Shown piece after piece: positions 1-64,000 of a stretch of DNA of 64,000 nucleotides. This DNA is from Humidesulfovibrio sp. (lineage in GTDB: Bacteria; Desulfobacterota; Desulfovibrionia; Desulfovibrionales; Desulfovibrionaceae). The stretch spans positions 1 through 64,000 of the forward strand of contig NZ_JAVHLD010000010.1 of the NCBI RefSeq assembly GCF_031082295.1, given 5' to 3'. Positions within the stretch are counted from its first letter, which is position 1. The number at the start of each line of letters is the position of its first letter. The notes under the pieces are model-generated. The model worked only from the letters and a program-made list of their open reading frames with translations. It was not told where the DNA came from and did no database searches. The position numbers and the translations under genes were made by a program.

Positions 1-66
1 CTGCGCGCGGGGGCCATCCCGGTTGCGACCCTCACGGCCCACTTCGCGCTGACCCCCTCGGTTTAG
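1..66 (+). CDS. possible 3' end of an unknown coding sequence
   Basis: Frame 1 is open from the first base of the window to a TAG at 64-66 and encodes 21 residues ending ALTPSV. A terminator-like hairpin follows 5 bases later, as expected at the end of a gene. Too little is present to name a product, and the reading frame could be chance in GC-rich DNA. Confidence 0.35.
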   Translation: MRAGAIPVATLTAHFALTPSV

Positions 67-70
67 GTTT

Positions 71-124
71 TTGAACCTGATCCCCGCAACCACTGCTATG
101 AGCGGGTCCAGAGTTCAATTTTTT
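71..124 (+). terminator. terminator-like hairpin after the first partial gene
   Basis: TTGAAC (71-76) pairs with GTTCAA (113-118), and an inner CCCGC (83-87) pairs with GCGGG (102-106). The outer arm runs straight into six T residues (119-124). It looks like an intrinsic terminator for the gene ending at 66; the internal loop makes the fold imperfect. Confidence 0.5.
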
Positions 125-235
125 CGACCGATTTTCATGGTTTTCACGCCGCAAGCGCGACGTCGCCAAAACCGCCACACTTTTAAATACCCAGAATTAC
201 ACAAGATATATTTTTATTTTACCCGACTGCACACA

Positions 236-252
236 TTGGCACGCATCCTGCT
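236..252 (+). promoter_or_regulatory. sigma-54 (-24/-12) promoter
   Basis: TTGGCACG followed by CATC and CTGCT has the invariant GG and GC exactly ten bases apart, as sigma-54 promoters require; only two conserved positions differ from the usual consensus. An AT-rich stretch (about 178-230) lies just upstream, where integration host factor often bends DNA at such promoters. The expected start is near 262. The first supported gene downstream is the Nudix gene at 553. Confidence 0.6.
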
Positions 253-286
253 CTATGCCAAGTATCCTTCCTTCCTTTGCAGAAAC

Positions 287-318
287 CAGCTTCCCTGGGG
301 TGGTCCCACGGGAAGCTG
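287..318 (+). other. strong hairpin in the sigma-54 leader
   Basis: CAGCTTCCC (287-295) pairs perfectly with GGGAAGCTG (310-318), continued inside by TGGG/CCCA with a single bulged C. It starts about 25 bases after the predicted sigma-54 start site and is followed by a moderately T-rich stretch (ATTTCATTTC). It could be a leader structure, an early terminator or the 3' end of a short RNA. Confidence 0.45.
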
Positions 319-552
319 ATTTCATTTCAGGCCCCAGCGTTCTCCCGCACCCAATTCCTCCCAAGGAGACGCCCCCGCCAGCTTCACACCGCGGGGCCGA
401 ACCGCGTCTTCACCGTTCGCATCCCCCTGCCCACTTTGTGCATCTTTGCCGTTTTATGGCACGATTATGCTTGTCATGTGCCCCACGTTCATCTATCTGA
501 TTGATTGCTGGGCCACACCCAAGCGAGTATCCGCCATTTCAGGAGGAGTTCC
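319..552. other. intergenic region with no recognised gene
   Basis: Short open frames cross this stretch (255-500 on plus, for example), but they lack ribosome-binding sites, are proline/histidine-rich and resemble nothing known to me. Apart from a Shine-Dalgarno sequence (541-546) for the next gene I see no further structure. Confidence 0.5.
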
Positions 553-1002
553 ATGTCCGCAGCAGGCTGGCGCCCGCAGACACCGCTGCTCACCGTGGAC
601 GTGCTGGTGCACCTTCCTGGGCGGGGCATCGTGCTGGTGGAACGCAAGAACCCGCCCCACGGCTGGGCCTTGCCGGGCGGGTTCGTGGACCTGGGCGAGA
701 GCTGCGAGGCCGCGGCGGTACGGGAGATGCGCGAGGAGACGGGGCTTGAGGTGGAGCTGACCTCGCTGCTTGGAGTCTACTCCGACCCGGCGCGCGACCC
801 GCGAGGGCACACGGCGAGCGCAGTGTACACGGCCCAGGCCCTCAACCCGGACCAGCTCCAGGCGGGCGACGACGCGGCCAAGGCGCAGGTGTTCCCCTTG
901 AACTCCCTGCCCCCCCTGGCCTTTGACCACGGACGGATCGTGCGCGACTATGTCACCCGGCTCTCGAGCCTCCGCCCTCCCGGCGGGGATCCGGCAGCCT
1001 GA
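553..1002 (+). CDS. Nudix hydrolase
   Basis: A 149-residue single-domain Nudix hydrolase. The Nudix box is complete at residues 43-65: G43, E49, R57-E58, E61-E62 and G64 are in place, so Mg-dependent cleavage of a nucleoside diphosphate linked to some group X is expected. The substrate cannot be read from the sequence; ADP-ribose or 8-oxo-nucleotide activity are both possible. The ATG at 553 is chosen because AGGAGG lies six bases upstream; an in-frame TTG at 505 has no such site. The glycogen synthase gene follows 42 bases later, so an ADP-glucose-related role is conceivable but unproven. Confidence 0.88.
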   Translation: MSAAGWRPQTPLLTVDVLVHLPGRGIVLVERKNPPHGWALPGGFVDLGESCEAAAVREMREETGLEVELTSLLGVYSDPARDPRGHTASAVYTAQALNPDQLQAGDDAAKAQVFPLNSLPPLAFDHGRIVRDYVTRLSSLRPPGGDPAA

Positions 1003-1044
1003 TCCAGGCCGGGCGCTCCTGGCCCTGTCAGCGAGAGGATTTTC

Positions 1045-2502
1045 ATGGCCAAGCCTCTTGTTTTGTTCATGACCTCGGAGATGTACCCCTTCTCCAAAAC
1101 CGGCGGCCTGGCCGACGTTCTGGGCGCGTTGCCGCTGACCTTGCACCGCCTGGGCGTCAACACCGCCGTTGTAACGCCCATGTACGGCCGCTTCGCCACC
1201 TCCGGGTTCAACCTGCGCCTGCTCACCGAGCGCTGCCCCGTCGGCTATCCCTGGGCGCCCATCACCGCCGAGATTTACCAGGCCGACTACTACGGAATGC
1301 CCGTGTACTTCGTTGGCCGGGGCGAATACTTCGACCGCAGGTTCCTCTACAACACCCACGCGGGCGACTATTTCGACAACTGCGAGCGCTTCAATTTCTT
1401 CTGCCGCGCCACGCTGGAATGGGCGCGCAGGCTCGACTGGGCCCCGGCGGTCATCCACGCCCACGACTGGCAGAGCGCGCTGGTGCCGGCCTATCTGCAT
1501 TTCTGGCGGCGCACCGACCCCTACTGGAAGGACACCAAGACCGTCCTGACCATCCACAACCTGGCCTTCCAGGGCCGCTTCGCCTCGCGCCTGTTCTTCG
1601 AGTCCGGCCTGCCCGCGGAGGCCTGGAACATGAACGGGGCCGAGTTCTACGGCGACTTCAACCTGCTGAAGACCGGCATCGCCTACGCCGACGCCGTGAC
1701 CACCGTGAGCCCCACCTACGCAGAGGAGATCCTGACCCCGGAGTTCGGCTGCGGGCTGGAGGGCATGCTGCGCCGCCGCCGGGGTGCCCTGCGCGGCATC
1801 CTGAACGGCGCCGACTACTCCGTGTGGGACCCGCGCGACGACAAATTCCTGCCGTGCATCTACCGCTCCGGCAGCCCGGAGGGGAAGCGCGACTGCAAAC
1901 GCGCGCTCCTGAAGGAAATGTGCCTGCCCGACCAGCTGGAAGACAAGCCGGTGCTCTCCTTCATCGGCCGCTTCCGGGGCCAGAAGGGCGTGGACCTTTT
2001 GGTCGACATCATCCCGAAGCTCATGGAGCACGAGATAGGGCTCATCGTGCTGGGCGAGGGCAAGCTGGAGCATGAGGCCCGCCTGCAGGAACTGGCGGAG
2101 CAGCACCACGACAGGCTCTGCGTCATCGTGGGCTACTCCGAGGACCTGGCCCACCGCATCCAGGCCGGCTCGGACATCTTCCTCATGCCCTCGCGCTACG
2201 AGCCCTGCGGCCTGACGCAGATGTACGCCCTGCGCTTCGGCACGCCGCCGGTGGCCACGAACGTGGGCGGCCTGCGCGACACCATCGTGCCCTACCCGCA
2301 CCCGCAGGCCACGGGCTTCACCTTCGCCGACCCCGACCCCGAGACTTTCTACCGCACCATCCTTGAGGCCGTGGACCTGTGGAAGAACAAGAAGGCGTAC
2401 TGGCGCGGCATGGTCGAACGCGCCATGAACCAGGATTTCAGCTGGGAAAGCTCTGCCGCCCGGTACATCGAGTTGTACCGCTCCCTGGGCGCGCGAGTTT
2501 AG
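1045..2502 (+). CDS. glgA: glycogen synthase (ADP-glucose type)
   Basis: A 485-residue GT5 glycosyltransferase of normal bacterial GlgA length. The N-terminal KTGGLADV motif (K18-V25) that contacts ADP-glucose is present, as is the C-terminal EPCGLTQ segment (386-392) with the conserved glutamate of the retaining GT-B active site. It elongates alpha-1,4-glucan from ADP-glucose in the cytoplasm. The start is supported by GAGAGGA just upstream. It lies between a Nudix gene and a small starch-binding protein, with close spacing that suggests one transcript. No glgB or glgC is present in the window. Confidence 0.95.
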
Positions 2503-2551
2503 TGGAACCTGTCAGGCGGCCCGGGGGGGCTGCGTTCAAGGGGGATCAATC

Positions 2552-2857
2552 ATGCCGCTGACCAAGACGTTTTCCAAGGACAAGAGCAAGTGCAAGGTGG
2601 TCTTTTCCCTGCCAGTGGACAACGCCGAGGGGGCCAAGAAGCTCTTCCTTGCTGGCGAGTTCAACGAATGGAACCCCACGGCGCTGCCCATGCGCAAGGC
2701 CAAGGGCCAGTTCACAACGACCCTGACGCTGCCGGCCGCAACGCCCTACCAGTACCGCTACGTCACCGAGACGGGCGTCTGGCTCAACGACACCGAGGCC
2801 GACTGCTACGTGTACAGCGCCTTCGCCGACGCCGACAACTCGGTGGTCGTGCTCTAG
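2552..2857 (+). CDS. stand-alone CBM48 / isoamylase N-terminal-like glycogen-binding protein
   Basis: 101 residues. Almost all of the protein resembles the carbohydrate-binding module found at the N terminus of branching and debranching enzymes and in AMPK beta: the FLAGEFNEWNP segment (about 30-40), a central beta strand region, then YQYRYV and WLNDTEAD. No catalytic domain is attached. It starts 49 bases after glgA behind a GGGGGA site, so it is probably co-expressed and may tether an enzyme to stored polyglucose or act as a glucan sensor; that role is inference. The module assignment is firm, the function is not. Confidence 0.85.
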   Translation: MPLTKTFSKDKSKCKVVFSLPVDNAEGAKKLFLAGEFNEWNPTALPMRKAKGQFTTTLTLPAATPYQYRYVTETGVWLNDTEADCYVYSAFADADNSVVVL

Positions 2858-2875
2858 CGCCTTGCGGTCCGGCGC

Positions 2876-2922
2876 GCTTCTGCGTTAAGCCCTGTCGCAT
2901 GACGCCACGCACACGCAGAAGC
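2876..2922. repeat. 10-bp perfect inverted repeat between CBM48 gene and holB
   Basis: GCTTCTGCGT (2876-2885) and ACGCAGAAGC (2913-2922) are perfect inverted copies separated by 27 bases. There is no T tract, so it is not a typical terminator; it may be an mRNA stem or a weak transcription end. Confidence 0.45.
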
Positions 2923-2954
2923 ACGCCGAGCGCCGCAGCCTTTTGGAGCCGCCC

Positions 2955-3812
2955 ATGACAGCGACGGCGTGCTCCCCCACATCCCTTTGCTCCTTCGCCG
3001 GGGCCGCCCAGGTGCTGCCGCGCCTGCGCACCCTGGCCGCCAAAGCGCCCCAGAGCCTGGTCATCGAGGGCGGCGCCGAAAGCGACCGCAGAACCGCCGC
3101 CCTGGCCTGGGCCGCCACCCTCAATTGCACCGGCGCCCCCGCAGCACGCCCCTGCTGCACCTGTGCCGCCTGCGTGCAGATCCCCCAGGGCGTGTTCATG
3201 GACCTCAAGGTCTTCGGCCTCGAGGAAAAGATCACCACCGACGAGGTGCGCGACGCCCTGCCAGAGTGGGGCCAGCCGCCGCGCGGCAAGGGCCTGCGCG
3301 TGAGCATCTTCCACGGCGCCCACGAATTCCACCCCGCCGTGGCCAACCTGCTGCTCAAGACCCTTGAGGAGCCCCGGCCCGGCAACGTCTTCGTGCTCCT
3401 GGCCCCCCAGCGCGAGCGCCTGTTGCAGACGCTGGTCTCGCGCAGCTTCGTGCTCACCCTGCCCTGGCCCGAGCCACAGCCCCCGGAGCCGGACGTGGCC
3501 GAATGGCTGGCCGCCCTGCTTCACTTCTGGGACACCGGGCAGGGCTGGTTCGAGCGCACCGGCACAAAGGGCGCGGCGGACCGTTCCCTCAGCCTGCGGC
3601 TGCTCTCCGCCTGCCAGCGCGAACTGACCCTGGCCGTGGCCGGGAACACCCAGGCCTCCCCCGTGGCCAAGCGGCTGGCGCGGCTCGGCCCTGCGGGTCT
3701 GCGGCGCTTCGACCTGGTGCTGGCCAGCGCCCAGGAGGCCCTGAACCAGCCCACGGTGATGCCCGCGCTGGTGCTGGACTGGATCGCCACGACCATGATC
3801 GCCAAGCGCTAG
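2955..3812 (+). CDS. holB: DNA polymerase III delta-prime subunit
   Basis: 285 residues, a clamp-loader AAA+ protein of the DnaX/HolB family. A cysteine cluster near residues 55-70 (CC-T-C-AAC) matches the zinc-binding region of delta-prime, and the segment NLLLKTLEEP followed by VFVLLAP and LVSRS corresponds to the sensor 1 and SRC regions, here with SRS. No ATP-binding P-loop is obvious, which is normal for delta-prime. The ATG at 2955 sits six bases after GGAG (2945-2948), which favours it over an in-frame TTG at 2943 that overlaps this site. It ends just before the convergent cyclase gene. Confidence 0.82.
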   Translation: MTATACSPTSLCSFAGAAQVLPRLRTLAAKAPQSLVIEGGAESDRRTAALAWAATLNCTGAPAARPCCTCAACVQIPQGVFMDLKVFGLEEKITTDEVRDALPEWGQPPRGKGLRVSIFHGAHEFHPAVANLLLKTLEEPRPGNVFVLLAPQRERLLQTLVSRSFVLTLPWPEPQPPEPDVAEWLAALLHFWDTGQGWFERTGTKGAADRSLSLRLLSACQRELTLAVAGNTQASPVAKRLARLGPAGLRRFDLVLASAQEALNQPTVMPALVLDWIATTMIAKR

Positions 3813-3879
3813 CCAGCGCACCGCCAGACAACAGCCTCGACGGGCCGCTCAGAAGGTGCGACGGCAGGGGGTGGGAGGG

Positions 3880-6800
3880 CTAGAAGGCCTTGATCCTCGG
3901 GCAGGCGGACTTCTTGGGGATGAAGATCTTGACCTCCGGCCTGGAGGGAACCGTCCGGGCCAGATTCTCGCGCAGGAAGGTCAGCGGCGACAGCGACAAC
4001 AGCTGCGGCGGATTGTCGAAGCCCTGGCAGAAAAGCTCGCCCCAGTTGGTGGCGTAGATCACCGAAGCCTGGAGGATCTTGTTCTTGTCCGGCGGCACCG
4101 GCAGGTTCAGGATTACGTAGGCCCTGGTCACCTGCTCGTCCCGCAGGTACTCCTCCATGTCCGGGTTCAGAATCTCGTGCCGCGGGAAGAAGGTCGTCAG
4201 GTCCTGCAGGAGCGCCTGCATGTCCATCACCGCGATGGGCGCCAGGGTCTTCTCGGCCTGCACCGCCAGTCCCGGCACATAGATGCCGTTGACCACGATC
4301 CAGGCCAGCAGCCGCGCCACGTCCGTGTCCCTGCGGATGGGCTCGAGCGACTCCACCGCGGCCTTGCCCGTGGCCTTTTCCTTGCCCTTCACCGCCCAGA
4401 CCGTGCGCTTCCCCGGCGCCTTTTCCGCATAGAAGTACAGTTCGGTGAAGGCCACATCCTCGGACAGGAAGGGCACCAGGCTTACCTTGTGCTCATGCTG
4501 GGCGAAGTTGGAGGCGATGCGCCGCCCCAGGCGCGTCAGGTCCTGCGGGGTGATGCTCGCGGACGCGCGGTCGGCCTTGAGGCCGCCCTGGATGCGGCGA
4601 TAGGCCGCGATCATGAACTGGTTCACCAGCCCGCCCAGGCGCATGGAATTGGCGAAGGTGTCGGTCGCCCACGTGGCCTGCGCCACCTGGCTGAACTCCG
4701 GCGGCAGGTACTCCGCCTCCACATCGGCCTTGAGCCACAGGCACTCTGCCAGGAGGCCCAGCGCGCCCTCGTCGCCCAGGGCGGCGTAGTGCGAGTGGAT
4801 GGAGGAGAAGAGCGCCAGGTACGGGTCCACCCACTCCAGGCGGGAGCGGCCGCGCATGACCGCCTCCTTGATACGGTCGCACAAGAGCCGCATGGTCTGG
4901 CCCTTGTCCGCGTACTTCTCAAGCAGGCCAAGCTTCATCACCGACTTGTAGGGGCTGTGCAGGGCCTTGACCATCTGCCACAGGCACGCCCCGAAATATT
5001 CGCTGGCCGGAATCGGTTCGGGCTGGCCCAGGTCGACCAGTTCCCCCGCCAGCCGGGGGTCCAGCACGGAGATTTCGGCCAGGAGCGACTGGGCAGTGGC
5101 GGCGTCGGCCCCGGGAGGCGCGGCCCACCAGAGCAGGTCCTTTCCCGCGAGCCGGAGCGCCGTGCGGTAGAACTCCTCCTTCAGCAGGGCCGCCTGGGCA
5201 GAGCCGGAGCTCTCCTTGTCGCTCATGCCGAAGGAATTGGTGCGCACCTCGTCCAGGGTCATGGCGAAGAAGTGCACCTCCAGCCCGAACTGCTGGTCCG
5301 CCCAGACTTCCAGGGCCGCGAGCTTGCGGCGCAGACCGTCGCGCACCTCCTGCGCCGAGCCCTCAGGCTCGTTGTGGCAAACCCAGCAGTCGATGTCCGA
5401 GGACGGCTTCTGGGCCACGGAGCCCAGGCTGCCGATGGCGTACAGGGCGTCGATGGTCAGAAGCGGCGCAGCCTTCGCCGTGGGAGCCTGGCCGGGAAAG
5501 TACTTTTCCAGCAGGGCCGCATCCACTCGGACCTCCGGGCCGCCCAGGGCGCAGGCCGGAACGTTGCCGAGGCCCTGGGCCTTCTCGAAGACATCCGTCA
5601 CCAGGAGCTGCGGGAGCAACGTCAGGAACACGCCCTGGGCCTCGGTCAGTCGCTCCCTGGCCAACTCCATGCGGCGCTGGTTCTGGCCGCGCATGGCCGC
5701 CAGGGTCCTTCTGGCCTCGTCCAGGCGCACATAGCGGCCCACGCAGGCTGCCACGAAGGCCGCGCCGGACTCGGTGCGCAGGGCCGGGGGCAGCTCGACA
5801 AGCGCAGGATCGCCCCCGGACAGCAGCTCGGCCAGGGTTGCCCAACTCGCCTCGGCCAGGTGCGGGTTGTCCGTATGCCCGCCCAGCACGGAGATTCCGC
5901 GCATGGAGCAACGCGCAAAGCTCCCCCCCTGAACCTCGCAATGGCGCAGGCGGGCATGGGCCAGCGCGCAGTCCTGAAACTCGAAGCCGCGCCAGACACT
6001 GCGCTCCAGCACCGAGCCGGACAGGTCGCAACGGGCGAAGGAGCTGTGCGTCTGGGCCACCGTCTGGGCGCGCAGTCCTGAAAATGAACAGGCTCTGGCT
6101 GTGATGCGATCCATGCGCACCTTCGTCAGATGCGTTTCGGCCAGGCAGGACTCCGTCAAGGCGCACCGGGAAACGGTGCAGGAGGACAGCCGCAGGCGCG
6201 CGGCATCGCAGCGTTCGAGCGCGCAGCCGCTGAAGGTGCAGCCTTGGAACTGTGCGCCGCAAAGATCGACGGCTGAAAACGTGCAGCCCTGGAAGGTGCA
6301 GCTCTCGAACCGGCAGCCCGCAAGGTTGCAGTTGCTCAGGCGGAGCCTGCGGAAAGTGACTGAGGAAAACTGGCTGGCCGAGAGGTTCACCGAGGTGAGG
6401 GTGGACCCTTCCAGGCTCTCGCCGCTCAGGGTGGAGTTCGAATAGTCCTGGTCCTTCAGCGGACTCAAGGCGTCCTTCAGGGCCTCTGCCAAGGAGGGGC
6501 GGCGCTGGCTCGCGGCCTTGGCCGGGACCTTGGCCGCCGCCGGTGGCGCGAGCAGCGTGGCGCTCTCGGCCGCATCCCTGGCGGTCTGGGACGAGAATAT
6601 CTGCGCCAGAGCCTGCACCGAGGCCTTGTCCAGCATGCTCTGCAAGGCCTTTGCGGCACGGCGGAGAAATTCGGCCTCGACCCGGGCCAGGGCGAGGAAG
6701 ACTCGGCCCATGACGGCCTCGCGGTCAGCAGCGGGAACGTCCGGCAAGAGGGACGCCAGGCCGAGCCTGGGCAGCAAGGGCGCCAACGAGAGGGCTCGCT

Positions 6801-7683
6801 CATGCGTCTCGCCGCCCTGGCGCAGCATGTCCGCAAGCACGAGCCCCAGGAGCTCCGGCTCGGCCTTGGCGGCAGGCAGCAGCAGCCTGGGAGCATCGGG
6901 GGTTGCGGCCAAGCGGCGCAACTCCACAAGCAGGGCGGGCTCTCGGACCTCCAGATCAGGGGCTGCGCCCAGAAGCGGGGCCAACCGGCTCGGCCCGTCA
7001 GCACCGGAGACGCGAAGCGCATAGCCCAAGGCCTCCACGTGGATGGCCGGGCTGGACAAGCTCTCGGCGGCCTTGAGCAGCGCCCCGGCCGTTGTCGCGC
7101 CGGGCTTGCCCGCAAAGGCGTTGGGCAGGGCCTCGGCCAGGCAACTCGAGAGCAACGCGTCGCGCAGGGGCTTGGCCAGGGGCGTGCCTTCGTCGGCGAG
7201 AGTCCCCAGGAACTGCAGCGCGCCCTTGGGGTCGCAGCGGGCAGGCGTGGGCAGCAGGCTCTTGAGCCAAGCCGTGTACTGCTTGTCGTCGGCCTGGGGG
7301 CTCAGGCACATCTCATTCACGATGCTCAGGTAGTCCGCGCTGGAAAGCGCCTGGAGAATCGGCGTGACCTGCGGCAGGGGCAGGCTGCGGGCCTGGATGT
7401 GCAGCATGGCCAGGCAACGGCCAAAGCGCCCCAGGGAAGCCAGGGCCTGCAGCACCCGCGACGCGAGCGCGACATCGCGCAGGGTGCGCACGACGCTGAA
7501 CAACTGCCAGGCAACCTCGCCAACGGTGGCGGCGCCCTGGGGGGCATCGCCGTGACCGGCGGGCAACTCCGCAAGAGCGGAGAGAAGCCCCGGCAGGACC
7601 TTGATGGGGTCGCCGTTTTCGGCGCGCGCATGCCGCCTGAGGGCCTGGGCGATTTCCACAGCAGATTCGCTCATCAGACACAT
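3880..7683 (-). CDS. cyaA: class I adenylate cyclase with pentapeptide-repeat and long N-terminal region
   Basis: 1267 residues, far longer than enterobacterial CyaA (about 850). Residues 1-410 are helical and alanine/leucine-rich, possibly repeat-like. Residues about 414-605 are a pentapeptide-repeat region with recurring Cys/Ser-F/L steps (GCTF, NCNLAGC, SCTF). From about 620 it matches class I cyclases: GSLGSV near 752, then SSDIDCWVCH near 764 with both metal-binding aspartates, and a later segment EEFYRTALRLAGKDLLWW that parallels CyaA. It should make cAMP in the cytoplasm. ATG at 7683 has no obvious Shine-Dalgarno; a second ATG at 7674 is possible. The pentapeptide solenoid may be a docking or regulatory module. 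Confidence 0.85.
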   Translation of the reverse strand: MCLMSESAVEIAQALRRHARAENGDPIKVLPGLLSALAELPAGHGDAPQGAATVGEVAWQLFSVVRTLRDVALASRVLQALASLGRFGRCLAMLHIQARSLPLPQVTPILQALSSADYLSIVNEMCLSPQADDKQYTAWLKSLLPTPARCDPKGALQFLGTLADEGTPLAKPLRDALLSSCLAEALPNAFAGKPGATTAGALLKAAESLSSPAIHVEALGYALRVSGADGPSRLAPLLGAAPDLEVREPALLVELRRLAATPDAPRLLLPAAKAEPELLGLVLADMLRQGGETHERALSLAPLLPRLGLASLLPDVPAADREAVMGRVFLALARVEAEFLRRAAKALQSMLDKASVQALAQIFSSQTARDAAESATLLAPPAAAKVPAKAASQRRPSLAEALKDALSPLKDQDYSNSTLSGESLEGSTLTSVNLSASQFSSVTFRRLRLSNCNLAGCRFESCTFQGCTFSAVDLCGAQFQGCTFSGCALERCDAARLRLSSCTVSRCALTESCLAETHLTKVRMDRITARACSFSGLRAQTVAQTHSSFARCDLSGSVLERSVWRGFEFQDCALAHARLRHCEVQGGSFARCSMRGISVLGGHTDNPHLAEASWATLAELLSGGDPALVELPPALRTESGAAFVAACVGRYVRLDEARRTLAAMRGQNQRRMELARERLTEAQGVFLTLLPQLLVTDVFEKAQGLGNVPACALGGPEVRVDAALLEKYFPGQAPTAKAAPLLTIDALYAIGSLGSVAQKPSSDIDCWVCHNEPEGSAQEVRDGLRRKLAALEVWADQQFGLEVHFFAMTLDEVRTNSFGMSDKESSGSAQAALLKEEFYRTALRLAGKDLLWWAAPPGADAATAQSLLAEISVLDPRLAGELVDLGQPEPIPASEYFGACLWQMVKALHSPYKSVMKLGLLEKYADKGQTMRLLCDRIKEAVMRGRSRLEWVDPYLALFSSIHSHYAALGDEGALGLLAECLWLKADVEAEYLPPEFSQVAQATWATDTFANSMRLGGLVNQFMIAAYRRIQGGLKADRASASITPQDLTRLGRRIASNFAQHEHKVSLVPFLSEDVAFTELYFYAEKAPGKRTVWAVKGKEKATGKAAVESLEPIRRDTDVARLLAWIVVNGIYVPGLAVQAEKTLAPIAVMDMQALLQDLTTFFPRHEILNPDMEEYLRDEQVTRAYVILNLPVPPDKNKILQASVIYATNWGELFCQGFDNPPQLLSLSPLTFLRENLARTVPSRPEVKIFIPKKSACPRIKAF

Positions 7684-7755
7684 ATATAGCGGAACGGTCG
7701 CAGAGTCGAGTCCTGGGAGGAGACAAGAAAAGTAAAAAATATTTTACCAGGTCTA

Positions 7756-7782
7756 TTGACAGGGCCATTTCACGTCGATAAT
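7756..7782 (+). promoter_or_regulatory. sigma-70-type promoter of the outer-membrane protein gene
   Basis: A perfect TTGACA (7756-7761) is followed after 15 bases by GATAAT (7777-7782). The spacing is shorter than the usual 17 but both boxes are strong, in an AT-rich divergent region. The predicted start near 7789 gives a leader of about 75 bases before 7864. Confidence 0.6.
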
Positions 7783-7863
7783 AAGCAGGCATAACCATGA
7801 TGACTCATGCCCCCCATGATGTTGTCAAACCCTCTTTAATTTAGCCGGAAGGAAGGAACAACA

Positions 7864-8568
7864 ATGAAGAAGGCACATCTCATCATCTTCGCCGCCTTGG
7901 CGCTTGTCGCCACCCTGAGCCTGGGAACCGCCTTCGCGGCCGACAAAGGCGGCATCTATGTTGGCGTCAAGGGCGGCTATGAGTACATGGACCACGGCAA
8001 GAGCGGTGTGAGCGACTCCAAGGCCGCAGCCACCAACAACAACGCAACCAACGAGTCCTGGTCCGACAAGAACAGCTACACCGTCGGCGGCGCCCTCGGC
8101 TACAACTTCGCCGGCATGGGCCTGCCGGTCCGCGCTGAGGCCGAGTACCTGTACCACAACCAGTTCAAGTACAGCGCCACCAACTCCACCACCGGCGCGT
8201 TCAACGCCAAGATGGACATCCATACCGTGTTCGCCAACTTCTACTACGACATCAAGACCGGCACCGCCTTCACCCCGTATGTGGGCGCTGGCCTGGGCGT
8301 GGCGTGGATCAACCAGAAGGTCTCCAGCACCTTCACTGGCTGGACCGCTGCCACCGATGACGTCAGCAAGACGACCACCAACTTCGCCTGGAACGTGGGC
8401 GCTGGCGTCGGCTACTCCTTCACGGACAACATCATCCTCGACCTTGGCTACCGCTACACCAGCTTCGGCGACGGCAAGAAATTCTCCAGCACTGACGGAA
8501 CCATCGAGTTCCAGGCCAAGGACATCAAGTCCCACGAGGCCCTGCTCGGCCTGCGCTACCAGTTCTAA
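7864..8568 (+). CDS. outer-membrane beta-barrel protein (OMP_b-brl type)
   Basis: 234 residues. A classic signal peptide ends at AFA (about residue 25); the mature part alternates aromatic and polar residues (GGIYVGVKGGYEYM, IILDLGYRYTSF) and ends in the tyrosine/phenylalanine pattern LGLRYQF, where the terminal Phe is the usual signal for BAM-mediated barrel insertion. It resembles small eight-stranded OmpX/OmpW/Opa-like barrels. It has a strong promoter, a strong GGAAGGA site and its own terminator, as expected of an abundant single-gene surface protein. The ligand or role is unknown. Confidence 0.88.
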   Translation: MKKAHLIIFAALALVATLSLGTAFAADKGGIYVGVKGGYEYMDHGKSGVSDSKAAATNNNATNESWSDKNSYTVGGALGYNFAGMGLPVRAEAEYLYHNQFKYSATNSTTGAFNAKMDIHTVFANFYYDIKTGTAFTPYVGAGLGVAWINQKVSSTFTGWTAATDDVSKTTTNFAWNVGAGVGYSFTDNIILDLGYRYTSFGDGKKFSSTDGTIEFQAKDIKSHEALLGLRYQF

Positions 8569-8592
8569 CTGGCACACAAGGATCATGACGAG

Positions 8593-8623
8593 GCGGCCCT
8601 GCGAAAGCGGGGCCGCTTTTTTT
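8593..8623 (+). terminator. intrinsic terminator of the outer-membrane protein gene
   Basis: GCGGCCC (8593-8599) pairs with GGGCCGC (8610-8616), followed by seven T residues (8617-8623). It lies 24 bases after the stop codon. Confidence 0.9.
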
Positions 8624-8650
8624 GCGCGCTCCACCCACCTGCAGACAAAG

Positions 8651-8684
8651 AAAAGGGCCAGACCGGACAGCTCCGGCCTGACCC
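8651..8684 (-). terminator. intrinsic terminator of pgm
   Basis: On the minus strand a 13-bp stem (8672-8684 with 8655-8667, two G-U type mismatches) around a four-base loop is followed by TTTTCTTT. It lies 27 bases after the pgm stop codon. Confidence 0.8.
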
Positions 8685-8711
8685 GCTGAATAATCGCGCC
8701 CGGGGGGTGCT

Positions 8712-10364
8712 CTACGCCCCGGCAGCGACGAAAGCGGCGTCCACCATGGCCTGGGCCTCGCGCTGCAGCAGCTTCAAGTGCTCGCGCCCGAGGAAGCTCT
8801 CGGCGTAAATCTTGTAGATCTCCTCCGTGCCCGAGGGCCGCGCCGCGAACCAGCCGTTCTCCGTCACCACCTTGAGCCCGCCGATGTCCGCGCCGTTGCC
8901 GGGCGCGCGCGTCAGCTTGGCCTGGATGGCCTCCCCGGCCAGGGTCGTCGCCGTGACCATCGTCGGCGTCAGGGTCTTGAAGGCCGCCTTCTGGGCGGAG
9001 GTCGCGGGGGCGTCCATGCGCTCGTAGACCGGACTGCCGAAGCGCGCCGTGAGGTCCGCGTAGTGCATGCCGGGATCCTTGCCCGTGCGCGCGGTTATCT
9101 CCGCGGCCAGGAGCCCCATGATGATGCCGTCCTTGTCCGTGGTCCAGACAGTGCCGTCCTTGCGCAGGAAGCTGGCCCCGGCGCTTTCCTCGCCGCCGAA
9201 GCCGTAGGAGCCGTCGAGGAGTCCGTCCACGAACCACTTGAAGCCCACCGGCACCTCCTTGAGGGTGCGCCCAAGGCTCGCAGCCACGCGGTCCAGCATG
9301 GAGCTCGACACCAGGGTCTTGCCCACGGCCGCGTCCGCGCGCCAGCCGGGCCGGTTGCGGAACAGGTAGTCCACGGCCACGGCAAGGTAGTGGTTGGGAT
9401 TCATGAGCCCGGCGCTTCTGGTGACTATGCCGTGGCGGTCGAAGTCCGGGTCGTTGCCGAAGGCCACGTCGTAGGAATCCTTGTGCGCGATGAGCCCTTG
9501 CATGGCGTAGGGCGAGGAGCAGTCCATGCGGATCTTGCCGTCCTTGTCCACGGTCATGAAGGAGAAGGTCGGGTCCACCACCGTGTTGACCACGGTCAGG
9601 TTGATGCCCCAGCGCTCGGCGATGGGCGCAAGAAACCCGATGCCCGAACCGCCCAGCGGGTCGGCCCCGATCTTGATGCCAGAAGCCTTGATGGCCTGCA
9701 TGTCCACCATGTTACCGAGGTCTTCCACGTAGGGCGCCACATAGTCGATCTGGTGCGTCGTCTCGGCCTTGAGCGCGCGCTCAAGGGGCATGCGCCGCAC
9801 CCCGGCCAGGCCGCTGCGCAACAACTCGTTGGCCCGGTCCTGAATGGCCTTGGTGGTGGAGGTGTCCGCTGGGCCGCCCTCGGGGGGGTTGTACTTGAAG
9901 CCGCCGTCCTGGGGAGGATTGTGCGAGGGGGTCACCACCACGCCGTCCGCCTGCCGGTTCTGGGGGCTCCTGTTGTGGCAAAGGATTGCGTGGGAGATGA
10001 CCGGCGTGGGCGTGAATCCGCCGCCCGCCTGAATCATGACGTCCAACCCTTGCGCCGCGAAGACCTCAAGGGCCGTGGACAGGGCAGGCGCCGACAAGGC
10101 GTGGGTGTCCATGCCCATGAACAGCGGCCCGCGGATGCCCGCCGCCGCGCGATGCTCCACTATGGCCTGGCTGATGGCCAGGATGTGCGCTTCGTTGAAG
10201 CTGCCGGCGCCGCTCGTCCCGCGGTGGCCGGAGGTGCCGAAGCTGACCAGTTGGGCCGGGTCAGCGGCCTCGGGCGTGATACGCGAATAGTCCGCCAGGA
10301 GGCGCGGAATGTCGGAGAGGAGTTCCTGTGGGGCGGGTTTTCCTGCCAGCGGGTGAACGGCCAT
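8712..10364 (-). CDS. pgm: phosphoglucomutase (alpha-D-glucose phosphate-specific)
   Basis: 550 residues, normal for the bacterial Pgm family. An early FGTSGHRG segment (about 43-50) and the catalytic phosphoserine loop TPSHNPP (about residue 145) followed by [11 protein letters not shown] are present, as are the C-terminal RPSGTEE phosphate-binding residues. It interconverts glucose 1-phosphate and glucose 6-phosphate, joining glycogen synthesis (glgA) with glycolysis. ATG at 10364 lies behind GGAGG. It is preceded by a cyclic-nucleotide-binding gene 27 bases upstream on the same strand, so the two may be co-transcribed. Confidence 0.95.
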
Positions 10365-10391
10365 GCTGCCTCCGTAAGGTTCGCCAGGGCC

Positions 10392-10874
10392 TCAACCCTT
10401 GCTTGCGGTGAGTTCCGTGAGCCTCTTGTCCAACTCGCGCACCCGCACGGCCAGCACCTCGCAGAAAATGCGGTAGAGGATCGACTGGACGAGGTAGGTG
10501 TCCTTGGCCGTCTGGCGGTCCAGGATGGATGCGTCAACGGCCACGACCAGGGTCGGCGTCAGGGCCTCGATGCTGGCCGAGCGGGGGCTGCCGTCGATGA
10601 TGCCCATCTCGCCGAAGACGTCCCCAAGCCGACGGATGGAGCCTACCTCAACGCCCTTGACGGAAATCTTCAGGTCGCCCTTGATGAGGAAAAAGACCCA
10701 GGCGTCATAATCTCCCTCGCGAATGATCAGCTCGCCTGGATCGTACTTGCGCATGCGCGACATGCGCACGACCTCCTGAATCATGCTCTCCTCCAGGGAG
10801 GAAAAGGCCGGAATCCTGCGGAACTGTTCCAGAGTCTCGGCGTTGGTCGGGTCGAACTCATGTTCCCTCATCAT
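10392..10874 (-). CDS. stand-alone cyclic-nucleotide-binding domain protein
   Basis: 160 residues made almost entirely of one cNMP-binding jelly roll (about residues 20-135). The phosphate-binding cassette is intact: FGEMGIIDGSPRSAS carries the conserved Glu and Arg that hold cyclic AMP. There is no helix-turn-helix C-terminal domain as in Crp/Fnr; the tail (RVRELDKRLTELTASKG) looks like a short helix or coiled coil. The start ATG at 10874 follows GAGGT; a longer frame to 10979 lacks a site. It is probably a cAMP-regulated adaptor rather than a transcription factor, and sits 27 bases upstream of pgm. Confidence 0.82.
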   Translation of the reverse strand: MMREHEFDPTNAETLEQFRRIPAFSSLEESMIQEVVRMSRMRKYDPGELIIREGDYDAWVFFLIKGDLKISVKGVEVGSIRRLGDVFGEMGIIDGSPRSASIEALTPTLVVAVDASILDRQTAKDTYLVQSILYRIFCEVLAVRVRELDKRLTELTASKG

Positions 10875-11111
10875 GGCTACCTCGCAAAAGGTTCTTCCAT
10901 GCAAGATGCCTGAATCTTTCGCTTCGGGCAAGCCGCAGCTGGTGTCCTCGGACGGAAATTCATAGGCCAGGCGCGGCATGCCCTATGTCTTTCCGCGCAG
11001 ACGACCCGCCGCCCTTGATCATGCGAACCGGCTGGGGTATTGGGGGACGTGGCCCGCCATATTCGAGCCCGCCGCCGACAGGCCACAGGCAAGGACAACC
11101 GAGAGGAGCGC

Positions 11112-11984
11112 ATGGACACCAGCCCCAAGAATGTGCGGGAACACATCGCCCGCTCCAAGTTCTTTCTACAGCGCAAGGACATCCTGAAGAGCCTCAAGTC
11201 CCTGGCCTTGGCCTTGGAACTGCTGGGCTCCGGGCAGATTTTCGGGCGCGAGCGCATCGAGATCGACGTGCTCATGGAAGAGGCCGTGCGCCTGGTGGTG
11301 GAACAGGAGGGGCTCAAGGCCGCCTTCCCCGCCGGCACGGCTTACAAGAAAGGCAAGGAGCGCGAGCTGTCGGCCCTGTTCAGCCGCGTGGCCACTGCCC
11401 TTGAGGCGGTGTTCGGCAGGGCCAGGAAAGAGGAACGGCGCAAGCAGCTTGCGGAGCTCGACGAACTCATCCTCGCCGGACAGGCAGAGCTGGACCAAGG
11501 CCAACCCATGGAGGCCCGCAAGCATTTCCGCCGCGCGGTGGAAATCTGCGGCGACGAGCCCGGCCTCTACGCCGATCTTGGCAACCGTTTCTTCCTGGCC
11601 GGACTGCTGGCCGAGGCGGTGGAATACTTGCTGAAGAACATCGAGGTGGCGCCAGGCGAGCTGCGCCCCTACCCGCTCCTGGCCCAATGCTACGATTCGC
11701 TTGGCGACGCCGACAAGGCCGAGGATATCGTACGCGCGGCCCTGCGCCGCTTCGGCCCCATGGAGGCCATGAACCTGCGCCTGGCCAAGGGCGCCCTGGA
11801 GCGCCGCAACTGGGGCGAGGCCCTGACCAACGCCCAGGCAGTGCTCAAGCTCAACGCCACGAACCAGGAAGCGCTCAAGCTGGCCGCCACCGCGAGCCAA
11901 CACATCTACGGCGACCCCCTGGCCTATCAGCGCGAGGACGCCCGCCCCAGCAGGGAAGGCGTGGAGGTCAAGCTCGACCTCTAG
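11112..11984 (+). CDS. TPR-repeat protein
   Basis: 290 residues. The C-terminal half contains tandem TPR-like helices (ILAGQAELDQGQPMEARKHF..., GLYADLGNRFFLAGLLAEAVEYL..., PLLAQCYDSLGDADKAEDI, and ALTNAQAVLKLNATNQEALKL in parts). The N-terminal part is helical and charged, without signal peptide or membrane segment, so it is cytoplasmic. The ATG at 11112 follows GAGAGGAG. Partners are unknown; the gene stands alone between a divergent cyclic-nucleotide-binding gene and a convergent histidine kinase gene. Confidence 0.8.
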   Translation: MDTSPKNVREHIARSKFFLQRKDILKSLKSLALALELLGSGQIFGRERIEIDVLMEEAVRLVVEQEGLKAAFPAGTAYKKGKERELSALFSRVATALEAVFGRARKEERRKQLAELDELILAGQAELDQGQPMEARKHFRRAVEICGDEPGLYADLGNRFFLAGLLAEAVEYLLKNIEVAPGELRPYPLLAQCYDSLGDADKAEDIVRAALRRFGPMEAMNLRLAKGALERRNWGEALTNAQAVLKLNATNQEALKLAATASQHIYGDPLAYQREDARPSREGVEVKLDL

Positions 11985-12016
11985 GCGTTGTCCCAGCCCC
12001 TTGGCGCAGCCGTCGC

Positions 12017-13948
<1,932 letters not shown>

Positions 13949-14023
13949 GCGAGCGCGCCTCAGGTTGCTTGGGGCCAATGGGTACCGCCCCCTGCTCACT
14001 ACAATACTCGACAAGCCCAACTG

Positions 14024-14053
14024 AATCTAGAGCATTTTTGTGGAGAATGTAAA
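14024..14053 (-). promoter_or_regulatory. possible promoter of the histidine kinase gene
   Basis: On the minus strand TTTACA (14048-14053) and TAGATT (14024-14029) are 18 bases apart, downstream of the groEL terminator and upstream of the kinase start at 13948. The match is moderate. Confidence 0.35.
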
Positions 14054-14062
14054 GCTTGACCC

Positions 14063-14097
14063 AAAAAAAGGCCGAAGCCCTTGCGGACTCCGGCCTT
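14063..14097 (-). terminator. intrinsic terminator of groESL
   Basis: On the minus strand AAGGCCG (14091-14097) pairs with CGGCCTT (14069-14075) and is followed by a run of seven T residues. It lies 25 bases after the groEL stop codon. Confidence 0.85.
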
Positions 14098-14122
14098 GTC
14101 ATTTGGCTGAATCGGGAGCTGG

Positions 14123-15802
<1,680 letters not shown>

Positions 15803-15881
15803 TTAAAAATTTGTGCCATGCGGCGGGTTATGTTTGTGCGGGGCTGAACCCTGTGAAACCCCCGAAGGGGGTCCGAAGGGC

Positions 15882-16172
15882 CTATTTCTCGACGATGGCG
15901 AGGATGTCTTCCTCGCGCAGCACCAGGTGCTCTTCGCCGTCAACCTTGATCTCCGTGCCCGCGTACTTGGTGAACAGCACCATGTCGCCAGCCTTCACGG
16001 CCATCTTCACGAGCTTGCCGGATTCGTCCAGCTTGCCGGGGCCGGCGGCGATGACTTTGCCGCGCTGGGGCTTTTCTTTGGCGCTGTCGGGGATGATGAT
16101 GCCGCCGGCGGTCACTTCTTCGGACTCCAGACGTTTCACCAGAACACGGTCATTGAGGGGCTTCAACTTCAT
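15882..16172 (-). CDS. groES: co-chaperonin GroES
   Basis: 96 residues, standard GroES length. The [13 protein letters not shown] start, the mobile-loop region with the GGIIIPD segment (about residues 23-30) that contacts GroEL, and the C-terminal EEDILAIVE end are all present. It caps the GroEL ring during folding cycles. The start at 16172 is preceded by a GGAGG site. First gene of the groESL unit; its leader contains a hairpin with a T tract (16253-16281) and I find no CIRCE operator. Confidence 0.97.
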
Positions 16173-16252
16173 CGCTTCGGTCCTCCACAGGGGTGTGTGT
16201 GTTGTTGTGCGCCAGCGTGCGCCGAAGTCCGGCGGACGGGCGCCTGTTGACT

Positions 16253-16281
16253 AAAAAGCGCCCCGCACTTGGCGCGGGGCG
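16253..16281 (-). terminator. terminator hairpin in front of groES
   Basis: A perfect 8-bp stem (CGCCCCGC on plus at 16259-16266 with GCGGGGCG at 16274-16281) is followed on the minus strand by five T residues. It lies between malQ and groES, both on the minus strand, so it can end malQ transcription; it also lies downstream of the best promoter for groES. Confidence 0.8.
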
Positions 16282-16295
16282 TTTCAGGCATGGGG

Positions 16296-16323
16296 AAGAT
16301 AAACACCAAGGGCGCGCTGTCAA
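16296..16323 (-). promoter_or_regulatory. sigma-70-type promoter between malQ and groES
   Basis: On the minus strand a perfect TTGACA (16318-16323) is followed after 16 bases by TATCTT (16296-16301). The predicted start, near 16289, is immediately before the hairpin at 16253-16281. I do not see a convincing sigma-32 element. Confidence 0.55.
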
Positions 16324-16347
16324 CACGCGCGGGCGAAAAAAACGCGC

Positions 16348-17913
16348 CTACGTCGTTGTCTTCTCCACCGGCTCGCCGCCAGCGTCGGTCATGGCCGAGC
16401 GGCCGAAGAGCTCGCACAGGCCGCGCAGGTCCTCGGCCAGCGCCCGGCCAAAGGCGCACAGGCACAGCCGGTCCTGGGGCAGCCGCCAGCCCCAGTTGCC
16501 CTTGGTGGTGCCGGGGATGTTCATGCGGTGGCCGGCGTCCAGGTCGAGCAGGTCCTGGGCGGGAATCACGGCGTCCCTGGCCGGGCTTGCTAGCGCCAGG
16601 CGGATGAACTCGCGCACCACGTTGCCAGCGGTGATTTTGCGGCCCAGGTAGCGCGCCAGCACCCGACGCAGTCCGGGCCCGGCCTCGCCGGACTCGAACC
16701 AGCCGCGTGTGGTGTTGTTGTCGTGGGTGCCGGTGTAGACCACGCAGTTCTGTTCGTGGTTGTGCGGGGCGTCCGGACAGGTCGGCGTGTGCGGCCCGAA
16801 GGCGAACTGCAGGATCTTCATGCCCGGCAGGCCGAAATGCTCCTTCAGGGCGATGACGTCGTCGGTGATGACGCCGAGGTCCTCGGCGATGAGGGGCAGG
16901 TGCCCGTGGGCCTCAAGGAGCGCGGTGAGCATCTCACGGCCCAGGGCCGGAACCCACTCGCCGTTAATGGCGGTCTTCTCCTCGGCGGCAATCTCCCAGT
17001 ACCCGGCGAACCCGCGGAAGTGGTCCAGGCGCACCAGGTCGAACAGCCCGAAGTTGTGCCGCATGCGGCTGATCCACCAGGCAAAACCCTGGGCCTTGCA
17101 GGCATCCCAGTCGAACACGGGGTTGCCCCAGCGCTGGCCGGTCTCGCTGAAATAATCCGGCGGCACCCCGGCCACGAAGATGGGCATGCCGTCCTTGTCC
17201 AGCTTGAACAGCTGCGTGTTGGCCCAGACGTCGGCGGAGTCGTGGGTCACGTAGATGGGCACGTCACCCACCACTTCCACGTCAAGCTTGGCGAGTTCGA
17301 AGCGCAGGCGGCCCCACTGCCGGAAGAACAGCCACTGGCAGAACTCGAAGAACACGATCTCGCGGTGCAGCAGGGTGCCGTAGCGCTTGAGGGCCTCCTC
17401 GCGGCGCAGGCGGATGTCCTCGGGCCAGGCGGTCCAGGGCGCGCCGCCGAAATAGTCCTTGAGGGCCATGAACAGGGCGTAGTCCGGCAGCCAGGAGCAG
17501 TTGTGGACCTGGAATTCGGCAAAGGCGGGCTCGCTTTCCAGGCCGCCCGCCTCCAGCCTGCGCTCGAAGACCTGGCGCAGCATGGCGCCCTTGGTGCGCT
17601 CCACGGCCTGGAAGTCGACCCGGTCCTGCTCCGGCAGCGCAAAGGTGGAGAGTTCCCGGCGCGTCAACAGACCGTCGTCGCACAGGCCATCGGGGCTGAT
17701 GCACAGCGTGTTGCCCGCAAAGGCCGAGAAGCTGGAGTACGGCGAGTTGCCCAGGCTGGAGGCCGTGGGCGCGATGGGCAGCATCTGCCAGCGGCTCTGC
17801 CCGGCCATGGTCAAAAATTCCGCAAAGCGCAGGGCCTCCGGCCCCAAGTCGCCGATGCCATAGCGTGAAGGCAGGGAGGTGAGGTGCAAAAGCACACCGC
17901 TGGTTCGCCGCAT
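16348..17913 (-). CDS. malQ: 4-alpha-glucanotransferase (amylomaltase)
   Basis: 521 residues, GH77. The N terminus (GVLLHLTSLPSRYGIGDLG, sugar-binding W in RWQMLP, GNSPYSSFSAFAGN) is diagnostic. Catalytic regions are visible: VRLDHFRGF (nucleophile Asp), IAEDLGVI (acid/base Glu) and GTHDNNTTRGW (transition-state Asp). It disproportionates alpha-1,4-glucans and works with glycogen breakdown. The ATG at 17913 follows AAGGAG; the open frame reaches 18096 but its extra residues are unlike the family. Monocistronic in appearance, with divergent small gene upstream. Confidence 0.95.
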   Translation of the reverse strand: MRRTSGVLLHLTSLPSRYGIGDLGPEALRFAEFLTMAGQSRWQMLPIAPTASSLGNSPYSSFSAFAGNTLCISPDGLCDDGLLTRRELSTFALPEQDRVDFQAVERTKGAMLRQVFERRLEAGGLESEPAFAEFQVHNCSWLPDYALFMALKDYFGGAPWTAWPEDIRLRREEALKRYGTLLHREIVFFEFCQWLFFRQWGRLRFELAKLDVEVVGDVPIYVTHDSADVWANTQLFKLDKDGMPIFVAGVPPDYFSETGQRWGNPVFDWDACKAQGFAWWISRMRHNFGLFDLVRLDHFRGFAGYWEIAAEEKTAINGEWVPALGREMLTALLEAHGHLPLIAEDLGVITDDVIALKEHFGLPGMKILQFAFGPHTPTCPDAPHNHEQNCVVYTGTHDNNTTRGWFESGEAGPGLRRVLARYLGRKITAGNVVREFIRLALASPARDAVIPAQDLLDLDAGHRMNIPGTTKGNWGWRLPQDRLCLCAFGRALAEDLRGLCELFGRSAMTDAGGEPVEKTTT

Positions 17914-18094
17914 GAAGTCTCCTTGGGGGCGCCGCCGGGAGCGCCAGAGGGACGCCGAGGCAACGGTTGCGCCCATGCTACACGGAACACGGGAGGAGCG
18001 GAAGAGGGGCACGCGGCCTGGGCAAAAATGCCCTGGCACGCAAGGTGCAGCAGCTTCGGCCATGGAGCCCCGCCGGGGCTCGAAGGAGGCCACC

Positions 18095-18436
18095 ATGCCA
18101 GAAGCCGGCAGACAGCCCGTGCGAGATCAGGTGTTGGAGGCCCTGGGCCAGACCCAGGACAGCCTGCACGAACTGGATTACGAAGACGTCGCCATTTCCG
18201 CGGCGGGCCTGGCGCTGGTTCGCCAGGCGGCCACCCTGGTGCTGCGCCGCGTCAGCGGCATGGCGGCGGAAGAGCTGCCGATTTCACGAGCCCTGGCCCT
18301 GTTCCTCGACCACGTGTTCTGGAACGAGGCCACAGGCGGGCTGATCCTCTGCGCCGACCTCTCCGAGAAGAGCGTCTGCCTGCCGATTCCCGCGGACTGC
18401 TGGGGCATCAAGCCCCATATGGGCCACATCCAGTAG
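18095..18436 (+). CDS. small hypothetical protein
   Basis: 113 residues, no recognised domain. It is acidic and helical, begins MPEAGRQP after a good AAGGAGG site (about 18084-18090), and ends with a distinctive ADLSEKSVCLPIP and PHMGHIQ segment. No signal peptide or membrane helix. It is divergent from malQ and convergent with purA. Codon use and the ribosome site support a real gene; function is unknown. Confidence 0.65.
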   Translation: MPEAGRQPVRDQVLEALGQTQDSLHELDYEDVAISAAGLALVRQAATLVLRRVSGMAAEELPISRALALFLDHVFWNEATGGLILCADLSEKSVCLPIPADCWGIKPHMGHIQ

Positions 18437-18440
18437 GCGC

Positions 18441-18489
18441 GCCCGGCCTGTCGCCCCGGAAAGGCCGAGGCGACGGCTGCGGGCCGGGC
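18441..18489. terminator. long hairpin between convergent genes
   Basis: GCCCGGCC plus GTCGCC (18441-18455) pair with GGCGAC (18469-18474) and GGCCGGGC (18482-18489) around a 13-base loop. It sits in the 65-base gap between the small hypothetical gene and purA. No T tract on either strand, so efficient intrinsic termination is uncertain. Confidence 0.45.
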
Positions 18490-18501
18490 TGGCCGCCTTA
18501 A

Positions 18502-19791
<1,290 letters not shown>

Positions 19792-19868
19792 TTATGGCTA
19801 CTTGCCCCGTCCACGCGTGACGAATTTTTTGCGCAAGCGGATGATTTTCGTAAAAGAGGAATCGACAC

Positions 19869-21233
19869 ATGTCAACAATTGCCCCGGACAATGCCCCCAG
19901 ATGGGCGCGCCAATTCAGGCGCGAGCACATCATCATGGGCCTCTTGTCCCTCGCCCTGTTCGGGCTTGTGCTCCACTACATCAGGACGCTTCCCCTGCCG
20001 AAGACCCTGATCGTGGCGGCCCCCATGCAGGCGCGCATGTCCGACACCTCCGGCATCAGCCCGGAGCAGGAGCTGCTGGAACGTTTCCGCATGCTCAACA
20101 ATGGAGTGGAGGTGCGCCTGCTGCTGACGCGCACCCCTGAGGAAGCCCTGGAGATGGTCGAGCAGGGCAAGGCCCAGATCGGCCTGGCCCTTGGCGTGGC
20201 CCCCACCGAGGCCGAACGCCGCGACAGCCTTGACGCGGACAAGAAGCCCCGCGTGGCCTTTGGCCCGGAATACGACCGCCAGCCCATCTACGCGGTTGAC
20301 TGGGACGAGGGCTACCTGCCGAACGGCAACATTCGGCCCGCCATGGACGAACTGTTGCGCGTGGCCGCATCCTTCTCCCAAGACCCGGTGCTCGCCCCGG
20401 CCCTGCCGCTGGATGCCCTGCATCTGCTGCTGCCCTTCCTGCCCGAGGTGCGCGACGTGGCCCCCACAGGCCGAGAGGCCGGGTACCGCTTCGTCTGGCG
20501 CACCGACGTGCCCAAGCTCGACAAGGCCATGCGCAGCTTCTGGAAGCAGTTGGCCTCTGACGGCACCCTGCCCGCCCTGCGAGAGCGCACCATGGGTTTT
20601 CTGCCCGAGGATCCGGACCCCTTCGAGATGGAGATACTGCGCCGCACCCTGGCGCTCTATGTGCCGCCCCACGCCGGCACCATCGCCAAGGCCGCCCGCA
20701 AGTGGAAGCTTGACCCCATCCTGCTCACTGCGGTGATCCACCAGGAATCGCACTTCGACCCGGCCGCCGTGAGCGCCACGGGCGTGCGCGGGATCATGCA
20801 GCTCACCGGAGACACCAGGGAACGCCTGGGCGTCACCGATCCAGGCAACGACGACGAGGTCATCACCGCCGGAGCCCGCTACCTGGACATGCTGCGCGGC
20901 CACTTTCTTGAACAGGGCTACAGCCGCGACGACGCCATGCTGCTCGGCCTGGCGGCCTTCAACGTTGGCCAGGGACACGTGGAGGACGCCATCAGCCTCG
21001 CCGGCAAGGGCCTGCCGGGCCTGCCGGGCTGGGTCGCCGTGCGCAGGGTGCTGCCCGCCCTGGCCCGAGAGGACGTGGCCAAAGACACCCGGCATGGTGT
21101 GTGCCGAGGTTTCGAGGCCGTGGAATTCGTGGATAAGGTGCGCTACTTCGCCTACGCGATCAAGGGGCTAGTCCACCAGGTCGGGCCGAAGCGGGATGAG
21201 CTTTCCGGCCTTCGGCTTGCCCTGGCGCGCTGA
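19869..21233 (+). CDS. mltF: membrane-bound lytic murein transglycosylase F-like protein
   Basis: 454 residues. An N-terminal membrane anchor (about 21-38) is followed by a solute-binding-protein-like domain (about 45-250) and a C-terminal lytic transglycosylase domain with HQESHFDP (catalytic Glu293), GVRGIMQL and AAFNVGQGHV. This domain order is that of MltF, which cleaves peptidoglycan at the inner or outer membrane face. The anchor here looks like a signal anchor without lipobox. The 3' end overlaps the convergent gene at 21168 by 66 bases. Confidence 0.9.
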   Translation: MSTIAPDNAPRWARQFRREHIIMGLLSLALFGLVLHYIRTLPLPKTLIVAAPMQARMSDTSGISPEQELLERFRMLNNGVEVRLLLTRTPEEALEMVEQGKAQIGLALGVAPTEAERRDSLDADKKPRVAFGPEYDRQPIYAVDWDEGYLPNGNIRPAMDELLRVAASFSQDPVLAPALPLDALHLLLPFLPEVRDVAPTGREAGYRFVWRTDVPKLDKAMRSFWKQLASDGTLPALRERTMGFLPEDPDPFEMEILRRTLALYVPPHAGTIAKAARKWKLDPILLTAVIHQESHFDPAAVSATGVRGIMQLTGDTRERLGVTDPGNDDEVITAGARYLDMLRGHFLEQGYSRDDAMLLGLAAFNVGQGHVEDAISLAGKGLPGLPGWVAVRRVLPALAREDVAKDTRHGVCRGFEAVEFVDKVRYFAYAIKGLVHQVGPKRDELSGLRLALAR

Positions 21234-21593
21234 GGAGCGGGCCGGAGCCTTGGGGGCGGCCGGAGCCGACGACTGGTCGGGTTCGGACGAGGACGAGGCG
21301 GCCTGCCCGGGACGGCCTTCCGGCGCGGTCAGGTTCAGCATGCCCAGGTCGAGCCCGGGACCGGGCACGCCGGAGCGCGAAGCCGCCAGATTGTAGTTGA
21401 AGAGCTGATTCTTCATGCGCACCGACTGGATGACGCCGAAGATCAGCGCGGCTTCCTCCCAGCGCCTGGTGGGCTCGAAGCGGCGAACGATCTCCGCGTA
21501 CTTCTCCCACAGGTCCATGAGGGAGGCCTCGTCAAAGGCGACGATCTGCCGGGCCAGCTTGGCAAGGGCGTTTTCCAGATATGACTCGGCCAT
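21168..21593 (-). CDS. hypothetical protein with helical N-terminal half
   Basis: 141 residues. The first 75 residues look like an ordered helical domain (LAKLARQIVAFDEASLMDLWEKY, in parts; RRWEEAALIFGVIQSVRMKNQL). The rest is a low-complexity Ala/Pro/Ser linker ending RPDLVD. No known family recognised. A clear GGAGGTT site precedes ATG 21593. The last 66 bases are antisense to the end of mltF. It may be a lineage-specific cytoplasmic protein. Confidence 0.7.
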   Translation of the reverse strand: MAESYLENALAKLARQIVAFDEASLMDLWEKYAEIVRRFEPTRRWEEAALIFGVIQSVRMKNQLFNYNLAASRSGVPGPGLDLGMLNLTAPEGRPGQAASSSSEPDQSSAPAAPKAPARSSARQGKPKAGKLIPLRPDLVD

Positions 21594-21767
21594 TGTTGTG
21601 AACCTCCGTGGGCCGCGAACGCGGCGTGTGGAGGCTTGCTATCAGAATTCCCGGCACTCGCCAATGGCTGATCTGGCGCATTGCCCGCCGGGGTCGGCTG
21701 TGCTAACTGGTCCGTTGCCGGATGCGCGAGCGCGCACAGGACGTTACACGAAAACAAGGATGCGGCC

Positions 21768-23042
21768 ATGAGCGAACTGAAAAAGATGTATACCACCCTG
21801 CTGCGCGACCACTTCCCCGACGACCTGCGCTTGCAGATCGGCAGCCAGGAACTGGTCTACAAGAAGCGCACCTGGAATATCGGCGGTGAAGTGCGCGGCC
21901 TGCGCTACGGCGAGAACCCGGACCAGCCCGCGGCCCTGTACGAGCAAGTTGGCGGCGAGCTTATCCTGGACGGCGTGGCCTTCCGCGCGCCCGGCCAGGG
22001 GCTCGTCTCGGCCCTCACCGAGGAGCACATGCTCCAGGCCGGCAAGCACCCCGGCAAGACCAACCTGACCGACGTGGACAACGGGCTGAACATCCTGCAA
22101 TACCTCACCGCCCGCCCGGCCGCCGTCATCCTCAAGCACAACAATCCCTGCGGCGCCGCCTGGACCGACCTGGGCATCGCCGAGGCAGTGAGCCGCGCCT
22201 TCTGGGCCGACCGAATCGCCGCCTTCGGCGGGGCCGTGGTGGTCAACCGCCCTCTGACCAAGGAAGCCGCCGAGCTCATCAACTCCTTCTATTTCGAGGT
22301 GGTGGCCGCGCCCGAGTTCGAGCCCGGCGTGGTGGACATCCTGAAGGCGAGAAAGAACCTGCGCATCCTGAAGATCCCCGGCATCGCCAGACTCGACGAG
22401 CTGGCCCGCTCGCCGTTCCTTGACATCAAGAGCCTGTTCGACGGCGGGCTGGTGCTGCAGAGCTCCTTCCAGAGCCGCATCCGCGAGGCCTCGGACTTCC
22501 TGCCCGCCACGGCGGAAAAGGACGGCGTGACCTACACCTCGCGCAAGCCCACCGCGAGCGAGATGCAGGACCTCATCTTCGCCTGGTCCATCGAGGCCGG
22601 GGTCAGCTCCAACTCGGTGATCTTCGTGCGCGACGGCGTCACCACGGCCATCGGCACCGGCGAGCAGGACCGCGTGGGCTGCGTGGATTTGACCATCACC
22701 AAGGCCCGCACCAAGTATGCCGACCTGCTCTCGTTCAAGGAGCAGAACTGCTCCATCTACGAGCTGATGCTGGCCGCCCGCGCCGATGCGGCCAAGGCCG
22801 AGATCCTGGCCGACATCCGCAGGCGCTCCGACGAGGCGAGGGGCGGCCTGCCCGGCTCTGCGCTCGTCAGCGACGGGTTCTTCCCCTTCCGCGACGGCGT
22901 GGACCTGTGCCTTGCCCAGGGCGTCACCGCCATCGCCCAGCCCGGCGGTTCCCTGCGCGATTATGAAGTCATCCGCGCGGTGAACGAGGCCAGCCCCCAG
23001 GTGGCCATGGTCTTCACCGGCCAGCGGTCGTTTAAGCACTAG
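21768..23042 (+). CDS. purH: AICAR transformylase (PurH C-terminal half only)
   Basis: 424 residues, against about 525 for bifunctional PurH. The LKHNNPCG motif with catalytic Lys123-His124 of AICAR formyltransferase is present, plus the C-terminal FPFRDGVD and AQPGGS(L)RD segments. The MGS-like IMP cyclohydrolase domain that normally precedes this is missing, and no separate cyclohydrolase gene is in the window. So it should formylate AICAR to FAICAR using 10-formyl-THF, with ring closure done by a protein encoded elsewhere. ATG 21768 has AAGGA upstream. The exonuclease gene follows after 13 bases. Confidence 0.9.
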   Translation: MSELKKMYTTLLRDHFPDDLRLQIGSQELVYKKRTWNIGGEVRGLRYGENPDQPAALYEQVGGELILDGVAFRAPGQGLVSALTEEHMLQAGKHPGKTNLTDVDNGLNILQYLTARPAAVILKHNNPCGAAWTDLGIAEAVSRAFWADRIAAFGGAVVVNRPLTKEAAELINSFYFEVVAAPEFEPGVVDILKARKNLRILKIPGIARLDELARSPFLDIKSLFDGGLVLQSSFQSRIREASDFLPATAEKDGVTYTSRKPTASEMQDLIFAWSIEAGVSSNSVIFVRDGVTTAIGTGEQDRVGCVDLTITKARTKYADLLSFKEQNCSIYELMLAARADAAKAEILADIRRRSDEARGGLPGSALVSDGFFPFRDGVDLCLAQGVTAIAQPGGSLRDYEVIRAVNEASPQVAMVFTGQRSFKH

Positions 23043-23055
23043 GCCGCAGGATCTG

Positions 23056-25188
23056 ATGTCGAACCCCCCCAAGCTTTCCGGCTTTCTCAAGCCGGGCTCG
23101 GTCGTCGAATTTCTCCAGGACAACGAGGCGCACATCGCCTGGGTCCTGGAGGAATCCGGCGGACGCCTGCGCCTGCTGACCCGCACCCGCCGCGAGGTCA
23201 AACTGCCGGACTCGCGCCTGCTGCCCTGGACCGGGCCAGAATATCCCGCCGGGGCCACCCGAGAGGAGATCAGCCACCGCCTGGAGGCCCTGGAGACCCG
23301 CCGCCGCGAGATCATGGCCGAGCTGAACCCGCTGGAGCTCTGGGACATGGCCCAGGGCGAGCTTGAGCGCGCGCCCGTCGAATGGTTCGCCACGCTGCTC
23401 TGGCAGGAGCCGGGCGTCAACGAGCTGGCCGCGCTGGGCCGGGCGCTGCTCGGCGCCAAGACGCATTTCAAGTTCAACCCGCCGGACTTCGAGATCCACC
23501 CGGCGGACAAGGTCGAGGCCAGGCTGGCCCAGGAACGCGAGGCCAAGGAACGCGAGAGCGTGGTCAACGCCGGGCACGCCCTGCTCACCGGGCTGTGGAA
23601 CCGCATCAAGTCCGGCCAGCCGCCGCTGCCCCCCGGCACGCGCGACCTGCCCGAGGCCCGCATTCCCGACGACGAGGTGCTGAAGCGCCTGCACGCCGTG
23701 CTGCTGGCCCAGGTGGCCGGGCGCTCCGCCTCAAGCAGCGAGCACGACGCCCTGGCCAAGTTCTGGGAGAGCCTCAAGAAATCCCTGCCCGACGTGCCGC
23801 ACCTGCCGTTGCAGTTGGCCCAGGCCTGGGGCCTGCTGCCGCCGCACCACAATCATCTGCTGGACGAGGCCGGGTACGCCTGGGGCGACGAGTGGTCCGC
23901 CGAATTCGCGGACGAGATCTTCGAGCAGTTGAAGCGCTTCGACGACCTCGCCGCCAGCGCCGCCAAAGACGGCGGGCTCGACCCCACGCCTTTTGTGAGC
24001 ATCGACGCGGCCACAACGCGCGACATCGACGACGCCTTCTTCGTGGCCCGGGCCGAGCTGCCCGGCGGAGGCGAAGGCTTCCGCTGCGCCATCGCCCTGG
24101 CCCGGCCCACGCTGGCCTGGGACTTCGGCGGCAGGCTCGACCGCGAGGTCATGAACCGCGTCACCAGCCTGTACCTGCCCGAAGGCTCCGGCCACATGAT
24201 GCCCGAGAGCCTGGGCACCGGCCATTTCAGCCTGGCCGAGGGCCAGCCCAAGCCCGCCCTGGTGGCCGAGTTTCTGCTCGACGAGCGCGGCGAGGTGCTC
24301 GATACCACCCCGCGCCTGGCCTGGATCACCGTCACGCGCAACATCGCCTACCCCGACGCCCAGGCCACCCTGGACGCGGATTCCGACGCGCACCTGAGCC
24401 TGGCCATGCGCCTGGCTCGGCTGCTGCTCGACCGCCGCCTGGAACGCGGGGCCGTGGTCATCGACCGGCCCGAACCCGTGGTGAGCCTGGAGGGCGAGCC
24501 CGGCGACGTGCGCGTATGCATCGAGACCCGCGCAGGCTGCCCGGACGCGGAGCTGCTCGTCAGCGAATTTATGATCCTGGCCAACTGCGGGCTGGCGCGC
24601 TGGGCTGGCGAGGTCGGCGTGCCGCTGCTGCACCGTACCCAGAACATCGCCCTGCCCCCCAGCGCCACCGGCGTGTTCAACGACCCCGTGGACATCGCCC
24701 GGGTGGTCAAGCTGCTGGCTCCGCCCGCGCTGGAATGCACGCCGCGCCGCCACGCGGCCCTAGCCTGCGAGGCCTATGCCACGCTGACCTCGCCCATCCG
24801 CCGCTACGTGGACTTTCTGAACATGGCCCAGATTCAGGACTACCTCGCCACCGGCGCCCCGCGCCTGAGCCTGGCCGAACTGGAAGCGCTGATCCCCACG
24901 CTCTCGGCGCGCATCCAGGAGGTGGGGCAGATCCAGCGCTTCCGCCCGCGCTACTGGAAGCTCGTGTACCTGGCCCAGCACAAGCGCGAGAGCTTCCCGG
25001 CCCTGGTGGTGGATGACACCGGCCCCTACCCCACCCTGGCGCTGCCCGACTTGCAACTGCAGGTGCGCCTGCCGCGCAACATGCTGGGCGAAAAGGCCCA
25101 CCCCGGCATGGCCGTGACCGTGCTGTTCGGGCGCATCGACCCGCTGACCAACGAACTGAAGGTGCTGGAGGCGCAGGAAGCGGAATAG
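23056..25188 (+). CDS. RNase II/R family 3'-5' exoribonuclease
   Basis: 710 residues. The RNB catalytic domain starts near 310, with the four metal-binding aspartates D317, D323, D325, D326 in IDAATTRDIDDAF and the later TSPIRRYVDFLN segment that contacts RNA. The N-terminal 300 residues are a divergent, partly helical region rather than two obvious cold-shock domains, and there is only a short possible S1-like C terminus. It degrades single-stranded RNA processively from the 3' end. It is intermediate between RNase II (about 640) and RNase R (about 800), so I do not assign rnb or rnr. Translationally close to purH. Confidence 0.88.
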   Translation: MSNPPKLSGFLKPGSVVEFLQDNEAHIAWVLEESGGRLRLLTRTRREVKLPDSRLLPWTGPEYPAGATREEISHRLEALETRRREIMAELNPLELWDMAQGELERAPVEWFATLLWQEPGVNELAALGRALLGAKTHFKFNPPDFEIHPADKVEARLAQEREAKERESVVNAGHALLTGLWNRIKSGQPPLPPGTRDLPEARIPDDEVLKRLHAVLLAQVAGRSASSSEHDALAKFWESLKKSLPDVPHLPLQLAQAWGLLPPHHNHLLDEAGYAWGDEWSAEFADEIFEQLKRFDDLAASAAKDGGLDPTPFVSIDAATTRDIDDAFFVARAELPGGGEGFRCAIALARPTLAWDFGGRLDREVMNRVTSLYLPEGSGHMMPESLGTGHFSLAEGQPKPALVAEFLLDERGEVLDTTPRLAWITVTRNIAYPDAQATLDADSDAHLSLAMRLARLLLDRRLERGAVVIDRPEPVVSLEGEPGDVRVCIETRAGCPDAELLVSEFMILANCGLARWAGEVGVPLLHRTQNIALPPSATGVFNDPVDIARVVKLLAPPALECTPRRHAALACEAYATLTSPIRRYVDFLNMAQIQDYLATGAPRLSLAELEALIPTLSARIQEVGQIQRFRPRYWKLVYLAQHKRESFPALVVDDTGPYPTLALPDLQLQVRLPRNMLGEKAHPGMAVTVLFGRIDPLTNELKVLEAQEAE

Positions 25189-25329
25189 CGCTTCATGCCA
25201 TCCATTTTCCGCCCCCCTCTGTACAAGCCGCCAGGATTCTGTCACATCTGCGCACATCGGCCCCTTGCCGGTCTGCGCTCCTTCGCGCAGCTCCGCTCGC
25301 AAGAGCACGAGCCGAACCAGAGGTCCGCC

Positions 25330-26481
25330 ATGCACTACCTCACCCTGGTGGCCATCGCGAAGGACGAGACGCGAAACCTGCGCGAATGGCTTGTGTACCA
25401 CGCCATCCTGGGCGTCGAAGCCTTCATCATCTACGACAACGAAAGCAGCGTGCCCATACGGGAGACCCTTGCGCCTTATATGCGTGACGTATTCCTCACC
25501 GTTGTGGACATACCGGGCCAGAACATGCAGGCCACCGCGTACGCGCACGCCTTGCGCGATTTCGGCAACACGACGCGATGGATGGGCTTCATCGACCTTG
25601 ATGAATACATCGTGCCGCACGCAACGGACGATCTGCGCCATCTGCTCACGGACTACGAGGACTACGCCGGGCTGGTCATCAACTGGGCCATGTACGGCTC
25701 CGGCGGGCACATGAAACGCCCCCACGGACTGATGATCGAGAACTACACAACGCGGCTGCCCTTGAGCGATTCGCAGAACGTCCATGTGAAGTCCATAGTG
25801 AAGCCGGCCTGCACGCTGCACCCCATGTCGCCCCACAGCTTTGCCTACCGCCAGGGCTGTTTCGCCGTGAACACGGACCGCATGCCCATCGCAGCACCCT
25901 TCAGCCCCGTGTGCCACGACAAGGTGCGCGTCAACCACTACTTCTACCGCTCCCAGGAGGAGTTCCAGGAGAAGATGGCGCGCGGCCGCTCGGACTGCAA
26001 CGCACCAGAATACCAACGCTCCATCGACTGCTTCAACAACCAGCTCCATGCCCCGGCCGAGGAAGACAGATGCGCCACAAAATATCTAGACAAACTCAAG
26101 ACTCTGCTGAAGGGCGATGATCCGGCTGCAGTCATCGCGTACCCGCGCCGGAGCATCGCGCAAGACCAGCCGGGCTACCTCACGGCCTACGTGGACGCGG
26201 CTCGGCGCTGCGACACCGATGGGGCCGAGGTGATCTTGCGCGAAGCCCTTGCGCGTTTCCCGGACGACCCGGTGCTCATCGCCGTGCGGGCGGGCACCCT
26301 GCGCCTGTCGGGCGACCTGCCCCGCGCCCTGGCCGAGGCCAAGCGCTCCTTAAGCATCATCCCCACGGCCCAGGGCCTCACCGAGCTCGCGGCGGTGCAC
26401 CGGGCGCTGGGCGAGCACGCCCTGGCCGAGAAGGTCAAGGATTACCACGATTACCTGGTCCGGTTCGGGCATTTGAACTAG
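25330..26481 (+). CDS. GT92/GT2-like glycosyltransferase
   Basis: 383 residues. The N terminus (LVAIAKDETRNLREWLVYHAILG, in parts) and the FIIYDNES segment are typical of the Glyco_tranf_2_4/GT92 fold, with the metal-binding FIDLDEY (Asp89, Asp91). Later HDKVRVNHYFYRS matches the family's C-terminal region. Residues about 290-383 form a TPR-like helical tail. It probably adds a sugar to a surface glycan; donor and acceptor are unknown. The ATG at 25330 follows AGAGGT; the open frame begins earlier at 25195 without a site. Confidence 0.85.
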   Translation: MHYLTLVAIAKDETRNLREWLVYHAILGVEAFIIYDNESSVPIRETLAPYMRDVFLTVVDIPGQNMQATAYAHALRDFGNTTRWMGFIDLDEYIVPHATDDLRHLLTDYEDYAGLVINWAMYGSGGHMKRPHGLMIENYTTRLPLSDSQNVHVKSIVKPACTLHPMSPHSFAYRQGCFAVNTDRMPIAAPFSPVCHDKVRVNHYFYRSQEEFQEKMARGRSDCNAPEYQRSIDCFNNQLHAPAEEDRCATKYLDKLKTLLKGDDPAAVIAYPRRSIAQDQPGYLTAYVDAARRCDTDGAEVILREALARFPDDPVLIAVRAGTLRLSGDLPRALAEAKRSLSIIPTAQGLTELAAVHRALGEHALAEKVKDYHDYLVRFGHLN

Positions 26482-26505
26482 CCGCGCGCATCCGTAACGC
26501 AAACG

Positions 26506-26538
26506 AAAAGGCCGGAGCCCCATCGGAGCCCCGGCCTT
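26506..26538. terminator. bidirectional terminator between glycosyltransferase gene and aor
   Basis: AAGGCCGG (26508-26515) pairs with CCGGCCTT (26531-26538). On the minus strand the stem is followed by TTTTCGTTT, so it best fits aor; on plus it is followed by CTGCGTTT. Confidence 0.7.
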
Positions 26539-26561
26539 CTGCGTTTCCCGTCTAATCTGGT

Positions 26562-28295
26562 CTAGCAGACCTTGGCGGCCTGCATTTCCTCGGCGGTGAA
26601 GTCCCACACGGTGCCGTGGGGCGGCAGCGGCTCGTTCTTGAAGAAGTCCGGCAGCTGGTCGTCCTTGGCGGTGAAGCCAGCGGCGGTGTTGAAGGCGATC
26701 TCGTCCTTCAGGGTGTTGATGCCCAGGTTCACCACGTCGTCCACGGTGTAGGGCTTGCCGGTGAGGGCCGCCACCAGGTCCGCGATGCAGGGCACGCCGT
26801 CGGCGTTGTCCAGCACGGCGAAGGCCACGAACAGGCACAGGCCCAGGGCGTCCACGGCGGCGGTGGCCACCTGCAGGTTCTTGCTGATCTCGATCTGGCC
26901 GGCCTTGCCCGTGGGGGCCACGTCGCCGCCGACCTTCAGGATGTTCTGGCACACGGCGTAGCCGGCGGTGTGGTCCGCGCCCTGGGTGGTGGTGCAGTAG
27001 GTCACGCCCACGCCCTTCACGCTGCGGGGGTCGTAGGCGGGCAGGGCCTGGTTCTTGACCACGGGCACGCGGTCCACGCCGAAGGCCTGGGCGGCGAAGC
27101 CCGTGCCGTTGCCGATGATGCGGCCCATGGCGTCGGACTTGTCGCCCACCTTGCGGATGAGCTTCTCGGCGGCCTTGCCGTCGCCCCAGGCGATGATGCC
27201 GCCTTCCATGGCCATGGCGATGGTGTTGCCGAGCTCGATGGTATCAAGGCCCATGTCGTCGCAGGCGCGGTCGAGGGCGGCGATGTCGTCCAGGTCCTTG
27301 ATCAGCGTGTTGGCGCCAAACGCCCACACGGTCTCGTACTCGAAGCCGCTGGTCAGGTACTTGCCGGCCTTGTCCACGTACTCCTGGGAGCACTGGATGA
27401 TGCAGCCGGTGTGGCAGCCGTGCTTGACCTTGCCGCCGCGCTTGGTGATGGTCTCGGCGATGGCCTCGCCGGAGATGGCGGCGGCGTGCTCGAAGCGGCC
27501 GTCGCGGAAGTTCTTGGTGGGCAGGGCGCCCGCCTCGTTGATGATGTTCACCAGGATGGCGGTGCCGAAGCCCGGCAGGCCCTGGCTGGTGACCGGGTGG
27601 CCCTTCAGGATCTCGACCCAGCGCTTGCCCGCGGCCTTGAACTTCTCGGCGTCGACGCCGGGGACCATGCTGCAACCGGCGTCGTCCAGAACGATGGCCT
27701 TGACCTTCTTGGAGCCCATGACCGCGCCCAGGCCGCCGCGTCCGGCCGCGCGGGACGGACGGCCCTCGGGGTCGGAGAACTGCACAGAGGCGGCCATGCG
27801 GCAGGTCTCGCCGCCGGGGCCGATGAGCATGGCGCCGATCTTGGACCCGAACTTGGCCAGGATCTTGTCCATGCAGGCGTAGGTGCCAAGGCCTTCCATC
27901 TCGCTGGCGGCCTCGAACTTGACGCCGTCCTTGGTGATGATGATGTTGGTGAAGCCGGCGCCTTCCTCGGGCTTGTCCTCCAGCACGATGGCCAGGATGC
28001 CCAGCTTGGCGAGCTTCTGGGCGAACTGGCCGCCGGAGTTGCTCTCCTTGATGGTGCCGGTGAGGGGCGACTTGGCGCCCAGGGAAATGCGGCCTGAGTT
28101 GGCGACGATGGTGCCGGTCAGGACGCCAGCGGCGGCCACCAGCTTGTTGGCGGCGGAAAGAGCGTGGGCCGTGGCCGGGACTTCGTCCAGCACGATGCGG
28201 GAGGTCAGGGCGCGACCGCCCAGGCCCAGGTATTTGCCCAGTTCCTCGAACTTGAATTCCTTGGTGCGGGTGTTGATGCGCAGTATCTTCGACAT
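26562..28295 (-). CDS. aor: aldehyde:ferredoxin oxidoreductase (tungsten/molybdenum)
   Basis: 577 residues, typical AOR size. The N-terminal domain has the GLGGRALTS and pterin-binding RAAGRGGLGAVMGSKK segments. An iron-sulfur cluster set is visible: Cys294, Cys298 and Cys302 in GCHTGCIIQC plus a distal Cys in ALGLCLF. It oxidises aldehydes to acids, passing electrons to ferredoxin, with a bis-pterin W or Mo. The C-x3-C-x3-C spacing differs from the C-x2-C-x3-C I expect for the archaeal enzyme. ATG 28295 follows AGGAG. Divergent from a CysQ fusion gene. Confidence 0.93.
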   Translation of the reverse strand: MSKILRINTRTKEFKFEELGKYLGLGGRALTSRIVLDEVPATAHALSAANKLVAAAGVLTGTIVANSGRISLGAKSPLTGTIKESNSGGQFAQKLAKLGILAIVLEDKPEEGAGFTNIIITKDGVKFEAASEMEGLGTYACMDKILAKFGSKIGAMLIGPGGETCRMAASVQFSDPEGRPSRAAGRGGLGAVMGSKKVKAIVLDDAGCSMVPGVDAEKFKAAGKRWVEILKGHPVTSQGLPGFGTAILVNIINEAGALPTKNFRDGRFEHAAAISGEAIAETITKRGGKVKHGCHTGCIIQCSQEYVDKAGKYLTSGFEYETVWAFGANTLIKDLDDIAALDRACDDMGLDTIELGNTIAMAMEGGIIAWGDGKAAEKLIRKVGDKSDAMGRIIGNGTGFAAQAFGVDRVPVVKNQALPAYDPRSVKGVGVTYCTTTQGADHTAGYAVCQNILKVGGDVAPTGKAGQIEISKNLQVATAAVDALGLCLFVAFAVLDNADGVPCIADLVAALTGKPYTVDDVVNLGINTLKDEIAFNTAAGFTAKDDQLPDFFKNEPLPPHGTVWDFTAEEMQAAKVC

Positions 28296-28359
28296 GTTGT
28301 CGCTCCTGTGTTTATGGTTGCGAAGGCGCGCGGCCTTGACTAAGCGAGAGGCTCAGCTG

Positions 28360-28387
28360 AAGATACGTATGGGAAGCGAAAAGTCAA
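28360..28387 (-). promoter_or_regulatory. promoter of aor
   Basis: On the minus strand TTGACT (28382-28387) and TATCTT (28360-28365) are 16 bases apart. The -10 and the spacing are the same as in the promoter before groES. Expected start is about 60 bases before the aor start codon. Confidence 0.6.
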
Positions 28388-28403
28388 ACATATTTGGCTG
28401 TTG

Positions 28404-28440
28404 TATCACTCATGACATATATCAATAGTGACATAGTCAC
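28404..28440. promoter_or_regulatory. operator-like repeats between aor and the cysQ fusion
   Basis: TGACATA occurs twice in direct orientation (28413-28419 and 28429-28435), 16 bases apart, and the second copy lies inside a perfect palindrome GTGAC-ATA-GTCAC (28428-28440). The palindrome abuts the Shine-Dalgarno of the plus-strand gene and lies 40-50 bases upstream of the aor -35. A metal- or redox-responsive regulator could bind here; the regulator is unknown. Confidence 0.45.
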
Positions 28441-28449
28441 GGAGGCCCA

Positions 28450-29838
28450 ATGCCCGGAGCACACAACCTCACGGTCACGGCGAGCCGAGAATCTCTGCTG
28501 GCCCTGACCCCCATCCTGCGCGAAGGGGTCGGCATCGGCCTGCGGCCCGGCATCAGCCTGCGTCAGACCATGATCCAGGACCTGGGGTTCTGCCCCACGT
28601 GCGTGGAGGAGCGCGTGCAGACCGTGTTCCTCGACGGCTCGCCCGTGGACGACATCGACGCCGACCACGCGGTGGCGGGCTGCACCCTGGCCCTGGCCGG
28701 AGCCCTGCCAGGCGTGGCGGGCATCGCCATGCGCCGGGGCAGCCCGGTGGGCGTGTTCCGCGAGGGCATCGCCCACGGCATCGCCCACGAAGACGAGGCC
28801 GCCTCGACCGCGCTCCTGCCCGTCACGCTCAAGCTTTTCAACACAGTGGCCATTGAATGCCTGGCGGCAGTGCTCGAGCAGGGAGTGGAACTGCGCGCGG
28901 GCCGACTGGCCGAACTGCTCGCGGCAGACCCCGACGCCCTGGCGACGGCCTCCTTCACGCTCAACGGGCAGGACGTGGACCGCGCCGCGCTCGTCACCGC
29001 GTTGACAGGCCAGGCCGGAACCCTCCGCCTCACCGCCGAGCACGCCGAGACGAACGCCCCGACCCCTGACCTCGCGGTCCTGGCCGACATCGCCGAGACC
29101 GCAGGCCGGGCCATCATGAAGGTGCGCGAGGCCGGCTTCCGGGTGGAGTACAAGGAAGACCACTCGCCGCTGACCCGCGCCGACCTGGCCTCGCACGAGA
29201 CCATCCTGCGCGGCCTGGCGGAGAAATTTCCCGGCGTGCCGGTGCTCTCGGAAGAAGGCGCGGCCATCCCCGCCGAAAAGCGCCAACGCTGGAAGCGCCT
29301 GTTCATCGTGGACCCGCTGGACGGCACCAAGGAGTTCGTGAAGGCTCTGGGCGAGTTCTGCGTGTGCATCGCCCTGGCCGAGGACGGCTACCCGGCGCTG
29401 GGAGCCGTGCATGTGCCCGTGTGGGGCAAGACGTATGTGGGCGGCCTGGGCCTGGGCGCCTTCCTGCGTGAAAACGGCGGCGCCTGGACGCCGATCAGCG
29501 TGCGCCACCCCGACCCGGCGGGCCTCACCGTGCTGGCCAGCCGCTCCCACCCCTCGCCCGAAACCGACCAGTACCTTGCGTCGATAAACGTTCGCGAGCG
29601 GGTCACCGCGGGCAGCGCGCTGAAGTTCTGCCTGGTGGCCGAGGGCAAGGCCGACCTGTACCCGCGCCTGAACACCGGCATGCGCGAATGGGACTCCGCC
29701 GCCGGGCAGGCCGTGCTCGAGGGCGCTGGCGGCAGCGTGCTGGAACTCGTGGACGGGCAGCCCGGCCCGCGCCTGGCCGTGAACAAGCCGGACCTGAAGA
29801 ACCCGGCGTTCATCGCCTCGGCAACGCCGAGAGCGTAG
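28450..29838 (+). CDS. CysQ-type 3'(2'),5'-bisphosphate phosphatase fused to an unknown N-terminal domain
   Basis: 462 residues. Residues about 200-455 form an inositol-monophosphatase-family domain: DPLDGTKEF (Asp288, Asp291) and WDSAAG (Asp415) supply the metal sites, as in CysQ, which hydrolyses PAP to AMP. Residues 1-190 do not belong to this family: they contain a CPTC pair near residue 55, then a FLDGSPVDDIDAD segment that reads like a small beta-grasp region, and a GxxMRRGS turn. ATG 28450 follows GGAGG. Fusion is in one frame without suspicious composition change. Divergence from aor suggests shared control. Confidence 0.82.
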   Translation: MPGAHNLTVTASRESLLALTPILREGVGIGLRPGISLRQTMIQDLGFCPTCVEERVQTVFLDGSPVDDIDADHAVAGCTLALAGALPGVAGIAMRRGSPVGVFREGIAHGIAHEDEAASTALLPVTLKLFNTVAIECLAAVLEQGVELRAGRLAELLAADPDALATASFTLNGQDVDRAALVTALTGQAGTLRLTAEHAETNAPTPDLAVLADIAETAGRAIMKVREAGFRVEYKEDHSPLTRADLASHETILRGLAEKFPGVPVLSEEGAAIPAEKRQRWKRLFIVDPLDGTKEFVKALGEFCVCIALAEDGYPALGAVHVPVWGKTYVGGLGLGAFLRENGGAWTPISVRHPDPAGLTVLASRSHPSPETDQYLASINVRERVTAGSALKFCLVAEGKADLYPRLNTGMREWDSAAGQAVLEGAGGSVLELVDGQPGPRLAVNKPDLKNPAFIASATPRA

Positions 29839-29842
29839 CCGG

Positions 29843-29860
29843 GGGCGCTGCCCAGCGCCC
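29843..29860. terminator. hairpin between convergent genes
   Basis: GGGCGCTG (29843-29850) and CAGCGCCC (29853-29860) are perfectly complementary around two bases, just after the cysQ-fusion stop. A second, weaker GGGAGGG/CCCTCCC hairpin follows at 29918-29934, next to the rmuC stop. Neither has a T tract. Confidence 0.4.
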
Positions 29861-29940
29861 GATCAACGCGACGACCTTAAGCTAGGGTTGCTGCTCGTTT
29901 GGCGGTGAAACGGCGGCGGGAGGGGAGCCCTCCCCCACCC

Positions 29941-31464
29941 CTACTCCTCGCCCGCCGCGATTTCGCGGGCGCTGACTTCGAGCGGGTCGAGCACAGGCAG
30001 GTCTTTCTCGGGCGCGGCGGCCAGTTCCTTGAAGCGCCGGGCCTGAACGAGCACCCGCGATTCGAGCGAGCTGACGGTCTTGTTGTAGGCGTCGACCGCG
30101 CCGGTGAGGCCCTTGCCCACGCGGGCGAAGTGCTCTGCCAGGGTGACGATGCGCTTGTAGAGTTCGCGGCCCAGCTCGCTGACCTGCTGCGCGCTCTCGG
30201 CGACCTTTTCCTGCTGCCAGCCGTAGGACACGGCCTTGAGCAGCGCGATGAGCGTGGTGGGCGAGGCCACGATGACGTTCTGTTTCACCCCGACCTCGAT
30301 GAGCGAGGGGTCGAACTCCAGGGCGGAGCTGAAGAAAATTTCCCCGGGCAGGAACATGACCACGAATTCCGGGGTGGGCTTCAGGTGCTCGCAGTAGCTT
30401 TTCTGGCCCAGCTTGGCCATGTGGTCGCGGATCTGCCGGGCGTGGGAGAGCATGTTCTGCCTGCGCGCGTCCTCGTCCTGGGACTCGTAAGCGTTCAGAT
30501 AGGCTTCCAGCGGGGCCTTGGCGTCGACCACGACGTTCTTGCCGCCGGGCAGGCGCACGATCATGTCGGGCCGCAGGCGGCCGTCCTCCGTGGTGACCGA
30601 CGTCTGCTCGGAGAAGTCGCAGTAGTTCACCATGCCCGCAAGCTCCACCACGCGCCGGAGCTGCATCTCGCCCCAGCGGCCGCGAACGGTGGGCCGCCGG
30701 AGGGCGTCGACGAGCTTCTTGGTCTCCTTCTTCAGGTCCACCTGGTCCGAGGCCAGGAACTTCACCTGCTGGGAGAGCTCAACGTAGGCGTTCTGGCGGC
30801 TCTTTTCCATTTCCTGGATTCGCGCGTCGACCAGGGTGAGGGATTCCTTGATGGGCTTCACCAGGCCCTCGATGTTCTTCTGGCGCAGCTCGAGGTCGCC
30901 CTTGGCGGCTTCCTGGAAGCTCGACAGGTGGGCCTTGGCCAGCTCCACGAAGTTGGCGTTGTTGTCCTTGAGGGCGTTGGCGGACAAGGCCTTGAAGGTG
31001 TCCTGCAGCTTGGCCTGGAGGTCTTCCAGCAGGGCCTGCTTTTCCGTTGCCGCCTTGCGCTCCTCCTCCATGCGCGCCACGAGGTCGCCCTCGCGCACCT
31101 TGAGGGCGGAGAGCTCCTCGTTCTGAGCGCTCAGGCGCGCTTCCAGGGAGGGCAGGCGCGCGGACAGCTCGTCGGCCTTGGCCTCGGCGCTGGCGCGGCG
31201 GCTTGTCTCGGCCAGCAGGTCCTCGCGCAGGGACTTCGCCTCGCCCTGGGCGGCGTCCAGGTCGCAGCCGAGGGACGCCAGGCGCTCCTCGGCCCCGCGC
31301 AAGCGCTCGGCCAATCCGGCCTCGGCAAACCGGGCCTGGGACAGTGCGGCCTCAGCCTCGGCGCGCAGGGCGGCGCAGTCAGCGGCGGCGCGGGCGCGCA
31401 GCAGCACAAAGACAAGGCCCGCACCCAGCGCAAGTCCCGCCAGCAGTGCGGGGAGCATCGACAT
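29941..31464 (-). CDS. rmuC: DNA recombination protein RmuC
   Basis: About 507 residues. An N-terminal membrane helix (LPALLAGLALGAGLVFVLL, in part) is followed by a long coiled coil (about 35-190) and the RmuC nuclease-like domain with GRWGEMQL, PDMIVRLPGG and VVDAKAPLEAY. Implicated in limiting inversions at short repeats. The GTG at 31470 and the ATG at 31464 are both possible starts, immediately after the upstream flavoprotein stop at 31473, so translation is probably coupled. Confidence 0.93.
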   Translation of the reverse strand: MSMLPALLAGLALGAGLVFVLLRARAAADCAALRAEAEAALSQARFAEAGLAERLRGAEERLASLGCDLDAAQGEAKSLREDLLAETSRRASAEAKADELSARLPSLEARLSAQNEELSALKVREGDLVARMEEERKAATEKQALLEDLQAKLQDTFKALSANALKDNNANFVELAKAHLSSFQEAAKGDLELRQKNIEGLVKPIKESLTLVDARIQEMEKSRQNAYVELSQQVKFLASDQVDLKKETKKLVDALRRPTVRGRWGEMQLRRVVELAGMVNYCDFSEQTSVTTEDGRLRPDMIVRLPGGKNVVVDAKAPLEAYLNAYESQDEDARRQNMLSHARQIRDHMAKLGQKSYCEHLKPTPEFVVMFLPGEIFFSSALEFDPSLIEVGVKQNVIVASPTTLIALLKAVSYGWQQEKVAESAQQVSELGRELYKRIVTLAEHFARVGKGLTGAVDAYNKTVSSLESRVLVQARRFKELAAAPEKDLPVLDPLEVSAREIAAGEE

Positions 31465-31472
31465 GTCCACGG

Positions 31473-32048
31473 CTAGCCCGCGATTTTCTTGAGCAGCCAG
31501 GCCATGTTCTTGCCCAGGGTGCGCATTGTGGCAATGGCCTCGTCGTCGCCGTTGACCTGTCCGGGCTCGCGGCCAAAGCCCATGTTCCAGTAGCTGGAGC
31601 CGGGCACGACCATCTGGCCGATGAAGAAGAAGTGGTTCAGGGTGTCGAAGGTGTGGATGGCCCCGCCCCGGCGCGCGGTGACAACGGCGGCTCCGGCCTT
31701 GCGCTGGAGCATGTCCTCGTTGGCGCGGGCGACCATGCCCGAGCGGTCCATGAGGGCCTTCATGTTGGTGGTAACATCGGCGAAATAGGTGGGCGAGCCA
31801 AGCAGGATGCCGTCGGCAGCGAGCATCTTCTCGATGTAGCTGTTCATCTTGTCGTCATCCACAGCGCAGCGCTTGTCCTTGTTTTCAAAGCACTTGTAGC
31901 AGGCGATGCAGCCCTGCAGCCCCTTGGGGCCAAGCTGCACCAGCTCCGTCTCGAAGCCCTCGCTCGAAAGCTCCGCCAGGGCCGTGTTGAGCATGATGGC
32001 GGTGTTGCCGTTGAGCCTAGCGCTGCCGTTGATTGCCAAAACCTTCAT
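31473..32048 (-). CDS. iron-sulfur flavoprotein-like NAD(P)H:FMN reductase
   Basis: 191 residues of flavodoxin-like fold: KVLAINGSARLNGNT is the FMN phosphate loop and LGSPTYFADV the isoalloxazine-side loop. A compact cysteine set, CIACYKC then C after seven residues (about 47-61), matches the spacing described for archaeal iron-sulfur flavoproteins (C-x2-C-x2-C-x4-7-C), so a 4Fe-4S cluster next to FMN is plausible. ATG 32048 overlaps the upstream PilZ gene stop by four bases (ATGA). The electron-transfer partner is unknown. Confidence 0.85.
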   Translation of the reverse strand: MKVLAINGSARLNGNTAIMLNTALAELSSEGFETELVQLGPKGLQGCIACYKCFENKDKRCAVDDDKMNSYIEKMLAADGILLGSPTYFADVTTNMKALMDRSGMVARANEDMLQRKAGAAVVTARRGGAIHTFDTLNHFFFIGQMVVPGSSYWNMGFGREPGQVNGDDEAIATMRTLGKNMAWLLKKIAG

Positions 32049-32926
32049 GCACTGCCTCCTTGCGTTTCGTTCAATATGCGTTCGGTCCACCGAACGCCCT
32101 GGGTCGCGGCACCGTCCAGTGCGCCCACGGCGGTGAAACCGACTGCTATGCGCCGGGTCTTCTCGTCCGGGGCGCTGATGCCCCGCACAAGACCGGCGTA
32201 CCAGTAGTGTTTGAACTGCTTCTCCTTGAACTGGAACAGGGAACATTTGAGCACCACCGGGCTGCCGGGTTCCAGCCCGGGCGGCACCAGGGCGGCGCGC
32301 AGCTCCATGGCCAGCCCGCCGGGAGAAATATCGGTGACGGCGTTCTCGCCGCCGTTCTGCCCGTCGTAGGCGTTGATCCAGATGTCCGGCGCGGCCTCGG
32401 GGAAGAACAGGCGGCTGGTCTCGGCGTCCGCGGCCCAAAGGCGCACGTGCACGAAGCGCGGGTCGCTGACGCGCTTGCGGGCGTGCCTGCGGCGCGACAC
32501 TGCCTCCAGCAACAGCGGGGGCCGCAGCACCACCTGCGGCAACTCAAGCGAGCTGTGGACCGCCACCACCTCGGTCTGGAAGGAGTTCACCCTGGCCCCC
32601 CCCCGGCGCATCGGGGCGAAGTAGCAGGTCAAGGCCAAGCCGGGACGCAGCTCCAGGGATCCGGCGCTGTCCAGCAGGTCGCAGACAAGGCCGTCCGGGC
32701 CGATGCTCTTGGGCAGGCAGCGGGCCTGGGGTTCGCCAGCATTGCCGGACAGCAGGTCCAGAGGCGCGGCGTGGCGTATCAGCTCAGCCATGAGGGCCTG
32801 GGGCGAGGCGACCACGGGCGCGGCTGGCTTTGGCCGGGGCCAGCCGAAGCGGCCCAGCGCGAAGCCGCCCACGGCGGCAAGAACCACCGCGAGCGCGAAA
32901 CCTGACCACAACGCCACATCCCCCAT
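32045..32926 (-). CDS. membrane-anchored PilZ domain protein
   Basis: 293 residues. An N-terminal membrane helix (about 5-25) is followed by a YcgR-like N-terminal domain and a PilZ domain: RRRHARKR supplies the RxxxR and DISPGG the D-x-S-x-x-G motif that together bind cyclic di-GMP. It may regulate motility or envelope functions. The start at 32926 is six bases after GGAG (32933-32936); a longer ATG at 32938 would overlap this site. First gene of a unit with the flavoprotein and rmuC. Confidence 0.85.
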   Translation of the reverse strand: MGDVALWSGFALAVVLAAVGGFALGRFGWPRPKPAAPVVASPQALMAELIRHAAPLDLLSGNAGEPQARCLPKSIGPDGLVCDLLDSAGSLELRPGLALTCYFAPMRRGGARVNSFQTEVVAVHSSLELPQVVLRPPLLLEAVSRRRHARKRVSDPRFVHVRLWAADAETSRLFFPEAAPDIWINAYDGQNGGENAVTDISPGGLAMELRAALVPPGLEPGSPVVLKCSLFQFKEKQFKHYWYAGLVRGISAPDEKTRRIAVGFTAVGALDGAATQGVRWTERILNETQGGSA

Positions 32927-32956
32927 GCACAGCTCCATTTTCTACGGACTGCGCAC

Positions 32957-32986
32957 AGGATACTTGGCCCGCGCCAGGGTTGTCAA
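32957..32986 (-). promoter_or_regulatory. promoter of the PilZ-flavoprotein-rmuC unit
   Basis: On the minus strand a perfect TTGACA (32981-32986) and TATCCT (32957-32962) are 18 bases apart. The expected start, near 32950, supports translation from 32926. Confidence 0.5.
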
Positions 32987-33025
32987 ACCTCGGGAGAAAT
33001 CAGAAGAAAAAAAGTGCGGAAGGGG

Positions 33026-33214
33026 CTAATGGAACACGTCGTAGAGCTCGGGGCTCACGTCGACGACGAACATGCCCGCCTCCACGCGCATGCGCACGTT
33101 GAGCTCAGGGATGAGCGCCATGTCCTCGGCCACATTGGCCCACTTGCGCAGCAGGGCCTTGGGGTCGGCCTCGTCCACCGGAACGCTCTCGGCTTGAATC
33201 CACTCGTCGCTCAT
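33026..33214 (-). CDS. small acidic hypothetical protein
   Basis: 62 residues, acidic, one compact domain at most (KWANVAEDMALIPELNVRMR then VDVSPELYDVF, in parts). No known family recognised. A GGGAGG site precedes ATG 33214, and codon use fits the genome, so the gene is probably real. It lies 16 bases downstream of alr and could share its transcript. Confidence 0.65.
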   Translation of the reverse strand: MSDEWIQAESVPVDEADPKALLRKWANVAEDMALIPELNVRMRVEAGMFVVDVSPELYDVFH

Positions 33215-33230
33215 GGTCGGCCTCCCTGGC

Positions 33231-34367
33231 CTAGATGTAGACCCGCCGGTTCAAGCCCAGCAGGCAGAAGACTTCATAGGAAATGGTGCCCCACCACGAG
33301 GCCAATTCCTCGGGGCTGATGGCCAGGGGGCCTTCGCCGCCAAGCAGGGTCGCCCACTCGCCGGGCCGGGCATCGGGGATGTCCGTGACATCGCAGGCCG
33401 TGAGCTGCATGCAGACCCGCCCGATGACAGGCGCGCGGCGGCCGGCGATGAGCATCTGCGCGCTCTTGCCGGTGAGGCTGCGGCTGTAGGCGTCCGCGTA
33501 GCCCGCGGCGACGATGGCCACGCGCATGTCGCGCTCCGCCGTGTAGGTGCAACCGTAGCTGATGCAGCAGCCTCTTGGCAAGGAATGCACCGAGGCGATG
33601 CGCGTGCGCACGGTCATGGCCGGGGTCAGTCCGCGCCCCAGGTGGTCCCAGGAGGTGCCGCCGAAAGGGTTGGCCCCGTACAGGGCGATGCCCGCGCGCT
33701 GGCTCTGGTGGTGCAGCGTGGGGTGCCCCAGGATGCCCGCGGAGTTGGCCAGGTTGGCCTCCACGCTCAAGCCGGCCTTGGTCAGGGTCGAAAGGATGAA
33801 GGTGAAGCGCTCGGCCTGCCCCATGAGGTAGTCCACGGACTCGGGCTGGTCGGCGGTGGCCAGGTGCGAGCTGACCATGACCGGGCGCACCAGCGGGGCC
33901 TCGCGCAGGCGGTCCAACAGCCTCGGCAGGTCCTCCACGGCGAAGCCCAGGCGGGCCATGCCGGTGTCGAACTTGAGGCTCATGTCCAGCCCCTTGCCCA
34001 CGCGCGCGGCCTGGCGGGCCAGGGCCTCCAGCTGCCGGAAGCTGCCGATGAGCGGCAGGAGCGAATGCTCCCAGAGCAGCGGATAGTCTTCGGGCTCAAG
34101 GGGCCCCAAAAGCACCATGATGCGGCTCTTCAGGCCTTTTGCCGTCAGGTGCTGGCGAAGAGCCGCGCCCTCCTCCACCGTTCCCACGGCGAAGGTGTCG
34201 CAGCCTTCCTGGGCCAGCGCGCTGGCGACCTCGGTCAGGCCGTGGCCGTACGCGTCGGCCTTGATGACGCCGATGACGCGGCTGCCACGGCTGCACAAAA
34301 GGCGGTAGTTGGCCCGGATCGCCGCCAGACGGACTCGGACCTCAAGCTTGTTGAAGGCTATGGTCAT
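33231..34367 (-). CDS. alr: alanine racemase
   Basis: 378 residues. PLP-binding Lys36 is in GVIKADAYGHG and the second catalytic base, Tyr, in ISYGCTYTA near residue 270. It converts L-alanine to D-alanine for peptidoglycan. ATG 34367 is chosen from alignment with the family start and a distant AGGAG; a GTG upstream at 34391 lacks a site. The gene follows mutL by about 130 bases and may have its own promoter. Confidence 0.95.
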   Translation of the reverse strand: MTIAFNKLEVRVRLAAIRANYRLLCSRGSRVIGVIKADAYGHGLTEVASALAQEGCDTFAVGTVEEGAALRQHLTAKGLKSRIMVLLGPLEPEDYPLLWEHSLLPLIGSFRQLEALARQAARVGKGLDMSLKFDTGMARLGFAVEDLPRLLDRLREAPLVRPVMVSSHLATADQPESVDYLMGQAERFTFILSTLTKAGLSVEANLANSAGILGHPTLHHQSQRAGIALYGANPFGGTSWDHLGRGLTPAMTVRTRIASVHSLPRGCCISYGCTYTAERDMRVAIVAAGYADAYSRSLTGKSAQMLIAGRRAPVIGRVCMQLTACDVTDIPDARPGEWATLLGGEGPLAISPEELASWWGTISYEVFCLLGLNRRVYI

Positions 34368-34497
34368 GGGACGAAAGACTCCTGAACGCACAAATCTCAG
34401 AGGGTAGAGGAAGCGCCGTGCGTTCTTTGGCAGAGTTTTGGCTCCCGCGCAAGATGCGTAGGCCTCTATACCGCGCTACGGCACAAAAATACGTATT

Positions 34498-36363
34498 TCA
34501 CTTCCGTTTGAACAGGCGTTCCAGGTCTGCCGCTCCAAAGGCCACGGCGACAGGCCTGCCGTGCGGACAAAAGTCACGGTCCGGAGTGTCCAGCCAGACC
34601 TCCAGCAGGCTCAGGGCCTCGTCCACGGCCAGGGGCTGCCCGGCCTTGATGGCCGACTTGCAGGAGAGCATGGTCCACAGTTCCGCCAGCCCGCCGGTGC
34701 GGTCGGCCAGGGCGTCGCGCAGGAACTCGGCGGCCTTCCCCGCAGGCAGGCTGGGCGGCACGCCGCGCACGGAAAGCTTGCCCGCGCCGGACATCTCCAG
34801 CAGGAACCCGCAGGACCGCAGTTCGTCCCAGAGTTCCTGCGCGCGCGCGGCCTCGGACGGATGCAGGGTGAGTTCCAGCGGCAGGGCCAGGGGCTGGGAG
34901 TCTCCGCCGCTGCGCGCCCGGCGCATGTTTTCAAGGATCACGCGCTCATGGGCCGCGTGCTGATCCACCAGGACGAGCTTGCCCCCTCCCTGGCGCAGTA
35001 CCAGATACGTATCAGCGATCTGGCCCAGGTACTCAAGCCCGCCCTGAGACAAGGGCCTCGGCTCTGGACCGGCCGAGAGGTGGGCCGGACCGGGCCCGGG
35101 CGCAAGTCCCGGGGAGGACGTCGGCTCAGGCGAGCGTTGGCGTGGGGCCAGGGGCAGCGGCACCACGCGCTCGCGTTCGGGGTTGGAGAAAGCCTGCCAG
35201 CCGCGCAGCATGCCCGGCTTGTCGCCCAGGGGAGCGGCACCCCGGCTCTCCGCGCGGTCGGCCGACGACCCGGCCGCGGCCCCGGAAGGCGGCGGCGTCC
35301 AGGCCTGGGAGCCGTAAGAACCGCCGGAACGGATGGAAGAGCTGTAGGACGCGCTCTGTTCGGCGAGGGCATCGGCCCCGGCGGCAGGGGCCAGGGCCAG
35401 GCGCACCAGGGCGAAAACCGCGCCCTCGTCGCGGAAACGCACCTCCTGCTTGGCCGGGTGCACGTTCACGTCGACCTCTTCCGGTGGCAGATCGAGAAAC
35501 AGCACCACCTGGGGATGCTCGCCGGAAAGGATGCGGCCCTTGTAGGAGTCGCGGGCGGCGCGGGCCAGCAGGCGGTCCTGCACAGGTCGCCCGTTGACGT
35601 AGAACAGCATGCGGTCGGGCCGGTTCTGGGCGTGGGAAGGCCGTCCGGCCATTCCACGCGCCCTGAGTTCGCCGTGCTCACGCGAGAACTCGACCAGGCC
35701 CTCCAGCACCGCCGGGGGCCAGAACTGGCTCAGGCGCGCCTGGAGCGTCTGCCCGCCTGGCAGGCGGAAGACCTCGCGCCCGCCGAGAGTCAGGGAGAAG
35801 GCCACGTCCGGCCTGGCCAGCGCCATGCGCATGAGGACTTCCTGGCAGCGCTTGGCCTCGGTGGCCTCGGTGCGCAGGAACTTGAGCCGGGCCGGGGTGC
35901 TGGCGAAAAGGCGGCGCATTTCCACGCGGGTGCCCGCGGCCAAAGCCGCCGGACCTTCGGAGAGCACCGCGCCGCACTCCACGTCGAGGCGCGCGGCCTC
36001 CGGCTCATCCTGCACGCGGGAGGTCAGCGTCAGGTGCGACACCGAGGCGATGCTCGGCAGGGCCTCGCCGCGGAAGCCGTAGCTGGTGACGGAGAAAAGT
36101 TCGGAAACGCTGGCGAGCTTGCTCGTGGCGTGCCGGGTGACGGCCAGGGAGAGCTCCGCCGGGGGAATGCCCGCGCCGTCGTCCTGCACTACCATGCGGG
36201 CCACGCCGCCGCCTTCAAGCGTCACATCGACCCGGGCTGCGCCAGCGTCAAGGCTGTTCTCGACCAGTTCCTTGAGCACGCTGGCCGGACGTTCCACCAC
36301 CTCGCCGGCGGCGATCTGGTTTCGCAGTATCTCTGGCAGGAGGGTGATGGCTTTGCGCGTCAT
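34498..36363 (-). CDS. mutL: DNA mismatch repair protein MutL
   Basis: 621 residues. The GHKL ATPase half is clear: NQIAAGEVVERPASVLKEL, the ATP-binding NSLDAGA and DDGAGI, and TSYGFRGEALPSIASV. The C-terminal half carries DQHAAHERVILE, the DQHA-x2-E-x4-E endonuclease motif, and CPHGRP near the end, so this MutL should nick DNA, as in bacteria lacking MutH. Residues about 330-430 form a Pro/Ser/Ala-rich linker. ATG 36363 is 16 bases after lptD, so the genes are probably co-transcribed. Confidence 0.96.
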   Translation of the reverse strand: MTRKAITLLPEILRNQIAAGEVVERPASVLKELVENSLDAGAARVDVTLEGGGVARMVVQDDGAGIPPAELSLAVTRHATSKLASVSELFSVTSYGFRGEALPSIASVSHLTLTSRVQDEPEAARLDVECGAVLSEGPAALAAGTRVEMRRLFASTPARLKFLRTEATEAKRCQEVLMRMALARPDVAFSLTLGGREVFRLPGGQTLQARLSQFWPPAVLEGLVEFSREHGELRARGMAGRPSHAQNRPDRMLFYVNGRPVQDRLLARAARDSYKGRILSGEHPQVVLFLDLPPEEVDVNVHPAKQEVRFRDEGAVFALVRLALAPAAGADALAEQSASYSSSIRSGGSYGSQAWTPPPSGAAAGSSADRAESRGAAPLGDKPGMLRGWQAFSNPERERVVPLPLAPRQRSPEPTSSPGLAPGPGPAHLSAGPEPRPLSQGGLEYLGQIADTYLVLRQGGGKLVLVDQHAAHERVILENMRRARSGGDSQPLALPLELTLHPSEAARAQELWDELRSCGFLLEMSGAGKLSVRGVPPSLPAGKAAEFLRDALADRTGGLAELWTMLSCKSAIKAGQPLAVDEALSLLEVWLDTPDRDFCPHGRPVAVAFGAADLERLFKRK

Positions 36364-36379
36364 GCGCGCGAGCATGCCT

Positions 36380-38995
36380 TTAGGGCTTGCCGAAATCAAG
36401 CAGGTTGAAGCGCAGTTCCAGACTCTGGTCGGAGGGCTTGCGGCTGAAAAGCAGCTGCACGTTGTAGCACTGGTCGGTCCAGGTAAGGCCGACGGTCTTT
36501 TCCAGGTCCGCATTCCCCGCGATGTCCATGCGGTAGTCCGAGGTGAACTTGAGCTTGTCGGTCAGTTCCACGTCCACTCCGAGGCGCAGGGCCTGGACGT
36601 CCTTGGTGCGCTGCCGCTTGTACTCGTCCAGCGGATAGAGGTAATCGTACCCGAACCGCATCTCGCCCAGCTTTTCCTTGCTCAGGGTAAGCATGTGCTC
36701 ATGCTCGGTGGGGCGCCCCAGGTAGGGCGAGTAGAAGGTCTTTGAAGTCAAGGTGACATACTTCTGCGGGGTCACGGCGGCCTCGACCATGATGTCCGAA
36801 TACGGCCTGCGGGCATAGGTGCCCAGCGCATCCTTGCGCGCGGCCTCGTCACGGTCGAAGGACTGCTCCAGGCGCAGGCGGAGGAAGTCCAGGTAGTCCG
36901 TGGCCGCCACCGGGATGGTCGCATTGCCGTTGGGCGCGGCCACGACGCTGGTGCGCCTGCGGTCCAGCACGTTGGTCAGAGAATAGGTGATGGTGTTCTT
37001 GCGCTGGATGCGGTCCAGGGCGTCAAAGGAGGGCAGCCGGTTCTGGGACTGGGGAGCGGGGATGTAGGCGAATTCCAGTCTTGGGGCCACGCTGTGGCGC
37101 ACGGCGCCCCACTCGCTTTTACCCACATTCTCCGCCTTGGCCTCCAGGGGGTTGTTCAGCGTAAACACGCGGCTCATCTCCGTGAAGGCTGAGAACCCAA
37201 GCTCCATGTAGGTTCTGTGCGGGGACTTGTTGTTCGTGGTGGCGGGTGGCTCGTTGGTGTACCCTCCCACTCCGTAAGACGTGGTGCGCAGGCCGATGCT
37301 CGGGATCACCGTCACCGGCCCGGCCGCCAGGGGCAGGCTCACCGTGGGGTGGACGTCCGTACGGAAGCCCCGCGTACCGTACTTGCGCCAGAAATAGTCG
37401 AAACGGCCGGAGCCCTCCCATTCCAGCGGCGTGCCGGGTATGGAGTCCTTGAAGGCGAAGGCGTGAATCTCCGGGATGGTCTGGGTCGTGGGGTTGGCCT
37501 TGGCCGAATTGTTGCCGTTCATGTAGGCCAGGTTCTGGGTCCAGACCGTCTTGCCGACCACGCCGTAGCGGTCCCAACTGCGGGACAGGTAGGCCGTGCT
37601 GCTGCGGGTGAGGGAGTCGGCCACGTCGATGTCGCGGCCGAATTCCCGCAAAAACGTTTTGCGGCTTGCGTCGAAGCCCGAGAGTCCGCCGCCGAACTCG
37701 CGCAGGTAGTTCTGGTCGCTGACCATGTCCAGATCCAGCTTGACCTGCCAGGCCGGGTCCTTGACGAAACCGTTGAACTTGCTGCGCAGCCACCAGCGGT
37801 TGGAGTTCGGGCGCGTCAGCCCGTCGCCCTGGAGGTAGAGTTCCTCCTGGCTCGAGTTCGCGGCGGTCTTGCGGTCATTCAGGATGTCAAAGCGCCAGTC
37901 GCCCTTGGTGTCCAGATTTTCCGTGTGGCGGTATTCCAGGCCCTGCATGAAGCCCCGACTGCTCATGGCGTTCTCGAAGAACGTCAAATCGCGCTCGTCG
38001 TCGAGCACCTGGTAGTAGGGCTGGTTCACCGACACCCCGCGCCGTTTGCTGTAGGAAATATCCGGCACGAGAAAGCCGCTCTGCCGCCTGGCGCCACCGG
38101 GCAACGACATGAACGGCAGGTAGGCCACAGGGGTGTCCTTCACGTTGAAGCGCGTATGCCAGAGCTTGGTGCGGCCGTCGATGTTGATGTCGCCCTCTTC
38201 GGCGGTGATCGCCCAGGCGGGCTTGTCGCCGTCGCAACCGGTGACCTTGGCGTTCTGGAAACGGTAGCTCGACGCGCCATATTTGCGGATGGTCTCGCTC
38301 TGAAAATAGATGTGCGGCTTGCCCACGAAGACCTTGCCGCGCTTGAGCCAGCCGAGCATGTTGGACAGGTCGAACTCGGCCTCTTCGGCCTCCAGGATGT
38401 CGCCTTCCCAGGCCACGCGCACGTTGCCCTTGAGCACGACCCAGCGGCTGGCCTGATAATAGCGCATGAAATCGGCCTTGAGCGTGTTCAGGCCTTTGAC
38501 CAGCAACACGTTGCCCACGGCCTGGATGTATTCGCTGTCGTGCTGGCCTTCGATGCGGTCGGCTGAGAGCTTCCACTGGTCCGGACCAAGCTCCTGCTCC
38601 ACGGCGAAAGTGGGCGGCGGCGGCGGAAGCAGCGATGCCTCCGCGCCCGGCGGGCTGACGCCCATGCGCACTTCCGGGCCGTTCCCGGCCAGGCCTGGCC
38701 CGCGCTGGGCGACGTCGTGCCCGAGAAGCAGGTTCTCGGCGAAGACCGGCGGCTCGGCCAGCGAGGGCGTCGGAATGTCGACGCTTGTGCTGATGCCGGG
38801 AGGGGGCGGCACGCGCACGGGCTGCGCCGCCTCCATGCGGATCTGGCGGACGGCTTGCGGCTGCGCGGACGGAGGCGACACCGGGAGGCGAACCTCCGGC
38901 CCGTCGGCGGTGCCTATGACCGCAAGGGTAGGCCCCGCCAACAGGCAGTGGAGCAGCCCCAGGGCCAGGAAGAGCACATACCGCTTACGATTCAA
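36380..38995 (-). CDS. lptD: LPS-assembly protein LptD
   Basis: 871 residues. After a signal peptide (NRKR, then a hydrophobic core ending near GPTLA) comes a proline-rich segment, an OstA_N jelly roll (about 140-270: LSADRIEGQHDSEYIQA, in parts, and VLLVKGLNTLKA) and the large outer-membrane barrel beginning near PFMSLPGGARRQSGFLVP (in parts). It inserts LPS in the outer leaflet with LptE. The start codon is TTG; the positively charged residues directly after it fit a signal peptide, whereas the next in-frame GTG would remove them. It lies 22 bases after hldD. Confidence 0.93.
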   Translation of the reverse strand: MNRKRYVLFLALGLLHCLLAGPTLAVIGTADGPEVRLPVSPPSAQPQAVRQIRMEAAQPVRVPPPPGISTSVDIPTPSLAEPPVFAENLLLGHDVAQRGPGLAGNGPEVRMGVSPPGAEASLLPPPPPTFAVEQELGPDQWKLSADRIEGQHDSEYIQAVGNVLLVKGLNTLKADFMRYYQASRWVVLKGNVRVAWEGDILEAEEAEFDLSNMLGWLKRGKVFVGKPHIYFQSETIRKYGASSYRFQNAKVTGCDGDKPAWAITAEEGDINIDGRTKLWHTRFNVKDTPVAYLPFMSLPGGARRQSGFLVPDISYSKRRGVSVNQPYYQVLDDERDLTFFENAMSSRGFMQGLEYRHTENLDTKGDWRFDILNDRKTAANSSQEELYLQGDGLTRPNSNRWWLRSKFNGFVKDPAWQVKLDLDMVSDQNYLREFGGGLSGFDASRKTFLREFGRDIDVADSLTRSSTAYLSRSWDRYGVVGKTVWTQNLAYMNGNNSAKANPTTQTIPEIHAFAFKDSIPGTPLEWEGSGRFDYFWRKYGTRGFRTDVHPTVSLPLAAGPVTVIPSIGLRTTSYGVGGYTNEPPATTNNKSPHRTYMELGFSAFTEMSRVFTLNNPLEAKAENVGKSEWGAVRHSVAPRLEFAYIPAPQSQNRLPSFDALDRIQRKNTITYSLTNVLDRRRTSVVAAPNGNATIPVAATDYLDFLRLRLEQSFDRDEAARKDALGTYARRPYSDIMVEAAVTPQKYVTLTSKTFYSPYLGRPTEHEHMLTLSKEKLGEMRFGYDYLYPLDEYKRQRTKDVQALRLGVDVELTDKLKFTSDYRMDIAGNADLEKTVGLTWTDQCYNVQLLFSRKPSDQSLELRFNLLDFGKP

Positions 38996-39017
38996 CCGCT
39001 TGTCGTCCTTTGTCTTT

Positions 39018-40004
39018 TTACCCGTTCCGAGAATCCAGGTAGGGGTCGTCCTTGTCGAGATACCCGGTCACATAGTCCCGGACGCCGTCTTCCAGGCTGG
39101 TGAGCGGGGCCGTGTATCCGGCGGCGCGCAGCTTGTCCATGTCGGCCTGGGTCCGGTACTGGTACTTGTCGCGAATGGCCTCCGGCATCTCGATGTAGCC
39201 GATGTCCGGCGTCTTTCCCATGGCCGAAAACACGGCACGCGCCAGATCGTTCCAGGTACGAGCAATTCCAGTGCCAACATTGAACACCCCGTTCACCTGG
39301 GGGTTCTCCAGCAGCCACCAGAGGATGTCGACGCAATCCTTGATGTAGACGAAATCGCGCATCTGCCCGCCGTGCGGATACTCGGGCCGGTAGGACTTGA
39401 ACAGGCGCATGGCGCCGGTCTGGCCGATCTGCTTGTGGGCCTTGCAGATGACGCTCATCATGTCGCCCTTGTGATACTCGTTCGGCCCGAACACGTTGAA
39501 GAACTTGAGGCAGACGATGCGGTCGAATATTCCTGCCCGATTGGCCCAGAGGTCGAAGAGGTGCTTGGAATAGCCGTACATGTTGAGCGGCTTCAGGTTC
39601 TCCAGCCCAGCCATGTCGTCGGAGAAGCCCCGCTCGCCGTTGCCGTAGGTGGCCGCGCTGGAGGCGTTCAGGAACCGCACGGAGTTCTTGACCGCAAACC
39701 GGCAGAGCACCTGGGTGTAGCGCAGGTTGTTCTCCATGAGATAGTCGGCGTCGAGTTCCGTGGTGCTGGAGCAGGCGCCCATGTGGACGATGCCCTGGGT
39801 GCCAAAGGGATCATCGCCCTCGGCCATGAACTTCAGGAACTGGTCCTTGTGCAGGTAGTCAGAATATTTGAGGTTCACCAAATTCTTCCACTTGTCGCTG
39901 GAGGCCAGATTGTCAACCACCAGGATGTCGTCGATGCCCATCTGGTTCAGCTTCCAGACCATGGCGCTTCCGATGAAGCCAGCGCCTCCGGTGACTATGT
40001 ACAT
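39018..40004 (-). CDS. hldD: ADP-L-glycero-D-manno-heptose 6-epimerase
   Basis: 328 residues, extended SDR. TGGAGFIGS binds NADP; catalytic Tyr and Lys are in YGYSKH; FFNVFGPNEYHKGDMMS is diagnostic of HldD/RfaD. It makes the inner-core heptose precursor of LPS, in keeping with lptD next to it. ATG 40004 follows AGGGAG. A promoter is seen at 40079-40107. Confidence 0.95.
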   Translation of the reverse strand: MYIVTGGAGFIGSAMVWKLNQMGIDDILVVDNLASSDKWKNLVNLKYSDYLHKDQFLKFMAEGDDPFGTQGIVHMGACSSTTELDADYLMENNLRYTQVLCRFAVKNSVRFLNASSAATYGNGERGFSDDMAGLENLKPLNMYGYSKHLFDLWANRAGIFDRIVCLKFFNVFGPNEYHKGDMMSVICKAHKQIGQTGAMRLFKSYRPEYPHGGQMRDFVYIKDCVDILWWLLENPQVNGVFNVGTGIARTWNDLARAVFSAMGKTPDIGYIEMPEAIRDKYQYRTQADMDKLRAAGYTAPLTSLEDGVRDYVTGYLDKDDPYLDSRNG

Positions 40005-40078
40005 GCAACGTCTCCCTTTATCTGTTTGTGGTCATCTAGCCTGCGGGACCAGGCACGCACCGTTTGCCCGAACCTTAA

Positions 40079-40107
40079 ATTCTATCTCCTGCCGCCACGG
40101 TTGGCAA
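40079..40107 (-). promoter_or_regulatory. promoter of the hldD-lptD-mutL unit
   Basis: On the minus strand TTGCCA (40102-40107) and TAGAAT (40079-40084) are exactly 17 bases apart, each matching the consensus at five of six positions. Leader of about 68 bases. Confidence 0.6.
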
Positions 40108-40155
40108 CTGGCCGAAGCCTCCCCCCCCTCAGGCCTTAAAACGCCTAGCTTTATA

Positions 40156-40184
40156 TTGCCATTGCCAAGAACATTTCCTATAGT
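40156..40184 (+). promoter_or_regulatory. promoter of the vWA-OmpA gene
   Basis: TTGCCA (40156-40161) and TATAGT (40179-40184) are exactly 17 bases apart, each five of six to consensus. The -35 is identical to that of the divergent hldD promoter. Start near 40191, leader about 63 bases. Confidence 0.65.
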
Positions 40185-40253
40185 ACGTTGCGGTCGCAAA
40201 CCCTCTCCCCCGCGGCCGGCTCTGGGGCACACTGAAATCCAAGGAGATTTTTC

Positions 40254-41303
40254 ATGAGCATGCGCAAACGTTTTCTTTCCATCGCCGTGCTGGCGGCGCT
40301 CTCTGTTTTGCTGCTGGCCGTGCAGGCTCCCGCTTCGACCATGAAGCCCAAGGTCGACAATTTCATCCTCTTCGTGGACCACTCCGGCTCCATGGCGATG
40401 TCCAGCGACACCTTCAAGGGCATGAAAATCGCTCTGGCCAAGGAACTGGCCACCAAGATGAACGCCGAAATCCCTGAGCTTGGCTACGTGAGCGGCGTGA
40501 ACACCTTCGCCCCCTTCGGCACCCAGCTGGCTCCCACCAAATACAGCAAGCCCGCCGTGGCCGGCGCGCTGGGCAAGATCAGCACCAACTACGAGATATA
40601 CGGCCGCAACACCCCCATGGGCATGGGCCTGAGCGATCTTGATGGCGTCCTGGCCAAGATGAGCGGCAGAACCGCGGTGATCATCTTCACCGACGGCGAC
40701 TCCAACTACGGCATCGATCCCGTTGCCGAGGCCAAGGCTCTCTACGCCAAGTACCCCGACCGCCTGTGCATCCACGTTGTCAGCTACGCCGACAACGCCC
40801 GCGGCAAGATGGTCGTTGACGAGATCCGCGCGCTGAATCGCTGCACCGTGGTCGGCGATCCCAAGGCCCTGGCCGACGCTGGCGCCCTGAAGCAGTACGT
40901 GCGCGACGTGTTCTACGATGTCGTCGAGGACGCCCCGGCCCGCTCCATGGCTCCGGCCGCCGCCTGCGAGTCCATCACCCTCGGCAACATGAACTTCGGC
41001 TTCGACAAGTACGCCATCACCCCGGACATGGAGCCCGCCCTGGAGCAGGCCCTGGCAGTGCTGAAGGAGTCCTCCTGCAAGCAGTTCGTGGTTGAAGGCC
41101 ACACCGACAGCATCGGCACCGTCGCCTACAACCAGAAGCTCTCCGAGCGTCGCGCCAACTCCGTGGTCAAGTGGCTCACGGGCAAGGGCTTCGACGGCTC
41201 CAAGCTCGCCCCCAAGGGCATGGGCAAGCTCGCCCCCAAGTTTGACAACAAGACCGCCGAAGGCCGTCACCTGAACCGCCGCGTCGAGATCCTGAGCAAG
41301 TAA
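40254..41303 (+). CDS. secreted vWA-OmpA fusion protein
   Basis: 349 residues. Signal peptide to about APA (residue 27). Residues 35-190 form a von Willebrand A domain with MIDAS DHSGSM (Asp42, Ser44, Ser46) and TDGDSN. Residues about 230-349 are an OmpA/Pal-like peptidoglycan-binding domain (CKQFVVEGHTD, then ERRANSVV and NRRVEI). It should be periplasmic, held at peptidoglycan, with a metal-dependent protein-binding face. The partner is unknown. Strong AAGGAG site and promoter suggest high expression. A secreted protein gene follows in the same direction. Confidence 0.88.
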   Translation: MSMRKRFLSIAVLAALSVLLLAVQAPASTMKPKVDNFILFVDHSGSMAMSSDTFKGMKIALAKELATKMNAEIPELGYVSGVNTFAPFGTQLAPTKYSKPAVAGALGKISTNYEIYGRNTPMGMGLSDLDGVLAKMSGRTAVIIFTDGDSNYGIDPVAEAKALYAKYPDRLCIHVVSYADNARGKMVVDEIRALNRCTVVGDPKALADAGALKQYVRDVFYDVVEDAPARSMAPAAACESITLGNMNFGFDKYAITPDMEPALEQALAVLKESSCKQFVVEGHTDSIGTVAYNQKLSERRANSVVKWLTGKGFDGSKLAPKGMGKLAPKFDNKTAEGRHLNRRVEILSK

Positions 41304-41317
41304 GCAAGTCCATTATC

Positions 41318-41358
41318 GTCCGCTGGCTGCGGGACACATGTTCCGCAGCCAGCCGGAC
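41318..41358 (+). other. long hairpin between vWA-OmpA gene and its downstream gene
   Basis: GTCCG-CTGGCTGCGG (41318-41332) pairs with CCGCAGCCAGCCGGAC (41343-41358) with a single bulged base. No T tract follows; the Shine-Dalgarno of the next gene comes directly after. It may protect the upstream mRNA or set a lower level for the second gene. Confidence 0.65.
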
Positions 41359-41374
41359 CTTCCGGAGTTCCTTG

Positions 41375-41887
41375 ATGCGCTTGAAAACCTTCCTGACCGC
41401 GCCCCTGCTCTTCCTGGCCATGGCCCCGCAGGCCCTGGCCGTGGAGCCTTTCCTCACGCTGCCCGACACGCCCTCCCAGTCGGGAAACCAGCTTGAGAGC
41501 GCCCTGCCGCTTCAAGCCACCGCGCCCGTCTACATGGACCAGCTCCTGGCCCGCGAGCATGAGCGCTTCACGCAGTTCGCCACCGAGCAGATGCACCGCA
41601 TGAACGCCAACATCATCGGCGGCAGGCACAGCATGCAGGTGCAGAAGCACGGCAAGAACCAGTACCGCGCGTCCTACAAGGCCATCGACGTGGAGGGCAT
41701 CGTCTGCCAGGTGCGCCGCAGCGAGAGCAACCCCAATTATTACGTGGGCAGCGTCATCTACAAGGAGCACATCCTTGAGAGCATCGCCCAGGCCCCGGAA
41801 GCCTGCCGCAAGGGCCAGTTCGTGCGCGTTTCCGAGAAGTCCAACCGCATCATCTACAGCTCCAAGCATGGCGGCGGCTGGCAATAG
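41375..41887 (+). CDS. secreted hypothetical protein
   Basis: 170 residues with a clear signal peptide (MRLKTFLTAPLLF..., cleavage after ALA, about residue 22). The mature region has an amphipathic helix (DQLLAREHERFTQFATEQMHR, in parts) and a beta-rich core with two cysteines (GIVCQVRR and EACRKG) that could form a disulfide. No known family recognised. ATG 41375 follows GGAG. It is downstream of the vWA-OmpA gene and may be its periplasmic partner. Confidence 0.75.
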   Translation: MRLKTFLTAPLLFLAMAPQALAVEPFLTLPDTPSQSGNQLESALPLQATAPVYMDQLLAREHERFTQFATEQMHRMNANIIGGRHSMQVQKHGKNQYRASYKAIDVEGIVCQVRRSESNPNYYVGSVIYKEHILESIAQAPEACRKGQFVRVSEKSNRIIYSSKHGGGWQ

Positions 41888-41913
41888 CCCCGTCCCGCCA
41901 AGGGCTTTTCCCC

Positions 41914-42753
41914 ATGTCGAGCGTCCCGACCCACGCTGATGTCCGGTTCTGGCGCGACCAGAGCCTTCCTGGCGTCGAGGCGCGCGCCTCCAGCTACACG
42001 AGCCAGGCCTTCCGCACCCACACCCACGAGAGTTGGTCCGTGGGCCTGGTCGAGTCTGGCAGCACGCGCTTCACCCTCTGCGGCGCGTCTTACGCCGCGA
42101 GCGCAGGGCAACTGGTGGTCATCGGCCCGGGCTTACCCCACGCCTGCAACCCGGACACGGCCTCGGGCATCTCCTACCGCATGTTCTACCTCGCGCCGGG
42201 CTGGCTCGCCGGGGCGTCCCCGGACAACGCTCCGCCGCGCTTCGCCAAGCCCGTGCTGGACGACCCAGGCCTCTTCGCCCTCTTTGGCCAGCTGTTCGCC
42301 GCGCTGTTCCAGGGCGCGGGCGCCGGGGACAGGCAGGCGCTGCTCCTGAGCGCCCTGCGCCTGCTGGTCGCGCGCCACGCCATTCGGCCAGGCCAGTCAG
42401 ACGGAAGCAGGGCCGAAAACCCTGCCGTGGCCAAGGCACGGAAGCGGCTGGCCGCAAATGTGGGGATTTTTGTGCCGCTGGGCGAACTGGCGCAGTCCGC
42501 CGGACTCTCGCCGCACCACTTCCTGCGGGTGTTCAAGGCCGCAACGGGCCTGCCGCCGCACGCCTATCAGATTCAGCAGGCCGTGGAGCACGCCAAGCGG
42601 CTGCTGGCCGGGGGCGCTCCCATCAGCCAGACCGCCCTGGACGCCGGGTTCGCCGACCAGAGCCACTTTTCGCGCATCTTCAGGGAATTCACGGGGGCCA
42701 CGCCCCGGCAGTACCTGACCGGCAGCGTGGGGCGCCAAGCCAAAAGCCTTTAA
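41914..42753 (+). CDS. AraC family transcriptional regulator
   Basis: 279 residues. The N-terminal half is an AraC-type cupin sensor (HTHESWSVGLVESG and GPGLPHACNPD segments). The C-terminal 100 residues carry two helix-turn-helix motifs with the usual signature FADQSHFSRIFREFTGATP. The inducer and target are unknown; it follows the secreted gene by 26 bases, so the target could lie nearby. The stop is four bases from the convergent lgt stop. Confidence 0.92.
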   Translation: MSSVPTHADVRFWRDQSLPGVEARASSYTSQAFRTHTHESWSVGLVESGSTRFTLCGASYAASAGQLVVIGPGLPHACNPDTASGISYRMFYLAPGWLAGASPDNAPPRFAKPVLDDPGLFALFGQLFAALFQGAGAGDRQALLLSALRLLVARHAIRPGQSDGSRAENPAVAKARKRLAANVGIFVPLGELAQSAGLSPHHFLRVFKAATGLPPHAYQIQQAVEHAKRLLAGGAPISQTALDAGFADQSHFSRIFREFTGATPRQYLTGSVGRQAKSL

Positions 42754-42757
42754 AGTT

Positions 42758-43540
42758 TCAGGCCGCGGCGGCCCCCTTGCGCAGCATCAGGAAAAGCCCA
42801 AGGGCTATCATGGGCAGGCACAGCACCTGGCCCATGCTCATCCAGCCCATGGCCACAAAGCCCAGCTGGGCGTCCGGCTGCCGGAAGAACTCCACGGAAA
42901 AGCGGAAGGCCCCGTAGCCGATCAGAAACAGCCCGCCCACGGCGCCGGCCTTTCTCGGCCTGGTCGAGTACGCCCACAGGATGACGAACAGGGCCAGGCC
43001 CTCCAGCGCGGCCTCGTAGAGCTGCGAGGGATGGCGCGGCAGCGGCCCGCCCGTGGGGAAGACCATGGCCCAGGGCGCATCGGTGACGCGGCCCCAAAGC
43101 TCGCCGTTGATGAAGTTTCCGAGCCGACCGGCGAGCAGCCCCGGCGGCACCAGCGGCGCCACGAAGTCGCCCACCTCCAGCAGGGACTTGCCGATGCTGC
43201 GGCCATACAGCCAGGCCACCAGGATCACCCCCGCCGCCCCGCCGTGGAAGCTCATGCCACCCCGCCAGATGGAGAGGATCTGCTCGGGGTTGCTCAGGTA
43301 ATAGGACAGGTCGTAGAACAGCACGTAGCCGATGCGCCCGCCCAGCACCACGCCCGCCACGGCCCAGGTAATGAGGTCGTCCACCTGGTTGGCGGTCCAG
43401 CCGGAGCCGGGCCGGGCCGCGCGGCGGCGCGCCAGAAACCATGCGGCGGAAAAGCCCACGGCGTACATGATGCCGTACCAGCGAGCGGCCAGCGGGCCGA
43501 TCTGGAGAGCGATGGGGTTGATCACCGGATATTCGAGCAT
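42758..43540 (-). CDS. lgt: prolipoprotein diacylglyceryl transferase
   Basis: 260 residues, seven predicted membrane helices. The GGMSFHGG segment with the essential His and the signature GRLGNFINGELWG with essential Arg are present. It attaches diacylglycerol to the lipobox Cys of lipoproteins such as Pal and the BMP protein of this window. ATG 43540; the AGGAGG just upstream supports it. Confidence 0.96.
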   Translation of the reverse strand: MLEYPVINPIALQIGPLAARWYGIMYAVGFSAAWFLARRRAARPGSGWTANQVDDLITWAVAGVVLGGRIGYVLFYDLSYYLSNPEQILSIWRGGMSFHGGAAGVILVAWLYGRSIGKSLLEVGDFVAPLVPPGLLAGRLGNFINGELWGRVTDAPWAMVFPTGGPLPRHPSQLYEAALEGLALFVILWAYSTRPRKAGAVGGLFLIGYGAFRFSVEFFRQPDAQLGFVAMGWMSMGQVLCLPMIALGLFLMLRKGAAAA

Positions 43541-43760
43541 GTGCGCCTCCTCGATAACTGGGCAGGTGCGGAGCGTCCTGGCTTGCAGGCCGCGCTGGCA
43601 ACGCGTGTTTGTTTCCCGCGGAAAAATACGCTAGGGTCGCCTCCGGCCAGCCGGAACCTCTGACTTTTTCCGGCCCGCGTCAACCCCGGATGATCGGCCC
43701 AGCACATCGGCCAAGACGAAAGGCCCGGAAACATGGCCTCGGCCACGACGGAGAAGCAGC

Positions 43761-44507
43761 ATGGACGCGCACAAGGAACTGGACATACTTGAGATGCCTG
43801 TGGAGGCCCTGGCCGCCTACTGGCTCTCCATCAAAAAGCTACTGGACACGAAGAAAGACCTCTCGCTGCTGGCCATCGAGGCCGAGAACACCTCCGAGCC
43901 CTTTGTGCGCCACCTGCTCGACACCGCCCAGGCGGGCTTTTCGCCGGAACTGGCACTGACCCTGGCCAAGGCCAAGCGCGGGGTGCTCCTGACAGAATTC
44001 CGCCGCCGCATGGAGATGATGCGCCGGGCGCTCACCGGCCTGGCCGCTTCGGAAAACCCGCGCCTGACGCTGCTCGGGCTCAACGCGCTGGTCAGCACTT
44101 CGCCCTTCCACGAGCCGCGCACCTTTGAGCTGGCCACGGCGCTCATGACCACCGTGGCGCAGAAGGACGCGGACCTGCCCACCCTGCTCGGCGTGGACCA
44201 CAAGCTCAAGGACGACCGCCTGGTGGTGAAGCTGCTGTTTTACGCCATCAGCACGCGCAGAAGCGGCAAGCAGGCCCTGAACGACTTCCTGCCGCACCTG
44301 CGCGCCGGATTCTTCGCCGAGGGCCTGTCGCTCTGCGCGGACGGCTTCGAGGCAGAGTTCGTGTCGCAGCACCTGGCGAGCATCCGCGACGCCGCGCTTC
44401 TGGCCACGCGCCGCAAGATGGACATGGCCACCCAGCTGTGCCTGGCCATCAAGGCCGGGCTCTCCTACGACGACGTGTTCCGGGTGGCCCGCGCCTACAT
44501 GCTCTAG
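43761..44507 (+). CDS. hypothetical helical protein
   Basis: 248 residues, entirely helical by appearance, no signal peptide or membrane helix. A charged segment (AKAKRGVLLTEFRRRMEMMRR, in parts) and a C-terminal FRVARAYML end are notable. Alpha-solenoid or regulatory function is possible but I recognise no family. GGAG precedes ATG 43761. The lipoprotein gene follows within 40 bases, suggesting an operon. Confidence 0.75.
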   Translation: MDAHKELDILEMPVEALAAYWLSIKKLLDTKKDLSLLAIEAENTSEPFVRHLLDTAQAGFSPELALTLAKAKRGVLLTEFRRRMEMMRRALTGLAASENPRLTLLGLNALVSTSPFHEPRTFELATALMTTVAQKDADLPTLLGVDHKLKDDRLVVKLLFYAISTRRSGKQALNDFLPHLRAGFFAEGLSLCADGFEAEFVSQHLASIRDAALLATRRKMDMATQLCLAIKAGLSYDDVFRVARAYML

Positions 44508-44546
44508 CCCACCTGACGCCCCAAGCCCCTTTGACGGAGGATGACC

Positions 44547-45539
44547 GTGCGCCGACTCCCCCTGCTTTTCTGCTGCCTGCTCCAGCTCTGCGCGTGCGCC
44601 GCGCCCACGGTCCAGAAGCAGGTGCTCGCCCCCGCCCCGGCGGAGGAGGTCGCACGGCTCACGCGCCTCAAGGTGGTCGCCTTTGACAACGACGCCACGG
44701 GCCAGGTCCGCGCTGCGGTGGAAAATGCCCTGGCCTCGGTGGTGGTGGAAGGTCGGCCCTACTTCACCCTGGTCGGCGCCAACGCTCCGGCAGGCGGCCT
44801 GGGCAAGCCCATGCAGTGGCTGAGCACCAGCAAGCCCACGGCCCGGCCCATCCGCTACGGTTCGGAAGGTACGGTACAAGGCAGCGTGGCCCACAACGGC
44901 TGGACAGACAACCGCTACACCGAAAAGCGCAAGGAGTGCGTGGCCGAGGACGCCAAGGGCACCTGCGTGCTCTGGGCCAACAGGAACATCCCCTGCACCC
45001 GGCGGGTGGCCCGGTTCAGCTTCACGCCCCGCGTGGTCGACAAGGACACGGGAGCCGTGCTTCTGACCCAGGAGTTCACGGAGTCCGGGCAGAGCAGCGC
45101 CTGCCATGACCGGGGCGGGCCAGCCAGCGGCGAAAGCCTGCTCTCCTCCGCTCGCGCCAAGGCCATCGCGCGCTTCCGCGACCACGTCTCCCCGCATGTG
45201 GTGACCATGGACATCCCGCTGCTGACCGACGACGACTCCGGCATGACCTCGCAGGTCAAGGCCGAGATCGCGCGCGGGGTGGACTTCGCCAAGGCCCGGC
45301 AACCCGGCAAGGCCTGCGAGCTCTGGCGCGCTGCCGCCAGCGGATACGAAGCGGGGTACGCCCTGCCCTACCTGTCGGGCGTATGCGCGGAACTCCAGGA
45401 CGACTTCGACCAGGCCGAGGGCTTCTACGCCCTGGCCCAGAGCCGCTCGCCCAAGCCCGTGCCGGAGATCGCCGCGGCCCTTTGGCGCATCAAGACCGCC
45501 CGGGCCGACCAGGACCGGCTGGAGCAGCAGCGCAAGTAG
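44547..45539 (+). CDS. lipoprotein with C-terminal helical repeats
   Basis: 330 residues. A lipoprotein signal ends with a lipobox LCAC, giving Cys17 as the lipidated residue from the GTG start. GGAGG at 44536-44540 is immediately followed by an ATG at 44541 with zero spacing but lies six bases before GTG 44547, which is therefore preferred. The middle has six cysteines in a region like KECVAEDAKGTCVLW and NIPCTRR; the last 90 residues look like TPR/SEL1 helices. The family is unknown; a CsgG-like N-terminal region is possible. Confidence 0.75.
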   Translation: MRRLPLLFCCLLQLCACAAPTVQKQVLAPAPAEEVARLTRLKVVAFDNDATGQVRAAVENALASVVVEGRPYFTLVGANAPAGGLGKPMQWLSTSKPTARPIRYGSEGTVQGSVAHNGWTDNRYTEKRKECVAEDAKGTCVLWANRNIPCTRRVARFSFTPRVVDKDTGAVLLTQEFTESGQSSACHDRGGPASGESLLSSARAKAIARFRDHVSPHVVTMDIPLLTDDDSGMTSQVKAEIARGVDFAKARQPGKACELWRAAASGYEAGYALPYLSGVCAELQDDFDQAEGFYALAQSRSPKPVPEIAAALWRIKTARADQDRLEQQRK

Positions 45540-45542
45540 CGT

Positions 45543-46061
45543 TCACAAGCGCTTCCAGTAGAATACGCTGTCCACGGCCATGACCGGAAAGGACTCCGGC
45601 AGCGCGATCTTGTCGATGCGCTCAAAACCGTTCTTTTCGTAAAAACGGTGCGCGGCCTGAAACCGTGTGGTGGTGCCAAGAAAGATGTCGCGCAGTCCGC
45701 TCGCCGCGGCATGCTTCAGCAGCGTGTGCAGCAGCGAGAAGGCAACGCCCGCGCCGCCTAGTTCAGGAGCTGAGGAATAGCCTCGGCGCCAGTCCCGCCG
45801 AACGAACATTTTCCGTAACGCGCCCTGCCCGTTCCCGATATCCAGAAGCGCGATGCTGCCGACCACCTCCCCGCCAGCCCGAGCCACCCAGAAATCGCCA
45901 CAGCCACGGCGGTAGAAGCCCGGCGCGTCCAGCAGGTCGGGTTGGTCCGCAGCCGTTATGGGCAACGCGAATTCGTTTCGCTGGATGGTGCAGATGAGGT
46001 CGAGCATGCCCTGGCGATCGGCGTCGGCATAAGCGGAGATGGCTAAGGCGCGAGCGATCAT
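45543..46061 (-). CDS. GNAT family N-acetyltransferase
   Basis: 172 residues. The acetyl-CoA fold is seen in VVGSIALLDIG, the LRKMFVRRDWRRG segment and ALL...FYEKNGFERIDK. Substrate unknown. It lies 13 bases downstream of the ABC transporter ATPase gene on the same strand, and probably is the last gene of that unit. Confidence 0.85.
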   Translation of the reverse strand: MIARALAISAYADADRQGMLDLICTIQRNEFALPITAADQPDLLDAPGFYRRGCGDFWVARAGGEVVGSIALLDIGNGQGALRKMFVRRDWRRGYSSAPELGGAGVAFSLLHTLLKHAAASGLRDIFLGTTTRFQAAHRFYEKNGFERIDKIALPESFPVMAVDSVFYWKRL

Positions 46062-46074
46062 GCCAGTCTCGGCT

Positions 46075-47628
46075 TCAGGACAGCCCGGCCATCATGGAGC
46101 CGATGCGCTCCACCTGAGCCTTGTCCGAGGCCGGGAACAGCCCCATGACGCGCCCCCGGTACAGGACCAGGATGCGGTCGGACAAAAGCAGCGCCTCGGT
46201 CAGGTCACCGGTGACCAGCAGCACGCCCGTGCTCTGGCGGGCCTTGAGCAGGAGCTGCCACACGGCCTCGGTGGCCGCGATGTCGAGCCCCTGGGTGGGC
46301 TGTTCGGCCACCAGCAGGCGGGGATGGCGGCGCATCTCGCGGCCAAGGACGAACTTCTGCAAATTGCCGCCGGAGAGCTGCCAGGCCTGCAGATCGATGC
46401 GGCCGGGCTGCACGTTGTGCGCGAGCACAATCTCTTGCGCGGCCTTGCGCGCGCGGGCCCGGTCCAGCCATATCCCGCGCGAGAAGCCCTCCCGCGTGGT
46501 CAGGAGCAGGTTGTCCGTCAGGTCCAGCGCACGGCAGGTGGCAAGCCCGGAGCGGTCCTCCGGCACCCAGGCCAACGCGCCGTCCCAGTCGTGGTGCTCG
46601 TAAAACTTGTCCCAGTTGTGGCCCAAAAGATCGAGCTGCCCGCTCTCTGGCCGAATGAGGCCGCAGACGGTCTCCACCAGCTGCTGCTGGCCGTTTCCGC
46701 CCACGCCCAGCACGCCCAGCACCTCGCCCTGGCGCAGGTCGAAGCTCACATCGTCCAAGAGCGCGCCGCCCGCGCCCTGCATGGACAGGTTGCGCACGGA
46801 AAGCACCAGGGGACCGGGCTCCACAGGTTCGCGCTCCACGGTGAGGAGCACGTCGCGCCCGACCATGCGCCGGGCCAGGTCCGCCGGGGAGGACACCTCC
46901 GAGGCCAGGAACTCGCCCTCGATGCGCCCCTTGCGCAGCACGGCGATCTCGTCCGCCACGGAGAGCACCTCCTCCAGCTTGTGGGAGATGAACACGATGG
47001 CCTTGCCCTGGGCGCTCATGTTTCGCAGGGCCTCGAACAGCGCCTCGGTCTCCCCTGGGGTGAGCACCGCCGTGGGCTCGTCGAAAATCAGCACATGGCT
47101 CTTGCGGTGCAGCAGCTTCAGAATCTCCACGCGCTGGCGCTCGCCCATGGACAGGTCGCCCACGCGGGCCGCCGGGTCGATGGCCAGCCCGAAGCGCGCG
47201 GCCAGCTCGGCCACAGTGGCCCGCATGGCCTTGGGATCAAGGACGAAGCCTCCCTCCTGTCCCAGGAGCACGTTCTCGGCCACGCTCATGTCCTCCACGA
47301 GCATGAAATGCTGGTAGACCATGCCGATGCCCGCCGCGATGGCCTGTCGCGAGGACGAGAAGGCCATGCGCTTCCCGGCCACCTCGATGTGGCCCTCGTC
47401 GGGCATGAAGCGCCCGGCCAGCATGGCCATCAGGGTGCTCTTGCCCGCGCCGTTCTCTCCCAGCAGCGCCTTGATGCGCCCGGGCATGATGGACAGGCTG
47501 ATGCAGTCGTTGGCCACCACGTGACCGAAGCGCTTGGTCACGCCCGCCAGGCGCACCAGGGGCAGCACGTCCACAGGGCCGATGTCCGGATCATGCAGAT
47601 CAAGAGAGTTGCGCATGGCCTCGCTCAC
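46075..47628 (-). CDS. nucleoside-type ABC importer ATP-binding protein (two ABC domains)
   Basis: 517 residues with two fused ABC modules. Walker A GENGAGKST and signature LSMGERQR are in the first; the second has VGGNGQQQLVE and the signature LSGGNLQKF, with a degenerate Walker A as usual in sugar/nucleoside importers. It drives the BMP-type uptake system with the two permeases upstream. The start is GTG 47628, one base-pair turn after the permease stop at 47632; an ATG at 47616 is also possible. Confidence 0.93.
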   Translation of the reverse strand: MSEAMRNSLDLHDPDIGPVDVLPLVRLAGVTKRFGHVVANDCISLSIMPGRIKALLGENGAGKSTLMAMLAGRFMPDEGHIEVAGKRMAFSSSRQAIAAGIGMVYQHFMLVEDMSVAENVLLGQEGGFVLDPKAMRATVAELAARFGLAIDPAARVGDLSMGERQRVEILKLLHRKSHVLIFDEPTAVLTPGETEALFEALRNMSAQGKAIVFISHKLEEVLSVADEIAVLRKGRIEGEFLASEVSSPADLARRMVGRDVLLTVEREPVEPGPLVLSVRNLSMQGAGGALLDDVSFDLRQGEVLGVLGVGGNGQQQLVETVCGLIRPESGQLDLLGHNWDKFYEHHDWDGALAWVPEDRSGLATCRALDLTDNLLLTTREGFSRGIWLDRARARKAAQEIVLAHNVQPGRIDLQAWQLSGGNLQKFVLGREMRRHPRLLVAEQPTQGLDIAATEAVWQLLLKARQSTGVLLVTGDLTEALLLSDRILVLYRGRVMGLFPASDKAQVERIGSMMAGLS

Positions 47629-47631
47629 GGC

Positions 47632-48582
47632 CTACCCCACCGGCTCGATGTTCACGCCAAGGGCCGCCGGAGCCGCGGAATTTCTCGCGGTCGGGCCGTT
47701 CTTGCGGGCGCTCCTGGCCCGCGCGGCCGAGAACACCAGCACCACGATGGTCAGCACGTAGGGCAGCATGAGCAGGAGCGACGAGGGCACGTTGGTGCCG
47801 GAGGCCTGCAGCCTGAGCTGGAAGGCCATGACCCCGCCGAAGAGATACGCTCCGGCCACGGCCCGGCCAGGACGCCAGAAGGCGAAGATCACCAGTGCCA
47901 CGGCCACCCAGCCGCGCCCGCCGGACAGGCCGGTTGTCCACAAGTGGGTGTGCGCCAGGGACAGGTATGCCCCGCCCAGGCCGCACAGCAGCCCGCCCAG
48001 CAGCACGCCCGAGAACCGCAACCGCTGCGGGTTCCGCCCTGCGGCGGAGGCGGCGTCCGGCATTTCGCCCGCGGCGCGCAGGCCCAGGCCGAAGCTGGTG
48101 CGCCAAAGCAGAAACCACACCGCCACGGGCGCGAGATAGGACAGGTAGACCAGGGCGTCCTGGCGGAAGAATATGGCGCCCAGCAGCGGGATGTCCGCAA
48201 GCAGCGGCACGGCGAACTGGTGGAAGCCGTCCGTGGACTGGCCGATGTACGGGGTGCCCAGGAAGTTGCACAAACCCACGCCGAAGATGGTCAGCGCCAG
48301 GCCCGAGACCACCTGGTTGCCCAGGAACACCTGGCAAACCACGCCGTGCAGCCCGGCCAAAAGCGCCCCGGCCAGCCCTCCGACGGCAAGGCCCAGCCAG
48401 GCCGATCCGGTCAGGTGGCAGGCCATGAACCCGGCGAAGGACGACAGGGCCATGATGCCCTCCACGCCCAGGTTGAGCACACCGGCGCGTTCGGAGATGA
48501 TCTCGCCCAGGGTGGCGTACAGGATGGGCGTGCCGGCCTGCACCGTGGCCGCCAGCAGCGCGATGATGAGTTCCGGGCTCAT
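47632..48582 (-). CDS. ABC importer permease B (nucleoside/BMP family)
   Basis: 316 residues, eight to ten membrane helices of the BPD_transp_2 type: TPILYATLGEIISERAGVLN (in parts) and the later GVGLCNFLGTPYIG and RAAGEMPDAASAAG segments are characteristic. It overlaps the upstream permease by four bases (ATGA, 48579-48582), showing translational coupling. Confidence 0.93.
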   Translation of the reverse strand: MSPELIIALLAATVQAGTPILYATLGEIISERAGVLNLGVEGIMALSSFAGFMACHLTGSAWLGLAVGGLAGALLAGLHGVVCQVFLGNQVVSGLALTIFGVGLCNFLGTPYIGQSTDGFHQFAVPLLADIPLLGAIFFRQDALVYLSYLAPVAVWFLLWRTSFGLGLRAAGEMPDAASAAGRNPQRLRFSGVLLGGLLCGLGGAYLSLAHTHLWTTGLSGGRGWVAVALVIFAFWRPGRAVAGAYLFGGVMAFQLRLQASGTNVPSSLLLMLPYVLTIVVLVFSAARARSARKNGPTARNSAAPAALGVNIEPVG

Positions 48583-49694
48583 GCCTGGGCCTCCTCGGGC
48601 TGGGGCGAAGCCTTGGGCGCCGCCGGACGTGCGCGCTTCAAGCTCACGGAATATGTCAGGAAAAACTGCCCGGCCAGCACGCAGAGCAGGATGGCGCCCT
48701 CCATGATCTGGCCGAAAGCCGCCGGTATCTGGAGCTCCAGCTGCATGGCCTCCACGCCCACGCGCAGCGCCGCCAGCAGAAAGGCCGTGAAGGCGATGGG
48801 CCAGGGCTTGAGCCGCGCCAGCCAGGCCACCACGATGGCCGTGTAGCCGTAGCCCACCATCAGGGTCGGCTGGAGGCGGCCGAGGGTGGCCGAGGTCTCG
48901 ATGCTCCCGGCCAGTCCGGCCAGTGCCCCGCCCAGCCCCATGACCAGCAGGACCAGGAACCCGTAGGGCAGCCGCGCGTAGCGGGCCACGCGCTCGCCCT
49001 CGCCGCAGGCGGCCAGCTCGAAGCCCAGGCGCGTGCGGTTGAGAAAAACGCTGTAGGCCACGCCCGCGAGGGGACAGGCCAGCAGGCCCCAGTGCAGTTT
49101 TCCGAGCACCCCGGGCCAGATGCGCGAGAGCTGCGCGGCAGGGGGGAACTCAGGACTCATGGGGAAGCCGAAGCTCAGGGGATCCTTCCACGCGCCGAAC
49201 ACAAGGTATTCCAGCACCAGGATGCCGACATAGTTGAGCATGAGCGAGGAGATGATCTCGTTCACGCCAAGGCGCAGGCGCAGCCAGGCGGGGATGAGCC
49301 CCCAGAGCGCGCCCAGGATGAGCGCCGAGAGCAGCATGAGCGGCATCAACACCACCGCCGGCTGCCCGCCGAAGGTGAGCGCGGCCCAGGTGGCGCCCAC
49401 CGCGCCCAGGGCGAACTGGCCCTCGGCGCCGATGTTCCATATCTGCATGCGGAAGGACAAGGCCACCCCAAGGGAGCAAAGGAAGATGGGGATGGCCTTC
49501 AGGAGCGCGTCGAGCAGGGCGTGGGTCTGGCCAAAGGCCCCCCGGAAGAGCACTGCAAGGCCACCCAGGGCGGGCTTTCCGGCCAGGGCGAGCATGAGCG
49601 CGCATACGCAAAGAGACAGGGCCAGGGCGCACAGGTAGACCACCGGTGCGCCCCGGCCCAAAGCTTCTTCGCGTTTGTGCAAGGTCAGGAGCAT
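48579..49694 (-). CDS. ABC importer permease A (nucleoside/BMP family)
   Basis: 371 residues, with the conserved FRMQIWNIGAEGQF and LGVNEIISSLMLNYVG segments of nucleoside importer permeases (BPD_transp_2). The ACGEGERVARYA stretch corresponds to the coupling region that contacts the ATPase. It is 14 bases downstream of the substrate-binding protein gene. Confidence 0.93.
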   Translation of the reverse strand: MLLTLHKREEALGRGAPVVYLCALALSLCVCALMLALAGKPALGGLAVLFRGAFGQTHALLDALLKAIPIFLCSLGVALSFRMQIWNIGAEGQFALGAVGATWAALTFGGQPAVVLMPLMLLSALILGALWGLIPAWLRLRLGVNEIISSLMLNYVGILVLEYLVFGAWKDPLSFGFPMSPEFPPAAQLSRIWPGVLGKLHWGLLACPLAGVAYSVFLNRTRLGFELAACGEGERVARYARLPYGFLVLLVMGLGGALAGLAGSIETSATLGRLQPTLMVGYGYTAIVVAWLARLKPWPIAFTAFLLAALRVGVEAMQLELQIPAAFGQIMEGAILLCVLAGQFFLTYSVSLKRARPAAPKASPQPEEAQA

Positions 49695-49708
49695 CTGTCT
49701 CCTTTCGG

Positions 49709-50842
49709 CTACTGCACGCTGCCGACGACGCCTTCAACAAACCACGTCATGCCGAGCAGTTCCTTGTCCTCGGCCTTGACGCCGTCGGCAATCTTGATCT
49801 TGCCGCCCTGGTCCTTGATGGGGCCGACGAAGATCTTGTCCTCGCCCTTGACCAGCTCGGCCTTCTTGGCCAGGACCTTGTCGGCGACCGCCTTGGGGAC
49901 CATGGGGCCGAAGGGCGCGATGTCCACGATGCCCTTGTCCATGCCCCACCAAATGGAACGGTTGCCGGTCCACTTGCCCTCGCGAACTTCCTTCACGATG
50001 GCCTCATACAGCGGAGCCCAGTTCCACACGGCCGAGGTCAGGTGCGCCTTGGGCGCGAACTTGGCCATGTCGGAGTTGTAGCCGATGGAGTACTTGCCGC
50101 GCTGCTGGGCGGCCTCCTGCGGGCCGGGGGAGTCCTGGTGCTGGGCGATGACGTCGGCGTTCACGTCAAGCAGGCTGATGGCGGCGTCCTTCTCCAGGGC
50201 CGGGTCGAACCAGGTCTTGGTCCAGACCACGCGCACCTGGGCCTTGGGGTTCACGCTGCGCGCGCCAAGGGTGAAGGCGTTGATGCCGCGGATGACCTCG
50301 GGGATCGGGAAGGCGGCCACGTAGCCGATGATGTTGCTCTTGGTCATGGAGCCGGCCACCATGCCGGTGAGGTAGCGCGCCTGGTAGATGCGGCCGAAGT
50401 AGTTGGAGACGTTCTCACCGGCCTTGAAGCCGGAGCAGTGCATGAACTTGACCTTCGGGAAGTCCTTGGCCACCTTCATGGTCGGGTCCATGAACCCAAA
50501 GCTGGTGGTGAAGATCAGGTCATAGCCGCTGCGGGCCATGTTCTCGATGACGCGCTCGGCGTCCGCGCCTTCCTTCACGGCCTCGACGATGGAGGCCTTG
50601 ACGTCCGGCAGCGCCTCGATGGCCATGCGGCCCTGGTCATGCGCCCAGGAGTAGCCCGCGTCGCCCACGGGCGAGGTGTACACGAAGCCGACCTTGAGTT
50701 CGCCGGTCTTGGGGCCTTCGGCGGCCGGAGCGGCCTTCTCGGCAGGCTTCTCGGCGGCCTTCTCGCAGCCGGTCAAGACAAGGGTCAGGCCCAGGGCCAG
50801 GGACAGCGCACATGCGCCAACGCTCCGCAACAGCTTTTTCAT
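49709..50842 (-). CDS. BMP family nucleoside-binding lipoprotein
   Basis: 377 residues. A lipobox LTGC gives a lipidated Cys near residue 25, followed by an Ala/Glu/Pro spacer and a PBP1/BMP (PnrA-like) domain: KVGFVYTSPVGDAGYSWAHD (in parts), FTTSFGFMDP and GYVAAFPIPEVIRG. The family binds purine nucleosides or related compounds. ATG 50842 follows GGAGG; an upstream in-frame ATG lies within this site. gpt upstream fits purine salvage. Confidence 0.92.
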   Translation of the reverse strand: MKKLLRSVGACALSLALGLTLVLTGCEKAAEKPAEKAAPAAEGPKTGELKVGFVYTSPVGDAGYSWAHDQGRMAIEALPDVKASIVEAVKEGADAERVIENMARSGYDLIFTTSFGFMDPTMKVAKDFPKVKFMHCSGFKAGENVSNYFGRIYQARYLTGMVAGSMTKSNIIGYVAAFPIPEVIRGINAFTLGARSVNPKAQVRVVWTKTWFDPALEKDAAISLLDVNADVIAQHQDSPGPQEAAQQRGKYSIGYNSDMAKFAPKAHLTSAVWNWAPLYEAIVKEVREGKWTGNRSIWWGMDKGIVDIAPFGPMVPKAVADKVLAKKAELVKGEDKIFVGPIKDQGGKIKIADGVKAEDKELLGMTWFVEGVVGSVQ

Positions 50843-50958
50843 GAAATCCTCCATTCTGGTGTGCCCCGGAAGCGGCCAGGGCGGCCGAGTTCAGTATATA
50901 CAGCCGGCGGCCCGCACTGTTCGTCGGGCCGTATAGTCCACGTGAGGCCTGAGCGCCC

Positions 50959-51441
50959 CTACTCCTTGATCTTGGCGATGGGCGGCACGAACTGCGCGCC
51001 CGCGTCCCAGGGAAACAGAATCCAGGTGTCCTGACTGACTTCGGTGATGAAGGTGTCCACCAGGGGACGGCCTTCGGGCTTGGCGTACACCGTGGCGAAA
51101 TGCGCCTTGGGCAGCATCTCGCGCACCATGCGCGCCGTGCGTCCCGTGTCCACCAGGTCATCCACCAGCAGCCAGCCGTCGCCGTCGCCCTCGGGGCGGC
51201 TGCCGAGCAGGCAGGCTTCACCGCGCTCCTGCCAGTCATAGCTTGAGACGCAGATGGTGTCGATGTGCCGGATGTCGAGCTCACGCGCGAGGATGGCCGC
51301 GGGTACAAGGCCGCCGCGGGTGATGGCGTGGATGCCCCTGAACGGCCCGCGCTCCATGAGTCGCCAGGAGAGAGCCCGGCAGTCGCGGTGCAGTTGCTCC
51401 CAGGAGACGGGATAGATCTTGTCGTAAGGTTTCTGGTCCAC
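50959..51441 (-). CDS. gpt: xanthine-guanine phosphoribosyltransferase
   Basis: 160 residues. The PRPP-binding loop [13 protein letters not shown], the [16 protein letters not shown] segment and PLVDTFI match E. coli Gpt closely. It converts guanine or xanthine to GMP or XMP. The GTG at 51441 aligns with the family start; the open frame to 51501 adds residues unlike Gpt. First gene of the nucleoside import unit, 116 bases upstream of the BMP gene. Confidence 0.92.
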
Positions 51442-51511
51442 CAGGCGCCCCTTCTTGGAGGGCCGACCTATAGCCGAGAGCACGGGCAGAGGCAAGCCCA
51501 AGCGTGAAGCG

Positions 51512-51534
51512 GCCCCGCTACGGCGTTGCGGGGC
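51512..51534 (-). terminator. hairpin after glk
   Basis: GCCCCGC (51512-51518) pairs with GCGGGGC (51528-51534), just after the glk stop at 51545. No T tract, so it may be a weak terminator or a stability element before gpt. Confidence 0.4.
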
Positions 51535-51544
51535 GTCGGAAAAC

Positions 51545-52516
51545 CTAGGCCCGGCGGCGCAGGCGCTGCGAGCCGAAGATGGCCGCGCCGAACACGCCGG
51601 AATCCTCGTTGATGTTCAGCATCACCGGCAGGCCGGAGAGCAGGTCGTGGTGCGAGGGCGAGAGCCGGAACTCCTCCATGAAGGCGGGGTGCTCCACCAG
51701 GATGGGATTCTTGGCCGCCACGCCGCCACAGAGGTAGACCCCGCCCAGGGCCAGCACGGACAGGGCGTAGTTGCGGGCCGCGCGGGCATAGAAGCGGGCG
51801 AACCATTCCACCGTGTGCGGAAAGTTTGGCAGGCGCGGCGCCAGCATCGCCGGGGTCAGCACCTCGCCGGCGAGAAACGCGTGCAGGCGGGAAAGCCCGG
51901 ACCCGGAAACCACGGCGTCGCCATGGCAGTAGGCCAGACCAGTGGCGCGGCGGACATATTCCCCGTAGGCGTGCTCGTTGTCGCCCACGAAGGGGAAAGC
52001 CACGTGTCCGGCCTCGGAGGGCACGGCCAGGAAACCATTGCGCCCGTCCGGCACCAGGGCGCAGTGGCCAAGCCCCGTTCCCGCGCCGATGACCGCCACG
52101 GCACCCCCCACGACGAGGCGGGCATCGGAGCGGCTGGCCTGCAGCACGCGGGCATCGCGCACGGCGCGGCTGCGGCTGGCGAAGGCCTGGGCTGCGAAGT
52201 CGTTCAGCAGCGCACCGCGCCCAAGCCCGACTTTGGTGATGTCGTACAGGTCGATGTTCCACTTGATGTTCGGCGGGCGGCAAAAGCGCCCCTGCACCGG
52301 CCCGGGGACTGCCAGCACGGCCAGGTCGCAGGAGGAGGCGGCAAAGGGCCTCTGCTCAGAAAAGAGAAGTTCCAGCAGGGCATGCAGGGACTCGGATTCC
52401 TGGGTCGGCAAGCGGGCGATGCTCAGAAGACGCGGCTCATCAGCCTCTCCGAGAAGCTCGAAGAAACCAAAACGGCTGTAGGTGCCGCCTATGTCCGCTG
52501 CAAGAATCCGCTGCAT
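51545..52516 (-). CDS. glk: glucokinase
   Basis: 323 residues, ROK-unrelated bacterial Glk fold. [10 protein letters not shown] is the phosphate-1 loop; [12 protein letters not shown] the substrate loop; [11 protein letters not shown] the adenosine loop, with the EAGH segment supplying glucose contacts. It phosphorylates glucose released from polyglucose to glucose 6-phosphate. Monocistronic between motA and gpt. Confidence 0.93.
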
Positions 52517-52600
52517 GCGCCCCGCGTGGTCACGTTGAGGATAGTCGCGCCAACCCGTTCAGCGTTGAACACCTATATTAAGCTAGCAGAAGATGAGGAA

Positions 52601-52630
52601 AAAGACAAAGGGGGGAGCCAAGCTCCCCCC
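52601..52630 (-). terminator. intrinsic terminator of motBA
   Basis: On plus, GGGGGGAGC (52610-52618) and GCTCCCCCC (52622-52630) are perfectly complementary around CAA. On the minus strand the stem is followed by TTTGTCTTTTT. It lies 26 bases after the motA stop. Confidence 0.88.
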
Positions 52631-52656
52631 CCATTCTGCGTGCGCTGTAAAGAATG

Positions 52657-53601
52657 CTACACGGCCCGCGCCAGCGGCGACATCCGCAGGTGCCCGGGCG
52701 AGGGCATCTCCATTGGCTGCGGCATGGGCACTGCATCGTTGAAGGGCTTGGGCTCGCTGGCCTCGCGGTGTTCGTTGGCCGCGCGTTCGTTGGCAGCGCG
52801 CTGCCGGGTGATGTACTTCTTGGTGATGGCCCGCAACAGCTCGGTCTTGCCCGTGCGCTCGTCCGGAGAGAGGAAGCTCGTGAGCTTCTTTTCCAGCCGG
52901 TGCGAATTCTGCTCCTTGGCGATGGCGATGATGCCCTCCATGATGAGCTTCTGGTTCAGCATCTCGGCATTGGTGTTGAAGTTGATGCTCTCGGCGATGG
53001 GCGCCAGGATGAGGTTCGAGATGACCACGCCGTAAAGGGTCGAGATGAAGGCCACGGGGATGCTCGAAACCAGGGCCTGGGTGTCGTTGATGCCGGAGAG
53101 CATGCCGATGAGGCCGATGACGCTGCCCGCCACGCCGAAAGCCGGGGCGGCCTTGGCCATGGTCTGGAACACGCGCTCGCTCTGCTGGCGGCGGTCCTGG
53201 AAGAAGCTCATCTCCGTGTTCAGGAATTCACGGATGTCGCGCTCCTTGTAGTTGTCCACCAGGAAGGCCACGGCGCCGCGCAGGAATTCGTCGCCAATCT
53301 TCTGACGGATGGCCTCGAGGGACAGGACGCCCTCCACGCGCGACTTCACCGAAAGTTCCAGCAGCACGCGCACGATGTCGTCCGGCGTGGGCTGCTTTCT
53401 CGTGTAGCAGCTGCGGGCCACCAGGAAGGCGGTCCGGATGCGCTCGAAGGGGTAGCTCATGAACAGGGCCGCGAAGAGCCCGGCCACCACGATGAGGAAG
53501 GCCGCCATGTTCCAATACACGGCCAGACCGCCGCTCATCCAGAACCCGCCGATGAAGATGGCCGTGCACAGGCCGACGCCCAGCATGTTGCGCTTGCTCA
53601 T
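52657..53601 (-). CDS. motA: MotA-type flagellar stator protein
   Basis: 314 residues with four membrane helices: GVGLCTAIFIGGFW and FLIVVAGLFAALFM at the N terminus, then AAPAFGVAGSVIGLIGML and VAFISTLYGVVISNLIL. The conserved prolines and the cytoplasmic loop of MotA are present. The C-terminal 50 residues are charged with an NERAANEH repeat. With MotB it forms a proton- or sodium-driven stator. It lies 11 bases downstream of motB, the reverse of the usual motAB order. AAGGGGG precedes ATG 53601. Confidence 0.9.
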   Translation of the reverse strand: MSKRNMLGVGLCTAIFIGGFWMSGGLAVYWNMAAFLIVVAGLFAALFMSYPFERIRTAFLVARSCYTRKQPTPDDIVRVLLELSVKSRVEGVLSLEAIRQKIGDEFLRGAVAFLVDNYKERDIREFLNTEMSFFQDRRQQSERVFQTMAKAAPAFGVAGSVIGLIGMLSGINDTQALVSSIPVAFISTLYGVVISNLILAPIAESINFNTNAEMLNQKLIMEGIIAIAKEQNSHRLEKKLTSFLSPDERTGKTELLRAITKKYITRQRAANERAANEHREASEPKPFNDAVPMPQPMEMPSPGHLRMSPLARAV

Positions 53602-53612
53602 AACAATCCCCC

Positions 53613-54335
53613 TTACATGTCAGTCAAGACGAGCACTTCCACCCGCCGGTTTCGCCTGCCCGCGTCTTCCGCCGAGGTCGGGACCTCAGGCTGGAACGAG
53701 CCGCGCCCGGTGACGAGGAAGCGCTTTGCATCGAGTTTCGCCGTACGGATGAAATATTCTGCCACGCTGGCGGCCCTGCGGGCAGAAAGCCCCAGGCTCT
53801 CCGCCTCGCCGCCGTCCTTGCCGCCCGCCTCGCCCTCGGCTGCATGGCCAACCACGAGCACGGCCCCGCTGCTCACGCGCAGGATCTCGGCAATGCGGGC
53901 CAGATAAGGCGCGCTGTTCTGCGCGAGGTCGGCCCCGCCGGGCGCGAAGAACAGGTCTCCGCGCAGAAACACGCGCACCTGGCGGTCGGTCTCGCGCACC
54001 ACGGAGATGCCGAGGTTGTCCGACTGGTAGTAGGTCTCGCGCTTCGCCTGGCCGGCTATGTCCTGAAAGGCCTTGCCCCCGCGAACGGGATCCTCGAGCT
54101 GGCCCAGGAAGGCCTGCATGGGATCGGTGGGGGCCTTGGTCTCCGCGACGGGCTGACGCGGCGGCGGGCTCTGGTCCTTGTGGGTGCTGGAATAGATGAA
54201 CAGCGCGGCGAAGACCACGAACATGATCATCATCAGGTCCGACCAGGGGACCGCCCAGTCGGCGAAATTTCCGCCGCCCGCTAGAATCCCCGTTCTTCCC
54301 GGACCATGTCCGCTGTGCCTCTCGCGTCTGTTCAT
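53613..54335 (-). CDS. motB: MotB-type flagellar stator protein
   Basis: 240 residues. A single helix after WAVPWSDLMMIMFVVFAALF carries the plug-adjacent proton-accepting Asp. The C-terminal half is an OmpA-like peptidoglycan-binding domain (VLVVGHAAEGEAGG, then LSARRAASVAEYF and RRNRRVEVLVL). It anchors the stator. The start ATG 54335 follows GAGGT. A sigma-54 promoter lies 58 bases upstream. Confidence 0.9.
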   Translation of the reverse strand: MNRRERHSGHGPGRTGILAGGGNFADWAVPWSDLMMIMFVVFAALFIYSSTHKDQSPPPRQPVAETKAPTDPMQAFLGQLEDPVRGGKAFQDIAGQAKRETYYQSDNLGISVVRETDRQVRVFLRGDLFFAPGGADLAQNSAPYLARIAEILRVSSGAVLVVGHAAEGEAGGKDGGEAESLGLSARRAASVAEYFIRTAKLDAKRFLVTGRGSFQPEVPTSAEDAGRRNRRVEVLVLTDM

Positions 54336-54392
54336 GCGCACCTCGCATCGGCTTCCGCCCTGGGATGTTCCGAGGGTCGGCGATGACATCCA

Positions 54393-54408
54393 AGCAAATT
54401 GTCTGCCA
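54393..54408 (-). promoter_or_regulatory. sigma-54 promoter of motBA
   Basis: On the minus strand TGGCAG (54403-54408), five bases, then TTGCT (54393-54397): the invariant GG and GC are ten bases apart. The start near 54382 leaves a leader of about 47 bases before motB. Flagellar genes are frequent sigma-54 targets. Confidence 0.75.
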
Positions 54409-54533
54409 AGACTGTAATACACTGCATCGACAGCGTTATTTCCGGCAGCGCAAGGACCGGGCGGCGGAAGCGCCAAAACTCCGGCGTTCCCAAAAGGCGC
54501 GCTCCAGGCTATGCTCCGGGCCGGAGGTGAACC

Positions 54534-55448
54534 ATGCGCATCCTGCTCACCGGGGCCAGCGGTTTTCTTGGCGGGATCTTCTGCCGAGAGCTTGCGGGAG
54601 AACATGAGATAACCGGCCTGTGCCAATCGCGAGAGGTCCGCCAGCCGGGAGTCTGCGCCAGGCAGCTCGACTTGACCGACGCCCGCGCCGTGGCCGAGCT
54701 GCTCCGGGCCGGGCGCTTCGACGCCGTCGTCCACGCCGCCGCCCTGTCCAATCCCAACCAGTGCCAGCAGCAGCCGGAGCTCTCGCGCCGGGTGAACGTG
54801 GAGGCCACCACGGTCCTGGCCGACCTTTGCGCGCAAGCGGGCCTGCCCCTGGCCTTCACCTCCACGGACCTCGTGTTCGACGGCCAGGGCAGCCTCTACG
54901 CCGAGGACGCGCCCCCCTCCCCGGTATCGCTCTACGGCGAGCACAAGGCGCTGGCCGAGCAGGCCGTGCTGGCGCGCCACCCCGAGGGCGGGCTGGTCTG
55001 CCGCCTGCCGCTCATGTTCGGCCGCTCCGAGCCCGGCGCAACGTGCTTCCTGGACGGCTTCCTGGCCTGCGCGAAACGCGGCGAGCCCCTGCGCCTGTTC
55101 GAGGACGAGTTCCGCTCGCCAGCCGACGCCGCCGACGTGGCCCGCGGTTTGGTGCTGATGCTTGAGCGCGGGGCCAGGGGCATCCTGCACCTGGGCGGGC
55201 CGGAGAGGCTCTCGCGCCTGGAGTTCGGACAAAAGCTCAAGGAGGCCCTGCGCGCGCCCGGCCCCGGTGCCCATGTCGCACCGGAGCTTACGCTTGTGCC
55301 CACGCGCCAGGCCGATGTGCCCATGGCCGCACCGCGCCCGCGCGACGTGTCGCTCTCAAGCGGCCGCGCCGTGTCCCTTGGCTTCGCCCCGGCCACCGTG
55401 GCCCAGGCCTTGCCGCGCGTGCTCAGGCAAGCGCCCACGGCGGATTGA
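54534..55448 (+). CDS. RmlD-like NAD(P)-dependent sugar reductase/epimerase (SDR)
   Basis: 304 residues. GASGFLG binds the cofactor, catalytic Tyr-Lys is in SLYGEHK, and HAAALSNPNQC and STDLVFDGQ match the RmlD substrate-binding family (dTDP-4-dehydrorhamnose reductase). Substrate is not certain; no rmlABC nearby. Strong GGAGGTG site before ATG 54534. The maf gene follows after about 30 bases. Confidence 0.85.
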   Translation: MRILLTGASGFLGGIFCRELAGEHEITGLCQSREVRQPGVCARQLDLTDARAVAELLRAGRFDAVVHAAALSNPNQCQQQPELSRRVNVEATTVLADLCAQAGLPLAFTSTDLVFDGQGSLYAEDAPPSPVSLYGEHKALAEQAVLARHPEGGLVCRLPLMFGRSEPGATCFLDGFLACAKRGEPLRLFEDEFRSPADAADVARGLVLMLERGARGILHLGGPERLSRLEFGQKLKEALRAPGPGAHVAPELTLVPTRQADVPMAAPRPRDVSLSSGRAVSLGFAPATVAQALPRVLRQAPTAD

Positions 55449-55480
55449 CTCGAACCGCAAATGGAGTCACAAGCCCCCGC

Positions 55481-56128
55481 ATGACAAACGCATATCTTTC
55501 CGATGCGCCCCTGGGCGCCTACCGCACGCTTTCGGCCCTGGTGCTGGCCTCAAACTCTCCGCGCCGCCGCGACCTGCTGGGCTCGCTCGGCCTGGCGCTG
55601 GAAATCTGCCCGAGCAACGCACCCGAGCCGCCGCCCCTGCCCCTGGAGGAGCCTTGCGACTACGCCAAGCGCATGGCCCGCATGAAGACCCTGGACGTGG
55701 CCGTGCTGTACCCGGAGTGCGCCGTGCTCGGCGCGGACACCATCGTCGTGCTGCCCGCCAGCGAGGCGGCGCCCGCCCAGATTCTCGGCAAGCCCGCGGA
55801 CGAGGCCGACGCCCTGCGCATGCTGACCCTGCTCTCGGGCCGGGCGCACCAGGTCGTCACCGGCTGCTGCCTCGCCCTGCCCGGGCAAGAGGAGCCCCTC
55901 TGCTTCGCGGAGGTGACCGAGGTCGCCATGCGCGCAAGCACCCGCGAGGAGCTCGCCGCCTACATCGCCACGGGCGAACCCGCGGACAAGGCCGGGGCGT
56001 ACGCCATCCAGGGCCTGGGCGCGTTCCTGGTGGAGCGCGTCTGCGGCTCGTACACCAACGTGGTGGGCCTGCCTGTGGCCGAGTGCGCGCGGCATCTGCT
56101 TGACAAGGGCCTCATCGCGGCGAGATAG
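55481..56128 (+). CDS. maf: Maf-type nucleoside triphosphate pyrophosphatase
   Basis: 215 residues. ASNSPRRRDLL, GADTIV, GKPADEADA and the GLGAFLVERVCGSYTNVVGLP end (in parts) are the complete Maf signature. It hydrolyses non-canonical or excess dTTP/UTP/CTP in the cytoplasm. ATG 55481 fits the family length although the nearest GGAG is 16 bases upstream. Confidence 0.92.
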   Translation: MTNAYLSDAPLGAYRTLSALVLASNSPRRRDLLGSLGLALEICPSNAPEPPPLPLEEPCDYAKRMARMKTLDVAVLYPECAVLGADTIVVLPASEAAPAQILGKPADEADALRMLTLLSGRAHQVVTGCCLALPGQEEPLCFAEVTEVAMRASTREELAAYIATGEPADKAGAYAIQGLGAFLVERVCGSYTNVVGLPVAECARHLLDKGLIAAR

Positions 56129-56166
56129 AATGCTCTGAGCGCGTTGCCCTTGCGCCAGGAGACACC

Positions 56167-56787
56167 ATGACCGACGCTTTTGCCGACAAGGCCGCCGCCT
56201 GGGACGACAACCCTGTGCGCGTGGCCGTGGCCCGGGCTTTTTTCCATGCCGCCCTGCCCCTGGCCGGGGCCGCCGCCAGCGGAAACGTGCTGGACTTCGG
56301 CTGCGGCACCGGGCTGCTCGGCCTGCTGTTCGCGTGCGCCGCCCGCAGGGTGGACATGGTGGACACCTCGCCCGCCATGGCCCAGGTGCTGCGCGCCAAG
56401 ATCGCCAGCCAGGGCCTGGGCAACGTGGCCGTGCACGTGGGCGAGCTGACGGATCTGGCCCTGCCCGAGGCCTCCTTCGACCTCGTGATCTCACTGAACG
56501 CCCTGCACCACATCGCCGACATCCCCCCGGTGCTGGCCCAGCTCGCCCGGCTGTGCGCGCCCGGCGCGCAGGTCCTCCTCGCCGACCTGATGGCCGAGGA
56601 CGGCAGCTTCCACGGCGCGGAGACGGTCCAGCACAACGGCTTCGACCCCGACGCGCTGAAGCCTCTTTTGGAGTCGTGCGGCCTGCGCGTCCAGTCAACC
56701 CTCCAGCACCACACCATCCGCAAGCCCGACGCGGCTGGCGCCATCCGCGACTATCCGCAGTTCCTGCTGCATGCCTGCAAGCCCTGA
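56167..56787 (+). CDS. class I SAM-dependent methyltransferase
   Basis: 206 residues. Motif I VLDFGCGTG, motif II VDMVDTSP and the DLVISLNALHHI post-motif segment identify a small-molecule or protein methyltransferase. Substrate unknown. CAGGAG precedes ATG 56167. It lies 38 bases after maf. Confidence 0.88.
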   Translation: MTDAFADKAAAWDDNPVRVAVARAFFHAALPLAGAAASGNVLDFGCGTGLLGLLFACAARRVDMVDTSPAMAQVLRAKIASQGLGNVAVHVGELTDLALPEASFDLVISLNALHHIADIPPVLAQLARLCAPGAQVLLADLMAEDGSFHGAETVQHNGFDPDALKPLLESCGLRVQSTLQHHTIRKPDAAGAIRDYPQFLLHACKP

Positions 56788-56828
56788 CCGCATGATCCTG
56801 ACCGCCACAATCTGACAGGAGGCCCGCC

Positions 56829-57362
56829 ATGACCGCCAAGGACACGCAATTTCTCGCCCCTGATGGGCTTGTCGACCGTGTGGCGCTCGCCATCGCCACC
56901 CTGGGGCCTGCAGGCCGGATGCCCGTCGCTCCTGGCACCTGGGGTTCGGCCCTGGCGCTGATCCTCGCGCCCTGGCTGTTCACCCCGCTGCCCCTGGCCT
57001 GGCGGCTGGGCGCGCTGGCGAGCATCCTCGTGGTGGGCGCGTGGGCGGCCTCCCGCGCGGAGGAAATCCTGGGCGAGACCGACCCCGGCTGCGTGGTGGT
57101 GGACGAACTCCTGGGCCAGTGGACGGCCTTCGCGCCGTTCCACCTGTTCGCGGGCTTCGGCTGGTCGTCCAGCTGGACGGCCCAGACGCCCTGGGAGCTT
57201 CTGATTCTCTTCGGGCTGTTCCGGCTCTTCGACATCCTCAAGCCCTGGCCCATCCGCGCCGTGGAACAGAGCGTGCCGGGCGGCCTGGGCATCATGCTCG
57301 ACGACCTGGTGGCCGGGCTTTTCGCCGCCGCCGCCTTCATTCCCATTCGCCTGTTTCTTTAG
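56829..57362 (+). CDS. pgpA: phosphatidylglycerophosphatase A
   Basis: 177 residues with about four membrane helices. APGTWGS, VVVDELLGQW, FRLFDILKPWPI and GLGIMLDDLVAG are the conserved PgpA segments, including catalytic Asp residues. It dephosphorylates phosphatidylglycerophosphate to phosphatidylglycerol. ATG 56829 follows AGGAGG. Last gene of the plus-strand unit. Confidence 0.94.
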   Translation: MTAKDTQFLAPDGLVDRVALAIATLGPAGRMPVAPGTWGSALALILAPWLFTPLPLAWRLGALASILVVGAWAASRAEEILGETDPGCVVVDELLGQWTAFAPFHLFAGFGWSSSWTAQTPWELLILFGLFRLFDILKPWPIRAVEQSVPGGLGIMLDDLVAGLFAAAAFIPIRLFL

Positions 57363-57381
57363 CCGCCAGACTAAAGGACGC

Positions 57382-57416
57382 AAAAAAACCGCCGCAGCCC
57401 AAAAGGCCACGGCGGT
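57382..57416 (-). terminator. intrinsic terminator of tol-pal
   Basis: On the minus strand ACCGCCG (57410-57416) pairs with CGGCGGT (57388-57394), with further GC pairs inside, followed by seven T residues. It lies 24 bases after the pal stop. Confidence 0.88.
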
Positions 57417-57439
57417 CGTCTTGCCGCGTCGGGTGCCGA

Positions 57440-57991
57440 CTAGTTCTGGATCTTGAACTCGTCGCGACGGTTCTTGGACCAGGCGGCTTCGCCCTTGCCC
57501 GGATCAAGCGGGCGCTCCTTGCCGTAGCTGACGATGGTCATGCGGCTGTCGGCGATGCCCAGCTGGTTCAGGAACTGCTGTGCGGCCTTGGCGCGGCGCT
57601 CGCCCAGGGCGAGGTTGTACTCGCTGGTGCCGCGCTCGTCGCAGTGACCTTCGATGACGATGTTGAACAGGGAATACTTCTTCAAGGTTTCGGCCTTGGA
57701 GGTGAGCACGTCGCGGCTCTCGGGGGTCAGCTCAAAGGAGTCGAAGGCGAAGAAGATCATGTTGCCGAGCTCGCGCTGGGCCTGCTCGCGCTGCTGGGCG
57801 CGGATCTCGTCCTCGGTCAGGCTGCGGGACTCAGGCGCGGCCGGCTTCTGCCAATCGGTGTCCTTGTCCGTGATTTCCACCTTGGTGGCCCCGGCGGGCA
57901 TGGAGTCGGCGGTTTTCTTGGCGCAACCGGCGCCGAAAGACACCAGCATGACGGTCAGCAGCATAAGGCCGAAAATACGTTTGGCGTTCAT
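57440..57991 (-). CDS. pal: peptidoglycan-associated lipoprotein Pal
   Basis: 183 residues. Lipobox FGAGC gives Cys23. The OmpA-like domain has FDSFELTPES, EGHCDERGTSEYNLALGERR (in parts) and NRRDEF. Outer-membrane component of the Tol-Pal system, binding TolB and peptidoglycan. AGGAGG precedes ATG 57991. The 135-base gap to tolB is AT-rich and may hold an extra promoter. Confidence 0.96.
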   Translation of the reverse strand: MNAKRIFGLMLLTVMLVSFGAGCAKKTADSMPAGATKVEITDKDTDWQKPAAPESRSLTEDEIRAQQREQAQRELGNMIFFAFDSFELTPESRDVLTSKAETLKKYSLFNIVIEGHCDERGTSEYNLALGERRAKAAQQFLNQLGIADSRMTIVSYGKERPLDPGKGEAAWSKNRRDEFKIQN

Positions 57992-58042
57992 CTGTTCCTC
58001 CTTTGTTTTCCTGCACTTGCGTGCTCGTCGTATTGTACGAAG

Positions 58043-58125
58043 TGTTGTTCCATTAACACAGTTTCCTGCTCAATTCTTATAGCTTCCCCCTATTTTTTGG
58101 GAAAATCAAGGGCAATGTTGTTCCA
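58043..58125 (-). repeat. two direct TGTTGTTCCA repeats between pal and tolB
   Basis: TGTTGTTCCA occurs at 58043-58052 and 58116-58125, 73 bases apart, flanking the AT-rich core of the pal-tolB gap. The first is part of a small dyad (GTGTT...AACAC). They may bound an internal regulatory region. Confidence 0.4.
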
Positions 58126-58126
58126 C

Positions 58127-59431
58127 CTAATTCAAGGCCGTGGCCACGCCCCAGGCCGGGGCCATGGCGTCGCCGGGTCCGGTGGGGATGAGCCTGGCCG
58201 GATCGCCGTAGCGCGTGGTGACGTAGATCTTGGTGCCGCCCCCGCGGGAGGAGGCGAAGGACACGAAGTAGCCGTCCGGATCAAAGCTGGGGTCCTCGTC
58301 GCTGCCGGGGCCGAAGCTGATCTGCCGCTCCTGGTTCGCCACAAGGTCGCGGATGAAGATGCGGTGGCCATCGCCGGTCATCCGCGCGAAGACCACAAAG
58401 CGCCCGTCAGGGCTGAGCGAAGGCCGGGTGTTGTAGGTGCCGTCGTAGGTCACGCGGTCCACCGCGCCGGTGTCGCGGTTGAGCAGGAAGATCTGCGGGC
58501 CGCCCAGTCGGCCGGAACAGAACACCATCTTGCGGCCCGAGAGGTCGAACGAGGGCGAAACGCCGATGGCCCAGCTGGGCGCCAGCGCCTTGCCGGGGCG
58601 GAAGTCGGCGTCCAGCAGGTAGATGTCCGGGTGGCCGTTGAGCGACAGCGAGATGGCGATCTGGCCGTCCGGGGTGAAGGTGGGGCTGATGGCGATGTTG
58701 CCGGGGAACCTGCGCAGCCGCGACACGCGCGAGCCTCGGTCCCAGATGCCCAGGCGGTGGCCCAGGTCGGAGATGTTGGTGTAGGCCAGCTTGCCGCCGT
58801 CCTTGGACCAGGAGGGGCTGACGTTGAAGCCGCCGTCATGGGTGACCTGCTGCAGGCCGCGCCCGAGGGCCGAGGCCGTGAACAGCTCCTTGCCGCCGCC
58901 CACCTTCTTGGAGAAGGCCAGGGTGGAGTCGAAGAAGCCGCTCTTGCCGGTGAGCACGCGCATGAGCTGGGCGCAGAAGCGGTCCGCCACGTGCGCCACG
59001 CCGCTCTGGTCCACCTGGCTGTAGGCCTTGCCCACCAGCAGCTTGCGCGTGAAGGTCTCGTAGACCCGCGCCTCGATGTCCTGGCCCGCGCCGCTGATGG
59101 TCATGACCAAGTCGATGCGCGAGAGCTGCAGCGGCTTGAAGTCGATGTCCTCGGCCTTGACGCCCTTGCTCGGGTCGCCGCCCAGCACTTCGCTCAGGTA
59201 GGCAACGCGCAGGAACGGCAGGAAGCCGAGGTCGCCGTTGACGTACTCGCCGAAGTTGCGCGCCAGGTTGGTGGCGGGCTGGCCGCCTGCCCCGCGCGCG
59301 GGCAGAACCAGAATGTTCACGCGGCTCTGACCGGGGCCGAAAATGTCCACGGAAAGGGTCTCCGCGGCGCGGACGCTCTCGCCGGTGGCCAGCACCAGAA
59401 GCAGGGTCAGTATCCAGATTTTTGTTTTCAT
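58127..59431 (-). CDS. tolB: Tol-Pal system beta-propeller protein TolB
   Basis: 434 residues. Signal peptide to about RAA (residue 23), an N-terminal mixed domain and a C-terminal six-bladed propeller of repeated WD40-like units (SPSWSKDGGKLAYTN, SPTFTPDGQIAISLS, RPSLSPDGRFVVFAR, DPSFDPDGYFVSFAS). Periplasmic partner of Pal. ATG 59431 lies 20 bases after tolA. Confidence 0.96.
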   Translation of the reverse strand: MKTKIWILTLLLVLATGESVRAAETLSVDIFGPGQSRVNILVLPARGAGGQPATNLARNFGEYVNGDLGFLPFLRVAYLSEVLGGDPSKGVKAEDIDFKPLQLSRIDLVMTISGAGQDIEARVYETFTRKLLVGKAYSQVDQSGVAHVADRFCAQLMRVLTGKSGFFDSTLAFSKKVGGGKELFTASALGRGLQQVTHDGGFNVSPSWSKDGGKLAYTNISDLGHRLGIWDRGSRVSRLRRFPGNIAISPTFTPDGQIAISLSLNGHPDIYLLDADFRPGKALAPSWAIGVSPSFDLSGRKMVFCSGRLGGPQIFLLNRDTGAVDRVTYDGTYNTRPSLSPDGRFVVFARMTGDGHRIFIRDLVANQERQISFGPGSDEDPSFDPDGYFVSFASSRGGGTKIYVTTRYGDPARLIPTGPGDAMAPAWGVATALN

Positions 59432-59451
59432 GGCTTTTTGCGGACCGGGAA

Positions 59452-60372
59452 TTACTTCCGCAGCTCCTGCAGGTTGAAGGTTATGCGCAAGGTGTCCAGG
59501 CTCTTGGTGCGCGGCGGCGGCAGCTTCTCGGTCTCATGCACGGCGCGCAAGGCCGAGTCGTCGAAATCCGGCTTGCCCGAGGGCGTGGCCACGCGAGAGC
59601 CGGTGATCTTCCCCTGCTGGTCGATGTTGATCTCCACCACCACGGCCACGTTGGTCTCGGTGCCGAAGGCCGGGTAGCGCCAGTTCTTCTTGATGATCTG
59701 CTTCACTATGTCGCCGTAGACGCTCATGAGGCCGGAGCCGGTGCCCCCGGCGCCAGTGCCCTTGCCGCCGCCGGCGCCGCCGGGGCCGGTGCCGCCAGCG
59801 GTGAAGATGTTGCCGCCCTCCGACTTGCGCAGGGCCTCCAGCGCGCCGGAAACCTGACTCTTCTTGGCCTCCTTGGCCTTCTCCGCAGCGTTCTTGGCCG
59901 CGTCCTTGGACTTCTCCGCCACGTCCTGCTTCACGTCCTTGAGGGCCTCTTTCAGCAGCTCCTCGCGGGAAAGCTTCTTCTCCGCAGGCTGGGGCGGGGT
60001 CTCGACCTTCTTCTCTTCCTTCTTCTCCGGCTTCTTCTTTTCCTCAACCTTCTTCTCGCTGATGGCCTTGGAATCGTCGCGCACCAGCGGCTCGGGCTTC
60101 AGCTTCTCGGCCTGGGGCGGCGGTGGGATGGCCGCGGCGGAGGCGTCCTGCTGCTCGGTCGCGGCATCGGTGGGGGGCGCGCCTGCGGCCTCGCCCTTTT
60201 CCCCGGCGGCAGGGTCCTCGGAAGGATTGAGCGACACCAGATCAACGGTGTACATGGGCTTGTCCATGTCCACCTTCAGGCTGTTGCCCACGCCGAACAC
60301 CGCGGCTGCGACAAGCAGCGCGTGCAGTGCCAGCGAAAGCAAGAATCCTGTGGTCTGCCGGGTGTCGTGCAC
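59452..60372 (-). CDS. tolA: TolA-type energy transducer with TonB-like C terminus
   Basis: 306 residues. One N-terminal helix (FLLSLALHALLVAAAVFG), a Lys/Glu/Pro-rich rod (about 90-170), a Gly-rich hinge (about 195-215) and a C-terminal TonB/TolA domain (NWRYPAFG, DDSALRAVHETEKLP). It spans the periplasm and links TolQR to TolB-Pal. The start is GTG 60372, nine bases after GGAG. Confidence 0.92.
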   Translation of the reverse strand: MHDTRQTTGFLLSLALHALLVAAAVFGVGNSLKVDMDKPMYTVDLVSLNPSEDPAAGEKGEAAGAPPTDAATEQQDASAAAIPPPPQAEKLKPEPLVRDDSKAISEKKVEEKKKPEKKEEKKVETPPQPAEKKLSREELLKEALKDVKQDVAEKSKDAAKNAAEKAKEAKKSQVSGALEALRKSEGGNIFTAGGTGPGGAGGGKGTGAGGTGSGLMSVYGDIVKQIIKKNWRYPAFGTETNVAVVVEINIDQQGKITGSRVATPSGKPDFDDSALRAVHETEKLPPPRTKSLDTLRITFNLQELRK

Positions 60373-60393
60373 CAGATATCTCCGCGCTCGGGC

Positions 60394-60855
60394 CTAGCTG
60401 GCCGGGGCTTTTGGACTGGCCTTGGCCGTGTCGCCAGGCTTCTGCTCATCCGCAGACTCGGCCACGATGCCCAGCTTCTCGATGCCCACGCTCTTGATCT
60501 CGCCCATGACCTTGACCACCACGCCGTAGGCCACGTCCTTGTCGGCGCGCAGGTACAACTGCTTGTTCTGCGACACCACCAGGTTCTGCAAATGGTTGCG
60601 CAGGTCCTCAAAGGGCACGTTGTACTCGTCGAGGTAGATCGCGCCGTCCTTCTTGATCGAGAGCACCAGGTGGTCGCTGCCCGCGGGCAGGGTGCGCACG
60701 CTTCTGGTCTTGGGCAGGTCCACGTCCACGCCCTGGGTCAGCATGGGCGCGGTGACCATGAAGATGATGAGGAGCACCAGCATCACGTCCACGAAGGGCG
60801 TGACGTTGATCTCGGCCATGTAGCCGCGCGGGCCTTTGCCCACAGCAGCGCCCAT
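60394..60855 (-). CDS. tolR: TolR-type proton channel protein (ExbD family)
   Basis: 153 residues. One N-terminal helix with the conserved Asp in INVTPFVDVMLVLLIIFMV (in parts), then a small periplasmic domain. Works with TolQ. AGGAGG precedes ATG 60855, and the tolQ stop is nine bases upstream. Confidence 0.95.
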   Translation of the reverse strand: MGAAVGKGPRGYMAEINVTPFVDVMLVLLIIFMVTAPMLTQGVDVDLPKTRSVRTLPAGSDHLVLSIKKDGAIYLDEYNVPFEDLRNHLQNLVVSQNKQLYLRADKDVAYGVVVKVMGEIKSVGIEKLGIVAESADEQKPGDTAKASPKAPAS

Positions 60856-60864
60856 GCGTTCCTC

Positions 60865-61560
60865 CTAGCCCTTGGAGCTCGAGGCCCAGGAGACCTCGCG
60901 CTCAACGCGGTTCAGGAAGGCTCCGGCGTAGTTCACCAACTCCGTCTCCACCTCGCCGAGCAGGGCCAGCAGGTAGTTGTAGGCGATGGTGGCCGGGATG
61001 GCGACCACAAGGCCGATGGCCGTGGTGACCAGTGCCTCGGAGATGCCGGGGGCGACCGTGGCCAGCGCGGCGCTCTGCGACAGGCCGATGGAGTGGAACG
61101 CGTGCATGATGCCCCAGACCGTGCCGAACAGCCCGATGAAGGGCGCGGCGTTGGCGCAGGTGGCCAGGAACGAGAGCGAGCTCGACAGGCGCTTCATCTC
61201 CTCGTTGACGCCCTGGCGCAGCACGCGGCGCAGGGTGTCCTTCACCAGCATGCGCTTGCGCTCGCGCTCAATGTCCGCCTTCTCCAGCTTGCGGAACTCG
61301 CCCACGGCGAGCAGCCCCACCCGCGACAGGGCGGTGTCGCCGTCGCGGCTCACGGCCTGCAGCCCGCCGGAGAGATCCTCGGCGTCGTTGAACAGGGTGT
61401 AGCCCTTGGTCACCTGCCGCCGGGTGCGCTTGTACAGGATGATCTTGGTGAAGATGATGGACCAGCTCCCCACGGACATGAGCACCAGCAGCGCCAGCAC
61501 CGCCTGCACTCCAAGGGTGGCCCCGAGCATCATGCCCAGTATGCCGGTTTCAGGAATCAT
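60865..61560 (-). CDS. tolQ: TolQ-type proton channel protein (ExbB family)
   Basis: 231 residues with three membrane helices: VLALLVLMSVGSWSIIF, the AAPFIGLFGTVWGIMHAF signature (in parts) and the TTAIGLVVAIPATIAYN segment. It powers TolA with TolR. AGGAGG (61570-61575) abuts an ATG at 61569 with no spacing but lies nine bases before ATG 61560, which is preferred. Confidence 0.95.
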   Translation of the reverse strand: MIPETGILGMMLGATLGVQAVLALLVLMSVGSWSIIFTKIILYKRTRRQVTKGYTLFNDAEDLSGGLQAVSRDGDTALSRVGLLAVGEFRKLEKADIERERKRMLVKDTLRRVLRQGVNEEMKRLSSSLSFLATCANAAPFIGLFGTVWGIMHAFHSIGLSQSAALATVAPGISEALVTTAIGLVVAIPATIAYNYLLALLGEVETELVNYAGAFLNRVEREVSWASSSKG

Positions 61561-61656
61561 GCGCGTCATCCTCCTCGTGCGGCGGCAACTGCCGTGCCTG
61601 CCCGCGTGTGCGCCTGTCGGCCTTCGGGCCGGGGCGCGGTCTGCAGCAAAAGTTCC

Positions 61657-62313
61657 TCAGCGCTTGCCGCGGCAGCGCTGCACGATTTCCCAGGCGTTGG
61701 CCTCGGTCTGTCGATATTCCTCAAGGGTCAGCCCAGCGCCGAAGGCCACCTTCTGGCGCATCTCCGCGCTGGCAAGATCGCCGGGGGCGTGGGCGTCGTT
61801 GTCGATGACGAGCTTTGCCCCGAAGCGCCTCGCCATGGCCGCCACGTGGCCGTTGGCGTAGCTGTGGCCGCGCCGGGTGGTGATCTCGAGCGCCACGCCG
61901 AACTCCGCCGCGAGCTTGACCTCCACCTCGGTGATGAGCCCCGGGTGGGCCAGCACGTCGACCCGCGCCTCGATGGCCGCGAGGTTGGTCCCCTGGATCA
62001 CCGGCTCCACCACGGTCTCGCCGTGGCAGACCACGATCTGCGCCCCGGCGTCGCGCGCCATCTGCGCGAAGTCGGCCATGAGGGCAGGCGGCACGTGGGT
62101 CAGCTCCACCCCGGCCAGCACGTCCATGTCGAAGAAATGGGAGTACGGATCGGTGAGCTTGCGCACGCTCTCGATGATGAACTGGATGTTGCTCGCGTCG
62201 GCATGGTCGGTGATGGCCATGGCCTTGTAGCCCGCGACCTTGGCCCGACGGATGAGCTCGGCGGGGATGAGCTCGCCGTCGCTGTAGGTGGTGTGCATGT
62301 GCAGGTCGATCAT
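61657..62313 (-). CDS. PHP-domain metal-dependent phosphoesterase
   Basis: 218 residues. HMHTTYSDGE, ITDHADASN, the metal-site GVELTHV and VCHGE, LAHPG and DNDAHAPGD give the complete PHP metal-binding set. Histidinol-phosphatase-like, but the substrate is not evident. It starts 8 bases after the bfn stop. Confidence 0.88.
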   Translation of the reverse strand: MIDLHMHTTYSDGELIPAELIRRAKVAGYKAMAITDHADASNIQFIIESVRKLTDPYSHFFDMDVLAGVELTHVPPALMADFAQMARDAGAQIVVCHGETVVEPVIQGTNLAAIEARVDVLAHPGLITEVEVKLAAEFGVALEITTRRGHSYANGHVAAMARRFGAKLVIDNDAHAPGDLASAEMRQKVAFGAGLTLEEYRQTEANAWEIVQRCRGKR

Positions 62314-62320
62314 TGCCGCC

Positions 62321-62827
62321 TCACATTTTGTACTTTGTCTCGTCGGTGGAGAGCTTTTCCAGCTCCTCGGTCCACTTCTCACGCTCCGGCCCGCCAAACT
62401 CGGCCTTGGCCCCGTCCAGCGTACGCGTTCCCGCCTCGGCCAGCACGCTCTCGGCCACGCGGATGGGCACTCCCGTGCGCACCGCCAGGGCGATGGCATC
62501 GGACGGGCGGCAGTCGATGCGCTTGAGCTCCATGGCCCCGGCAGGCCCGTGGGCCACCAGGATCTCGGCGTAGAAGGTGCCCTCGCGCAGGGCGACCACC
62601 TCCACGGCGGTAATCACGCCGCCCAGACCGCCCACCACGCGCACGAGCAGGTCGTGGGTCATGGGCCGGGGCGTCTCCACGGCGTTCAACACAAGCGAAA
62701 TGGCCATGGCCTCCACCGGGCCGATCCAGATGGGCAGGGCCAGATCCCTGGCCTCGTCCTTCAGGATGAGCACCGGGGACTGGGCCTTCTCGTCCAGGGC
62801 CAGGCCGAAAATCTTCATCTCTACCAT
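62321..62827 (-). CDS. bifunctional nuclease (BFN/DUF151) family protein
   Basis: 168 residues. The BFN core is visible: LPIWIGPVEAMAISL, a central RPMTHDLL and the acidic C-terminal PSDAIALAVRTGVPI segment. In plants and some bacteria this family has DNase/RNase activity; bacterial function is poorly known. ATG 62827 follows GGAGGTGG and overlaps the miaB stop by seven bases, so the two are translationally coupled. Confidence 0.88.
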   Translation of the reverse strand: MVEMKIFGLALDEKAQSPVLILKDEARDLALPIWIGPVEAMAISLVLNAVETPRPMTHDLLVRVVGGLGGVITAVEVVALREGTFYAEILVAHGPAGAMELKRIDCRPSDAIALAVRTGVPIRVAESVLAEAGTRTLDGAKAEFGGPEREKWTEELEKLSTDETKYKM

Positions 62828-64000
62828 GGCGGGGCCACCTCCTCCCCCAGCAGGGAATGGTTCTTGGCCTCGACGATGCGCGCGCGCACCATGCGTCCGC
62901 AAAGAGCCAGGCCGGACGCCTCCGCGTCTCCCCCGGCCCCTGGCAGGCGCGGCCCGCTCATGCGAACGTTGACCACGCGCCCACCCGGATCGCGCCCGCG
63001 CCAGAATTGCGCGCCTTCGTCCTGGCGGCGGCTCGGAGCCTCCAGCAGAACGTCGGCCTCGCAGCCTTCCAACGCTTTTAGACTTTCTTTAGTAATGACA
63101 TTTTGCAAAGACTGCAAGCGCAACAACCGCTCCTGGCCTATCTCGTCCGGCACCTTCGGGCTCATGCGCAGGCTGGCCACGCCGGGGCGATCGGAATAGC
63201 GGAAGGAGAAGCTCGACTCGAAGCGCACGCGCTCCATCATCTCAAGGGTTTGCGCAAAATCGTCCTCGGTTTCGCCGGGGAAGCCCACGATCAAGTCCGT
63301 GGTCAGGGCGATGTCAGGCCGGGCCTGGCGCAGGGCCTCGACGATGCCCAGATAGCGCGCGCGGTCGTACTTGCGGCCCATGCGCCTGAGCACCTCATCG
63401 CTACCCGCCTGGAGCGGCAGGTGCAGGGCCGGGCAGAGGTTCTCAAGCTCGCCGAAGGCGCGGATCACGGCGGGATCGATGTCCTTGGGGTGCGACGTGG
63501 TGAAGCGCAGCCGCAGGAGGCCGGGAAGGGCCGCCACCCGGCGCAGCAGCTCGGCAAAGCCCACGCCCGTACCGCCCGCGTCGAGGCCGTAGCTGTTGAC
63601 GTTCTGGCCGAGCAGCGTGATCTCCCGCGCGCCTTGTTCCACCCTGATGCGGCATTCGGCCAGAACGGCCTCGGCGGAGCGCGATTTCTGGCGGCCGCGC
63701 GTGTAGGGCACGATGCAGTAGGCGCAAAAGTTGTCGCAGCCCTGCATGATGTTCACGAAAGCCTGGGCCGAATGGCCGTCAGGCACGGCCTCAGGCTCGC
63801 CCGCGTCGACGTCGAAGGCGGGCTCGGGGGTCTTGGTGGACAGGGTCAGCACGTCTTCGCGCTCGGGATAAGTCCCGAGGAAATCCAGCAGGGCGATGCG
63901 CGCTCTGGCGTCCTCGGCCAGCTGGTCCAGGGCGTCCGGCGCGCCGGCGATGCCATCGGACCCGAAGACCAGGCGCACGAAGGGAAAGCGCTCGAAGAAC
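62821..64000 (-). CDS. miaB: tRNA-2-methylthio-N6-dimethylallyladenosine synthase (partial, N terminus outside window)
   Basis: About 390 residues of the C-terminal part are in the window; the frame is open to the edge. The radical SAM cluster motif GCDNFCAYCIVPYTRG (three Cys) is present, followed by LGQNVNSYG, SHPKDI and LPLQAGSD, all typical of MiaB, and a C-terminal TRAM domain region. It adds the methylthio group to i6A37 in tRNA. It heads the minus-strand unit with bfn and the PHP gene. Confidence 0.95.
   Translation of the reverse strand, partial: FFERFPFVRLVFGSDGIAGAPDALDQLAEDARARIALLDFLGTYPEREDVLTLSTKTPEPAFDVDAGEPEAVPDGHSAQAFVNIMQGCDNFCAYCIVPYTRGRQKSRSAEAVLAECRIRVEQGAREITLLGQNVNSYGLDAGGTGVGFAELLRRVAALPGLLRLRFTTSHPKDIDPAVIRAFGELENLCPALHLPLQAGSDEVLRRMGRKYDRARYLGIVEALRQARPDIALTTDLIVGFPGETEDDFAQTLEMMERVRFESSFSFRYSDRPGVASLRMSPKVPDEIGQERLLRLQSLQNVITKESLKALEGCEADVLLEAPSRRQDEGAQFWRGRDPGGRVVNVRMSGPRLPGAGGDAEASGLALCGRMVRARIVEAKNHSLLGEEVAPPW

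Follow-up and report, generated by a model that had tools for sequence, protein, structure and literature searches.

A protein family without a database name accompanies one clade of aldehyde:ferredoxin oxidoreductases and is fused to CysQ in Humidesulfovibrio sp.

Results

A two-domain gene lies divergent from aor

The DNA analysed here (the window) is a stretch of 64,000 nucleotides from Humidesulfovibrio sp., positions 1 to 64,000 of contig NZ_JAVHLD010000010.1. It contains an aldehyde:ferredoxin oxidoreductase (AOR) gene and a gene that joins an N-terminal domain, here called X, to a CysQ-type phosphatase. The two form a divergent pair, as the original prediction had stated:

26562-28295, minus strand: aor, aldehyde:ferredoxin oxidoreductase of the X-accompanying clade, 577 aa (Pfam, quick tree)
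28450-29838, plus strand: fused gene, X domain and CysQ, 462 aa, ATG start (ORF call, translation)
28450-29046, plus strand: N-terminal AOR-partner domain X, residues 1-199 (homologue searches in relatives)
29074-29820, plus strand: CysQ-type 3'(2'),5'-bisphosphate nucleotidase domain, residues 209-457 (Pfam, NCBIfam)

Pfam assigns AFOR_N (E 3.2e-58) and AFOR_C (E 4.3e-80) to the aor product. Convergent with aor, at 25195-26478, lies the gene of a protein resembling glycosyltransferase family 92, with weak TPR-like Pfam matches near its C-terminus. In the fused protein, Inositol_P matches residues 209-457 (Pfam, E 4.9e-48), and the CysQ model TIGR01331 of NCBIfam scores 241.8 bits with the full protein and 244.3 bits with the C-terminal domain alone, the curated cut-off being 228.8. 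The translation of this half reads DPLDGTKEF and EWDSAAG, and thus holds DPLDGT and WDxAAG, the metal motifs of inositol phosphatases.

The N-terminal part had been predicted to lie outside the inositol-phosphatase family, and residues 1-203 indeed match no Pfam or NCBIfam family at E values up to 1, Inositol_P beginning at residue 209. A PDB sequence search with this part returned two chance-level rows only (E 0.24 and 0.67), and further PDB sequence searches on X gave nothing beyond such rows. Judged by sequence, X is a domain in its own right, unnamed and with its own family. Searched alone, it matches in 83 of 149 relatives, the window's genome included, with 88 copies, among which a split gene in G005 is counted twice. 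X is separate from cysQ in 24 of the 29 flank loci (L002-L030), where it forms proteins of about 190-214 residues with the start codons chosen in our analysis. Within the phylum, a profile of 28 members found X in at least 42 of 297 genomes, three of them weak partial matches, and in at least 36 of 198 genera; both are lower bounds, the best 10 candidates per genome having been scored. Plasmid searches with two family members gave no match. In the portions of text that our literature search returned, we recognised no paper describing an X protein, and a search on DVU1178/DVU1179 turned up DVU1179 alone.

Residues G26, D67, P87, G88, G91, R104 and G145 are invariant in 48 aligned members, and cysteine is absent from the invariant or nearly invariant positions of both this and the 28-member alignment. 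The CPTC pair pointed out by the original prediction is present in the window's protein, but it does not hold as a functional site: CPxC occurs in 5 of the 48 members, all from the window's genus (6 of 28 in the smaller alignment), and we ruled it out on that ground.

X accompanies one AOR clade

An AOR of the window's clade lies within 1 kb of 68 of the 88 X copies in the 149 genomes (median gap 193.5 bp); 38 of these pairs are divergent, 27 read AOR then X and 3 read X then AOR. The N-terminal part thus co-occurs with aor, the point on which the original prediction had left itself open to refutation. Counted by genome, 76 carry both X and a clade AOR, 7 carry X only, 34 carry the AOR only and 32 carry neither (Fisher odds ratio 10.2, p 4e-8, with kinship ignored). 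Clade AORs were called at a limit of E 1e-80, by which truncated AORs are lost, and above an identity line of about 50%, set by eye, which dropped 13 weaker rows. Two of the seven X-bearing genomes without a clade AOR at this limit (G100, G145) have a truncated AOR beside X. Among the 20 unlinked X copies, three (G100, G145, G148) adjoin a truncated AOR and some others lie at contig ends. The 34 genomes with a clade AOR and no detected X imply that X is not strictly required or was missed there; 7 of the 10 such genomes examined have, by eye, a GG-ended ThiS/MoaD gene directly after the AOR, at a distance of up to about 150 bp, which likewise indicates that X is not indispensable.

By tblastn, an AOR adjoins X in 27 of the 29 loci L002-L030, both misses being contig ends, and in 23 of the 28 phylum-search loci (L037-L064, of which L039 and L045 belong to the window's own family). 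Four of the five unlinked phylum-search genomes (G216, G307, G332, G439) carry a same-clade AOR elsewhere. In a quick tree of 62 AORs, where some long branches may be misplaced, all 20 X-linked AORs fall in one clade of 27 rows (support 100, stem 1.08), with seven rows that are not X-linked, and 35 AORs lie outside it. X-linked AORs are 51-93% identical to the window's AOR, those outside the clade 23-35%. The linked state requires four changes within the clade on this quick tree, which suggests that linkage between X and AOR was gained or lost repeatedly. By gene neighbourhood, the partner of this AOR is the N-terminal protein X rather than CysQ.

MoaD-like and ThiF-type genes occur near X at some loci

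Two of the 20 fetched loci (L095 and L099, from distant genomes) show the order AOR, X, a MoaD-like gene with a GGG end and a ThiF-type enzyme gene; other fetched loci have partial versions of it, and in L108 and L109 the MoaD and ThiF genes come after an AOR that has a divergent X. With the window included, a MoaD-like cluster is found in 7 of 21 loci and a ThiF-like one in 6 of 21, as counted by mechanical and rough gene calling that contains false ORFs and misses. The neighbours of X in L095 match Pfam ThiS (E 6e-14) and ThiF (E 4e-51), and this separate ThiS protein beside X indicates that X and MoaD are different components. Another distant genome has three AOR genes around one X (L096:6705-13300), of which only the AOR directly upstream of X is of the X-linked clade.

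CysQ adjoins X in the genus and seldom beyond it

All 13 loci from the window's genus have cysQ after X. With flanks of about 1.5 kb, the same order appears in 3 of the 17 other loci from the family and order (L014, L015 and L022, from two other genera), and none of the 28 phylum-search loci has cysQ beside X; contig ends cut some of the loci. A search for the same neighbours in relatives had been suggested as a check; AOR is such a neighbour at most of the loci described above, cysQ across the genus and seldom outside it. The proposed link of aldehyde or tungsten-pterin metabolism to by-products of sulfate activation is not supported by these counts, and it is in the tie to PAP that the original proposal is weakest.

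X and CysQ share one reading frame in 6 of the 13 genus loci (the window's own, G012, G002, G003, G005 and G008). In the unfused genus loci, as in L014 and L015, X and cysQ overlap by 4 bases when cysQ is read from a candidate start; in L012 the overlap is 7 bases. The fused and separate states require two changes on the tree, most simply two fusions, and fusion would be explained most simply by a small insertion or deletion that put two overlapping genes into one frame. Three proteins of the window's genome match the wider phosphatase family and the fused protein alone scores as CysQ; since it is the only CysQ-type enzyme found there, a housekeeping role suffices, and the CysQ domain most likely still removes PAP.

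Profiles liken the first half of X to MoaD

Profile comparison divides X into two related halves, with these stretches in the window:

28525-28707, plus strand: MoaD-like stretch, residues about 26-86, with the invariant PGxxG next to it at residues 87-91 (profile alignment)
28867-28980, plus strand: second-half stretch, residues about 140-177, aligning with the first half (profile comparison)

Aligned by hhalign with a MoaD-like family from the same relatives, X scored 40.5 (90.5% probability, 54 columns, residues about 26-86), and with a ThiS-like family profile 28.2. Column permutations, 150 for each family, reached at most 23.2 (MoaD-like) and 18.3 (ThiS-like), the reversed families 12.9 and 11.7, and 17 slices of the AOR and CysQ alignments at most 17.6. 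The two halves of X matched each other with a score of 29.6, against at most 15.1 in 100 column permutations. The second half alone gave no match to the MoaD and ThiS families (14.1 and 14.4). None of the 28 members matched Pfam ThiS (PF02597) at E values up to 10, within HMMER's filters.

A beta-grasp-like stretch had been suspected from the translation, and the MoaD-like profile match speaks for it; structure prediction gave it no backing, with poor AlphaFold models (pLDDT 53.2 for X alone and 56.5 with five close relatives, two of them partial) and, for the six-sequence model with pLDDT 56.5, chance matches only and none at E 0.001 in Foldseek. The beta-grasp character of X is thus suggested by profiles. 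No member among the 48 ends in GG, one having GG within the last four residues, so X cannot be a normal sulfur carrier without cleavage. Given the internal PGxxG and the missing GG end, we do not claim that X belongs to the MoaD family.

An inverted repeat in the aor-X region recurs before molybdenum and tungsten genes

Three elements were considered in the region between aor and the fused gene:

28402-28419, no strand: operator-like inverted repeat, a degenerate TATGTCA-N4-TGACATA with 2 mismatches (pattern search, genus alignment)
28418-28435, no strand: second operator-like repeat, TATATCA-atag-TGACATA, 1 mismatch, sharing 2 bp with the first (pattern search)
28428-28440, no strand: palindrome GTGAC-ATA-GTCAC, not conserved (motif search)

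The original prediction had singled out the palindrome. It is present, and its arms, set 3 bases apart, are seen once in the 64 kb, but it is not conserved: any GTGAC-N0-6-GTCAC is found in 1 of 13 relatives' intergenic regions (L012), which ruled it out as an operator. Inverted repeats with 5-bp arms and free spacing are expected by chance about once per 154 bp, by a rough estimate. The two TGACATA copies, at 28413 and 28429, fared better, as they are the right halves of an inverted repeat conserved in the genus.

The aor-X intergenic region is conserved across the genus, with TTATGTCA-N4-TGACATAA as its best element, which is perfect in L014 and L015. In 12 of 27 divergent regions (nine from the genus, plus L014, L015 and L022) the repeat scores above every one of 100 base-shuffles, a descriptive comparison, the motif having been chosen from the very regions scored; among the 27, clear copies are confined to the window's genus and two others. 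Across eight genomes, TATGTCA-N4-TGACATA with up to 2 mismatches has 2-9 sites per genome, versus 0-1 for the reversed pattern. Of the other sites found, we examined the surroundings of some, 12 regions in all. The repeat lies directly upstream of a MoeA-PBP gene in the window's genome, G013 and G002, of the gene for tungstate-binding WtpA (wtpA) in G009, of a formate dehydrogenase in G006 (about 0.7 kb upstream of one in G073), and of genes for molybdopterin-binding-domain proteins in G006 and G012. It also precedes small unknown ORFs, one in G009 and one in G002 that has an aldehyde dehydrogenase gene after it, and genes without evident link to molybdenum or tungsten (G042, contig C18; G006, contig C5). 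Since the repeat of the common region recurs before molybdenum and tungsten genes, shared expression of aor and the fusion is plausible, and the two are probably read from a shared divergent promoter under a regulator of such genes. Joint regulation of aor with a PAP phosphatase, as first proposed, keeps its plausibility in this form but not through the palindrome.

Presumably TaoR and TunR are candidate regulators of the repeat. PBP_like, HTH_17 and TOBE searches of the window's genome gave no clear TaoR among the hits examined; they found a MoeA-PBP fusion, solute-binding-like and LysR-like proteins (by eye) and an integrase-like protein with two TOBE matches. The fusion joins MoeA to a PBP_like domain (L179:5584-7620, contig C7) and has an operator-like site at its start. 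The integrase-like protein, so called by eye (L198:1264-2670, contig C19), resembles the description of TunR. Separately, small ORFs in three relatives (L180:11089-11283, L187:4331-4549, L188:4562-4762) have a common FCGLG motif and no NCBIfam match, and sit directly downstream of a TATGTCA-N4-TGACATA-like site.

Discussion

Cofactor supply to AOR-family tungsten enzymes is poorly known. With moderate confidence, we propose that X is a dedicated factor for maturation or delivery of the tungsten-pterin cofactor of one AOR clade, co-expressed with aor and, in the window, fused to CysQ. X, with two related halves of which the first is MoaD-like, would help to mature the cofactor or deliver it to these AORs, and would work with the MoaD-like carrier and the ThiF-type enzyme that some genomes encode nearby. 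Two neighbouring genes, overlapping in relatives, would have been joined into the fusion; its CysQ part would keep its function in PAP removal, and a divergent promoter common to aor and the fusion would answer to a molybdenum/tungsten regulator. Counted against a maturation role are the 34 genomes with a clade AOR and no detected X, the seven with X and no clade AOR at the limit used, the second half without a MoaD/ThiS match, the poor AlphaFold models and the missing GG end. So is a chlorate screen in D. vulgaris, a species that may lack X: the excerpts of that report name 12 genes, for tungstate uptake, cofactor and aor, and describe none of them as X (PMC10102598). Shared regulation is weakened by the few genera in which the repeat is clear and by its several sites before genes that show no evident tie to molybdenum or tungsten.

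There is an appreciable minority chance that X is instead a structural or electron-transfer-docking subunit of these AORs, a reading that linkage to one clade fits equally well. The lack of invariant or nearly invariant cysteines suggests no bound cluster, the MoaD-like similarity and the MoaD and ThiF neighbours at some loci point to cofactor work, and the 34 X-less genomes weigh against a subunit as well. That X is a diverged sulfur carrier of the MoaD/WorX kind, whose C-terminus would be freed by cleavage behind an internal glycine, is improbable: the invariant PGxxG follows directly on the MoaD-aligned stretch and 20 of the 48 members have GG a few residues later, but GG is missing there in 28, the window's included, and 7 of 21 loci have a true MoaD-like gene with a GG end in the neighbourhood. 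We see only a slim chance that the fusion ties PAP removal to aldehyde or tungsten metabolism; the gene order kept in the genus, the two changes between fused and separate states, and cysQ after X in two other genera (L014, L015, L022) with the same repeat at their aor promoters would fit such coupling, against which stand the 14 of 17 family and order loci and 28 of 28 phylum-search loci where cysQ was not found beside X, and the fact that no other CysQ-type enzyme was found in the genome. Very improbable, finally, is a bifunctional maturation enzyme whose MoaD-like part would dock on apo-AOR or MoaD-MoaE and whose phosphatase would act on the pterin, not PAP, with a phosphorylated or nucleotide-bearing pterin intermediate as substrate, so that tungsten-pterin would be inserted without the nucleotide.

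As a putative maturation factor, X matters as a protein that goes with one AOR clade across many of the phylum's genomes and had no match in the copies of Pfam and NCBIfam searched. It offers a concrete deletion target, with AOR activity, tungsten content and chlorate sensitivity as read-outs, and the inverted repeat suggests a testable tungsten/molybdenum regulon in the genus.

Parts of the locus have known counterparts. The C-terminal part of the fusion scores above the cut-off of CysQ (TIGR01331) and differs from it by an extra 200-residue N-terminal domain and its place beside aor. Regulation by TaoR and TunR in Desulfovibrio likewise concerns the aor promoter and tungstate transport in sulfate reducers; mentions of it occur in PMC11980592 and a citation in PMC10102598. 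A dedicated tungsten maturation path has been described for a formate dehydrogenase (PMC13197769). An AOR-linked MoaD (PMC1779556) and WorX with ThiF (PMC13328260) were already known, and the authors of these papers and of that on Aromatoleum (PMC6365974) think that such MoaD/ThiS-like AOR partners have a role in making the pterin cofactor. Like WorX, AorD/AorE and the AOR-linked MoaD, X lies beside AOR, sometimes with a ThiF/MoeB-type enzyme, and has a MoaD-like profile. Unlike them, it has about 200 residues in two related halves, no GG end, no usable tail and no Pfam ThiS match, and a separate GG-ended MoaD-like gene lies near it in 7 of 21 loci. With WorX in particular it shares adjacency to AOR (68 of 88 copies) and not the ThiS-like protein itself, X having no ThiS match. 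The nearest analogue for X as a maturation factor is AorD/AorE of Aromatoleum, which are MoaD-like and absent from the purified enzyme (PMC6365974).
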